From positions 1 to 50,601 of the forward strand of contig JASBUF010000068.1 of assembly GCA_030148085.1 (NCBI GenBank): a stretch of DNA of 50,601 nt, written 5' to 3'. Shown here in pieces: positions 1 to 50,601 of the stretch. Source of the stretch: Methylophaga sp. (GTDB taxonomy: Bacteria > Pseudomonadota > Gammaproteobacteria > Nitrosococcales > Methylophagaceae). Within the stretch, counting starts at the first letter, position 1. The number at the start of each line of letters is the position of its first letter. Below the pieces are notes generated by a model. It was not told the DNA's origin and ran no database searches. It saw only the letters and a list, made by a program, of their open reading frames with translations. A program made the translations under genes and the position numbers.

Positions 1-3000
1 ATGGTGTCGCCAGTCAGGTTCTGAATGCCTTTGGTAATTTCCTCTTCCTTACGGAAACGAACCTGCGTTGCGATATCCGGTCTGGCTACCGCGAAAGAAC
101 CGGCTTCACCACAGCACCGGTCATTCAAGGCTACAGCCTGCCCCATCAGCGTGCTAGCCACTGCTGTCGGCTGATACGTCTTCATCGGCGTGTGACATGG
201 GTCGTGGTACATATACTGCACCCCTTCCACACCATCGAGCTTCACACCTTTCTCCATCAAATACTCATGGATATCGAGCAGGCGGCAGCCCGGGAAGATT
301 GCCTCAAACTGATACTTGAGCAGTTGATCCATACAAGTACCACAGGACACAATCACGGTCTTGATATCCATGTAGTTCAGCGTGTTGGCAATACGGTGGA
401 ACAAAACCTGGTTAGCGGTGGAAATCGAGGTCGACTTCTCCTGATCACCGGTAGATGCCTGCGGATAACCACAGCACAGGTAACCCGGTGGCAAAACGGT
501 CTCAGTCCCCACTTCATACAGCATCGCCAGTGTGGCCAGACCAACCTGGCTGAACAGGCGCTCAGAACCACAGCCCGGGAAATAGAACACGGCATCGGAC
601 TCTTCGTTGACCTTATGCGGGTCGCGCAGAATCGGCACCAGTTTGTCATCTTCCAAGCCCAGCATGCTACGCGTGGTCTGCGTTGGCAAACCAGTCGGCA
701 TCGGTTTCTTCATAAAGTGAACGACTTGCTCACGAATCGGGGTTTTACCTGTGGTCGGCAATGGCCGTTTCTTCTTGCTACCCAATAAGCCGAGCTTTTT
801 GGCCACACCATGCGCCATGTTCTGAGCCTTATAGCCCCACTGCAGCATGGTTTTATGCATGATCTTGATGGTCAAAGGATCGGTGGCATTGAGGTAAGCC
901 ATTGATGTCCAGGTACCAATATTCGGCTTGCGCTTACCCTGCTTCTTCAGTACTTCACGCAGCTTGATGCTGACATCACCGAAGTCAATATTAACCGGGC
1001 AAGGATTCAAACAGCGGTGACACACTGTGCAGTGGTCGGCCACATCGTTCATTTCTTCGAAGTGACGGACTGAAATACCACGGCGGGTCTGCTCTTCATA
1101 CAAGAAGGCTTCAATAATCAGACCTGTACCCAGGATCTTGTTTCGCGGCGAGTAAAGCAAGTTGGCACGCGGCACGTGGGTGGTACATTCCGGCTTACAT
1201 TTGCCGCAACGCAGACAGTCCTTAATGTCATTATTGATAGCACCAAGATCACTGGCTTCCAGAATCAGTGCTTCTTGCTCCAGCAGTCGTAAGGACGGCG
1301 TATAGGCATTTTCCAGGCCCGAGCCTTCCAGCAACTTACCAGCATTGAAGTGACCATTCGGATCGACCAGCTTCTTATACCCGGCAAAGGCATCGATGGT
1401 CTTCTTATCCAGATACTGCATCTTGGTCAAACCGATACCGTGCTCACCGGAAATAACGCCGCCCAGTTTTTCCGCCAGCTCCATGACTTCATCCACAATG
1501 CCTTCAGCATCATGCATCATTTCGTAGTCATTGGAGTTGACTGGAATATTGGTGTGAACATTACCGTCACCGGCATGCATATGCGTGGCAACAAACAAGC
1601 GGCTGGAGCGATTATCTTTATGAATCGAATCCAGCTTGTTGCGGACAACATTCAAGGCCTGCCCCTGGAACAGTTCTTTCAGCGGTCTCTCAACTTCCGC
1701 GCGATAGGAAATACGCAGATCACGACGCTGCAAGACATTAAACAAGGTATCGCCATCGACAATATTGGCCTTGGCATCTTCCGACAGTAATCCTGCTTCT
1801 ACCGTTGCTGATGTATCCAGATTATCCAGCACATGCTGCCAGCGCAGCATGACTTCATCGAGGTGAGTAACCGCCGCATCTACCTTGGATTGCAGGATGG
1901 CGTCGTTCTCAGCGCTGTCATCCAGGTCCTTATTACCGCAGTCTTTCAGCTCTTTAGGATTCGATGACAGATAGTCACGCACCGCTTTGGCTGTTTTCAG
2001 CTTATTACGGGTGGACTGAACAATATTGATGCGCTCAATACCGTCGTTGTATTCGGACAGCCTGTCGAGTGGAATAACGACGTCTTCATTGATCTTGAAG
2101 GCATTGGTATGACGGGCAATCGCTGCGGTACGCGCACGGTCTGCCCAGAAACGTTTGCGGGCTTCAGGACTGACTGCAACGAAACCTTCGCCGTCACGGG
2201 CATTAGCCAGACGAACGATTTCCGAACAGGTCTCGGCTACGGCATTTTCATCGTCGCCAACTACATCAATCAGCAGCACCATTTTCGGTGCGATACTGCG
2301 CGGCGCCTTGGTAGAGTAGTCAACCGCCTTCACATAGCGCTCATCCAGATGCTCCATACCAGCGAGCATCACACCCGGGTTATTGTCGACGAAGTCCTTG
2401 GTTTCAACGATGGCAGGTACCGCTTTGCTCAAATCGTTACCGAAGAACTCCAGACACACGGTGCGGATGTAGTCCGGCATGCGGTGAAGTACAAACACGG
2501 CTGAGGTGATGAGACCATCACAGCCTTCTTTTTGAATACCAGGCAAACCGCCGAGGAATTTATTTGTGACGTCTTTACCCAGACCAATCTTGCGCAGCTC
2601 ATTGGCAGGAATGCGCATCACTTCCGGCTCACCGATCACGGTTTTACCGTCAGCCTGATAACGCGTTACCTGAAACTCAGCGGTTTCGATATCGTGGATT
2701 TTGCCCATGTTGTGGTTCAGACGTACCACTTCCATCCAGGTCGCATCTGGTGTCACCATGCGCCATGACAGCAGGTTATCCAGACAGGTACCCCACATCA
2801 CGGCTTTCTTACCGCCAGCATTCATCGCGACGTTACCACCGATGGTAGAAGCATCCTGCGAGGTCGGGTCGACCGCAAACACTAAGCCGTTACGATCCGC
2901 GACATCAGACACGCGGCGAGTGACCACACCGGCTTCCGCACGCACAGTGGCAACTTTTTCTTCACGGCCGGGAATGTGCTGATGAATGACTTCACCCAAG

Positions 3001-3662
3001 CCTTCCAGCTTTTCAGTATTTACAACAACGCTTTCTGCCGTCAGCGGAATCGCACCACCGGTATAACCGGTACCGCCCCCGCGCGGAATCACGGTGAGGC
3101 CTAGCTCGATACAGCCGGCGATAATAGCGGCCATTTCTTCTTCGCTGTCCGGGGTGATAACCGCCAGTGGATACTCGACGCGCCAGTCAGTCGCATCGGT
3201 CACATGGGATACACGGGCCAGACCATCAAACTGAATGTTATGTTTCTTGGTGGTTCGTGAAAGGCGACGCATAACCCCACGACGACGTTCGGCGGTACTC
3301 ATCAACTCACGTTCAAAGCGCTCTACCGCTGCGCGCGCACTGCGCTCTAACTGTAAGGCCAGATCGTTACCATTGTCCGTCGCGCGCTGGCGGATCTGAT
3401 CCAGACGGTGATGCAAAGCGTGACTTAATGACTTCCAGCGCTTACTGTTTTCAACCAGATCATCCTGGATAAACGGGTTACGATGAATAACCCACATATC
3501 ACCCAGCACTTCGAACAGCATCTTGGCCGAACGGCCGGTTTTACGCTGACCGCGTAGTTGCTGTAATACGTCCCACATTGGTTCACCAAGAAAACGAATA
3601 ACGATTTCTCGATCAGAAAATGAAGTATAGTTGTACGGGATCTCACGAATTCGGGTTGACAT
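1..3662 (-). CDS. DUF3683-type FAD/FMN and Fe-S oxidoreductase (GlcD-GlcF-like fusion), 3' end missing
   Basis: This is an open minus-strand frame of 1220 codons with no stop before the window edge, starting [20 protein letters not shown]. The order of parts is: an N-terminal DUF3683-like region; an FAD-binding type 4 domain with [15 protein letters not shown] near residue 195; an FAD-oxidase C domain with HAGDGNVH (about 697) and [10 protein letters not shown] (about 740); two 4Fe-4S motifs, CGKCKPEC (about 815) and [12 protein letters not shown] (about 880); and cysteine-rich CCG modules, CCGYPQ (about 1062) and CCGEAGSF (about 1182). This matches GlcD/D-lactate dehydrogenases fused to a GlcF-like iron-sulfur subunit. 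It probably oxidises a D-2-hydroxyacid and passes electrons to the respiratory chain. The substrate cannot be told from sequence. The family is usually somewhat longer, so only the C-terminal tail should be missing. It is divergent from uppP. Confidence 0.88.
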
Positions 3663-3789
3663 ATTGTCAAATAAGCCTTGTATCTAAATAAGTGTGATAA
3701 AAAACCAATTTTAACATGAAGCGCCGCTATATAGATGCCCAATCTTATTTAGTCATTTAGCGGCTGATGACTAGAGCTAAGACCAGCAC

Positions 3790-4587
3790 ATGGATTTTGT
3801 CCAGATAATCGCACTTGCCCTATTACAGGGCCTCACCGAATTTCTCCCTATCTCCAGCTCTGCGCACCTGATTTTGTTGCCGATTATTGCAAACTGGCAG
3901 GATCAGGGGCTGGCCTTTGATGTTGCCGTGCATGTCGGCACGCTCACCGCCGTAATCTATTATTTCCGCCGGACATTACGCACCTTAACTTATGACTGGT
4001 GGCAGTCTATTCTCCAGAGACAGCGGGTCGGTGAAAGTCATCTGGCTTGGGCAGTCGGATTTGGCACCATCCCTGTTGGCCTTGCAGGGCTGTTCCTAGG
4101 TGACTTTATCGAAACGGCTTTGCGCAGTCCTTTAGTTATTGCTGTGACTACAATCGTGTTCGGTCTGTTGCTCGGCTGGGCAGACTGGCAAGGTAAACGT
4201 CAGCGTCAGGAACAACAGATTGGCTGGAAAGATTTGCTGTTTATCGGACTGGCTCAAGCAATCGCCTTGATACCAGGTACCTCACGCTCAGGCATCACCA
4301 TGACCGCCGGCCTGATGCTGGGATTGACCCGCGAAGCTGCTGCCCGCTTTTCCTTTTTACTTTCTATACCGGTCATTTTACTTGCCGGTGGACTTAAAAC
4401 GCGCGACCTCGTACAATCCCCGCTTTCTGTCGATTGGACAGCGCTGATTTCAGGTGCTGTGTTCTCGGCAATCAGCGCCTATATTTGCATTTTTCTATTT
4501 TTGAAGATGCTTGAGCGCATCGGCATGTGGCCATTCGTAATTTACCGCCTGATACTTGGCGTTATACTGCTTTGGCTGTTTCTGTAA
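3790..4587 (+). CDS. uppP: Undecaprenyl-diphosphatase (BacA/UppP family)
   Basis: The 265-residue membrane protein dephosphorylates undecaprenyl diphosphate, recycling the lipid carrier for peptidoglycan and O-antigen synthesis, and gives bacitracin resistance. Both family signatures are present: the N-terminal GLTEFLPISSSAHL with its catalytic glutamate and serines, and the second motif GTSRSGITMTAGLMLG followed by REAAARFSFLLSIP. The rest is a series of hydrophobic helices, and the length is normal for the family. It is divergent from the large oxidoreductase, with 127 bp between the two start codons. It lies just upstream of rplM, but the strong promoter at 4594 shows that rplM is transcribed independently. 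I place the start at the ATG because the signature motif begins about 14 residues in, as usual. Confidence 0.96.
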   Translation: MDFVQIIALALLQGLTEFLPISSSAHLILLPIIANWQDQGLAFDVAVHVGTLTAVIYYFRRTLRTLTYDWWQSILQRQRVGESHLAWAVGFGTIPVGLAGLFLGDFIETALRSPLVIAVTTIVFGLLLGWADWQGKRQRQEQQIGWKDLLFIGLAQAIALIPGTSRSGITMTAGLMLGLTREAAARFSFLLSIPVILLAGGLKTRDLVQSPLSVDWTALISGAVFSAISAYICIFLFLKMLERIGMWPFVIYRLILGVILLWLFL

Positions 4588-4593
4588 AAGCTG

Positions 4594-4622
4594 TTGACAG
4601 CCATGTCGTGAATGCGTAATAT
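4594..4622 (+). promoter_or_regulatory. Sigma-70 promoter of rplM-rpsI
   Basis: A consensus -35 TTGACA (4594-4599) and a -10 TAATAT (4617-4622) are separated by exactly 17 bp. The expected transcript starts near 4629 and leaves a leader of about 44 nt before rplM, with a Shine-Dalgarno AGGAG upstream of the start. This is one of the best matches to the consensus in the window, as expected for a ribosomal protein operon. In E. coli the L13 operon is autoregulated, but I do not recognise a specific regulatory fold in this short leader. Confidence 0.85.
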
Positions 4623-4672
4623 TCTCCCTCTTTATTTGGACCGCCTGCGTAATTATCAGGAGCAACTCGCGG

Positions 4673-5104
4673 ATGAAAACCACCATTAGTGCAAAACCAG
4701 CAGAAGTACGTCGCGACTGGTTCGTTATTGATGCTGACGGCAAAACATTAGGCCGTATGGCAACTGAGATCGCGCGTCGTCTGCGTGGTAAACATAAAGC
4801 GATTTACACCCCTCACGTTGATACAGGTGACTACATTGTCGTCGTCAACGCTGAGAAGCTGCGTGTAACCGGTAATAAAATGAAAGATAAGATGTACTAT
4901 CACCACACAGGTCACATCGGTGGTATCAAATCTATCTCTCTGGAAAAGCAACTGGACAAAGCGCCGGAACGCGTTCTGCAAACTGCTGTTAAAGGCATGC
5001 TGCCGAAGAACCCACTGGGTCGCGCAATGTTCACCAAGCTGAAAGTCTACGCTGGCGCAGAACACCCACATACAGCACAACAGCCTAAAGCGCTGGAAAT
5101 CTAA
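4673..5104 (+). CDS. rplM: 50S ribosomal protein L13
   Basis: The 143-residue protein is a standard bacterial L13, an early-assembly protein of the large ribosomal subunit that binds 23S rRNA. Recognisable segments are [20 protein letters not shown] near the N-terminus, [28 protein letters not shown] and a C-terminal [12 protein letters not shown] followed by [11 protein letters not shown]. Its length is like that of E. coli L13 (142). It is followed by rpsI after an 11-nt gap, the universal bacterial rplM-rpsI arrangement, and is driven by the promoter at 4594. Confidence 0.99.
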
Positions 5105-5115
5105 CGGATATCATC

Positions 5116-5505
5116 ATGGCAGATTCATACTACGCAACAGGTCGTCGTAAAAGCTCTACCGCACGTGTTTTCCTGAAACCAGGTAGCGGCAACATTTCGA
5201 TCAACACTCGCACTCTGGAAGACTACTTCGGTCGTGAAACTTCACGCATGGTCGTTCGCCAGCCTCTGGAACTGGTCGAAGCACTCGACAAGTTTGACCT
5301 GAAAATCACCGTTCGCGGTGGTGGTAACAACGGTCAAGCTGGTGCCATTCGTCACGGTATCAGCCGCGCTTTGGTTGAATACGACAGTGAATTGAAAGCA
5401 GAACTGCGTAAAGCAGGCTTCATCACTCGTGACGCACGTTCTGTTGAACGTAAGAAAATCGGTCTGCATAAAGCACGTAAACGTCCACAGTTCTCAAAAC
5501 GTTAA
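5116..5505 (+). CDS. rpsI: 30S ribosomal protein S9
   Basis: This 129-residue S9 belongs to the small-subunit head; its basic C-terminal tail reaches toward the P-site tRNA. The sequence shows [19 protein letters not shown] near the start, [21 protein letters not shown] in the middle and the conserved basic tail [17 protein letters not shown] ending in Lys-Arg. It is the second gene of the rplM-rpsI operon and is followed by a strong intrinsic terminator 28 nt after the stop. Confidence 0.99.
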
Positions 5506-5532
5506 TTGTCGACGCCTTTACAGGCAGGACTC

Positions 5533-5564
5533 AAAAAGGCCATCCTTCTGGATGGCCTTTTTTT
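5533..5564 (+). terminator. Intrinsic terminator of rplM-rpsI
   Basis: Perfect 13-bp arms, AAAAAGGCCATCC (5533-5545) and GGATGGCCTTTTT (from 5550), flank a TTCT loop and run into seven T residues. The A-run on the 5' side means it could also work on the minus strand. Confidence 0.93.
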
Positions 5565-5635
5565 ATGCCCGCTTGTCGCTATTTTCATAAGCATGCTATA
5601 AACAAGATGTACGCGCAGATAGCATGGAAGATAAA

Positions 5636-6121
5636 ATGAACAAAACGCTTATTGCAGGGCTACTGGCCCTCTCCATTCCGGGACTGGTCATGGCTGACCA
5701 TGATGCCGAACTCGCCATAACAGCAGGTGCATTTGAGGCTTTTAACAGTCACAACAATGCAGCCGAAATCGGCATTGAGTATCGCTTTGCACCCGTCGCC
5801 TCCGCATTTAACCTGATTCCCACACTTGGCCTTGCGATGAACTCGGATGGTGGTTACTGGGCTTATGCCGGAGTTCGTTATGATTGGGATTTCAGTCCGA
5901 AATGGACGCTGACACCTAACTTTGCCATTGCTGGCTATGAAGATGGTGCTGGCTTGGACTTGGGCTACGGCATGGAATTCAGAACGGGTCTGGATCTGGC
6001 TTATCGGCTAAATGATAATAGCCGTCTGGCACTGGGTATTTACCATATGTCCAATGCCGATATCGCTGATGAAAATCCAGGCTCAGAATCGGTTATCGTG
6101 ACCTACAGCTTCGGCTTCTAA
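5636..6121 (+). CDS. PagL-like lipid A 3-O-deacylase (acyloxyacyl hydrolase)
   Basis: The protein has 161 residues from this start. An in-frame ATG at 5624 exists, but GGAAG at 5626-5630 is well placed for the ATG at 5636, which directly begins a signal peptide (MNKTLIAGLLALSIPGLVMA, cleavage before DHDAELAI). The mature part alternates polar and aromatic residues and ends in Phe, as outer-membrane barrels do. Near the C-terminus, YHMSNADIADENPGSES carries a His-x-Ser pair and a Glu twelve residues after the Ser, the same spacing as the catalytic His-Ser-Glu of Pseudomonas PagL. PagL removes the 3-O-acyl chain of lipid A in the outer membrane. It is convergent with the lipid A acyltransferase gene and follows the rpsI terminator. 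Confidence 0.83.
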   Translation: MNKTLIAGLLALSIPGLVMADHDAELAITAGAFEAFNSHNNAAEIGIEYRFAPVASAFNLIPTLGLAMNSDGGYWAYAGVRYDWDFSPKWTLTPNFAIAGYEDGAGLDLGYGMEFRTGLDLAYRLNDNSRLALGIYHMSNADIADENPGSESVIVTYSFGF

Positions 6122-6137
6122 ATAGCCAAGCTCTTGA

Positions 6138-7052
6138 TCAGAGGTTTTTGTAGAGCTGACCTTTGCCTTCCGGCTGGGTTTTAAAGCGACGGTGCACCCA
6201 CAGGTACTGTTCCGGTGACTGACGAATCGCCTTTTCCAGCCAATCATTGATCCGCTGGGCATCGGCCAGATCATCACCAGTGGGGTAGTTTTCCCAAGCC
6301 TTATCAATGGTAATCGTGTAGCTACCGTCAGCCTCTCTTCTCGGCACAAAAGGCACGATGCTAGCACCGCTCATTTTTACCATTCTGGCTGTGGCTGGAA
6401 TGGTGGCCGCCTGTACTCCAAAAAATTTGGCAAACACACTGGTGCGTTGGCCAAAGTCTTGATCCGGCGCATACCAGACGACTTTATTTTTTTTCAATGC
6501 GCGCAGCATTGAGCGGGGCTCATCGCGCAAAACGATACCTTCACTATGAAAGCTTCTTGAGCGCATCATCACCGCGTTAAACAATCTATTTTTGAGATGC
6601 CTGAACATCACATAAGCTGGGGTTTTGAGCATAATCAGCCGCCCCCCCAATTCCATACTGGTAAAATGACCGGTCAACAGAATGACACCTTTACCCCTCG
6701 CTTTGGCCTGTTCCAGGTGTTCCAGCCCTTCATAACGCACACGTTTAAGTAAGCTGTTGTCGCTGGCCCACCAACTCATGGCCGTTTCGATCATCATCAT
6801 CCCCATGGTGATCAGCGTTTTCTTTAGCAAGATCTGTTGCTGAGAAGGGTCTAATTCTGGGAAACACAACTCAATATTGCGGCGGGCAATTTTGGCACGA
6901 GAGCCCATAAACGGCGTCAGCAGACGACCCAATGTTTTACCAATCAGCAGTTGAAAGCGTCCGGGAAGATAGACAGACAGACGCATTAAGGTGAGTCCAA
7001 ACCAACTCAACCAATAACGAGGGTGAAGAAACTGCTTTTGAAAAATGCTCAT
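6138..7052 (-). CDS. lpxL: Lipid A biosynthesis late acyltransferase (LpxL/HtrB family)
   Basis: The frame stays open upstream to 7280, but the family start is the ATG at 7052 (MSIFQKQFLHPRYWLSWFGL), giving 304 residues, the usual size. One N-terminal hydrophobic segment would anchor it in the inner membrane. The acyltransferase box is visible as GHFTSMELGGR (HX4E), followed by MFRHLKNRLF and YAPDQDFGQRTSVFAKFFG, and near the C-terminus EQYLWVHRRFKT. It transfers a secondary acyl chain from acyl-ACP to Kdo2-lipid IVA. It is divergent from waaA, whose product makes its acceptor. LpxL and LpxM cannot be reliably separated by eye, so the symbol is tentative. Confidence 0.88.
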   Translation of the reverse strand: MSIFQKQFLHPRYWLSWFGLTLMRLSVYLPGRFQLLIGKTLGRLLTPFMGSRAKIARRNIELCFPELDPSQQQILLKKTLITMGMMMIETAMSWWASDNSLLKRVRYEGLEHLEQAKARGKGVILLTGHFTSMELGGRLIMLKTPAYVMFRHLKNRLFNAVMMRSRSFHSEGIVLRDEPRSMLRALKKNKVVWYAPDQDFGQRTSVFAKFFGVQAATIPATARMVKMSGASIVPFVPRREADGSYTITIDKAWENYPTGDDLADAQRINDWLEKAIRQSPEQYLWVHRRFKTQPEGKGQLYKNL

Positions 7053-7128
7053 CAGGTCGTGTTCAGTACTCAAAGATGCGCCTATGCTATCATTCCTGCT
7101 CGTTTCCCGCTTAGCAAATGAGACTGCA

Positions 7129-8394
7129 TTGAGACATTTATACAGCGTCATTTTTACTCTGGCGATTCCGTTTATCCTGCTTCGCCTGCTCTGGCGAGGA
7201 AGCCGGGCACCAGCATATTTCAAACGCTGGAATGAGCGCTTCGCTATCAAACCCGTTCCCTCAGCACATAAGCCTGTCATTTGGATTCATGCTGTTTCGA
7301 TGGGCGAAGTGGAAGCTGCCAGACCGCTGGTTGACGCGATGCAAATCCAATATCCGGGTCATCAAATTCTGATCACCACGATGACCCCGACAGGCAGTGC
7401 CCGTGTACTCAGCTTATACGGTGACGCCGTACTGCACTGCTACCTGCCTTATGATCTGCCCTTTGCAGTGAAGCGGTTTCTTCGTTCGGCACGGCCGACA
7501 ATTGGCATCATCATGGAAACCGAATTATGGCCGAACCTGATCCACTATGCTTCACAGCAGTCAGTACCGCTTGTTCTGGCTAATGCCCGGCTTTCAGCTC
7601 GTTCTGCCGCAGGATACCAGCGCATCGCAGCCCTGACCCAAACCATGTTGCAACAGCTCAGTCTGATTGCCGCGCAGTCGCAGGATGACCGCAAGCGTTT
7701 AATTGCATTAGGTGCTGATAAAGATAGCGTGCATGCAGTTGGTAACTTGAAGTTTGAAATCAGCCTGCCTGCCAGCCTCAACGAAGAAGCGGAAGCGCTG
7801 CGCACACTGTGGGGCAACCGTCCGGTATTTATCGCGGCCAGCACGCACGAAGGCGAAGATGAAATCATCCTCAATGCTTCACGACGGATCCGTGCCGAAT
7901 TTCCCGATCTGTTATTAATTTTGGTGCCGCGTCACCCTGAACGCTTTGATAAGGTTGCCGCACTGAGTCAGCGTAGCGGTTTCAAAATTTTGCGGCGCAG
8001 TGATCAGGGCATGTGCACAAGAGAGATTCAGGTACTGGTAGTTGATACCATGGGCGAGCTTCCCCTCTTCTACGGCACAGCTGATGTCGCCTTCGTCGGT
8101 GGAAGTCTGGTGCCTCGCGGTGGGCATAACTTACTTGAACCCGCAGCCTTAGGCCGCCCCGTTATCACCGGCCCGCATTACTTCAACTTCAATGAAATCA
8201 GCCGACAGTTTCTGTCAGCCAATGCCGCTATTCAAATCGACAGTAGTGAAAGTCTGGCTGATGCCGTGATTGAGTTATTCCGCTCCCCACAGAAACGGGC
8301 GGATATGGGTCAGGCTGGACAACAACTGATTCAGCACAGTCAGGGGGCAAGCCAGCGGTTACTGAATCTTATCAAGAGACATATTGATGTCTGA
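7129..8394 (+). CDS. waaA: 3-deoxy-D-manno-octulosonic acid (Kdo) transferase
   Basis: WaaA adds Kdo residues to lipid IVA on the cytoplasmic side of the inner membrane. The sequence shows an N-terminal membrane anchor (LYSVIFTLAIPFILLRLLWRG), the GT30 part with IHAVSMGEVEAARPLVDA, METELWPNLI and a C-terminal glycosyltransferase half with EGEDEIIL, FVGGSLVPRGGHNLLEPAALG. The start is uncertain. An ATG at 7084 is in frame but has no good ribosome site and sits in a promoter-like TATGCTAT. The TTG at 7129 puts Met directly before RHLYS, which aligns with family N-termini and gives 421 residues. It overlaps tadA by 8 nt at its 3' end. Confidence 0.93.
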   Translation: MRHLYSVIFTLAIPFILLRLLWRGSRAPAYFKRWNERFAIKPVPSAHKPVIWIHAVSMGEVEAARPLVDAMQIQYPGHQILITTMTPTGSARVLSLYGDAVLHCYLPYDLPFAVKRFLRSARPTIGIIMETELWPNLIHYASQQSVPLVLANARLSARSAAGYQRIAALTQTMLQQLSLIAAQSQDDRKRLIALGADKDSVHAVGNLKFEISLPASLNEEAEALRTLWGNRPVFIAASTHEGEDEIILNASRRIRAEFPDLLLILVPRHPERFDKVAALSQRSGFKILRRSDQGMCTREIQVLVVDTMGELPLFYGTADVAFVGGSLVPRGGHNLLEPAALGRPVITGPHYFNFNEISRQFLSANAAIQIDSSESLADAVIELFRSPQKRADMGQAGQQLIQHSQGASQRLLNLIKRHIDV

Positions 8395-8836
8395 TAACAC
8401 GCGCTGGATGCAGCGGGCGCTGGAACTGGCTCGCCATGCGGAAGCGGAAGGTGAAGTACCGGTTGGCGCGGTTATAGTGCTTGATGGTGAAATCATCGGC
8501 GAAGGTTGGAATCAGCCCATCAGTGCACAGGACAGCACGGCCCATGCCGAAATCATGGCGCTACGCCAGGCCTGTCAGACCATGAAAAACTATCGTCTGC
8601 CCGGCGCGGATATTTTCGTCACTCTGGAGCCCTGTATTATGTGTGCTGGCGCTTTGGTTCATGCCCGTATCCAACGGCTGTTCTATGCCACCGCGGAACC
8701 CAAAACCGGGGCTGCCGGTAGCTGTGTCGATGTCTTTTCCTTACCCAATCTTAACCACCGTGTTGAACTGGTACCCGGCCTGTTGGCAGAAGAAAGTAGT
8801 CAATTACTGCGTAATTTTTTCCGATCCCGACGCTAG
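8387..8836 (+). CDS. tadA: tRNA-specific adenosine deaminase
   Basis: TadA converts A34 to inosine in tRNA-Arg(ACG). The 149-residue protein has the zinc-deaminase signature: HAEIMALR with the zinc His and catalytic Glu near residue 53, and PCIMCAGALVHARI with the two zinc cysteines near residues 80-83. The ATG at 8387 (MSDNTRWMQRALELA) is preferred over the TTG just before it. It overlaps the end of waaA by 8 nt, so the two are probably co-transcribed and translationally coupled. Confidence 0.95.
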   Translation: MSDNTRWMQRALELARHAEAEGEVPVGAVIVLDGEIIGEGWNQPISAQDSTAHAEIMALRQACQTMKNYRLPGADIFVTLEPCIMCAGALVHARIQRLFYATAEPKTGAAGSCVDVFSLPNLNHRVELVPGLLAEESSQLLRNFFRSRR

Positions 8837-8889
8837 TTCCCTCCTCTAGAGCCCTACCCCCTAGCGCATACTCAGCGATAGCGATTGCT

Positions 8890-8940
8890 CTATGTCCATA
8901 CGCTGCCCCCGAGGTCAGGGACTTTTACGCCAAGAATCAT
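8890..8940 (-). CDS. Possible 16-codon micro-ORF in the tadA-mltF gap
   Basis: In the 192-bp gap between tadA and mltF, the minus strand encodes MILGVKVPDLGGSVWT followed by TAG. It has a near-ideal Shine-Dalgarno AAGGAG with 7 nt to the ATG, which is why I note it. In many gammaproteobacteria purL lies divergent from mltF, exactly where this start would be. The fragment could be a relic start region, a leader peptide or chance. Nothing else in the gap looks coding. Confidence 0.2.
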   Translation of the reverse strand: MILGVKVPDLGGSVWT

Positions 8941-9028
8941 TAGCTTGCTCCTTCATGCAAAACTGTTTGGGGTGCAATGAGGTCAATATCAGGCCATAAT
9001 CAAACCGTTCTACTGACGAGGCGATTGC

Positions 9029-10423
9029 TTGAAACGCATTATTATTTCTTTGCTGACACTCTGCTTGCTTACGGCCTGTGGGGAAGCCCAACCCCATCTG
9101 GACGAAATCCAGCAACGTGGTGAGTTACGTGTCCTCAGCCGATATAGCCTAGCAAGCTACTATGTGAAAGCAGATACGCTGGCTGGATTTGAATATGAGC
9201 TGGCCCAGCGCTTTGCCGATTATCTTGGGGTCAAGCTCAAGGTGATTGTTCCTGACAACCTCACCAGCATGTTACGTATGATCGAAGAGGGACAGGCTGA
9301 TCTTGCGGCGGCAGGACTGACTATTACCGAACAGCGCAAAAACCGCATCCGTTTCGGCCCGGTTTACCACGAGGTGACGCAACAACTTGTCTATAAGCGT
9401 GGCAGCAGCAAACCAAAAGATATTACCGATATACCCAGCGGCCAGTTAGAAGTCGTTGCCGAGAGCAGCCACGTTGAACAGCTGGAGTCTTTAAAAGAAG
9501 AGATTCCTGAACTCGACTGGCGAGAAAATAATGAGTTGGATAACAGTGGCCTGTTGGAACTGGTTCAACTTGAGTTAATCGACTACACCGTGGTCGATTC
9601 CAATGAAATGTCTGCAAATCAGGGTCTGTTCCCTGAGCTTCGCGTAGCCTTTGATATCTCTGAACCTCAACCCTTGGGCTGGGCCATGCCACTCGCCGAC
9701 GACGACTCGCTCTATCTTGAGGTACTCAACTTTTTTCAGGACATGGAAGCCTCAGGTGAGCTGGATCGACTAATAGAAAAATACTACGGCCATATCCGTC
9801 GTTTCGACTACGTCGACACCCGTGCAATTCACCGCCGTATTCAGACTCACTTACCCCTCTACAGAGACATGCTCCAGCAAGCAGCAGAGCAATATGGTTT
9901 TGACTGGTACATGTTGGCCGCTATTGCCTATCAGGAGTCTCACTGGAACCCGTTGGCAGTGTCCAGTACCGGCGTTAAAGGACTGATGATGTTAACCCGC
10001 GCGACCGCCAAAGAGATGGGTGTCACTGACCGTGAGGATGCGGAACAGAGTATTTTTGCAGGCGCAGCCTATCTGGCTTCCATCAAAGAGCGTTTACCCG
10101 AGGGCATTCCAAAGTCTGACCGTATCTGGTTTGCGCTGGCGGCCTACAATATCGGATTGGGTCACCTTGAAGATGCCCGTGTCATTACTCAGTCGCAGGG
10201 CAAAGATCCCAACAGATGGAATGATGTACGCGATCACCTGCCGTTATTATCTAAGCAGAAATGGTTCAGCCAGACTCGCCATGGCTATGCCCGCGGCAGC
10301 GAGCCAGTTCGTTATGTACAAAATATCAAGCGTTATCTGGATATTCTGCTGCATCATGAAGACACCGCCGTACCGGTCACACCGGCCCCGACCTCTGAGC
10401 CCGCTTTACCTGCTGCGTTGTAA
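9029..10423 (+). CDS. mltF: Membrane-bound lytic murein transglycosylase F
   Basis: The 464-residue lipoprotein cleaves the MurNAc-GlcNAc bond of peptidoglycan, forming 1,6-anhydroMurNAc ends. The start is TTG, with GACGAGG about 8 nt upstream. A lipobox LLTAC is at residues 13-17. Residues about 30-265 form a periplasmic solute-binding (SBP3-like) domain (RGELRVLSRYS, GFEYELAQRFADYLGVKLKV). From about 285 comes the SLT domain with catalytic Glu in AYQESHWNPLAVSSTGVKGL (about residue 302) and the ALAAYNIGLGHLEDAR motif. This two-domain layout is specific to MltF. It ends in a bidirectional terminator shared with the convergent dsbA. Confidence 0.95.
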   Translation: MKRIIISLLTLCLLTACGEAQPHLDEIQQRGELRVLSRYSLASYYVKADTLAGFEYELAQRFADYLGVKLKVIVPDNLTSMLRMIEEGQADLAAAGLTITEQRKNRIRFGPVYHEVTQQLVYKRGSSKPKDITDIPSGQLEVVAESSHVEQLESLKEEIPELDWRENNELDNSGLLELVQLELIDYTVVDSNEMSANQGLFPELRVAFDISEPQPLGWAMPLADDDSLYLEVLNFFQDMEASGELDRLIEKYYGHIRRFDYVDTRAIHRRIQTHLPLYRDMLQQAAEQYGFDWYMLAAIAYQESHWNPLAVSSTGVKGLMMLTRATAKEMGVTDREDAEQSIFAGAAYLASIKERLPEGIPKSDRIWFALAAYNIGLGHLEDARVITQSQGKDPNRWNDVRDHLPLLSKQKWFSQTRHGYARGSEPVRYVQNIKRYLDILLHHEDTAVPVTPAPTSEPALPAAL

Positions 10424-10441
10424 GCACAATTTACAGCCCAT

Positions 10442-10471
10442 AAAAAAGCCCGGTCTTGGCCGGGCTTTTTT
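10442..10471. terminator. Bidirectional intrinsic terminator between mltF and dsbA
   Basis: Perfect 12-bp arms AAAAAAGCCCGG (10442-10453) and CCGGGCTTTTTT (10460-10471) with a 6-nt loop. The A and T runs on both sides let it serve mltF on the plus strand and dsbA on the minus strand. Confidence 0.94.
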
Positions 10472-10485
10472 GATTCTGATTCTGT

Positions 10486-11115
10486 TTACTGACTTTGTTG
10501 AATCAGCATATCAACCAGTTTGAACAAGTCTTCAGCACTGCCAGCACTACTGGCATCCGTACGGTATTCACCATTAACAATAAATGAAGGCACACCAGTA
10601 ATGCCTGATGTACGGCTCATAATCAACGCCTGTTTGACCTTACCTTTAACACTGAATGAGTTCATCGTTTTCAAAAACGCCTCGCGGTCAATGCCCTGCT
10701 CTTCAACAAAATCGAGCAACTCATCTTCGGTGTTCAGCTTGCGCTTCCCAACATGGATGGCACTGAACAATTTAGGGTGCAGCATCTCCAAATCACCTGT
10801 CGCTTCAGCGGCATAAAACACACGCGCCAATTCCAGCCAGCTGTCACGGAAAATTGCCGGGACTTTCACAAACTCAACATTGTCTGCCAGAGTTTTTTTC
10901 CACGCATCGATTTCAGGTTCCAATGCAAAGCAGTGGGGGCAGGTGTAAGAAAACATTTCCACCACGACTACTTTTTCCGCATTCGCCGTATTAAGTTTCT
11001 CCGTGGTAGGAAAATAATGGGTGCCTTCCACGTAAGACATCGGTACAGCCCAGGCTGAAGTCGACATCAGACCTGCCAGCAGGCCTGCAGCGAGGGTGTT
11101 CACAAGTTTTCTCAT
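10486..11115 (-). CDS. dsbA: Thiol:disulfide interchange protein DsbA
   Basis: DsbA introduces disulfide bonds into periplasmic proteins. The 209-residue precursor has a signal peptide (MRKLVNTLAAGLLAGLMSTS, AWA cleavage), the active site FSYTCPHCFALEPE (CPHC) and the cis-proline loop SGITGVPSFIVNGEY. I use the ATG at 11115 rather than 11121 because AAAGGA is about 7 nt before the former and nearly touches the latter. It follows ccsA by 24 nt on the same strand. This gives it a plausible place in cytochrome c maturation, where the haem-binding CxxCH cysteines pass through thiol-disulfide exchange. Confidence 0.94.
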   Translation of the reverse strand: MRKLVNTLAAGLLAGLMSTSAWAVPMSYVEGTHYFPTTEKLNTANAEKVVVVEMFSYTCPHCFALEPEIDAWKKTLADNVEFVKVPAIFRDSWLELARVFYAAEATGDLEMLHPKLFSAIHVGKRKLNTEDELLDFVEEQGIDREAFLKTMNSFSVKGKVKQALIMSRTSGITGVPSFIVNGEYRTDASSAGSAEDLFKLVDMLIQQSQ

Positions 11116-11139
11116 TGTCATATCCTTTCTTGCAGAGAG

Positions 11140-12294
11140 TTATAGGGTGCCGTATGAGTGCAGCCCGGATAAAAACATATTCACGCCAAGGAAGGCGAAC
11201 AGGGTCACAAACAGACCGACAATCGCCCACCAGGCCATCGGACCACCATGCCAGCCCTTGGTCATACGCATATGTAACCACGCCGCATAGTTCAGCCAAA
11301 CAATTAACGCCCAGGTTTCTTTTGGATCCCAGGACCAGTAACCACCCCAGGCTTCGGCCGCCCACAGAGCGCCGAGGATGGTGGCCAGCGTGAAAAAAGC
11401 AAAACCCAAGGCAATCGACTTGTACATCAAGTCATCCATCAGGTTTAACGATGGCATATGACTGCTCCAGCCACCATTTGCATTCCTGTTCTGGGCACTT
11501 GCCACCAGCAGATAGGCCACACCAATCATGGCCGCCATCGCAAAAGCGCCATAACCAATAAAGTTAGCCGGGACATGGATCTTCATCCAGTAGCTTTGCA
11601 GAGCCGGCACCAAAGGCTCGATTTCATGTGCCTGGCGCTCAAAGGTGTACCACAACTGGAATGCCACGGCCGCACTAATCACCAGCAAGACAAAACCACC
11701 CAGACTACGGGTCTGGTAGCGACGCTCGTAAAAGAGATAAAGCAAAGCCGTCACCACCGCGAATAAGATAAACACTTCGTAGAGATTACTGACCGGAATA
11801 TGACCGATATCGGCACCATGTAAATACGACTCACGCCAGCGCACCATCAGCCCGATCATGCCCATCGTGGTTGCCGACCAGGTCAGAAAGCTGGCAACTT
11901 TTTCAGTAAACGTTGAACGAAAGAAGAGACCGCCAAAATAGGTCACCGTAGCCATGACAAACAGGGCGCTCATCCACATAAACGCGGACTGACTGGCCAG
12001 CAGATAATTCAGCCAGAAATTACTATCTGCACGACCAAGTTCGCTGCCATACAGCGTCACTGCAAACAAACTCAATAGCGCGACAACTAGAGAGTGCCAG
12101 CGATAGCCCGGCCAGTCCTGGCCCAACCAGGCCATACCAACAGCGGTCAGCATAATAATGCTGATCTCATAGACATCGAGTACCTCGCTGTAAAAGCCAA
12201 TCAGCCCTATAGCAGAAAGCAGCATTAATACTCGCCAGGCCCAAGCTGAGGGACTGGTTTTTTCAGATTCAAGTAAGGAGGTGGTTGTCGTCAT
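11140..12294 (-). CDS. ccsA: System II cytochrome c biogenesis protein, CcsA/ResC type (WWD haem-handling)
   Basis: The 384-residue integral membrane protein belongs to the haem-handling family of system II cytochrome c synthase; some databases call this member CcsB. The tryptophan-rich WWD motif is visible as WAAEAWGGYWSWDPKETWALIVW-type sequence near residues 315-335. Conserved histidines lie in loops (LHGADIGHIPVSNLYE, KIHVPANFIGYG, LHMRMTKGWHG). At least eight hydrophobic helices are evident. It acts with ResB, whose gene is 40 nt upstream, to deliver haem to apocytochromes in the periplasm. Confidence 0.92.
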   Translation of the reverse strand: MTTTTSLLESEKTSPSAWAWRVLMLLSAIGLIGFYSEVLDVYEISIIMLTAVGMAWLGQDWPGYRWHSLVVALLSLFAVTLYGSELGRADSNFWLNYLLASQSAFMWMSALFVMATVTYFGGLFFRSTFTEKVASFLTWSATTMGMIGLMVRWRESYLHGADIGHIPVSNLYEVFILFAVVTALLYLFYERRYQTRSLGGFVLLVISAAVAFQLWYTFERQAHEIEPLVPALQSYWMKIHVPANFIGYGAFAMAAMIGVAYLLVASAQNRNANGGWSSHMPSLNLMDDLMYKSIALGFAFFTLATILGALWAAEAWGGYWSWDPKETWALIVWLNYAAWLHMRMTKGWHGGPMAWWAIVGLFVTLFAFLGVNMFLSGLHSYGTL

Positions 12295-12334
12295 ATCACT
12301 CTCATGCGAAATCGCATTTTAGAAACTAAGAACA

Positions 12335-14344
12335 TCAGTCTAGAGCAGAGTTCCGTGTCACGGCCTCTAGCTTACCGCGGATCAGTTCAAAAACCGTATC
12401 AAACTCACGCGGATTGCGGTTGGTCATCCCAGCTAGATCTAGTCGTGTCTGCCCATTTTCCTCACTCAGCCATATCCAAAAACGGCGCTGGGGCAGGTAG
12501 AACAGTAAAAAGACCCCGATAATGAGAAAAGCACAGCCTAAGTAGACGGTACTTTTGCCCGGTGAGCGAGCAATCTGCAAGCCGGTCGACTCAATGTGGG
12601 TAAAGTCGGTCAAAGCCAGATAAACCGGTGAGCCGTAGCGCGGCAGGCTGCCAATCGCATCGATAGCATCCTGTAAAAACAATAACTCTGCCTCAGACAC
12701 GGTGTTATTTGCATCCGCTGACAATCCCTGCAAATAGACCCTGCCTAACATTTCCCGCAGCATTGCGAGATAAGCGGGTGCCAGACTGTCCCGCTCTGCT
12801 TCCGGCAGGGTTTGTTCGATAAACTCGCGCACCTCGTCAAAACCACCGCGTACAAACATCGCCACCAGCGTTTCCAGAGTACGCTGCAGACTGTCGCTGA
12901 GCACCTGATCCTCCTGACTTTGCAGACTGACCAATGTTTCCTGTTTCATTTCTGCCGCAATCGTGCTGATGACATTTTTATCGAGCAAGCGGTGCAGGAA
13001 TTGGATAAAGCCTTCTACCCCGCCATCCTCATCGGCTGGAATATGCAGATAGGCAAACTCATCTGCCGGACTGCCTCGTACGCCGCTGAGAATATAGTCA
13101 CGACCATTACGCTCAACCGGCAGCATGTAGTTTTCATACTCCATCGCCTCGCCGGTATCACGGCGTAATTTGAACTGAATACTCGGCCCAAAATTGCGTA
13201 CATTGCGAGGATCGTCATCCGTCGGATCCGGGTTAATATTGAAAGGCCGAAAACCGGTCACTTCCAGTTGAAGTGTTTGCTCACCCCACTGCATATTACG
13301 GGTTTCAAAGACTTTGGTTTCCAACTCGGTCGCTTCAGGCTGACCGGCAAACAGCGGCCAGGCATCAATGCTCAGTTCAGAACCGCCGTCACCGAAACTG
13401 GCCTGATATATCGCATAACCCTTATAAATTAACGGATGGTTTACCGCGATGGTCTGCTCCAACGGCGCGTTGAGATCAGTGTCATAAATCACCAGATCCG
13501 ACTCAAAGGATTTGGGCTGACCCGATGAGTAATGTTCAATACGGAAGTCTTTCACTTCAATAGTAAAGGGCAGGTTCTGCACCAGGTAACCATCCCGCAT
13601 CGGCAGATAAGCCACACTCGAAGCCCGACCTTCAGGAATGCTGACACTGCCTCGAAATGCCTGTGGCCCGACCGGCAAACGACTTTCTTTAGGTACCTGG
13701 CTCAACGGCAAATTGCGGGTTTCAACTTCAATCCGGCCCTGCCACTCGGCCAGTTTCAGTGGCAGATTACTGTCCAACAGGCCGCCGACACAGATCACAA
13801 TAATCGCTACATGAGTCAGGATGTAGCCCAGACGGTTCATACCACCGCGCATCGCAGAGACTAACTGCACATCCTCTTTTTCTGTAATGCGTGTGCGATA
13901 GCCTTGGCGTGACAACTGCTCGGTGAGGGCTGTGACCGAAGCCTCGGTACTTGCAGCTGTGTGCCACTGTGCACGGTGATGCATGGAGCGTAAGGATTTG
14001 AGCTGCACATTGGTCCGCAGGTTAAACATATCGCGGAACATGGACGGAGTATGGCGAATCACACAGACGCTGGTTGAAACCACCAGCAAGGTCAGAATCG
14101 CGAGGAACCACAGAGCGCTATACACATCGTACAGCCCCAGTTTTTCGAATACATCGAACCAATACGGTCCGAACTTGATAACGTAGTCGGGATAGGGTTG
14201 GTTTTGCTGCAAAACCGTACCGATCACAGAGGCAATCGCCAGCGTGATCAGCATGGTGATAGCAAATTCCATACTACCCAGAAAGTGAAACACCCGCCAG
14301 GCTAGAGAACGATGCGGCCGTTGCGAATCCTGTGTACGTGACAT
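12335..14344 (-). CDS. resB: System II cytochrome c biogenesis protein, ResB/Ccs1 family
   Basis: The 669-residue protein starts MSRTQDSQRPHRSLAWRVFHFLGSMEFAITM, where the RVFHFLGSMEFAI segment is characteristic of ResB proteins. Transmembrane segments follow near residues 25-45, 75-100 and 165-185. A very large periplasmic domain spans roughly 190-600, and a last helix lies near 605 (YLGCAFLIIGVFLLFYLPQRRFW). ResB binds apocytochrome and partners the WWD protein encoded downstream. Its size, above many ResB proteins of 450-550 residues, is typical of proteobacterial homologues with an extended periplasmic part. The leader to the cytochrome c4 gene holds two hairpins. Confidence 0.92.
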   Translation of the reverse strand: MSRTQDSQRPHRSLAWRVFHFLGSMEFAITMLITLAIASVIGTVLQQNQPYPDYVIKFGPYWFDVFEKLGLYDVYSALWFLAILTLLVVSTSVCVIRHTPSMFRDMFNLRTNVQLKSLRSMHHRAQWHTAASTEASVTALTEQLSRQGYRTRITEKEDVQLVSAMRGGMNRLGYILTHVAIIVICVGGLLDSNLPLKLAEWQGRIEVETRNLPLSQVPKESRLPVGPQAFRGSVSIPEGRASSVAYLPMRDGYLVQNLPFTIEVKDFRIEHYSSGQPKSFESDLVIYDTDLNAPLEQTIAVNHPLIYKGYAIYQASFGDGGSELSIDAWPLFAGQPEATELETKVFETRNMQWGEQTLQLEVTGFRPFNINPDPTDDDPRNVRNFGPSIQFKLRRDTGEAMEYENYMLPVERNGRDYILSGVRGSPADEFAYLHIPADEDGGVEGFIQFLHRLLDKNVISTIAAEMKQETLVSLQSQEDQVLSDSLQRTLETLVAMFVRGGFDEVREFIEQTLPEAERDSLAPAYLAMLREMLGRVYLQGLSADANNTVSEAELLFLQDAIDAIGSLPRYGSPVYLALTDFTHIESTGLQIARSPGKSTVYLGCAFLIIGVFLLFYLPQRRFWIWLSEENGQTRLDLAGMTNRNPREFDTVFELIRGKLEAVTRNSALD

Positions 14345-14358
14345 GGGGGAGCCCCTGT

Positions 14359-14408
14359 TTCAGGCAAGGCCTGAACTCAGAAAAGCCACGCAGCACATAC
14401 TGCGTGGC
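14359..14408 (-). terminator. Tandem hairpins, including an intrinsic terminator, between cytochrome c4 and resB
   Basis: Read on the minus strand, the first hairpin has perfect 9-bp arms GCCACGCAG (14400-14408) and CTGCGTGGC (14385-14393) with a 6-nt loop, then TTTT (14381-14384). The second hairpin has 7-bp arms TTCAGGC and GCCTGAA (14359-14375) and lies just ahead of the resB start. The first resembles an intrinsic terminator with a short U tract. It would probably reduce rather than stop read-through into resB, making the abundant cytochrome the main product. Confidence 0.7.
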
Positions 14409-14427
14409 AAGTCATAAATAGTGTGTA

Positions 14428-15039
14428 TTAAGGCTTCAGACCGAAAACGTAAGCAGAGACTGCTTTGATTTCAGCTTCGCTCATTTTGCTGGCGATATCG
14501 CGCATCATGCTATTACTATCGTTGGCACGGTCGCCTTTAGCAAAAGCATGCAGCTGCGTTTCAACATAGCTGCTGTATTGTGCTGACAGTTTTGGCCAGT
14601 TCGCTGCAGGAACACCGCTGCCGTTAGGGCCGTGGCAGGCCATACATGCTGGTACTCCGGTTTCTTGGTTACCACCGCGGTAGATTTGCTCTCCAGCAGC
14701 CAGTAATTCTTCAGAGACTGCGCCAGGCGCGGTTTTCTGACTAGCGTAGTAAGCACCCAGATCGGCCATATCTTCTTCACTCAGATTGGCGACCATTGGT
14801 GCCATCAAGGCGTTTTGACGATCGCCGTTTTTGAAGTCCATCAGCTGCTTAACGATGTAACCTTCATGCTGACCTGCCAGCTTAGGAAACGCATCAGACA
14901 GACTGTTACCATCGGTACTATGACAGGCAGCACACATTGCGGATTTACCCTTACCCGCAGCTGCATTACCTGCCGCCATTACCATTGAAGTCGTACTCAT
15001 CGCCATGCCCAGCATGGCGGCCATTAATAGTCTTTTCAT
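14428..15039 (-). CDS. Dihaem cytochrome c4
   Basis: The 203-residue precursor has a signal peptide ([22 protein letters not shown]) and two c-type haem motifs, [11 protein letters not shown] near residue 37 and [12 protein letters not shown] near residue 133. Each is followed by a PKLAGQH or PKLSAQY segment and a Met in the expected distal position ([15 protein letters not shown]). This repeated two-domain layout is cytochrome c4, a periplasmic electron carrier to terminal oxidases. It is the first gene of a minus-strand block whose later genes encode the haem attachment machinery. It is divergent from engB. Confidence 0.95.
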
Positions 15040-15064
15040 TTTCTCTACCTGAAACCTTAAGTAC

Positions 15065-15091
15065 TTGCATCATAAAAACTGTGGGTATGCT
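15065..15091 (+). promoter_or_regulatory. Possible engB promoter
   Basis: TTGCAT (15065-15070) and TATGCT (15086-15091) lie 15 bp apart in the 89-bp divergent gap between the cytochrome c4 gene and engB. The spacing is shorter than ideal, so this is only a candidate. Confidence 0.3.
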
Positions 15092-15128
15092 ACTCTTGTT
15101 AGGATTTTTTTTCACCCAGATTGGTGCA

Positions 15129-15746
15129 ATGTCACAGCTCTATCAACACGCCTATTATAGCGGCAGCGCGACGAAACTGTCCCAACTGCCTGACGATACG
15201 ACTCACGAAGTCGCCTTCGCCGGACGGTCAAACGCGGGCAAGTCCAGTGCTATCAACACCATTACTGGCATTAACTCGCTGGCCAGAACCAGTAAGACGC
15301 CGGGCCGTACCCAGATGATCAATTTCTTTCATCTGGATGAACAGCGCGCTCTGGTCGATCTTCCTGGTTATGGTTACGCCAAAGTCCCTGAACAAATGAA
15401 GCTGAAATGGCAGGAAACGCTGGCTAAATATCTGGAAACGCGGAAAACATTGCGTGGTCTGATGATCATGATGGACATCCGCCACCCGCTCAAGGACTTC
15501 GATATTCAGATGCTGAGCTGGGCCAATAAAGCGCAGTTGCCGGTACACATCCTGTTGACCAAGGCCGACAAACTCAAACGCGGTGCGGCCAAGGCAGCTT
15601 TATTAGATGTCAAAAAACGGCTCACAGAGCTGCAACTAGAAGCCAGTGTCCAGCTTTTCTCCTCACTGAATAAATCCGGCCGTGATGAAGCTATCAACCA
15701 ACTCGACCAATGGTTTGAAGTTGGTACCTTAGTCACTCAAGAATAA
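15129..15746 (+). CDS. engB: Ribosome biogenesis GTPase EngB (YihA/YsxC)
   Basis: EngB is a small essential GTPase that helps assemble the 50S subunit. From [13 protein letters not shown] the protein has 205 residues, as in E. coli. The GTPase motifs are G1 [10 protein letters not shown]2 around TPGRTQ, G3 DLPGYG, G4 TKAD, and the C-terminal FSSLNKSG as G5. The open frame continues upstream to 14937 but runs through the promoter region of the divergent cytochrome gene, so I trim it. soxC starts only 7 nt downstream, suggesting a shared transcript. Confidence 0.95.
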
Positions 15747-15753
15747 TCTCGCC

Positions 15754-17007
15754 ATGACCACCCCGCTACACAGTCGTCGTCAGTTTCTGCAACAGGCGGC
15801 ACTGGGTAGCGCACTTGTCTCCTACAGCCTGCCCAGGCTGGCTAAAGCGGATATCGATTACCGTGAACTATTACCGGAATCAATGACCAAGGCCGGGGGG
15901 GAATTCACTAATTACGGCCAGCCCTCCCCCTACGAACAACAGGTCATCCGCTGGATTTCTGCTAACCCGGATATGCCGGGTAACGGCGTTTCCTGGTCAC
16001 CGCTGCATGAACTGCAAGGCACCATCACCCCCAATGGCTTGCATTTCGAACGTCACCATAACGGGGTGCCCGCTATTGACCCGGCACAACATCAACTCCT
16101 TATCGATGGCTTGGTCGACAAGCCGCTGGTATTTTCTGTTGATGCCTTAAAGCGCTACCCCATGCAGTCGCGGATCTGTTTTATTGAGTGTGGCGGTAAC
16201 AGTAATAGCAGTTGGCGTAGTCAACCGATCCTGACTGCGGCCGGGTATGCGCATGGACTGGTCTCCAATGCGGAGTGGACCGGCATTCCGGTCAGACTGC
16301 TACTTGAAGAAGCCGGTATTAAGCCAGAAGCAAAATGGGTCATCGCCGAAGCCGCCGATGGTGCATCGCTGAATGTCAGTATTCCACTGGAAAAGCTGAT
16401 GAATGATGCCCTGCTCGCTCTGTACCAAAATGGTGAACGTTTACGACCAGAAAATGGTTATCCACTACGTTTGGTGTTGCCGGGCTGGGAAGGTATCGTT
16501 AATGTGAAATGGCTGCGCCAATTGAGATTGTCTAACGCACCTGCAATGTCCCGCGATGAAACCGCGCAGTATACCGATTTGATGCCCAATGGCAGCGCCC
16601 GCCAGTTCAGTTTCGAAATGGCGTCCAAATCGCTGATCACCTCCCCTTCTCAGGGCATGACTCTGCCCGACAAACCCGGCATCTATCAGGTAACAGGTCT
16701 AGCTTGGTCTGGGCGAGGTAAAATCACCCGGGTAGAGGTCTCCGCCGATGGAGGACAAACTTGGGTCGATGCTGAACTTCAGCAACCCATTTTAAGTAAG
16801 GCTTTTACCCGCTTCAGCCTGCCCTGGAAGTGGCAAGGGCAATATGCGGTGTTACAGAGTCGTGCCACTGATGAGACCGGTTATATTCAACCTACTCGCG
16901 AACAATTGTTGAAAGAACGAGGCCGACACGGCTTTTTCCATTTCAATGCGATCATCAGTTGGGAAGTGAGTGAAGAGGGTTATATTAGCCATGTCTATCC
17001 GGAATAG
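15754..17007 (+). CDS. soxC: SoxC-like molybdopterin sulfite/sulfane dehydrogenase subunit
   Basis: The 417-residue protein has a Tat-type leader (SRRQFLQQAALG, ending LAKA), fitting export of a folded molybdoenzyme. The sulfite oxidase-type Moco domain has the probable molybdenum-ligand cysteine in CFIECGGNSNSSW (about residue 146), and WTGIPVRLLLEEAG and LPGWEGIVNVKWLR follow. From about residue 300 comes the Mo-co dimerisation domain (GLAWSGRGKITRVEVSADGG). At about 420 residues it fits SoxC/SorA and not the shorter MsrP, which lacks the dimerisation domain. It overlaps the SoxD-like cytochrome gene by 17 nt, which supports the SoxC assignment. No other sox genes are in the window. Confidence 0.87.
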   Translation: MTTPLHSRRQFLQQAALGSALVSYSLPRLAKADIDYRELLPESMTKAGGEFTNYGQPSPYEQQVIRWISANPDMPGNGVSWSPLHELQGTITPNGLHFERHHNGVPAIDPAQHQLLIDGLVDKPLVFSVDALKRYPMQSRICFIECGGNSNSSWRSQPILTAAGYAHGLVSNAEWTGIPVRLLLEEAGIKPEAKWVIAEAADGASLNVSIPLEKLMNDALLALYQNGERLRPENGYPLRLVLPGWEGIVNVKWLRQLRLSNAPAMSRDETAQYTDLMPNGSARQFSFEMASKSLITSPSQGMTLPDKPGIYQVTGLAWSGRGKITRVEVSADGGQTWVDAELQQPILSKAFTRFSLPWKWQGQYAVLQSRATDETGYIQPTREQLLKERGRHGFFHFNAIISWEVSEEGYISHVYPE

Positions 17008-17512
17008 TCTGCTTGCTTTACTGCTATTCGCAGCACATGCCTATGCGGAATCAGAGCATCAAGCTTTGGGGCGTGACGCCGGTGAGTTGACTCAACAGCC
17101 GCAGTGGAATCTGACCATCACCCCGGACGGGAGAGGATTGCCTGTTGGCCATGGCACGGCTGCGGAGGGTAAAAAGATTTTTAATCATCAATGTGCCTCC
17201 TGTCATGGCTTTGATGCGATTGGTGGCAGCGCTATGCCCTTGGTTGGTGAAGTCGGCTCGCTGACCAGTGAATATCCCGAAAAAACAGTGAACAGTTACT
17301 GGCCTTATGCGACTACGCTATTCGACTACATTCGCCGCTCAATGCCGCCGCAGGCCCCCTACTCCTTGTCCAGTCATCAAATCTACGCACTTTGCGCTTA
17401 TATTCTGAGTCAGGATGGTATAATCGAAGCCGATGTGGAACTCAACGAAGTGACACTGCCCCAGGTAACGATGCCTAATCGGGATGGCTTTTCTGCCACC
17501 AACTCACACTAA
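16991..17512 (+). CDS. soxD: SoxD-like monohaem cytochrome c
   Basis: The 173-residue protein begins MSIRNSLLALLLFAAHAYAESEHQ, a signal peptide. It has one haem motif, CASCHGF, and then the SoxD pattern LTSEYPEKTVNSYWPYATTLFDYIRRSMP and MPNRDGF. Met in RRSMPPQAP is the likely distal ligand. It matches the N-terminal half of dihaem SoxD but has no second haem domain. It would take electrons from the SoxC-like enzyme in the periplasm. The in-frame GTG at 16970 is further inside soxC and has no signal-peptide logic; I use the ATG, with GAAGAGGG upstream. Confidence 0.85.
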   Translation: MSIRNSLLALLLFAAHAYAESEHQALGRDAGELTQQPQWNLTITPDGRGLPVGHGTAAEGKKIFNHQCASCHGFDAIGGSAMPLVGEVGSLTSEYPEKTVNSYWPYATTLFDYIRRSMPPQAPYSLSSHQIYALCAYILSQDGIIEADVELNEVTLPQVTMPNRDGFSATNSH

Positions 17513-17536
17513 ACCGCTGAAATGAAGGATCTGTCT

Positions 17537-20038
17537 ATGAGCCCACGCTACGCTTGTACTGCTTCACCTGCACCGGAGTTATATGACACCCCCAAGCTAG
17601 GCATGAAAAGCAGCGACCTGATTAACGACTTCAAACGTTATTACGGCACTTACCTCGCGCAGGACGAAGGCTGTGCATCCGGCCACTATCTCTATACTGC
17701 GTTGGCATTCACCTTACGTGACCGCCTGTTTAACCGCATGAAGCACACCAAGCACACCTACACCGAGGCCAATTGCAAACAGGCTTACTACCTGTCGATG
17801 GAATTCCTGATGGGACGCGCGATGGGCAATGCTGCACTCAATCTGGGCCTAGATAAGGAAGTCACCGCCGCGCTGAATGAGATCGGTCTTCACTATGAAG
17901 ATCTGATTGAAATGGAGCATGATGCAGGGCTGGGTAACGGTGGTCTGGGTCGTCTTGCCGCCTGTTTTATCGATAGCTGTGCAACTTTGCAACTGCCGGT
18001 AACCGGATATGGTCTGCGTTACGAATACGGCATGTTTAAACAAAAGATTGTCGATGGTTACCAGGTGGAAAAACCGGATCATTGGCTGCGTGACGGCAAC
18101 CCTTGGGAGTTGGAGCGTCCGGAATACACTCAACGCATCAAGTTTGGCGGTCATACCGAGTTTCACCGTGATCATGATGGCGAGCTCCGCGTTTACTGGC
18201 TGAATACCAATGATGTATTGGCCGTGCCATACGATCTTCCAGTACCCGGTTATCAGAACGGCACTGTCAACAAACTTCGCCTGTGGAAGTCGGAAGCCAC
18301 TGATGAGTTCAATCTGGAAGACTTCAACGCCGGCTCCTACACCGATGCCGTCGCCGCCAAAAACGAGGCCGAAAACATCAGCATGGTGCTCTACCCAAAT
18401 GACGCCAGTGAAAACGGTAAAGAGCTGCGACTGAGACAGCAGTATTTCCTCGCTTCAGCGAGTTTGCAGGATATTCTCTCGCATTGGGTCAACATTCATG
18501 GCAACAACTTCAATGAGTTTGCAGAGAAGAACTGTTTCCAACTGAATGACACCCACCCGACCGTCGCGGTGGCTGAATTGATGCGCCTATTGATGGACGA
18601 GCATGATCTGACTTGGAATAAGGCATGGGACATTACCTCCAAAACCATGGCTTATACCAACCACACCTTGTTACCGGAAGCGCTCGAGCGCTGGCCGGTC
18701 AATATGTTTGGTCGCCTGCTACCTCGTATTCTGGAAATCATTTACGAGATTAATGCCCGCTTCCTGCGTGAAGTCGCTAACAAATGGCCTGGCGACAAAG
18801 AACGTCAGGCCCGCATGTCGATTATTGAAGAAGGTCATGAACAACAAGTTCGCATGGCAAATCTGGCTATCGTTGGTAGTTATTCCATCAACGGTGTCGC
18901 GGCCCTGCATTCCGAACTGCTGAAAAAAGGCCTGTTCCATGATTTCTATGAGTTATGGCCTAAGAAATTCAACAACAAAACCAACGGTGTGACCCAACGG
19001 CGCTGGCTGGCCTGGTGTAACCCTGAGCTAAGTCAGTTAATCAGCTCGGCCATCGGTGAGAATTGGATCACCCAACTCAGCGAGTTGAAAAAACTGGAAG
19101 CCTTTGCCCATGACAGCGCTTTTCAGCAGCAGTGGCATGATGCCAAACTGGCTAATAAAAAGCGACTGGCTGCGTTAGTGAAACAGAGCTGTGGCGTCAC
19201 CTTTAAGCCAGAAGCGATGTTTGATATTCAGGTCAAACGCATCCATGAATACAAACGCCAACTGCTGAACGTGTTGCATGTAATCCATCTCTATGACCGG
19301 ATCAAACGCGGTGACACTCATGGCGTGGCTGAGCGTTGCGTGCTGTTTGGTGGTAAGGCTGCCCCTGGCTATGCCATGGCCAAGCAGATCATTAAGCTGA
19401 TTAACAATGTCGCCAGTGTCATCAATAATGACCCGGCTGTGGGTGATTGGCTTAAAGTGGTATTCCTGCCGAACTATCAGGTCTCGGCGATGGAAATCAT
19501 CTGCCCGGCTGCCGATCTGTCAGAACAAATCTCTACAGCCGGTAAAGAAGCTTCCGGTACCGGCAATATGAAGTTCATGATGAACGGTGCAATGACCATC
19601 GGTACGCTGGATGGCGCCAATATCGAGATCCGTGAAGAAGCTGGTGAAGAAAACTTCTTCCTGTTCGGTTTAACCGAAGATGAAGTAGCAAAAGCGCGTC
19701 AGGGTTATAACCCACGCCATATCATCGATAATGATATGGATCTTCGTCGGGTGCTTGATCTGCTTGAGTCAGGCCATTTCAATCAATTCGAGCCAGGCTG
19801 CTTTGATAATGTGATTGCTGCCTTTATCAGCCCGAATGATCCCTGGATGACGATTGCCGACTTCCGCAGCTATATCGATGCGCAACAACGGGCAGCAGAA
19901 GCGTATCAGGATAAAAACCGCTGGCTGGCAATGAGCATCATAAACAGTGCCAACAGTGGCAAATTCTCCACTGACAGAACCATGGAAGAATACAATCAGG
20001 AAATCTGGAAGCTGGAGAAAATTAATCCACAATACTGA
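17537..20038 (+). CDS. glgP: Glycogen/alpha-glucan phosphorylase
   Basis: The enzyme releases glucose-1-phosphate from alpha-1,4-glucans. It has 833 residues from the ATG at 17537, which has GAAGGA 7 nt upstream; the ATG at 17522 overlaps that site and is less likely. Family landmarks are YYLSMEFLMGRAMGNAA, GLGNGGLGRLAACFIDS, RYEYGMFKQ, the conserved KRIHEYKRQLLN, and the pyridoxal-phosphate lysine in EASGTGNMKFMMNGAMTIGT. It follows the SoxD-like gene by 24 nt on the same strand, an unusual neighbour. No other glycogen genes are in the window. Confidence 0.97.
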   Translation: MSPRYACTASPAPELYDTPKLGMKSSDLINDFKRYYGTYLAQDEGCASGHYLYTALAFTLRDRLFNRMKHTKHTYTEANCKQAYYLSMEFLMGRAMGNAALNLGLDKEVTAALNEIGLHYEDLIEMEHDAGLGNGGLGRLAACFIDSCATLQLPVTGYGLRYEYGMFKQKIVDGYQVEKPDHWLRDGNPWELERPEYTQRIKFGGHTEFHRDHDGELRVYWLNTNDVLAVPYDLPVPGYQNGTVNKLRLWKSEATDEFNLEDFNAGSYTDAVAAKNEAENISMVLYPNDASENGKELRLRQQYFLASASLQDILSHWVNIHGNNFNEFAEKNCFQLNDTHPTVAVAELMRLLMDEHDLTWNKAWDITSKTMAYTNHTLLPEALERWPVNMFGRLLPRILEIIYEINARFLREVANKWPGDKERQARMSIIEEGHEQQVRMANLAIVGSYSINGVAALHSELLKKGLFHDFYELWPKKFNNKTNGVTQRRWLAWCNPELSQLISSAIGENWITQLSELKKLEAFAHDSAFQQQWHDAKLANKKRLAALVKQSCGVTFKPEAMFDIQVKRIHEYKRQLLNVLHVIHLYDRIKRGDTHGVAERCVLFGGKAAPGYAMAKQIIKLINNVASVINNDPAVGDWLKVVFLPNYQVSAMEIICPAADLSEQISTAGKEASGTGNMKFMMNGAMTIGTLDGANIEIREEAGEENFFLFGLTEDEVAKARQGYNPRHIIDNDMDLRRVLDLLESGHFNQFEPGCFDNVIAAFISPNDPWMTIADFRSYIDAQQRAAEAYQDKNRWLAMSIINSANSGKFSTDRTMEEYNQEIWKLEKINPQY

Positions 20039-20108
20039 TCTTATTGCCGGGCCCGGCGTCCGTCTGGTCCGGCATCATCGTTTTAATGCAGACAGACGCT
20101 AAAAGCCG

Positions 20109-20114
20109 TATAAT
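20109..20114 (+). promoter_or_regulatory. -10 box of the tRNA-Arg promoter
   Basis: TATAAT lies 35 bp before the mature tRNA 5' end and is followed by a GC-rich discriminator (CTGCGGC), typical of stringently controlled stable-RNA promoters. No convincing -35 hexamer stands out at 16-18 bp upstream. Confidence 0.6.
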
Positions 20115-20148
20115 CTGCGGCTCGTATCATACTTGCCCATCACACTAC

Positions 20149-20225
20149 GCGCCTGTAGCTCAGTTGGATAGAGTGCCAGTTTCCGAAGCTGGAGGTCACA
20201 GGTTCGATTCCTGTCAGGCGCGCCA
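20149..20225 (+). tRNA. tRNA-Arg (anticodon CCG)
   Basis: A full 77-nt cloverleaf can be drawn. The acceptor stem is GCGCCTG with CAGGCGC, the D stem GCTC with GAGT, and the anticodon stem CCAGT with GCTGG around loop TTCCGAA. The T arm is ACAGG-TTCGATT-CCTGT, and an encoded GCCA lies at the 3' end. Anticodon CCG reads CGG arginine codons. It stands alone, 110 bp after glgP. Confidence 0.97.
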
Positions 20226-20233
20226 TCTCCCAT

Positions 20234-20265
20234 AAAAAAACCGCCACGAATACTATTCGCAGCGG
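20234..20265 (-). terminator. Minus-strand intrinsic terminator beside tRNA-Arg
   Basis: The hairpin has arms CCGC-CA-CGAAT and ATTCG-CA-GCGG (20241-20265) with a 3-nt ACT loop and a symmetrical internal CA/CA loop. On the minus strand it is followed by seven T residues (A-run 20234-20240). The plus strand has no T-run after it, so it points toward the tRNA. No minus-strand protein gene ends here. Confidence 0.7.
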
Positions 20266-20334
20266 CCAAAGGAAAACTCATCAAGCTTCAACGCTTGGCA
20301 ATAGCGTAATGCATGGGACATTCTGGATGTTATA

Positions 20335-20355
20335 GGATAAATTCCTTTTTTATCC
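20335..20355. repeat. Inverted repeat upstream of the DUF2927 gene
   Basis: GGATAAA (20335-20341) and TTTATCC (20349-20355) form perfect 7-bp arms around a 7-nt TTCCTTT spacer, just before the start of the next gene. It could be an operator or a leader hairpin. Confidence 0.45.
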
Positions 20356-20381
20356 GTTCTATGCCAGACAAGTTGATTTTT

Positions 20382-21170
20382 ATGAAACTCCGACCAATCG
20401 CGCTGCTCTTTTCAGTGCTTGGCTTGTCGACTTTTGCCGCCTCAGCGAAAGATGCACATTGGCAAGACGCGAGCTATATTGAAGACAGTTTTGTCACCAT
20501 TGCGCTGGGCCGTGAGCATGGTCGCCCAACAGGTCGGCTTAGCAAATGGTCTTCTGCTATTCGCTTTTCTATCAGTGATCACACTGCTGATAATGAGCTA
20601 CATCGACAAATGACGACGCAGCATTTGTCACATCTCGCGTCGATAACAAATCTCGACATCACCCCCAGTCAGCACTCCAGCGATACCAACTTGCAGATTA
20701 TTTTCGCTTCCGAAAACGATCTCGACCGCTTGGTCCAATTTGAGTTCGGTATTTCCAGTAAAGCACTGCGTCACCAGTTCAGTCGCGACGGCGTTTGCTT
20801 TGCTTGGATTCCTACGACTGAAAAGGCTATCTCACATGCCAGAGTCATTATCCCCGTTGATCGAGCCCGCGCTCATGGCAAACTGATGGCTTGTGTGGTG
20901 GAAGAACTGACACAGGTGTTGGGCTTGGCTAATGACTCAGATGCCGTATTTCCCTCCATCTTTAATGACCATTCCCATAATGACTTTCTGACCGGCCTAG
21001 ATTTTTTACTACTTAAACTGATGTATCACCCAACACTTCGTCCAGGTATGACAGAGCAAGAAGTTAGGAAAGTGGTTCGTCAACTGCTAACGCAAGCTGA
21101 GTTCAAGATTCTGATCGATGAAGCTGAGCAGCGGGTTCGTACTCACAGCCTTGAAAACTGGCTGGATTAG
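20382..21170 (+). CDS. DUF2927 domain-containing secreted protein
   Basis: The 262-residue product begins MKLRPIALLFSVLGLSTFAASA, a clear signal peptide, so it is periplasmic or secreted. The body shows DUF2927 features: ALGREHGRPTGRLSKWSSAIRF near the start, and EELTQVLGLANDSDAVFPSIFND, then LTGLDFLLLKLMYHPTLRPGM near the C-terminus. The EELTQ segment resembles a metal-protease helix but lacks a full HExxH, and the biochemical function of this family is not known to me. A start at 20361 is also possible; neither has a strong ribosome site. It is convergent with the OmpA gene. Confidence 0.78.
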   Translation: MKLRPIALLFSVLGLSTFAASAKDAHWQDASYIEDSFVTIALGREHGRPTGRLSKWSSAIRFSISDHTADNELHRQMTTQHLSHLASITNLDITPSQHSSDTNLQIIFASENDLDRLVQFEFGISSKALRHQFSRDGVCFAWIPTTEKAISHARVIIPVDRARAHGKLMACVVEELTQVLGLANDSDAVFPSIFNDHSHNDFLTGLDFLLLKLMYHPTLRPGMTEQEVRKVVRQLLTQAEFKILIDEAEQRVRTHSLENWLD

Positions 21171-21175
21171 ACAAT

Positions 21176-21203
21176 AAAAAAGGGCCCTGCAAGCAGGGCC
21201 CTT
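21176..21203 (-). terminator. Intrinsic terminator of the OmpA-family gene
   Basis: Arms AAGGGCCCTGC (21180-21190) and GCAGGGCCCTT (21193-21203) form a perfect 11-bp stem with a two-base centre. On the minus strand it runs into T residues (A-run 21176-21180) 26 nt after the stop of the OmpA gene. There is no T-run on the plus side. Confidence 0.88.
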
Positions 21204-21228
21204 CTCAAACACGAGAACAATCCGTGTT

Positions 21229-22071
21229 TTATTGGTTCACAACAAAGTCTACACGACGGTTTGCTGCACGTCCTGCATCACTGTCGTTGCTGGCTACTGG
21301 TGAAGTTTCACCCATACCAACTGCAACTAGGTTACGACCATCAATACCGCGTGAAGTCAGGTAGTTAACTACTGCTTCAGCGCGACGTTGTGACAGGTTT
21401 TGGTTGTATGCTTCAGTACCGATGCTGTCGGTGTGACCTTCAACACGTACTTCAACGACGTCGTCAGTATCTTTCAACACTGCCACAGCTTCTTCCAGAA
21501 TTTGTTCTGCTTCTGGAGTCAGAGTAGCTTTGTCGAATTCAAAGTTAACGCCTGTCAAAGACAGCAGGTTTTCACCTGGCAGCGGACAACCGTCTTGGTC
21601 AACGATAACGCCTTCTGGAGTTCCTGGGCACAGATCCAGATAATCCGCTACTGCGTCGTTATCAGAATCCAGAGGACAACCTACACGGTCAACAGTCACA
21701 CCTTCTGGAGTGTTACGGCACAGGTCGATACCGTCGTATACGCCGTCACCATCCGTATCGTAGGCACAACCATTTTGGTCACGCAAAGCACCAGGAGGTG
21801 GTTCAACCGCACAGACAGGCTCTTCCACCATCGGTTCTTCTGCTTCCACTTCATTCGGGCAAAGCAATAATGCCAGCATAGCGCCAACGGCTGCACCACC
21901 AGCTGTTGCACTACCACCATCAACGACAGCAGCGGTGGCTGCACCACCAACAACTGCGCCACCAAGCGCGCACAACATATTTGTACCTGCATCACGCTTC
22001 GCAGGACCCGAACAACCAGCTAACAAAGCCGCCATAAACAGCGCAGCAAATAATTTACCTGATAATCTCAT
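21229..22071 (-). CDS. OmpA-family outer-membrane lipoprotein with TSP3-type repeats
   Basis: The 280-residue protein has a lipoprotein signal (lipobox LLAGC, Cys about 20) and then a glycine-zipper stretch (GGAVVGGAATAAVVDGG). Next come two or three thrombospondin type 3-like repeats of about 32 residues with Asp-rich calcium loops (DTDGDGVYDGIDLC, DSDNDAVADYLDLC) and paired cysteines. The C-terminal OmpA domain has FEFDKATLTPEAEQIL, VEGHTDSIGTEAYNQNLSQRRA and GMGETSP, which bind peptidoglycan. It would tether the outer membrane to the wall. A good AGGAAGG ribosome site precedes the ATG. The AT-rich 186 bp between pilU and this gene is its likely promoter region. Confidence 0.9.
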   Translation of the reverse strand: MRLSGKLFAALFMAALLAGCSGPAKRDAGTNMLCALGGAVVGGAATAAVVDGGSATAGGAAVGAMLALLLCPNEVEAEEPMVEEPVCAVEPPPGALRDQNGCAYDTDGDGVYDGIDLCRNTPEGVTVDRVGCPLDSDNDAVADYLDLCPGTPEGVIVDQDGCPLPGENLLSLTGVNFEFDKATLTPEAEQILEEAVAVLKDTDDVVEVRVEGHTDSIGTEAYNQNLSQRRAEAVVNYLTSRGIDGRNLVAVGMGETSPVASNDSDAGRAANRRVDFVVNQ

Positions 22072-22257
22072 TTTGCCTTCCTTATTTCCCGTAGGTGGGA
22101 GTTAGAGTTGAAACATCTAAAAACTAGGATATCCGTTTCACACAACCATTTCAGATATCACACTGTTGTAGTTTGACGACATTGCAGGCCTAATTTCAAG
22201 TGGCCTCTGAAAAATTTCTTATATTTCGCTTTTTATTGTATCAAAAAAACAACAAAT

Positions 22258-23400
22258 TTACATTCTGCCAATGACACCCGAATCTTCTGGTTCTAATGAC
22301 AGACCGCGAACCGCGTCATCTTCAGGCAATTCGCCGGATTCAGCACCCAGTTTAATCATCAAGCGGACCTCGTTCGCAGAATCCGCATTTTTGAGTGCGT
22401 CGTCGTAAGTAATCTCACCAGCCTTGTAGAGGTCATAAACCGCTTGATCGAATGTCTGCATACCCAGTTCACGCGAGCGTTTCATGACGTCCTTAATTTC
22501 GGAGACTTTGCCTTTTTCTATCAGGTCACCCACAAGTGGGGTATTCAGTAACACTTCCACAGCAACACAACGACCACTACCATCTTTCTTCGGAATCAAA
22601 CGTTGTGCGACTACGGCACGCATATTCAGCGACAGATCAAGGAAAAGTTGTTTATGCCGTTCTTCGGGGAAGAAGTTAATGATTCGATCCATCGCCTGGT
22701 TAGCGTTATTGGCATGCAGCGTAGACAGACATAAATGGCCTGTTTCCGCGAAGGCGATACCATAATCCATCGTATCTCTCGAACGAATCTCACCAATCAT
22801 GATGACATCCGGAGCCTGACGTAAAGAGTTTTTCAGAGCGATATCGTAGGAGTCGGTATCAATACCCACTTCACGCTGCGTAACCACACAACCGGCATGC
22901 TTGTGATCAAATTCAATAGGATCTTCGATTGTAAGGATGTGACCGGTGCTATTCTGGTTACGATAACCAATCATGGCCGCCAGCGTCGTTGACTTACCAC
23001 TACCGGTGGCACCGACAAAAATCACCAGACCACGTTTGGTCATCGACAGATCTTTGATGATTTCCGGTACATGCAGTTCTTCAATGGTCGGAATTTCATC
23101 TTTGATGCGACGCAGTACCATCGCCACACGGTTACGCTGAAACATCGCACTGACACGAAAACGTCCAGCACCTTTGGTTTCAAGCGCATAGTTACATTCT
23201 TTATCACGCTCGAACGTACGTTTCTGTTCATCGGACATGGTGCTTAAAACTAAATCCCGCGCTTCCTCATCTGACAAGGCTTCCTGCGACAGAGTGGCCA
23301 TACGACCACTGACTTTGAGCGTGACCGGTCTGCCAGACGTAACAAAGATGTCGGAGGCATCATGTTTAACAGCGGCTTTAAGTATCGTAACAATTTCCAT
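22258..23400 (-). CDS. pilU: Type IV pilus retraction ATPase PilU
   Basis: The 380-residue hexameric ATPase is the accessory retraction motor of type IV pili. Motifs are Walker A VGATGSGKSTTLAAM, the Asp box region, Walker B VIMIGEIRSRDTM and the His box ETGHLCLSTLHANN. PilU-like features are the longer C-terminal tail after MIKLGAES and its position 9 nt downstream of pilT. It acts in the cytoplasm under the pilus basal body, usually only together with PilT. Confidence 0.95.
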   Translation of the reverse strand: MEIVTILKAAVKHDASDIFVTSGRPVTLKVSGRMATLSQEALSDEEARDLVLSTMSDEQKRTFERDKECNYALETKGAGRFRVSAMFQRNRVAMVLRRIKDEIPTIEELHVPEIIKDLSMTKRGLVIFVGATGSGKSTTLAAMIGYRNQNSTGHILTIEDPIEFDHKHAGCVVTQREVGIDTDSYDIALKNSLRQAPDVIMIGEIRSRDTMDYGIAFAETGHLCLSTLHANNANQAMDRIINFFPEERHKQLFLDLSLNMRAVVAQRLIPKKDGSGRCVAVEVLLNTPLVGDLIEKGKVSEIKDVMKRSRELGMQTFDQAVYDLYKAGEITYDDALKNADSANEVRLMIKLGAESGELPEDDAVRGLSLEPEDSGVIGRM

Positions 23401-23409
23401 TACAAACTC

Positions 23410-24447
23410 CTAACGGAACAGGTCTTTGTTAACTGCACGTGGCAAGGCTTCCTGCTTGGTCACCTGCTGACGACGAACCATCTCTTGCAGGCATTGATCT
23501 AAGGTCTGCATGCCCAGCGCTGCGCCGGTCTGAATGGCGGAATACATCTGCGGCACCTTGTCTTCACGAATCAAGTTACGAATCGCTGGTGTACCAATCA
23601 TGATTTCATGTGCCGCAATCCGGCCACCGCCCACTTTTTTCATCAGCGTTTGTGAGATAACCGCCCTCAATGACTCAGACAACATGGAACGCACCATATC
23701 TTTTTCCGCCGCCGGAAATACGTCGATAATCCGGTCGATGGTTTTCGCTGCGGATGAGGTATGCAGGGTACCAAACACCAAGTGCCCTGTTTCTGCAGCG
23801 GTCAGAGCCAGACGGATGGTTTCCAGATCACGCAGCTCACCAACCAGAATAATATCCGGATCTTCACGAAGTGCACTGCGTAAGGCTTCACTAAAACCGA
23901 GGGTGTCACGGTGAACTTCACGTTGATTCACCAGACACTTCTTGCTTTGGTGAACAAACTCAATAGGGTCTTCAATGGTCAGGATGTGTTCATTATCCTT
24001 TTCATTGCGGTAGTTGATCATCGCCGCCAGGGTGGTGGATTTACCTGAGCCGGTAGGCCCGGTGACCAACACAATGCCACGACGGTTATCTGAAATCGTT
24101 TTGAAAATTTCCGGCGCATTCAAGTCTTCCAGCGTCAACACTTCTGAAGGAATGGTCCGGAAAACGGCGGCTGCACCACGGTTCTGGTTGAAGGCATTGA
24201 CACGGAAACGCGCCATATTCGGCACTTCAAAGGAGAAGTCGGATTCCAGAAACTCCTCAAAGTCCTTGCGCTGCTTATCATTCATGATGTCATACACCAT
24301 GGCGTGGACTTCTTTGTGCTCCATCGGCGGCAGATTAATGCGCTTCACATCACCATCGACGCGGATCATTGGCGGCTCACCGGCGGAAATATGTAAGTCA
24401 GAAGCCTTGTTCTTGACGCTGAAGGCCAGTAATTCAGTAATATCCAT
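23410..24447 (-). CDS. pilT: Type IV pilus retraction ATPase PilT
   Basis: The 345-residue protein from MDITELLAFSVKNKASDLHIS is the standard PilT length. The frame is open upstream to 24660 but overlaps the divergent yggS, so I trim it. Key motifs are Walker A VTGPTGSGKSTTLAAM, the Asp box HILTIEDPIEFVHQSKKC, Walker B IILVGELRDLETI, the His box TGHLVFGTLHTSSAAKTIDR and the C-terminal AIRNLIREDKVPQMYS segment, a hallmark of PilT. It powers pilus depolymerisation in twitching motility and DNA uptake. The pilT-pilU order, divergent from yggS, is conserved in related bacteria. Confidence 0.97.
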   Translation of the reverse strand: MDITELLAFSVKNKASDLHISAGEPPMIRVDGDVKRINLPPMEHKEVHAMVYDIMNDKQRKDFEEFLESDFSFEVPNMARFRVNAFNQNRGAAAVFRTIPSEVLTLEDLNAPEIFKTISDNRRGIVLVTGPTGSGKSTTLAAMINYRNEKDNEHILTIEDPIEFVHQSKKCLVNQREVHRDTLGFSEALRSALREDPDIILVGELRDLETIRLALTAAETGHLVFGTLHTSSAAKTIDRIIDVFPAAEKDMVRSMLSESLRAVISQTLMKKVGGGRIAAHEIMIGTPAIRNLIREDKVPQMYSAIQTGAALGMQTLDQCLQEMVRRQQVTKQEALPRAVNKDLFR

Positions 24448-24535
24448 CCACGTTCCCTTTACTGATTGGTGTACTCTATCTATTTCGCCGTGCAGCGATG
24501 AGTATAAAGTAGCGCGCTCACCCTTGGCTTGCAAC

Positions 24536-25231
24536 ATGACAGAGATAAAAAAGCGTTTCCATTCTATTAACGACACCATCCGGCAGACTGAAAAGCTGCA
24601 CGAACGCGTTCCCGGATCTGTACAGCTTTTAGCCGTCAGTAAGACTTGGCCCGCCGACAACTTACGGACTGTTGCTGAACTCGGACAACGCCAATTTGGC
24701 GAGAACTACCTGCAGGAAGCGCTGGAGAAAATTGAAGCTTTGAGCGACCTGAATCTGGAGTGGCATTTCATCGGACCAATTCAGTCCAATAAAACCCGCG
24801 ATATTGCCGCAAAGTTTGACTGGGTTCAGAGTGTCGACCGATTAAAAATTGCTCATCGCCTGCATGAGCAACGTTCAGCAGCGTTGCCACCACTTAATGT
24901 CTGCATTCAAGTTAATATTGATGATGAAGTCACCAAGTCAGGCACTTCAGCCGATGACTGTATGGCTCTGGCAGATGAGATTGCACAACTGGACAGGCTC
25001 TGCTTACGCGGTTTGATGGTTATCCCAACCAAACAGACTGACGTTGACGCACAGCGCGATAGTTTCCGCCGTGCCCACGCACTGTTCACAAGACTACAAC
25101 AGGAATTTGACGGCATAGATACCTTGTCTATGGGCATGACCGGTGATGTGCAAGCGGCCATTGCCGAAGGAAGTACTATGGTGCGGATTGGTACTGCGCT
25201 GTTTGGTGAGCGTACCCCTCAGCGCAAATAG
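24536..25231 (+). CDS. yggS: Pyridoxal-phosphate homeostasis protein YggS (PLPBP)
   Basis: The 231-residue protein binds pyridoxal phosphate and is involved in B6 and amino acid homeostasis, with no known catalytic activity. The PLP lysine lies in LLAVSKTWPAD, followed by FGENYLQEALEKI, EWHFIGPIQSNKT and SMGMTGDVQAAIAEGSTMVRIGTALFG. The upstream extension of the frame is antisense to pilT and is ignored. It starts a plus-strand group with proC and yggT, an association conserved across many proteobacteria. Confidence 0.95.
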   Translation: MTEIKKRFHSINDTIRQTEKLHERVPGSVQLLAVSKTWPADNLRTVAELGQRQFGENYLQEALEKIEALSDLNLEWHFIGPIQSNKTRDIAAKFDWVQSVDRLKIAHRLHEQRSAALPPLNVCIQVNIDDEVTKSGTSADDCMALADEIAQLDRLCLRGLMVIPTKQTDVDAQRDSFRRAHALFTRLQQEFDGIDTLSMGMTGDVQAAIAEGSTMVRIGTALFGERTPQRK

Positions 25232-25271
25232 GTTTTACACTGTAACAATGGTTTACTAGAAAGGTTGAATA

Positions 25272-26105
25272 ATGAAACACGCAACACTGGCTTTTATCGG
25301 TGGCGGCAATATGGCTCGCAGCCTGATCGGTGGTCTGCTTAACAATGGCTATGATAGCGAGGCCATTCATGTTGCCGATCCCAGCACTGATACCTTGCAA
25401 AGCTTGTCTGCGCATTACCCGGTTAAGACCTTCACCGATAACACTGCGGCTATTGTTAATGCCGATGTGGTTATTCTCGCGGTGAAACCACAGCAACTTC
25501 AGCAGGTCTGCCGCGAACTTGCTGATACTTGGCAACAAGATACTTTACTGATCTCTATCGCTGCGGGTATTCGCTTGCATGATATCGGTCGCTGGCTGGG
25601 CAATGAAAGCGCCGCCATTGTCAGGGCTATGCCCAATACCCCGTCGCTGGTTCAGGCAGGTGCCACGGCTTTATGCGCCAACCCTCATGTGAAAGAACAG
25701 CAGCATGAGCTGGCAGAATCCATTCTGCGCGCTGTCGGTCTCGCCTTATGGGTTAAAGACGAAGTGCAAATGGATGCCGTTACCGCTCTATCCGGTAGTG
25801 GTCCCGCCTACTTCTTCTTAGTGATTGAGGCCATGCAAGCCGCCGGTATGCAGTTAGGCCTGGCCGAAGACACCGCCAGGCTGCTAGCACTGGAAACCGC
25901 TTTTGGTGCGGCCAAAATGGCTCTGGAAAGTGAGGAGTCGGCTGCTGTCCTGCGTCAACGCGTGACATCTCCTGGTGGTACTACTGAGCGTGCTTTGCAG
26001 GAATTTGAACAAGGCGATTTGCGTGGCTTATTTGCCAAAGCGCTGAGCGCTGCCGCCCAGCGCGCTGATGAATTGGCCGAACAACTGGGAAAAGACCATG
26101 GTTAA
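25272..26105 (+). CDS. proC: Pyrroline-5-carboxylate reductase
   Basis: ProC reduces pyrroline-5-carboxylate to proline with NAD(P)H. The 277-residue protein shows the nucleotide-binding start FIGGGNMARSLIGGLL, then RAMPNTPSLVQAGATAL, TALSGSGPAYFFLVIEAM and the C-terminal signature region VTSPGGTTERALQEFE. An AAAGGTTG ribosome site precedes the ATG. It follows yggS by 40 nt and overlaps yggT by 8 nt. Confidence 0.97.
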   Translation: MKHATLAFIGGGNMARSLIGGLLNNGYDSEAIHVADPSTDTLQSLSAHYPVKTFTDNTAAIVNADVVILAVKPQQLQQVCRELADTWQQDTLLISIAAGIRLHDIGRWLGNESAAIVRAMPNTPSLVQAGATALCANPHVKEQQHELAESILRAVGLALWVKDEVQMDAVTALSGSGPAYFFLVIEAMQAAGMQLGLAEDTARLLALETAFGAAKMALESEESAAVLRQRVTSPGGTTERALQEFEQGDLRGLFAKALSAAAQRADELAEQLGKDHG

Positions 26106-26664
26106 TAGCTACTTTGCCAATCCACTGATCTTTATTATCGATACCATATTTTTTCTCTACATGATTGTCGTGGCCTTGCGACTGGTCATGCAGTGGGCTG
26201 GCTGGGAGTATCACAACCCGCTGGTACAGTTCATTATCAAAGCCACCCAAGTACCGGTGAAATTTCTACGTCAGTACCTGCCTGCCATGGGCAAATGGGA
26301 TACCGCCACCATTGTCCTGCTCTTGACTGTCACTCTTATCAAAATGCTGATTATTGGTCTGATTGCCGGCATGCTACCTTCTGGCCTGATGTGGATACGA
26401 CTATTAGTAGCAGAGCTGTTCTTGCTGTTTATCGGCATGTTCACCGTCAGTATTATTCTTGAAGTTATCCTCAGCTGGGTCGCAGCCGCGGGTAGCTATA
26501 ATCCGGTCATGCCACTGGTGCAACGAATGAATGCACCGTTGTTGCGCCCTGTCAGGCAGATGCTTCCCCCTTTGGGCGGCATCGATCTGTCGCCACTGTT
26601 TGTCATTATGGGCTTACAGGTCCTGAAGATGCTGGTGATGCCTCTGCTAACCGGTCAAGTTTAG
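26098..26664 (+). CDS. yggT: YggT family integral membrane protein
   Basis: The 188-residue protein has two copies of the YGGT domain. Each has a pair of hydrophobic helices and an N-P-x-V/L motif (HNPLVQFIIKATQVPVKFLRQYLPAMG in the first, YNPVMPLVQRMNAPLLRPVRQMLPPLGGIDLSP in the second). The family has been linked to cell envelope or osmotic functions, but the precise role is unclear. I start at the ATG overlapping the end of proC by 8 nt; an earlier in-frame start lies inside proC. Confidence 0.9.
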   Translation: MVNSYFANPLIFIIDTIFFLYMIVVALRLVMQWAGWEYHNPLVQFIIKATQVPVKFLRQYLPAMGKWDTATIVLLLTVTLIKMLIIGLIAGMLPSGLMWIRLLVAELFLLFIGMFTVSIILEVILSWVAAAGSYNPVMPLVQRMNAPLLRPVRQMLPPLGGIDLSPLFVIMGLQVLKMLVMPLLTGQV

Positions 26665-26676
26665 CTTGCTGACATT

Positions 26677-26715
26677 GCGTTAAACCCGCTGTCTGATTAG
26701 ACTTAACGCTTTTTT
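26677..26715 (+). terminator. Hairpin with T-run between yggT and metX
   Basis: GCGTTAA (26677-26683) pairs with TTAACGC (26703-26709), with an inner GTCT-GATT-AGAC stem (26691-26702) stacked directly on the 3' arm and a 7-nt bulge on the 5' side. Six T residues follow. It is most simply the terminator of yggS-proC-yggT, but being only 17 nt before metX it could also attenuate read-through into the methionine operon. Confidence 0.7.
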
Positions 26716-26732
26716 ATAGGGATCAGTCATTT

Positions 26733-27881
26733 ATGCCGGATTCAATACCAGCCGACTCCGTTGGTCTGGTAAGCCCGACCACCTACCATATCGACACGCC
26801 GCTGCAGCTGGACTGCGGACGGACGCTGTCGAGTTACGATTTGATTGTCGAAACCTATGGTGAACTCAATGCGGACAAAAGCAATGCCGTGTTGATTTGT
26901 CATGCCCTGTCCGGCGATCACCATGCAGCTGGCTATCACTCGATGGATGAGCGCAAACCCGGTTGGTGGGACACGGCGATTGGTCCCGGCAAAGCGATTG
27001 ATACCAACCGCTTTTTTGTGGTCTGCCTGAACAATTTAGGGGGCTGCAAAGGCTCGACCGGTCCGATGACGATTAATCCGGACACAGGCAAAGCCTATGG
27101 TCCGGACTTCCCGATTGTGACGGTGGAAGACTGGGTACGCAGTCAGGCGGCACTGGCTGATAAACTCGGCATTGCGCAGTGGGCGGCCGTCGTTGGGGGC
27201 AGTCTGGGTGGTATGCAGGCCCTGCAGTGGGCGATCAGCCTGCCACACCGTTTGCGTCACACCATCATCATCGCTGCCGCACCGAAACTGTCCGCACAGA
27301 ATATTGCTTTTAACGAAGTGGCGCGTACTGCGATCAAATCGGATCCGGACTTTCATGATGGCCACTACATGGCGCATAACACGCTGCCCAAGCAGGGTCT
27401 TGGACTGGCACGTATGCTTGGCCATATCACCTACCTATCCGATGAAGCCATGGGTGAGAAATTCGGCCGTGAACTGCGCAGCGGTGCCATCCAGTATGGC
27501 TATGATGTCGAATTCCAGATTGAAAGCTATCTTCGCTACCAGAGCACCAGCTTTGTCGGCCGCTTTGATGCCAATACCTACCTACTGATGACCAAGGCTC
27601 TGGATTATTTTGATCCGGCCAAGAAGTTCAACGACGATCTCAACCAGACCATGGCGCAGATTGAGGCGAAATCACTCGTGGTATCGTTTACCAGCGACTG
27701 GCGTTTCTCACCAATGCGCTCACGCGAAATCGTCAATGCCATGCTGGCGGCTGGCAAATCTGTCACTTATGCTGAAGTGGAAGCTCACCAAGGCCATGAT
27801 GCCTTCCTGATGCCGATCCCTCGATATCTCGAAATATTCGCCAGCTACATGAATCAGGTGGCTGGGGAGATCAAGGCATGA
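26733..27881 (+). CDS. metX: Homoserine O-acyltransferase MetX
   Basis: The 382-residue alpha/beta hydrolase activates homoserine in methionine synthesis. Landmarks are [23 protein letters not shown], the nucleophile elbow [12 protein letters not shown] (Ser about 157), Asp in [10 protein letters not shown] (about 321) and His in AHQGHDAFL (about 354). Annotation as acetyltransferase is traditional. Many proteobacterial MetX proteins encoded with metW use succinyl-CoA instead, so the acyl donor is left open. It overlaps metW by 4 nt (ATGA). Confidence 0.95.
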
Positions 27882-28483
27882 AGCTACGTATAGATCAGCA
27901 AATCATCAGCGACTGGATCCCCGATGGTGCCCGTGTGCTTGATCTGGGTTGCGGTAATGGTGCCCTGCTCAATCACCTGCAACAGCGTGGTGTCACTGGT
28001 TATGGTCTGGAAATCGATAATAGCCGCTTTGCTGAATGTATTGAGGCAGGCGTTAATGTGATTCAGTCGGATCTGGATGAAGGTTTAAGCCAATTTGCCG
28101 ATCAGAGCTTTGACTATGTGATCCTGTCACAAACCCTGCAGGCGATTAAACGTCCGGATTTTCTGTTACGGGAAATTGCCCGTGTTGGTAAGAAAGGCAT
28201 TATCGGTTTCCCCAATTTCGGCTATTGGCAGTGTCGTGTGCAACTGGCATTAGGTGGACGCATGCCGGTATCGAAAACACTACCAAATGCCTGGTATGAA
28301 ACCCCTAATATCCACCTGTGCACGATTCAAGACTTTGAGCGCCTTTGTGCCGACCATCGTTTGACCGTGCTTAACCACAGCATTGTTAACCACGAACATA
28401 AAGACTCTCTTGGTATACGACTATTGCCCAACCTGTTTGGTCAAACTGCCGTCTACCTGGTACAACAACACACAGCATCATGA
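27878..28483 (+). CDS. metW: Methionine biosynthesis protein MetW
   Basis: The 201-residue protein is a SAM-methyltransferase-fold protein with motif [13 protein letters not shown] and later [20 protein letters not shown] and [17 protein letters not shown], both typical of MetW. MetW is required with MetX for homoserine acylation in several proteobacteria; a methyltransferase reaction has not been established for it. The 4-nt overlaps with metX upstream and pyrE downstream imply coupled translation. Confidence 0.95.
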
Positions 28484-29121
28484 AAGACTATCAACGCGAA
28501 TTTATTGAATTTGCCCTGCAAACCGGGGTACTGAAATTTGGCTCATTCACTCTGAAATCAGGCCGTCAAAGTCCCTATTTTTTCAACAGTGGCTTATTCA
28601 ACAGTGGTGCCAGTCTGGCGCGACTGGGACGTTTTTATTCGCAGACTATTGCAGACTCTGGTCTCGACTTTGATGTGCTGTTTGGGCCGGCCTACAAAGG
28701 CATTCCTCTAGCCTCGACCACCGTGGTCGCTCTCGCTGATCAGCATCAGCGTGATGTGCCCTATGTCTTTAACCGTAAAGAGGTCAAAGATCACGGCGAA
28801 GGTGGTCAACTGGTTGGCGCAGAACTGAAAGGCAAAGTACTGATCATCGATGATGTGATTTCGGCCGGTACATCGGTACGTGAATCCGTCGATATTATCC
28901 GTGCTGCCGGAGCTGAACCCGCCGGTGTTGTGATTGCACTGGATCGGCAGGAACGTGGTCAGGGCACACTCTCAGCCATTCAGGAAGTGCAGGCGGAGCA
29001 CAGTATTCCGGTACTTAATATTATCAGCCTGAACGATTTGCTGGGTTACCTTAAAGATAACGCTGAACTGGGCGAATTTTTACCTGCCGTACAGGCTTAT
29101 CGTGATCAATATGGGGTCTAA
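28480..29121 (+). CDS. pyrE: Orotate phosphoribosyltransferase
   Basis: PyrE makes orotidine-5'-phosphate from orotate and PRPP in pyrimidine synthesis. The 213-residue protein shows [43 protein letters not shown] and the PRPP-binding motif [17 protein letters not shown]. It overlaps metW by 4 nt. Its stop overlaps that of the convergent TSUP gene by 4 nt. The pairing with methionine genes is a local operon arrangement with no obvious pathway logic. Confidence 0.97.
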
Positions 29122-29873
29122 CCCCAGATCAGCTTGATCGAAATCAGCAAAGTAACCAGTTCGAAGGCACGTTTTATCCAGCGGTTGCCGTGCTTGATGG
29201 CCAGATGTGAACCAAGGTAGCCGCCTAGCAGTGATCCCAGCAATAAGGCAGGTAGCCAGTCCCAGCGGATATCGCCAAGCAGGCCTAAGGTGATGGCACC
29301 AGTACCGTTCCAGAACAGACCGACCATAATCAGGGTATAGGCAACGGCGCGTTGGTAATCCATACCAAACCAGACAACCAGCCAGAGAGTAACGAACAAG
29401 CCGGTACCGGACGTCAAAGAGCCGTTCAGGAAGCCGAGGAAGAACAGCATCAAACCACCCAGTACGAAGCCCCGCCGATCCCGGTGGGCTGGCAAATAGT
29501 ACTGCCCCAGTTCTTTTTTCAGCATGGAATAAATGCCGAGGCCACCGGTTAACAGCCCCAGCGCGATTTCCGCTGCGCGATCCGGCACCAAGAGAATCAG
29601 ACTACCACCGAGCACCACACCAGGCAGGCCCATCAACAGCAGCAATACAACAAACTGACGCTCGAGCTTACTCGTACGCCAGTATCGCAGCACAGCGCCT
29701 AGTCCTAGCGCTACACTGGCTACTTTGTGTGTCGCCAGTGCCACACCAAAACTCAAGCCCAGGAAGATCAAGACAGGAAACTGGATCAATCCGGCACCGC
29801 CTCCACTGAAGGCAGAAAAGGTATTAGCTACCAAAGACACCAGAAACAGGATAAATTGCTCGGTCAGGTTCAA
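29118..29873 (-). CDS. TSUP family (TauE/SafE-like) membrane permease
   Basis: The 251-residue protein has about eight hydrophobic helices and the family's repeated patterns: [36 protein letters not shown] near the N-terminus and [17 protein letters not shown] in the second half. TSUP members export or import sulfite, sulfoacetate or other organosulfonates, and some only have a predicted function. The substrate cannot be assigned here. Sulfite is possible in a genome that also encodes a SoxC-like enzyme, but that gene is 12 kb away. Confidence 0.85.
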
Positions 29874-29895
29874 CTTTCTGCGGACTCACATTAGA

Positions 29896-30579
29896 ATGAA
29901 GGCCATGATAATACGAAAAATCCCCTCTTTCGGCACGGCTTTACTGTTGCTGTTTGCTTTCACATCGACGGTTCAGGCGGCTAAGCTCTATCGTTTTCCC
30001 AATGAGGAAGGGATACCGACCCTCAGTCGCACTCTGCCACCGGAAGCGGCACAAAAGGGCTATGACATTCTCGATGATAAAACCATGCGGCTGATTGAAC
30101 ACGTCCCAGCTGCCTTGTCAGCAGAGGAGATAGCCGACTTAGAAGCGAAAGAAGCAGAAGATGCCGAGCGTCAGCGTCAGGCTGATATCGCTGCGAAAGA
30201 AGCCGAAAAGCAACGCGAGAGACAGGCGCGTTATGATCGCACTCTTTTGGTTACGTATTCAGACGAGGCGGCACTGCTCGAAGCAAGGGATAGAGACATC
30301 GGCTACCGCAAGGAGCAGATTGACCTGCTCTCTGCCAAACTACCTCAGCTGCACGAGTCACTAGAAACAGTGCAGAAGGACGCCGCCGAGCGTGAGTTAA
30401 GCGGTGGGGAAGTCACATCCAATATGCAGAAGCGCCTGAATGCCGCTCAAGAAGAAATCGCTGTTCGTGAACAGGCCATCAAGATCTATCAGGCGGAAAT
30501 TGAAGAACTGAACACCAAGTACGATTTCGACTTGGAAAGATTCCGAATCTTACGCGGCAACTCCGCGAGCCACCACTAA
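29896..30579 (+). CDS. Secreted DUF4124-like protein with coiled coil
   Basis: The 227-residue protein starts [28 protein letters not shown], a signal peptide. A short DUF4124-like module follows ([31 protein letters not shown]). The rest is charged, helical and rich in Glu, Ala, Lys and Arg (about residues 75-220), predicted to be coiled coil. Such proteins occur widely in gammaproteobacteria without a known function. The frame is open further upstream, antisense to the TSUP gene, and I trim it. It is convergent with hisC with a 4-nt overlap of the two stop regions. Confidence 0.72.
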
Positions 30580-31631
30580 ACCAGCGTATCGAGTACCGAT
30601 AACAGGTGCTGGTTTTCTGATGGTGTACCAATCGTAATGCGCAGGAACTGATCAATCCGGCGCTTAGTAAAGTGACGAACGATCACCCCTTCTTTACGCA
30701 GTCCAGCAGCGAGTTCAGCCGCATTATAGTCAGGGTGACGGGCAAACACAAAGTTAGCTGCTGACGGCAGTACCTCAAAGCCAAGTTCCTGCAATCCGGT
30801 CACCACCTTATTGCGGCTCTCAATGACTTTATCGCAAGTCTGACGAAAATAGGCTCTGTCCTTCATCGCAGCCACACCGGCGGCTTCTGCGAGTCTATCC
30901 AGCGGATAAGAATTAAAACTGTCTTTGACCCTGACCAGCGCCTCGATCAAGTCCGGATGTCCCACGGCAAAACCCACTCGCATACCCGCCAGCGAGCGGG
31001 ATTTTGACAGCGTTTGTGTGACCAGCAGGTTGGGGTAACGCTGGGTCAATGGAATTGCGGTTTCACCACCAAAATCGATATAGGCTTCATCAATGACCAC
31101 GACAGAGTCGGTATTGTTTTTTACTAGCCGCTCAATCTCATCCAAGGCCAACAAACACCCCGTTGGCGCATTCGGATTCGGAAAAATAATACCGCCGTTA
31201 TCACGCAGATAATCATCCACATTAATCTGAAAATCTGGCGTCAGCGGCACTGTCTGATAATCGATTTTGTACAGTTGACAATACACCGGATAGAAGCTGT
31301 AGGTTATGTCTGGAAACAGCAGCGGTGGCGCATGCTGGAACAAGGCATGAAAAATATGACCCAGAACTTCGTCCGAGCCATTACCGACAAACACATTCGC
31401 CGTGTTGACCTTGTGATAGTCAGCGATCGCCTGCTTCAGTTCATGTGAGGCCGGGTCCGGGTATAGGCGAAGACGATCACAGTTTTCCTGCTGAATCGCT
31501 TCCAATACCCTTGGCGATGGACCATAGGGATTTTCATTGGTGTTGAGCTTAACCAGGTTCGCCAGCTTAGGCTGCTCGCCCGGTACATACGGCTCCAAGT
31601 TGTGGACAAAGGCGCTCCAGTAGCGACTCAT
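30576..31631 (-). CDS. hisC: Histidinol-phosphate aminotransferase
   Basis: This PLP enzyme converts imidazole-acetol phosphate to histidinol phosphate. The 351-residue class II aminotransferase shows [43 protein letters not shown] and the PLP lysine in [18 protein letters not shown], with the Arg in [12 protein letters not shown]. It follows hisD with a 2-nt gap and is the last gene of the minus-strand mla-murA-his run. Confidence 0.96.
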
Positions 31632-31633
31632 TG

Positions 31634-32927
31634 TTAATCCTTCAGACGATATTCAGCACTACGCGCATGCGCTGTCAGGCTTTCACCACGCGCCAGAACG
31701 GAAGCCACTTTACCCAGCGTCTGAGCACCTTGTTCAGAAACCTGAATCAGGCTGGAACGCTTCTGGAAATCATAGACACCCAAAGGTGAACTGAAACGGG
31801 CAGTACGCGAGGTTGGCAACACATGATTAGGGCCTGCACAGTAGTCACCCAGGGCTTCTGGTGTGTAGCGTCCAAGGAAGATTGCACCGGCATGGCGGAT
31901 TTTCTTCGCCATTTCCATCGGTTCATCCACAGACAGTTCCAAATGCTCTGCTGCAATGAAGTTAGCCACTTCAACGGCTTTATCCATGTCTTCTACATGA
32001 ATCAACGCAGCGCGGTCGGCGAGTGACGTGGTGATAATGTCCTTACGTTCCATTGTGGGCAGCAGGCGCTCAATGGATTCTTTTACTTTTACCAGGAAAT
32101 CGGCATCAGGCGAAATCAGAATAGACTGGGCATCTTCATCATGTTCGGCTTGTGAGAACAGATCCATCGCGATCCAGTCTGGATCGGTTTTGCCATCACA
32201 GATAACCAGAATCTCTGAAGGACCAGCAATCATATCAATACCAACCGTACCGTAAACCATCCCCTTGGCGGTGGCAACGAAGATATTGCCCGGACCAACA
32301 ATCTTATCGACCTGTGGAATGGTTTCTGTACCGTAAGCCAGCGCAGCGACTGCCTGTGCACCACCAATGGCGAAGATACGATCTACACCGGCTACTGCTG
32401 CAGCGGCCAAGACCAGTTCATTGACGTCACCATCCGGTGTTGGCACGACCATGATTAATTCAGCCACACCGGCCACTTTGGCTGGAATCGCGTTCATCAA
32501 TACCGATGACGGATAAGCGGCTTTACCACCAGGAACATACAGACCGGCGCGATCCAATGCGGTGACCTGTTGGCCCAACACTGTGCCGTCAGCCTCGGTG
32601 TAAGACCAGGAGTCCTGTTTCTGATGTTGGTGATATTGTCTGACGCGTTCTGCGGCGGCTTCCAATGCTTCACGCTGCTGTTTTGGAATCGAGTCCAACG
32701 CAGCCTGAGCACGATCCAGCGAAATTTCCAGATCGGCCATGCTTTCCGCTTTGACCCGATCGAAACGGCGGCTGTATTCCAGCACCGCGCTATCGCCTTG
32801 CTGTTTAACCGCATCCAGAATTTCTTTAACGATGCTGGTGACCTTGTCATCTGACACGCCTTCCCACGCCAACAACTTTTCCAGTTGCGGCCAGAAATCC
32901 GCTTGCGCCGCATCTAACTGTCTAATA

Positions 32928-32935
<8 letters not shown>
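31634..32935 (-). CDS. hisD: Histidinol dehydrogenase
   Basis: This zinc enzyme oxidises histidinol to histidine with two NAD+. The 433-residue protein shows [51 protein letters not shown], the metal and catalytic segments [13 protein letters not shown] and AAEHLEL, and [12 protein letters not shown]. It overlaps hisG by 8 nt. Confidence 0.97.
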
Positions 32936-34854
<1,919 letters not shown>

Positions 34855-35079
34855 TTATTTCGGCGCAGAAGTTTTGAGGCCAAGAGCATGCAACTCACCA
34901 CTGGCAAAGCGATCACCTAAGGTCGCTTTCACCATTTTGTGTTGCTCGATCAGGCTTTTGCCAGCAAACGAAGGGCTGATAACCACGGCATCAAAGTGCT
35001 GGCCATCATCGCCATTTACTTGCACACTGGCATCCGGTAAGCCCACTTCGATAAGGGCCTTAATTTCAGAAGCTTTCAT
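34855..35079 (-). CDS. ibaG: BolA family protein IbaG (YrbA-like)
   Basis: The 74-residue protein has the BolA fold signature: VQVNGDDGQHFDAVVISPSF followed by GKSLIEQHKMVKATLGDRFASGELHALGLKT. The invariant histidine in LIEQHKMV is a potential Fe-S ligand shared with monothiol glutaredoxins. IbaG has been linked to acid stress and envelope homeostasis in E. coli. The mlaB-ibaG-murA order is conserved in gammaproteobacteria. Confidence 0.93.
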   Translation of the reverse strand: MKASEIKALIEVGLPDASVQVNGDDGQHFDAVVISPSFAGKSLIEQHKMVKATLGDRFASGELHALGLKTSAPK

Positions 35080-35097
35080 ATTTATATTTCGAGTCGA

Positions 35098-35403
35098 CTA
35101 TTTAATCGGTAGGATGGCGTCCAGACCGCTAGCGTTGGCGATTGCCAGCATTTGCGCGGGGACATGATAGAAACTGATTGCCTTGTCTGACGCTTTTGCC
35201 TGACGCATCCATGCCACTAACAAGGCAAGACCGGCGCTATCCGCACGTGACACCATGGACAGATCGATATTCATCACTGTCGCATCGGCAAAACGCTTGT
35301 CCGTATCTTCTTTAACGTCGCGTGCGGTTTCCAGCGTCAACTCACCACTAACCTTATAAGTCTGACTCTCCTTGTCGAAGTGAATAGTAAACAGCTCACT
35401 CAT
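35098..35403 (-). CDS. mlaB: Phospholipid ABC transporter STAS-domain protein MlaB
   Basis: The 101-residue cytoplasmic STAS protein has the core NIDLSMVSRADSAGLALLVAWMRQA, where the Ser after Asp corresponds to the usual phosphorylatable position, and a following FYHVPAQMLAIANASGL. In the Mla system it binds the MlaF ATPase and supports complex activity. The start overlaps the end of mlaC by 4 nt (ATGA). Confidence 0.9.
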   Translation of the reverse strand: MSELFTIHFDKESQTYKVSGELTLETARDVKEDTDKRFADATVMNIDLSMVSRADSAGLALLVAWMRQAKASDKAISFYHVPAQMLAIANASGLDAILPIK

Positions 35404-36041
35404 GCTTTTACTTTCGCGTTGCGTTCAGCAAGATTGTTGATCAGCTGTTCCATACCGCCGTTACGGATTTCATTCGCGAAACTGGAACGATAGTTGGTCA
35501 CCAAGCTGATACCGTCAATTTTGACATCGTAGACTTTCCACGCATCATCCTTGTTCTGATACAACGATAAAGCCATAGGGATAGATGGGCCCGCAGGTTG
35601 AAGAACTTCCATCGGTACATTGACACGTTTACGGCTCAAGTCATCACGAAACGGCAGAAAATGGATTTCTTCGTCGGTGTACTCCAGCATGGCAGTGGCA
35701 TAGGTACGAATCAGCAATAAACGGAACTCTTCGATAAAGCGAACCCGCTGCTCATCATTGGCGACACGCCAGTTTTTACCCAAGGCCAGTTTCGACATTT
35801 TCTCAAAGTCGAAATGTGGCATCAGAATAGACTCAACCAGATCGTAGATTTTATCCGGGTTGGTTTCCAGCTCAGCTTCGTTATCTTTCAGCGCTTTGAG
35901 CATATCATCAGAAGCCTGCTTTACCAGTGCCTGAGGTTCAGGCATGGCTTCTTCTGCAACAACATTGGCCGAATTAAACGCCAGCACAAGTACAGCCAGT
36001 AGGCCGACTGGCATTAGGATTTTATTCAGCATGGTCATCAT
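35400..36041 (-). CDS. mlaC: Periplasmic phospholipid-binding protein MlaC
   Basis: The 213-residue protein begins MMTMLNKILMPVGLLAVLVLAFNSANVVA, a signal peptide; the second or third Met could also be the start. The MlaC/Ttg2D domain shows VESILMPHFDFEKMSKLALGKNW, FRLLLIRTYATAMLEY and a C-terminal VKIDGISLVTNYRSSFANEI. MlaC shuttles phospholipid across the periplasm between the outer-membrane MlaA and the inner-membrane MlaFEDB complex. mlaA is not in this window. It overlaps mlaD by 4 nt. Confidence 0.94.
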   Translation of the reverse strand: MMTMLNKILMPVGLLAVLVLAFNSANVVAEEAMPEPQALVKQASDDMLKALKDNEAELETNPDKIYDLVESILMPHFDFEKMSKLALGKNWRVANDEQRVRFIEEFRLLLIRTYATAMLEYTDEEIHFLPFRDDLSRKRVNVPMEVLQPAGPSIPMALSLYQNKDDAWKVYDVKIDGISLVTNYRSSFANEIRNGGMEQLINNLAERNAKVKA

Positions 36042-36505
36042 TCATCACCTTCCGCTTTGCTATAGAGGAACTGTCCGATTACTTGCTCAAGCACCAGTGC
36101 AGGCTGCGTTAAGTCTATGACATCCCCATCCTGTAAAAATTCTTCTTCAGCACCGGCGACCAAACCGATATATTGCTCACCGAGCAGACCCGCCGTATAG
36201 ATACTCGCAGACGTATCCAGTGGAATGGTATCGAACTGAGAATACATGTTGATGGAAACCTTGGCATTGTAGGTCACGGGATCGAGACTGATGTCAGCCA
36301 CCCGACCTACACGTACCCCAGCCATGGTCACCGGTGCACGTACTTTCAGACCGCCGATATTCTCAAATTCCGCAGTGACCTGGTAACCGGCCTCATCGGT
36401 GAAATCACCCAGGTTGCTGACTTTCATGGCAAGCATGAACAGGGCAGCAAGACCCGCAGCGACAAACAATCCGACAATAATTTCGGTACTCTTATTCTGC
36501 ATCAT
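36038..36505 (-). CDS. mlaD: MCE-domain phospholipid transport protein MlaD
   Basis: The 155-residue protein has one N-terminal membrane helix (TEIIVGLFVAAGLAALFMLAM) and an MCE domain (YQVTAEFENIGGLKVRAPVTMAGVRVGRVADISLD, then TAGLLGEQYIGLV). MlaD forms a hexameric ring in the periplasm that channels lipid between MlaE and MlaC. It begins 2 nt after mlaE ends. Confidence 0.95.
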   Translation of the reverse strand: MMQNKSTEIIVGLFVAAGLAALFMLAMKVSNLGDFTDEAGYQVTAEFENIGGLKVRAPVTMAGVRVGRVADISLDPVTYNAKVSINMYSQFDTIPLDTSASIYTAGLLGEQYIGLVAGAEEEFLQDGDVIDLTQPALVLEQVIGQFLYSKAEGDE

Positions 36506-36507
36506 TT

Positions 36508-37290
36508 TTATTCATCTCCAAACATCAACGCAGTCAGCACAAAGTCCAGCCCGAGGATAGCAAACGCTGAGTGCACAACCGTGCGCGTTGTTGCTCGTCC
36601 GACGCCTTCCGATGTCGGCATGGCATCATGCCCTTCAAACAAAGCGATCCAGGTTACAACAAACCCGAACACCACACTTTTGATGACACCATTCATGATG
36701 TCATCGTAAAAATCCGTTTTTGCCTGCATCTGTGACCAGAATGCACCATCATCGACACCCAGCAGGCCATGACCGACAAGAAATGCGCCGACAATACCAA
36801 CCGCACTGAAAATCGCAGCCAGCAACGGCATGGAAATAATCCCTGCCAGAAAACGCGGCGCGATAATACGTCTGATGGGGTCAACCGCCATCATTTCCAT
36901 ACCTGACAACTGCTCGGTACTCTTCATCAGACCAACTTCAGCGGTTAAGGCGGAACCGGCTCGACCGGCAAATAGCAAGGCACTGACCACCGGCCCCAAT
37001 TCACGTACCAGAGACAGGGATACAAGCACACCCAGCGACTCTTCGGCACCAAAGTCAACCAGCGTATTATAACCCTGTAGGCCTAAAACCATGCCGACAA
37101 ACAAGCCGGACACCAGAATAATCAGTACAGACAGCACACCGACCGAGAACAACTGCTGCATCACCAGCGAAAAACGCAGGAATAGACTGGGAACACCAGC
37201 CATCATCTGCATCAGGAACAAATGCCCCCGACCCAGTCGTTCAAAAGTACCGAGGCCCCAGCGCCCCAGGCCACGAATCCAGTTAATCAT
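36508..37290 (-). CDS. mlaE: Phospholipid ABC transporter permease MlaE
   Basis: The 260-residue integral membrane permease shows MlaE family sequence: [80 protein letters not shown] and a C-terminal [12 protein letters not shown]. It forms the membrane core of the MlaFEDB complex. The start codon overlaps the mlaF stop (ATGA). Confidence 0.96.
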
Positions 37291-38090
37291 GCATTTTCCT
37301 CAGGCTGGAGTAAGTCATCGGCATAGTCAGGTCCGGCAAAGTGGAATGGAACTGGTCCATCCGGCAACCCTTGTATGAACTGCTGAACCCACTCTGAACT
37401 CGACTGTTTCAACTGCTCTGGCGAGCCTTGCTCAATGATCTTGCCACCGGATAATAAGTAGATATGGTCTGCAATTTCGGAAGTCTCGCCGACATCATGA
37501 GACACCACGATACTGGTCAATCCCATGGCATCATTGATCCGATGAATCAGGTTGACCAGCGTACCCATCGAAATGGGATCCTGACCGGTAAATGGTTCAT
37601 CGTACATAATCATCATCGGTTCCAGCGCGACTGCACGTGCTAGTGCTACTCGACGTGCCATACCTCCAGAGAGTTCACTTGGCATCAGGTTACGGGCATT
37701 ACGTAGTCCCACTGCCTGCAGCTTCATCAGAACCAAGTCACGGATCAGTGATTCAGGCAGATCGGTGTGCTCTCTTAACGGAAAAGCGACGTTGTCGTAG
37801 ACATTAATGTCAGTTAGCAAAGCACCGCTCTGGAACAGCATGCCCATACGTTTACGCAGCTCGTATAAATCGGAACGTGACAGTTTGTGAACATCCTGCC
37901 CATCGACTTCAATCGTCCCTTTTTGAGGACGAAGCTGACCGCCGATGAGCTTAAGCAAGGTCGTCTTACCGGTACCACTCGGGCCCATAATGGCTGTCAC
38001 TTTACCGCGCTCGATATCAATATTGACACCATCAAAAATGGCACGGTTACCACGATAAAAGTGCAAGTCCCTGATCTTTATCAGTGGCAC
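37287..38090 (-). CDS. mlaF: Phospholipid ABC transporter ATPase MlaF
   Basis: The 267-residue ATPase has Walker [18 protein letters not shown]-loop [21 protein letters not shown], signature [14 protein letters not shown], Walker [13 protein letters not shown] and the switch His in [10 protein letters not shown]. It is the first gene of the mlaFEDCB-ibaG-murA-hisGDC run and is divergent from the MxaD-like gene across 223 bp. It powers lipid transfer that keeps phospholipid out of the outer leaflet; the direction of transport has been debated. Confidence 0.97.
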
Positions 38091-38141
38091 AGGTTTCTCC
38101 AGCTTCTATAAGTAAAGAATAAAGGCCGTTAATTTTGGTGA

Positions 38142-38206
38142 ATAAGCCGAAACAAGTCAAATCTGCGTATGGAAAAATAAGGGCTTATCGGCTAGAGTGT
38201 GCACTC
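38142..38206. repeat. Inverted repeats in the mlaF/mxaD-like divergent region
   Basis: Two dyads are visible. ATAAGCC (38142-38148) and GGCTTAT (38182-38188) are perfect 7-bp arms 33 nt apart. GAGTG-TG-CACTC (38195-38206) is a compact palindrome with a two-base centre. They lie between the two divergent starts and could be regulator sites. Confidence 0.35.
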
Positions 38207-38244
38207 CAGTTTCTGGTCAAAGGGAATAATTCACATTGGCATCT

Positions 38245-38278
38245 GTTCAGATTCCGTTCAGACTCGCTGTGCTAATGT
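38245..38278 (+). promoter_or_regulatory. Tandem GTTCAGA repeats and -10 box before the MxaD-like gene
   Basis: GTTCAGA occurs at 38245-38251 and 38256-38262, an exact direct repeat with an 11-bp period. Ten bases downstream is a -10-like TAATGT (38273-38278), and no good -35 is present, because the repeat occupies that position. This resembles activator sites of OmpR/PhoB-type response regulators. A ribosome site GGAGAG precedes the ATG at 38314. Confidence 0.5.
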
Positions 38279-38313
38279 CCCTTACGCAATTCTAAAAAAA
38301 TCGGAGAGATACA

Positions 38314-38877
38314 ATGAAGAAGTTGTTACAGTTCTTTGCTCTGGCTTTCATGGTCATCCCAATGCTGGCCAGCGCCCATGGCCCGACCCGTCAACAAGTC
38401 AAAGAAAGCATTATCATCAATGCTGCACCTGAAAAAGTCTGGGAAGTTGTTAGCGACTTCGCTGGCCTGCATAACTGGCACCCAGCTGTTGCCAGCACCG
38501 AAATGCAAGGCGACAAAACTCGTATTCTTACCCTGAAAGCCGATGGTAACCCAACCATTACTGAAGACCTCGAAAAACTCGACAACGAAACCATGACAAT
38601 GATTTACAAAATCACTGACATGAGTGTCGTTAAAACTATCACGTTCAATAGTAAAGACACCCCTTACTACACGCTGCCAGTCAATAACTACAAAGCGTGG
38701 TTGACTGTTAAAGCCAAAGACGGTGGTTCAGAAGTGACCTGGAAAGCGAAATTCTACCGTTCATTCCTGGATAACCCACCAGTACCAGAAGGTCAGGCTG
38801 ACGCTGATGCTGTTGCAGCTATTGAAGGTGTTGCGACCGCTGGTCTAAACAACCTGAAAGCGATTCTGGAAAAATAA
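38314..38877 (+). CDS. MxaD-like periplasmic SRPBCC (START-like) protein
   Basis: The 187-residue protein has a signal peptide (MKKLLQFFALAFMVIPMLASA) and then an SRPBCC fold: VKESIIINAAPEKVWEVVSDFAGLHNWHPAVASTE, LEKLDNETMTMIYKI, VNNYKAWLTVK and EVTWKAKFYRSF. The HGPTRQQVKESI start and the WHPAV segment are like MxaD, a periplasmic protein encoded with methanol dehydrogenase in methylotrophs and reported to help electron transfer from that enzyme. No dehydrogenase genes are in this window, so a role in alcohol oxidation is inference. The stop overlaps the next start (TAATG). Confidence 0.75.
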   Translation: MKKLLQFFALAFMVIPMLASAHGPTRQQVKESIIINAAPEKVWEVVSDFAGLHNWHPAVASTEMQGDKTRILTLKADGNPTITEDLEKLDNETMTMIYKITDMSVVKTITFNSKDTPYYTLPVNNYKAWLTVKAKDGGSEVTWKAKFYRSFLDNPPVPEGQADADAVAAIEGVATAGLNNLKAILEK

Positions 38878-39872
38878 TGTTTTCCAGTTTGCTTCAGCAA
38901 CCGACAAAGGCGACCCTATCAAGGGTCGCCTTTTTGCTTTTTATACCCCTGACTCTGAGCGCCTGCTTTGATGATGGTAAGCACTATGCCCTAATCACCA
39001 ATCAACTGGCAGACAACGTCAGTGTGATCGATATCCGTCTGGGCAAAGTGATCAAGCAAATTGCTGTCGGCGACAGTCCCGCCGGTATCACCATCAGTAA
39101 AGACAAACGACAGGCTTTTGTCAGCAATCCGGATGGTCAAACGGTTTCGGTCATCGACCTCAGTACTTTGGCTGAAATCAGACAAATTCCAGTTGGAGCT
39201 GGCCCGGTTGGCATTATCACTGACCAACAAGGCAAGCATCTCTACGTCGCAGATTGGTTTGATAACCATATTCAGGTTATTGATCCTGAAACAGGCACGT
39301 TGCTGAATACCATTCCCGTTGGTAAGTCACCAGCCGGCATGGTCTTGGACGAACAGCAGCAGCGACTTTATGTCGCTAATCGTGATGATAATGCTGTGGC
39401 ATTTATCGATCTGAAAACACAACAAGTGGTGCGAAGTGTAAGCTCTGGCAAAGCCCCGTTTGGCTTGGCTCTGACACCCGATGGTAAGCGCCTGTACAGC
39501 GTCAATGTGCAAAGCAGCAATGTCACTGTGATTGACACGGAAACGGCTGACGTCGTCACTACCATACCCGTCGGCGAATGGCCCTATTGCGCCGTTGTCA
39601 GCCCTGATGGCAATAAACTGTATGTGACCAATCAGGATGAGAGCACCGTCTCTGTTATCGATGTGGCCAGCAATAAAGTCCTGAACACCATTGATGTTGA
39701 AGATACACCGGAAGGCATTGATATCAGTGCCGATGGCAAGCTGATTTATGTCGCCAACTGGGGTAACGGTACAGTGTCGGTCATCGACGCTCACACTGAA
39801 CAGTCAATCAACACTATCGATACCGCCAAGGGCAGCCGCGCTTTTGGTGATTTCATAACCGAAATTGACTGA
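38877..39872 (+). CDS. YVTN-family beta-propeller lipoprotein
   Basis: The 331-residue protein starts at the ATG overlapping the previous stop by 1 nt. It begins with a signal peptide ending in a lipobox LSAC (Cys about 30). About seven repeats of roughly 42 residues follow, with the pattern VSVIDxxxxxVxxxIPVGxxPxGI...LYVAN, a seven-bladed beta-propeller. Such proteins are common beside PQQ-dependent dehydrogenases and their accessory genes; the exact function is unknown. The signal-peptide codons contain a complete intrinsic terminator (38906-38942). A later start would lose the positively charged n-region, so the upstream ATG is needed. It overlaps rsmJ by 8 nt. Confidence 0.85.
   Translation: MFSSLLQQPTKATLSRVAFLLFIPLTLSACFDDGKHYALITNQLADNVSVIDIRLGKVIKQIAVGDSPAGITISKDKRQAFVSNPDGQTVSVIDLSTLAEIRQIPVGAGPVGIITDQQGKHLYVADWFDNHIQVIDPETGTLLNTIPVGKSPAGMVLDEQQQRLYVANRDDNAVAFIDLKTQQVVRSVSSGKAPFGLALTPDGKRLYSVNVQSSNVTVIDTETADVVTTIPVGEWPYCAVVSPDGNKLYVTNQDESTVSVIDVASNKVLNTIDVEDTPEGIDISADGKLIYVANWGNGTVSVIDAHTEQSINTIDTAKGSRAFGDFITEID
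38906..38942 (+). terminator. Intrinsic terminator embedded in signal-peptide codons
   Basis: Perfect 11-bp arms AAAGGCGACCC (38906-38916) and GGGTCGCCTTT (38923-38933) enclose a 6-nt loop, and a U-rich tract TTTTTGCTTTTT follows. It lies 29 nt after the stop of the MxaD-like gene, where a terminator belongs. It is also in-frame coding sequence of the next ORF (K-A-T-L-S-R-V-A-F-L-L-F). Confidence 0.88.
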
Positions 39873-40617
39873 CTTCGTCGACTCCATCGCGGCTTTGGAT
39901 GAGCAGTCTGCTTTTGATGCAGAGCAGCTGGCCAGCCAACTCACTCTCACCCTGCAACCGGCAGATGAGAATCTGAATCAGCTGTGGCTGAGCGGGCATG
40001 GATTGGCGCTGAACATGCCCTCGTTGGGCAAGCCGTTTTATATCGACTTCAACGGTGGCAAGTATGATCATCGGCGTAAATTTGGTGGCGGCCGTGGTCA
40101 ACCTCTGGCTAAAGCGGTGGGGCTAAAGCAGGGTCAGAACCCTAGCGTGATTGATGCAACGGCTGGTTTTGCCCGGGATGCCTTTGTCCTCGCCAGTCTG
40201 GGCTGTAGCGTCACGATGATAGAACAAAATGCGATTATGGCTGCTCTACTGGCTGATGCCCTATCACGTGCCACCCAGAATGCAGATACTGCAGATATCG
40301 GCGTTCGCATGCAAATCCATCACAGCAATGCTATCCAATTCCTGACCGAGAACTACATTACTGCCGATGTCATATACATGGACCCGATGTACCCGACGAG
40401 AGAAAAGTCAGCGTTGGTCAAAAAGGATATGCAGCTGTTACATCAATTGGCTGGAGCCGATACGGATAGTGCCGAATTACTGGCTCTTGCAAGGCAAAAG
40501 GCTGGAAAACGGGTGGTCGTCAAACGACCGAAAGGTGCCGAATTCGTGGGCGAGCAGAAACCATCTGCCAGCATTCAAAGCAAAAACACCCGCTTTGATA
40601 TCTACCCGACGATCTGA
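39865..40617 (+). CDS. rsmJ: 16S rRNA (guanine1516-N2)-methyltransferase RsmJ
   Basis: The 250-residue SAM methyltransferase shows the RsmJ signature: YIDFNGGKYDHRRKFGGGRGQPLAKAVGLK, the SAM motif VIDATAGFARDAFVLASLG, and the catalytic region YMDPMYPTREKSALVKKDMQLL, then KRVVVKRPKGAEF. It modifies G1516 in helix 45 of 16S rRNA. The apparent start is TTG, overlapping the end of the beta-propeller gene by 8 nt. It converges with rarA, with 2 nt between stops. Confidence 0.93.
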   Translation: MTDFVDSIAALDEQSAFDAEQLASQLTLTLQPADENLNQLWLSGHGLALNMPSLGKPFYIDFNGGKYDHRRKFGGGRGQPLAKAVGLKQGQNPSVIDATAGFARDAFVLASLGCSVTMIEQNAIMAALLADALSRATQNADTADIGVRMQIHHSNAIQFLTENYITADVIYMDPMYPTREKSALVKKDMQLLHQLAGADTDSAELLALARQKAGKRVVVKRPKGAEFVGEQKPSASIQSKNTRFDIYPTI

Positions 40618-40619
40618 AC

Positions 40620-41945
40620 TCAGCCTTTATACTGTCTATCCAACTCTTTAAGGCGAGCTAACTTCTCAGCAATTTTAATTTCCAGGCCACGGTTCACTGG
40701 CTCGTAATAGCTGCGATCACGCATTGAGTCCGGAAAATACTGTTCACCTGCCGCATAAGCGTCCGGCTCATCATGGGCATAGCGGTACTCTTTGCCATAG
40801 CCGAGTTCTTTCATCAGCTTGGTCGGTGCGTTTCTTAGATGAATCGGTACCTCGGCACTACCATGGGCCTTGGCATCATTCATCGCGGCCTTATAGGCCA
40901 CGTAGACCGCATTACTTTTCGGTGCACAGGCCAGATAAACCACCGCCTGAGCAATAGCCAGTTCCCCTTCCGGGCTGCCCAGCTTGTCAAAGGTCTCCCA
41001 GGCATCAAGTGCAATTCGCAAGGCACGCGGATCGGCATTACCAATATCTTCTGCGGCCATACGCACGATTCGGCGCATTAAGTAAACCGGATCACAACCA
41101 CCATCGATCATCCGGCACATCCAGTACAAGGCGGCATCAGGGGCTGAGCCGCGCACACATTTATGCAGGGCAGAAATCTGGTCGTAAAAAGCTTCTCCGC
41201 CCTTATCAAAGCGGCGCAAGGTACCGGACAGGACTTCAGCCAGATCCTGCTCATCAACCTGTGTTTGCCCTTTGCTATCAGCCAAATCAATGGCAATTTC
41301 GAGCAGATTTAACACCCGACGCCCATCACCATCGGCCGTTTGCGCCAGTTGATCACGCAGCGGCTCAGGCATGGCAATGCCTCTGTCCGCGAGCCCCAAC
41401 TCACTGTCTGCCATTGCTCTGTCAATAATCAAACGTAAATCTTTGGCTTCCAGTGATTTCAACACATAGACACGAGCCCGTGATAACAGCGCGTTATTGA
41501 GTTCAAACGAGGGGTTTTCTGTTGTGGCACCAATAAAGGTAAAGGTACCGTCTTCAACATAAGGCAGAAAGGCATCCTGCTGCGACTTATTAAAGCGATG
41601 CACCTCATCGACGAACAGCATGGTGCGACGCCCCCGCTCTTTCTGCAATTGTTGTGCTCTCGCGACGGCCGCACGTACCTCTTTGACCCCGGCCGGTACG
41701 GCGGAAATAGTGATAAATTCCGCATCACAATAACCGGCGATGAGCTTGGCCAGCGTGGTTTTACCCGTGCCGGGGGGGCCCCAGAAAATCATCGAATGCG
41801 GATGACCTGAAGCAATCGCCTGACGCAGAGGTTTACCGGCCCCCAGCAAGTGCGTCTGCCCGATATACTGATCCAGTGTTTTGGGACGCATACGATCGGC
41901 CAACGGTCGGCTGGCCAGATCGTCTACCTGATCAAATAAACTCAC
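40620..41945 (-). CDS. rarA: Replication-associated recombination protein A
   Basis: The 441-residue AAA+ ATPase of the MgsA/WRNIP1 family acts at stalled replication forks. It has [21 protein letters not shown], Walker [18 protein letters not shown], Walker [17 protein letters not shown], sensor 1 GATTENPSF and the C-terminal [13 protein letters not shown] and [11 protein letters not shown]. The start is GTG and overlaps the lolA stop by 4 nt (GTGA). The ftsK-lolA-rarA order matches E. coli, but serS is not next to it; rsmJ converges instead. Confidence 0.96.
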
Positions 41946-42577
41946 TGCAGGTCTTCACCTACAACATCGACGCCAGCAGGCGGAGAAAAGTGAAACGTGC
42001 TGTTATCAAAATGCGGGTTTTCTCTAACCTGACTAAAGGTCAGACGGGTACGCTGGTCGAAGCTATCACGCATGATCATTTGCTTGAGTAAATTTCCTTC
42101 AAACGCCAGGGTGACAGCCTGAAAGTTGGACTCAGGATCTTTTGGCGACAATTCCACCCAAACCAGACCATCATCCGATGGCAGGTTTTGCATATGGTAT
42201 TTTTCGGCAGGGACTAACTCACCAGACAATAAGGTGGCTGGCGTTTCCGCCAACGCTTCCTGCTGTGACTTCACGGTCACTTGTTCCAGATCCACATCGT
42301 AGAACCAGATTTTTTGACCATCCGCCACGATTTGCTGGGGGTAAGGGGTTTGATAATCCCAACGAAATTTGCCCGGACGTTGCAGTTGGAATTGGCCTTC
42401 AGCCTGCTCCAAAATATTGCCTTCGGTATCAATCACCGTTTGCTCAAAGTGCGCTTCAAAGGTCTGTACCTTGTCGACAAACTGGTTGAGCTTCTCGACT
42501 CCCCCATTCTGTGCCATTGCAGACACTGAAAACAGCCCAGCTAAAGCCAGAGCGGCAAGAGCTTTAAATCGTGTCAT
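41942..42577 (-). CDS. lolA: Outer-membrane lipoprotein carrier protein LolA
   Basis: LolA ferries lipoproteins from LolCDE across the periplasm to LolB. From the ATG at 42577, which has GGAG 6 nt upstream, it has 211 residues: a signal peptide [22 protein letters not shown] and the LolA domain ([54 protein letters not shown]). The ATG at 42589 has no ribosome site. The protein is needed for the MltF, OmpA-like and beta-propeller lipoproteins encoded elsewhere in the window. Confidence 0.95.
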
Positions 42578-42646
42578 TTGATGCTCCATAGATAAGTGTT
42601 ATTTGAGCAGACTGCGAGGATTGCAGCGGGTTCCCGTTAGACCGAG

Positions 42647-46012
<3,366 letters not shown>

Positions 46013-46024
46013 GCGCATACAATG

Positions 46025-46051
46025 AAAGGGCGGACTAACCGCCCTTTTTTT
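46025..46051 (+). terminator. Intrinsic terminator of trxB
   Basis: AAAGGGCGG (46025-46033) and CCGCCCTTT (46039-46047) form a perfect 9-bp stem with a 5-nt loop ACTAA and a T-run of seven, 12 nt after the trxB stop. Confidence 0.92.
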
Positions 46052-46082
46052 CGATCTATTTTCACAGTCGGGAGAGAGACGT

Positions 46083-46529
46083 ATGGACAGCGCTTATCAA
46101 CACATCCTGATTGCTGCCGACTTCTCCAGTCACACGGATGAAGTTTGCGAAAAGGCACGAGCTTTGGCTGAACGCTATCAGGCCACACTCAGCCTCTGTC
46201 ATATTGTCGAAGACTTTCCACTGACCGACTTTGCCTATGAGCCAATGATCAGTGTCGATATCGACATGCGTGACGCTTTGCTGGAAGCAGGCCGCAAACA
46301 ATTAGCCAAGCTAGCGGAGAAAATACATATCCCGCCAGCTCAGCAATGGGTAGAATGCGGCAGCCCCGGCCACGATATTGTGCGCATCGCCGATGACAAA
46401 CAGGTGGACTTGATCGTCGTCGGTTCGCATGGCCGCCACGGTATAAAGCTATTGCTGGGATCAACGGCCAATGCCGTGCTGCACCATGCGCACTGTGATG
46501 TACTGGCGGTGCGGCTCAGAGATGATTAA
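46083..46529 (+). CDS. Universal stress protein (UspA family)
   Basis: The 148-residue cytoplasmic protein has the Usp fold: HILIAADFSSHTDEVCEKARALAERYQATLSLCHIVED at the N-terminus and the nucleotide-binding VVGSHGRHGIKLLLGSTANAVLHHAHCDVLAVR (G-x2-G-x9-GS) at the C-terminus, so it probably binds ATP. A GGGAGAG site precedes the ATG. It follows the trxB terminator and precedes the LplT-like gene by 21 nt. The exact stress signal cannot be told. Confidence 0.92.
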   Translation: MDSAYQHILIAADFSSHTDEVCEKARALAERYQATLSLCHIVEDFPLTDFAYEPMISVDIDMRDALLEAGRKQLAKLAEKIHIPPAQQWVECGSPGHDIVRIADDKQVDLIVVGSHGRHGIKLLLGSTANAVLHHAHCDVLAVRLRDD

Positions 46530-46550
46530 CCCTTAACAAAAAGAACGCCA

Positions 46551-47834
46551 GTGAAACAATCCAGCCTGCTGGAAACAGCCAGACTCCCCGGTTTTTTGAG
46601 TTTTCTTGCCGTGGCCTTTATCAATGCCATGGTCGATCTCGGTCATAAAATTCTGATCCAGAACACCATCTTCAAGATCTACGACGATGCTGCCCAGGTG
46701 GCCCTGACGGCCGTCGTTAATGCTTTGATCCTGCTGCCGTTCATCCTGCTGTTCACCCCGGCCGGTTTTCTGTCTGATCGTTTTACCAAGCCGCTCATCA
46801 TGCGTTGTACAGCCTTTGCCGCGATTCTGATTACTCTGCTGATAACGCTCGCCTACTATCAGGGCTGGTTTGTGTTTGCCTTTATCCTGACATTGGTTCT
46901 GGCTGCACAAAGTGCTTTGTATTCACCGGCTAAATACGGCTATATCCGTGAACTGGCTGGCAAAGATCGACTGGCTGCAGCCAATGGCTTTATACAGGCC
47001 ACCACGATAGTGGCGATCTTAAGTGGCATTTTTCTGTTCAGCATCGTGTTTGAGCTGCTACTGACCGATCAAAGCTACAACAACGAAGCAGAGCTGATTC
47101 AACTTATCGCGCCGGTTGGCTGGCTGCTGGTGTTGCTGAGTGTGATTGAGTTTATTCTGGCCTGCCGTTTGCCCTTGGTGCGCGCAGAAACGACAAGCAA
47201 AGGCTTTGACTGGCAGCGTTATCGCCGTGGTCATATTCTGCGTGACAATCTGACTCAGCTCTATCAACAGCCCGTCATCTGGTACGCCATTATGGGTTTG
47301 TCGATGTTCTGGGGTATTTCACAAACCTTTCTCGCGACCTTTCCAGCCTTCGCCAAAATCGTTTTGGCTGAGGACAATACCATTGTGATTCAGGGCCTGC
47401 TGGCCTGTTCTGGCATAGGCATTATCATCGGCTCGATACTGGCCGGCAGTGGCCGTAAGGGGCACATAAAAACCCAGCACATCCCCATCGGGGCTGTCGG
47501 TATGTGTGCAGTGCTGTTTGCTATACCACTTCTCAACAACACAATAGCCTTTGCAATTGCGATTTTGGCCTTCGGCCTGTTTGGCGGGCTGTTTATTATT
47601 CCGCTCAATGCGTTGATCCAGCTTCATGCCCCGTTAACTCAATTAGGCACAGTGCTTGCTGGCAATAACTGGGTACAAAATATTGTGATGATAAGCTTCC
47701 TGATGCTAACCCTGTTGTCAGCGATGGCGGCCATTTCCAGTCATGCGCTGATCCAGGCTATTCCCATTATCACGGCACTGCTGGCACTGCTGCTTGCATG
47801 GCGCTCGTCGAGAACATGGCGAACTTGCTATTAA
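46551..47834 (+). CDS. LplT-like MFS transporter (putative lysophospholipid transporter)
   Basis: The 427-residue protein starts with GTG and has about twelve hydrophobic helices. The N-terminal half resembles LplT and the transporter half of Aas-type fusions: a first helix with FINAMVDLGHKILIQNTIFK, LLPFILLFTPAGFLSDRFTK, and ALYSPAKYGYIRELAGKDRLAAANG. LplT flips lysophospholipids inward for re-acylation by Aas. Here no acyltransferase or AMP ligase is fused to it or encoded next to it, so the substrate is a family-based inference. Confidence 0.75.
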   Translation: MKQSSLLETARLPGFLSFLAVAFINAMVDLGHKILIQNTIFKIYDDAAQVALTAVVNALILLPFILLFTPAGFLSDRFTKPLIMRCTAFAAILITLLITLAYYQGWFVFAFILTLVLAAQSALYSPAKYGYIRELAGKDRLAAANGFIQATTIVAILSGIFLFSIVFELLLTDQSYNNEAELIQLIAPVGWLLVLLSVIEFILACRLPLVRAETTSKGFDWQRYRRGHILRDNLTQLYQQPVIWYAIMGLSMFWGISQTFLATFPAFAKIVLAEDNTIVIQGLLACSGIGIIIGSILAGSGRKGHIKTQHIPIGAVGMCAVLFAIPLLNNTIAFAIAILAFGLFGGLFIIPLNALIQLHAPLTQLGTVLAGNNWVQNIVMISFLMLTLLSAMAAISSHALIQAIPIITALLALLLAWRSSRTWRTCY

Positions 47835-47891
47835 CACAAAAATAAGTAATTCTTTTGAACAATAGCTGGTCATCTGATGTGAGAAAAGAGT

Positions 47892-48926
47892 GTGAGTAAA
47901 CCATCCTCGTTCCCCCCTGTTTATAACCACGAATTTCAACAAGCATCAGAAAACCTCCGCCGAGCCCTTCCCCTCGTTAATCAGCACAAAACCCCGGTCA
48001 ACCCAGTAAATTACGCAGTCTGGTATGAATATGTCTCCGGTGATAATGCCGACTTGACCAATGCCATTGACACTCGCTTGCATAAAAACGAACCTATCAC
48101 CGCTGAGGTCACCCAGTACCTGTATGAAAAATACGTACTGATGGGCATGCCCGAACGTATGGATAGAACCAATAGCGGGCTAAAACTGGTGGTCGACAAC
48201 ACGCTCAGTAATATCAATAAAGCTGAAGCAACTGCCACACAATGTTCCAGTGGACTGAGTCAGAGCCAGAGCTTGCTGGAAAACTGTGATGATGTGGAAC
48301 AGCTGAAATACCTAGTTGGTGAGATTCTTAGCAACACCCAACAATTAACCCAAAGCAGCCATGAGCTCAAATCGGAGCTGGTTCGCTCCACCGAAGAAAT
48401 TATGAAGCTTAGGGAAGAGTTAGAGGCGGTGAAGCACTCGGCCCGCACTGATGGTCTGACCGGTTTGCTCAACCGTGGCGCATTTGATCGTGAACTAAGA
48501 CATCTGTGCGATGAGAAAGACATGCATTTTTCTCTGGCCTTGTTCGACCTCGATCATTTCAAACGGCTGAATGACAGTTTTGGTCATTTAGTGGGTGACA
48601 AGGTATTGCAGTACTTTGCTGCTATGCTGGCCGATGTCAGTGATGATATTCATATTGCTGCACGCTTTGGCGGTGAAGAAATGGCCATGCTTTTCCTGCA
48701 CAGCAATCTTGAAGACACCTTCGTGATTGCAGAGTCGATTCGGGAGAAATTTGCCAATAGCCGCCTCAAGAAAAAAGGCAGTGATGAATCTATCGGTCAG
48801 GTCACGGTTTCCGTTGGCATAAGTCACATTCAGCCAAACGATACGCCGCGCATGCTGATTGAACGAGCCGATAAGGCACTCTATAAATCCAAGGCCGAAG
48901 GCCGCAACCGCGTTAACTTTCTCTAA
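47892..48926 (+). CDS. GGDEF-domain diguanylate cyclase
   Basis: The 344-residue protein probably makes cyclic di-GMP. It starts with GTG. The N-terminal part (about 1-110) resembles the helical sensor region of some soluble cyclases (TPVNPVNYAVWYEYVSGDNADL). A coiled coil follows (about 145-180, STEEIMKLREELEAVKHSA) and the GGDEF domain begins at ARTDGLTGLLNRGAFDREL. The active-site motif is ARFGGEEMA, so the usual final Phe is Met; the Gly-Gly-Glu-Glu core is intact. No RxxD inhibitory-site motif is visible five residues before it. No transmembrane helices are visible, so it is likely cytoplasmic. Its stop overlaps that of the convergent cytochrome gene. Confidence 0.88.
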   Translation: MSKPSSFPPVYNHEFQQASENLRRALPLVNQHKTPVNPVNYAVWYEYVSGDNADLTNAIDTRLHKNEPITAEVTQYLYEKYVLMGMPERMDRTNSGLKLVVDNTLSNINKAEATATQCSSGLSQSQSLLENCDDVEQLKYLVGEILSNTQQLTQSSHELKSELVRSTEEIMKLREELEAVKHSARTDGLTGLLNRGAFDRELRHLCDEKDMHFSLALFDLDHFKRLNDSFGHLVGDKVLQYFAAMLADVSDDIHIAARFGGEEMAMLFLHSNLEDTFVIAESIREKFANSRLKKKGSDESIGQVTVSVGISHIQPNDTPRMLIERADKALYKSKAEGRNRVNFL

Positions 48927-49207
48927 AAGCCGTAAAACTCGTTACGTAAATACTGCACCACAGCCTGCTGCTGCGATTTTGTCCAGTTCACATCAGCGGC
49001 TGTCATACAGAAAGCCACCCGTTTTTCCAGTTCTGCCAAGCTCTTCACCTTCCGATCAGCGCGTTGATACAGCTGATAGGCATTACCACCGCCCAGTGAG
49101 GCATGGCACTGCAGACAAGCGGCATCATGCAACGCCTGCCCTTGCGCCATCGCGGCACTACTGAAAATCAGCACGATAAACAGTAGCGCCCAACGTATCC
49201 TAGGCAT
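48923..49207 (-). CDS. Small monohaem cytochrome c
   Basis: The 94-residue precursor starts MPRIRWALLFIVLIFSSAAMA, a signal peptide, and has one haem motif, DAACLQCHASLGGG. After it comes DRKVKSLAELEKRVAFCMTAADVNWTKSQQQAVVQYLRNEFYGF, a pattern like small class I cytochromes related to the SHP type. A Met at FCMT is the probable distal ligand. The ATG overlaps the end of the M48 protease gene by 8 nt, so the two are coupled. The electron partner is unknown. Confidence 0.82.
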   Translation of the reverse strand: MPRIRWALLFIVLIFSSAAMAQGQALHDAACLQCHASLGGGNAYQLYQRADRKVKSLAELEKRVAFCMTAADVNWTKSQQQAVVQYLRNEFYGF

Positions 49208-50444
49208 GATTAGCCTGCAAATGGGCAATGCGCAGTGCTGCCGGCGGATGCGAGTCATAGACTGCCGAGACTAACGGGTCCGGTGTCAGGGTGCTGGCAT
49301 TTTCCTTATACAAGGCCACCAGCGCTGCGATCAGATCATCGGCACTGGCAACAGAAGCTGCATAATCATCGGCTTCATATTCGTATTTACGTGATAACGA
49401 TGTCATCAGAGGATGCAGGAAGAACATCAAAACAGGAATCACCAGCATAAACAGAACCAGCGCCATCGCATCTGACTCGGTGCTTACACCCAAACCTTGA
49501 TAAAACCAGCTTTCTGCCGACGCCCAACCCAACAAAGCAAGACCAAGCAGACTCAGGCCAGCCATCACTACCATATTCTTGATGACGTGTTTACGACGGA
49601 AATGGCCCAGCTCATGAGCCAGTACGGCTTCAATCTGATCTTCGTTCAAGGTATTGAGCAAGGTATCAAAAAACACGATGCGTTTATTACTGCCCAAGCC
49701 TGTGAAATAGGCATTGCCATGACCACTACGGCGCGAGCCATCCATCACGAAGATGCCCTGGCTCTTGAAGCCACAACGGCTCAGCAGATTCTCCACCCGC
49801 TGTTGCAACTGCTTGTCTTCCAGTGGCGTGAATTTATTAAACAAAGGTGCGATGAAGGCCGGATAAGCCCACATCATAAACAGCGCAAATCCCATCCACG
49901 CAGCCCATAGATACAGCCACCACAACTCACCGGCGCTGCCCATCATCCACAAGGCAACCCAGACTAAGAGGCCAGCGACCACCAGCATCAACACCGTCTG
50001 TTTGAAAAAGTCGGTAATAAACAGGCTAGGTGTCTGGCGGTTAAAACCGAATTTGTCCTCAAGCACAAAGGTTTTGTAATAGGAGAACGGCAGTTCCAGC
50101 AAAGAGCCAATCAGTAAAAAACTGAGGAAAAACAAGATTCCTCCTGAGACAGTTCCGGTCTCAAATGGCACCCATGACCCGGATAATAGCGCCAGTCCGC
50201 CACCCAAGGTCCATAGTAAAAGGATGACTGACCCGTACAGTGTCTCAGCACGTTTGAACTTACCTTTGGCGACGGTGTAATCGGCCGCTTTCTGATGAGA
50301 AGCCAGACTGATTTGCTCTTTAAACGCAGCTGGCACCTCGTTCCGATGCGCCGCGACATAGCGTCCCTGTCGTAATGATAACCACAGTTCAACCGCTGTC
50401 ATGACAACAACAGCGGCCAGAAAAATCCAACTAAATTCGTTCAT
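49200..50444 (-). CDS. M48 family (Ste24-like) membrane metallopeptidase
   Basis: The 414-residue protein has several N-terminal transmembrane helices, the zinc motif HELGHFRRKH (HExxH) near residue 275, and a downstream EYEADDYAAS supplying the third zinc ligand. The preceding RRSGHGNAYFTGLGSNKRIVFFDTLL is typical of Ste24/CAAX protease 1-like bacterial proteins. It is about 120 residues longer than HtpX, and its N-terminal region resembles Ste24. It likely cleaves membrane or membrane-associated proteins. It is divergent from orn across 103 bp. Confidence 0.92.
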   Translation of the reverse strand: MNEFSWIFLAAVVVMTAVELWLSLRQGRYVAAHRNEVPAAFKEQISLASHQKAADYTVAKGKFKRAETLYGSVILLLWTLGGGLALLSGSWVPFETGTVSGGILFFLSFLLIGSLLELPFSYYKTFVLEDKFGFNRQTPSLFITDFFKQTVLMLVVAGLLVWVALWMMGSAGELWWLYLWAAWMGFALFMMWAYPAFIAPLFNKFTPLEDKQLQQRVENLLSRCGFKSQGIFVMDGSRRSGHGNAYFTGLGSNKRIVFFDTLLNTLNEDQIEAVLAHELGHFRRKHVIKNMVVMAGLSLLGLALLGWASAESWFYQGLGVSTESDAMALVLFMLVIPVLMFFLHPLMTSLSRKYEYEADDYAASVASADDLIAALVALYKENASTLTPDPLVSAVYDSHPPAALRIAHLQANHA

Positions 50445-50547
50445 ACGCCACGCCTAGGTTAAGTGTATAAAATGCCATGCAGAGTAGCCTTTGATACAAT
50501 CTCTGGCAAGTAAGTTCATCTGACTCACAGACAGAAAGACGGAGACC

Positions 50548-50601
50548 ATGGCCAAAAGCAAAAATAACCTGATCTGGATTGACCTGGAAATGACCGGTCT
50601 C
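50548..50601 (+). CDS. orn: Oligoribonuclease, 5' end only
   Basis: The first 18 codons encode MAKSKNNLIWIDLEMTGL. The DLEMTGL segment is exonuclease motif I of the DEDDh family, where Asp and Glu bind metal. Orn degrades 2-5-nt RNAs and pGpG, the product of c-di-GMP breakdown. GGAG is only 3 nt before the ATG, closer than usual. The rest lies beyond the window. Confidence 0.9.
   Translation, partial: MAKSKNNLIWIDLEMTGL

Follow-up and report, generated by a model that had tools for sequence, protein, structure and literature searches.

A conserved terminator-like hairpin inside the signal-peptide codons of a beta-propeller lipoprotein gene in Methylophaga and its family

Internal intrinsic terminators set the stoichiometry of ABC importer operons in Clostridia, where they are intergenic, follow the gene of a highly expressed exported protein and allow part of the transcription to continue into the genes after it (PMC9045158). 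In E. coli, ribosomes near a terminator block it, and Li et al. (PMC4824070) give 27 nt as the stop-to-terminator threshold for such interference. The same study describes an artificial construct, W48, in which a gene stop, a gap and an AUG precede a terminator placed 30 bp into the second ORF, and in which translation of that ORF cut termination by just ~10%. The pyrBI attenuator, to which PMC4824070 also refers, has its terminator in translated codons that are open to ribosome interference; these codons belong to a leader peptide gene, with pause sites and UTP dependence. Premature termination near gene starts is also represented by E. coli 3' ends in 5' UTRs and ORFs, for example at ispU, whose terminator lies in the 5' UTR and for which the available text (PMC7815308) describes no coding overlap kept by compensating change. 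A terminator conserved inside signal-peptide codons was not found in a literature search judged mainly on titles and abstract openings and covering few subscription journals.

The locus described here lies in a 50,601-nt stretch of DNA from Methylophaga sp. (contig JASBUF010000068.1 of assembly GCA_030148085.1), which was analysed as a whole and is called the window below. The arrangement that we propose for it is like that of the Clostridia importer operons, except that the terminator-like element lies inside the codons of the next gene, where protein and RNA are mutually constrained. Its geometry is nearly that of W48, although here it is natural, and it shares with pyrBI the placement of a terminator in translated codons, although here these belong to the structural gene itself. 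The features to which the text refers are as follows.

37287 to 38090, minus strand: mlaF-like ABC ATPase gene, divergent neighbour 5' of the MxaD-like gene
38314 to 38877, plus strand: MxaD-like gene, 187 aa, Pfam PF10604 Polyketide_cyc2, ending in TAA at 38875-38877
38877 to 39872, plus strand: YVTN/YncE-type beta-propeller lipoprotein gene, 331 aa, start ATG at 38877-38879
38906 to 38933, plus strand: terminator-like hairpin of 12 pairs (38906-38917 with 38922-38933), inside lipoprotein codons 10-19
38931 to 38942, plus strand: U-rich tract TTTTTGCTTTTT, 10 T of 12, coding F-L-L-F
39865 to 40617, plus strand: rsmJ, SAM_MT PF04445; best NCBIfam match RsmJ, scoring below the model cut-off

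The label "MxaD-like" is taken from an earlier note on this DNA, the Pfam match being the one listed. The MxaD-like, lipoprotein and rsmJ genes are co-directional on the plus strand and consecutive with small overlaps. In particular, the lipoprotein ATG and the MxaD-like stop have one A in common (TAATG), and the 5' end of rsmJ, whose TTG start was assigned mechanically, overlaps the end of the lipoprotein gene (39865-39872); with this overlap and start, rsmJ may be translationally coupled to the lipoprotein gene and share its dependence on read-through. The lipobox L-S-A-C occupies residues 27-30 of the lipoprotein (Cys codon 38964-38966). MxaD-like orthologues are present in all 30 of the genomes whose junctions were compared, and rsmJ lies downstream of the lipoprotein gene in 30 of 30 loci (the match in L027 is cut by the locus end). 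The MxaD-like/lipoprotein junction has zero intergenic space, yet a strong terminator-like element is present. A promoter scan listed no plus-strand site between 37611 and 41682; as this leaves the region upstream of the MxaD-like gene blank too, the scan is weak evidence.

A stable G+C-rich hairpin and a U-rich tract directly behind its stem, the two components of an intrinsic terminator, both occur at this junction. Seven of the 12 pairs are G-C, the loop is 4 nt (ATCA), and the energy is -20.7 kcal/mol; the fold of 38860-38960 has a z-score of -5.92, and 0 of 200 shuffles were equally stable. The stem is separated from the MxaD-like stop codon by 28 nt and, read in the lipoprotein frame, encodes T-K-A-T-L-S-R-V-A-F, 5' of the lipobox. 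The earlier note had placed a terminator inside these signal-peptide codons, which is borne out in make-up, position and coding overlap; its count of 11 bp and 6 loop nucleotides describes this hairpin with the closing T-A pair left unpaired.

In the window genome, a second hairpin of 8 bp (38866 to 38887, plus strand) holds the lipoprotein ATG in its loop and could tie lipoprotein translation to ribosomes finishing the MxaD-like gene. It is absent from the consensus fold of 25 junctions and was dropped as a conserved element. An Rfam search of 37800-40700 with E up to 1 gave a sole match, the sub-threshold CsrC on the opposite strand over the terminator-like hairpin (16.7 bits where the cut-off is 61, E 0.042), which we take as chance. 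A repeat or uptake-sequence origin was also rejected, as the stem pattern is found once in the window's genome; a looser but still strict pattern matches in 8 of 34 genomes, each time solely at the MxaD-like/lipoprotein junction.

To place the element among similar ones, terminator-like sites were counted in the window and in 300 kb of genome G022 (282 genes). According to a rough codon-based gene caller, a gene on the same strand starts no more than 100 nt away from 1 of the 6 window sites and from 2 of the 37 in G022, the latter being the MxaD-like/lipoprotein locus and a prmB-like gene. Seventeen of the 36 other sites in the G022 stretch sit 7-34 nt after a stop, and the window hairpin ties as 9th-10th strongest among the 43 sites of the two regions together. 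The hairpin-bearing gene at the other start-proximal site in G022, which we presume to be prmB (L097; L106-L114), has the hairpin in its early codons (L097:10864-10886; G022 1830864-1830886, minus strand). The gene immediately upstream overlaps it and, judged by eye, ends like LeuC. The encoded residues are S-R-F-x-x-A-G-L-F-F/Y. Compared by eye, this stem is kept in 9 of the 20 loci compared, out of 30 retrieved, as well as in G022, with the U tract interrupted in most of the nine; it is absent in G006, G008, G016, G017 and G020, and 3 loci gave no match to the motif. Two of three outgroup loci (G038 and G035) have a shorter related hairpin.

Across Methylophaga and its family, a hairpin with a T-rich tail stands at all 31 junctions examined (30 genomes plus G021). 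These cover 24 of 24 searched members of the genus, counting the window's own genome, and, from the rest of the family, 7 of 11 members; the remaining four (G024, G026, G028 and G033) match neither the MxaD-like nor the lipoprotein protein. Loss of the stem in close relatives, the outcome that the earlier note had set against its own proposal, occurs at none of the 31. Hairpin-plus-T scores are 30.4-42.0 at these junctions, whereas the 381 control windows from the same loci average 18.5 (sd 3.2) and peak at 32.9, and 0 of 381 reach 30.4 together with at least 5 T. Since the hairpin finder always returns its best hairpin, it was run not only on these control windows but also on 18 paralogous junctions and the distant G047. 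None of the 18 combines a comparable hairpin with a T-rich tail, so this gene order does not by itself bring the terminator with it; nor was a comparable terminator found in G047. Instead, the paralogous junctions and G047 carry strong hairpins with 0-4 T or, in five paralogues, T-rich tails behind weak hairpins (scores 15.5-19.8). At L072-L074, L077, L079, L087 and L088, the paralogous MxaD-like/propeller pair has strong hairpins in signal-peptide codons with 0-2 T behind.

The U tract has 5-10 T per 12-nt window at the 31 junctions, the weakest being that of G008 with 5 T. The finder counted no mismatch in 27 of 30 junctions and one each in G005, G008 and G025, and the stem of G018 is weaker (-12.6). 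In 29 of 31 cases the stem lies within the open lipoprotein frame behind an in-frame start (27 ATG, ATG in G021 and GTG in G025), the two others being G009 and G001, whose contig is cut off. G025, the longest end branch in the tree, differs in stem sequence and register, and its hairpin (with one mismatch) and U tract still lie in the open frame behind the GTG. Two loci have a disturbed lipoprotein gene that may reflect an assembly error or a real change: in G009 (L055 after position 2061) the frame opened by the TAATG start is not continuous with the propeller frame, and in G020 (C19:17798-18750) two separate fragments match the propeller.

The encoded amino acids alone do not account for the strength of the stem. 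For each of 27 correctly framed species (that is, without G009, G025 and G001, which is misframed because its contig ends early), only 0-9 out of 400 synonymous recodings gave an equally good fold. For the first stem alanine, 29 of 29 genomes use GCG, the least frequent of the alanine codons in these genes (171 of 1147, a count that takes in the stem codons). Behind the stem alanines, 26 of 29 genomes have TTT TTT and the window has TTT TTG, while phenylalanine usage in these genes is 311 TTT and 161 TTC.

Pairing is also retained through sequence change. Among 24 distinct stems, 95.5% of cells pair and both sides have changed at 6 of 11 pairs, and sliding the partner by 1-3 columns lowers the paired cells to 29-65%. 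Against 500 shuffles, which ignore relatedness, double-change cells are clearly in excess (25 against a shuffle mean of 7.2, reached by 0 of 500), pairs with changes on both sides are weakly so (14 of 500 reach the count), and further pair types are no more frequent (186 of 500). Simulation on a tree of 28 tips, built from the rest of the two proteins and with rates fitted on a coarse grid, takes relatedness into account: pairs 7-10 are formed in 112 of 112 cells, which was matched in 1 of 1500 runs, and five pairs are formed in 137 of 140 cells, matched in 5 of 1500. A sign test of independent pairs found no single pair significant, with too few events for it. The motif rows of the pairing and tree analyses are without G009 and G025, where the motif is lacking, and the tree counts also without G020 and its split lipoprotein gene. 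Pairs 7-10 are standard in all 28 tree rows and in all 24 distinct rows.

These changes reach the protein. Motif residues 3 and 7 (n=29) occur as T-V in 13 genomes, A-V in 6, A-A in 6, I-I in 2, V-I in 1 and V-A in 1, and every base pair behind these combinations is Watson-Crick or G-U. Where codon 4 starts with T (7 cases), its partner is lysine AAG in six, and in the seventh the T pairs with the G of an arginine codon; where it starts with C (22 cases), the partner is arginine, once tryptophan, and never lysine. The alignment of relatives that the earlier note called for has compensating changes in the stem and a frame that stays open, with the residues changing along, and we ascribe the covariation of the residues to the need of the RNA to pair. 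Directly observed at this junction are the hairpin and the U tract, their position, the open frame, their conservation, and the covariation of base pairs and of residues.

These observations bear on what the element could be other than a terminator in coding sequence. One may argue that selection acts on the signal-peptide residues alone and that the hairpin simply follows from a peptide whose code is palindromic, and K-A-x-L-x-R-x-A-F-F is, in our judgement, plausible as a signal peptide; this is hardly credible, however, given that the stem is lost on synonymous recoding, that residues 3 and 7 change jointly as base pairing demands (n=29) and that pairs 7-10 are always standard. The terminator would be ordinary and intergenic if the lipoprotein started beyond the stem, for which the window has an in-frame TTG at 38934, 15 of 29 genomes have an in-frame ATG, GTG or TTG past the loop and no more than 45 nt after the stem, and G009 has its first in-frame ATG within the hairpin loop. 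Such a start is very improbable all the same, as 14 of 29 genomes, G009 included, are without any, 29 of 31 have an in-frame start ahead of the stem, and the charged n-region would be removed. A somewhat better but still unlikely explanation is that the hairpin works on mRNA stability or on translation pausing, for example by slowing ribosomes at membrane targeting, and does not terminate. Several paralogous genes have low-T hairpins in their signal-peptide codons, so such hairpins need not terminate, but the conserved U tract, with TTT TTT in nearly all genomes, and a spacing and strength that match ordinary terminator-like sites argue for termination.

The most serious alternative is the switch proposed in the earlier note, in which prompt passage of ribosomes from the stop to the ATG blocks the hairpin and lets the lipoprotein and rsmJ track MxaD-like translation, while slow or idle translation terminates. 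In 28 of 30 junctions, the ATG begins at most 10 nt away from where the stop begins (G001 is counted because it is identical to G020 in this stretch), the terminator is inside the ORF in nearly all cases rather than ahead of or behind its start, and ribosomes do block nearby terminators in E. coli (PMC4824070). The stretch between stop and stem measures 22-32 nt in 29 of 30 junctions (60 in G025), which by comparison with E. coli would be near the limit of the reach of a stop-codon ribosome, and at the 14 of 30 junctions with 22-26 nt (the finder counts outer A-U pairs), just below the 27-nt threshold, such a ribosome may interfere in part. A candidate start from which ribosomes could enter the terminator also exists: an in-frame ATG lies 18-33 nt 5' of the stem in all 27 junctions having one there (G001, being misframed, G009 and G025 are outside this count). 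This same distance, however, speaks against the idea that a ribosome at the ATG covers the stem, which lies outside the footprint of an initiating ribosome; judged by the footprint given in PMC4824070, the ribosome would have to translate some codons before reaching the stem, and in the comparable construct of Li et al. the terminator 30 bp after the AUG lost just ~10% of its efficiency. Moreover, the start varies in position, at +2, +3, +9 or +10 relative to the first base of the stop, so that the TAATG overlap holds for the window but not as a general feature. The consensus fold of 25 of the 30 junctions (without G001, G006, G007, G023 and G025) contains the terminator hairpin and no other conserved helix, and thus no mutually exclusive antiterminator of the amino-acid operon type. 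We therefore regard the switch as possible but doubtful, and we are equally tentative about its extension, a translation-gated attenuator present throughout the family, with the structural gene serving as its own leader and RNA pairing dictating the allowed signal-peptide residues. If that extension were true, read-through would need a ribosome already in the signal-peptide codons, and T would go with V, A with A and I with I, with lysine only opposite a codon 4 that starts with T and arginine, or in one case tryptophan, elsewhere.

The simpler of the two live readings, and the one that we consider probable from the sequence comparisons, is that the element is a conserved terminator of the MxaD-like gene, located inside the signal-peptide codons of the next gene, that sets a high upstream/low downstream ratio. 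Most polymerases would stop at the U tract and yield a short MxaD-like mRNA, and the minority reading through would make a lipoprotein-rsmJ mRNA of low expression, so that the element would fix this ratio within one transcription unit. Any mRNA with the lipoprotein start includes the hairpin, and full lipoprotein synthesis would therefore require read-through. Ribosomes moving from the stop into the lipoprotein start could raise read-through, probably modestly, and by default we would expect strong termination, a modest leak and modest help from ribosomes; termination in vivo, the extent of read-through and the influence of ribosomes are all inferred. A terminator within an ORF can yield non-stop mRNA, a cost that counts against the terminator reading.

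The junction is a natural case of one DNA stretch under two codes, that of a terminator and that of a signal peptide, and sites of this kind would escape terminator predictors that omit coding sequence. How ribosome and polymerase compete at a terminator early in an ORF could be measured here in a natural setting.
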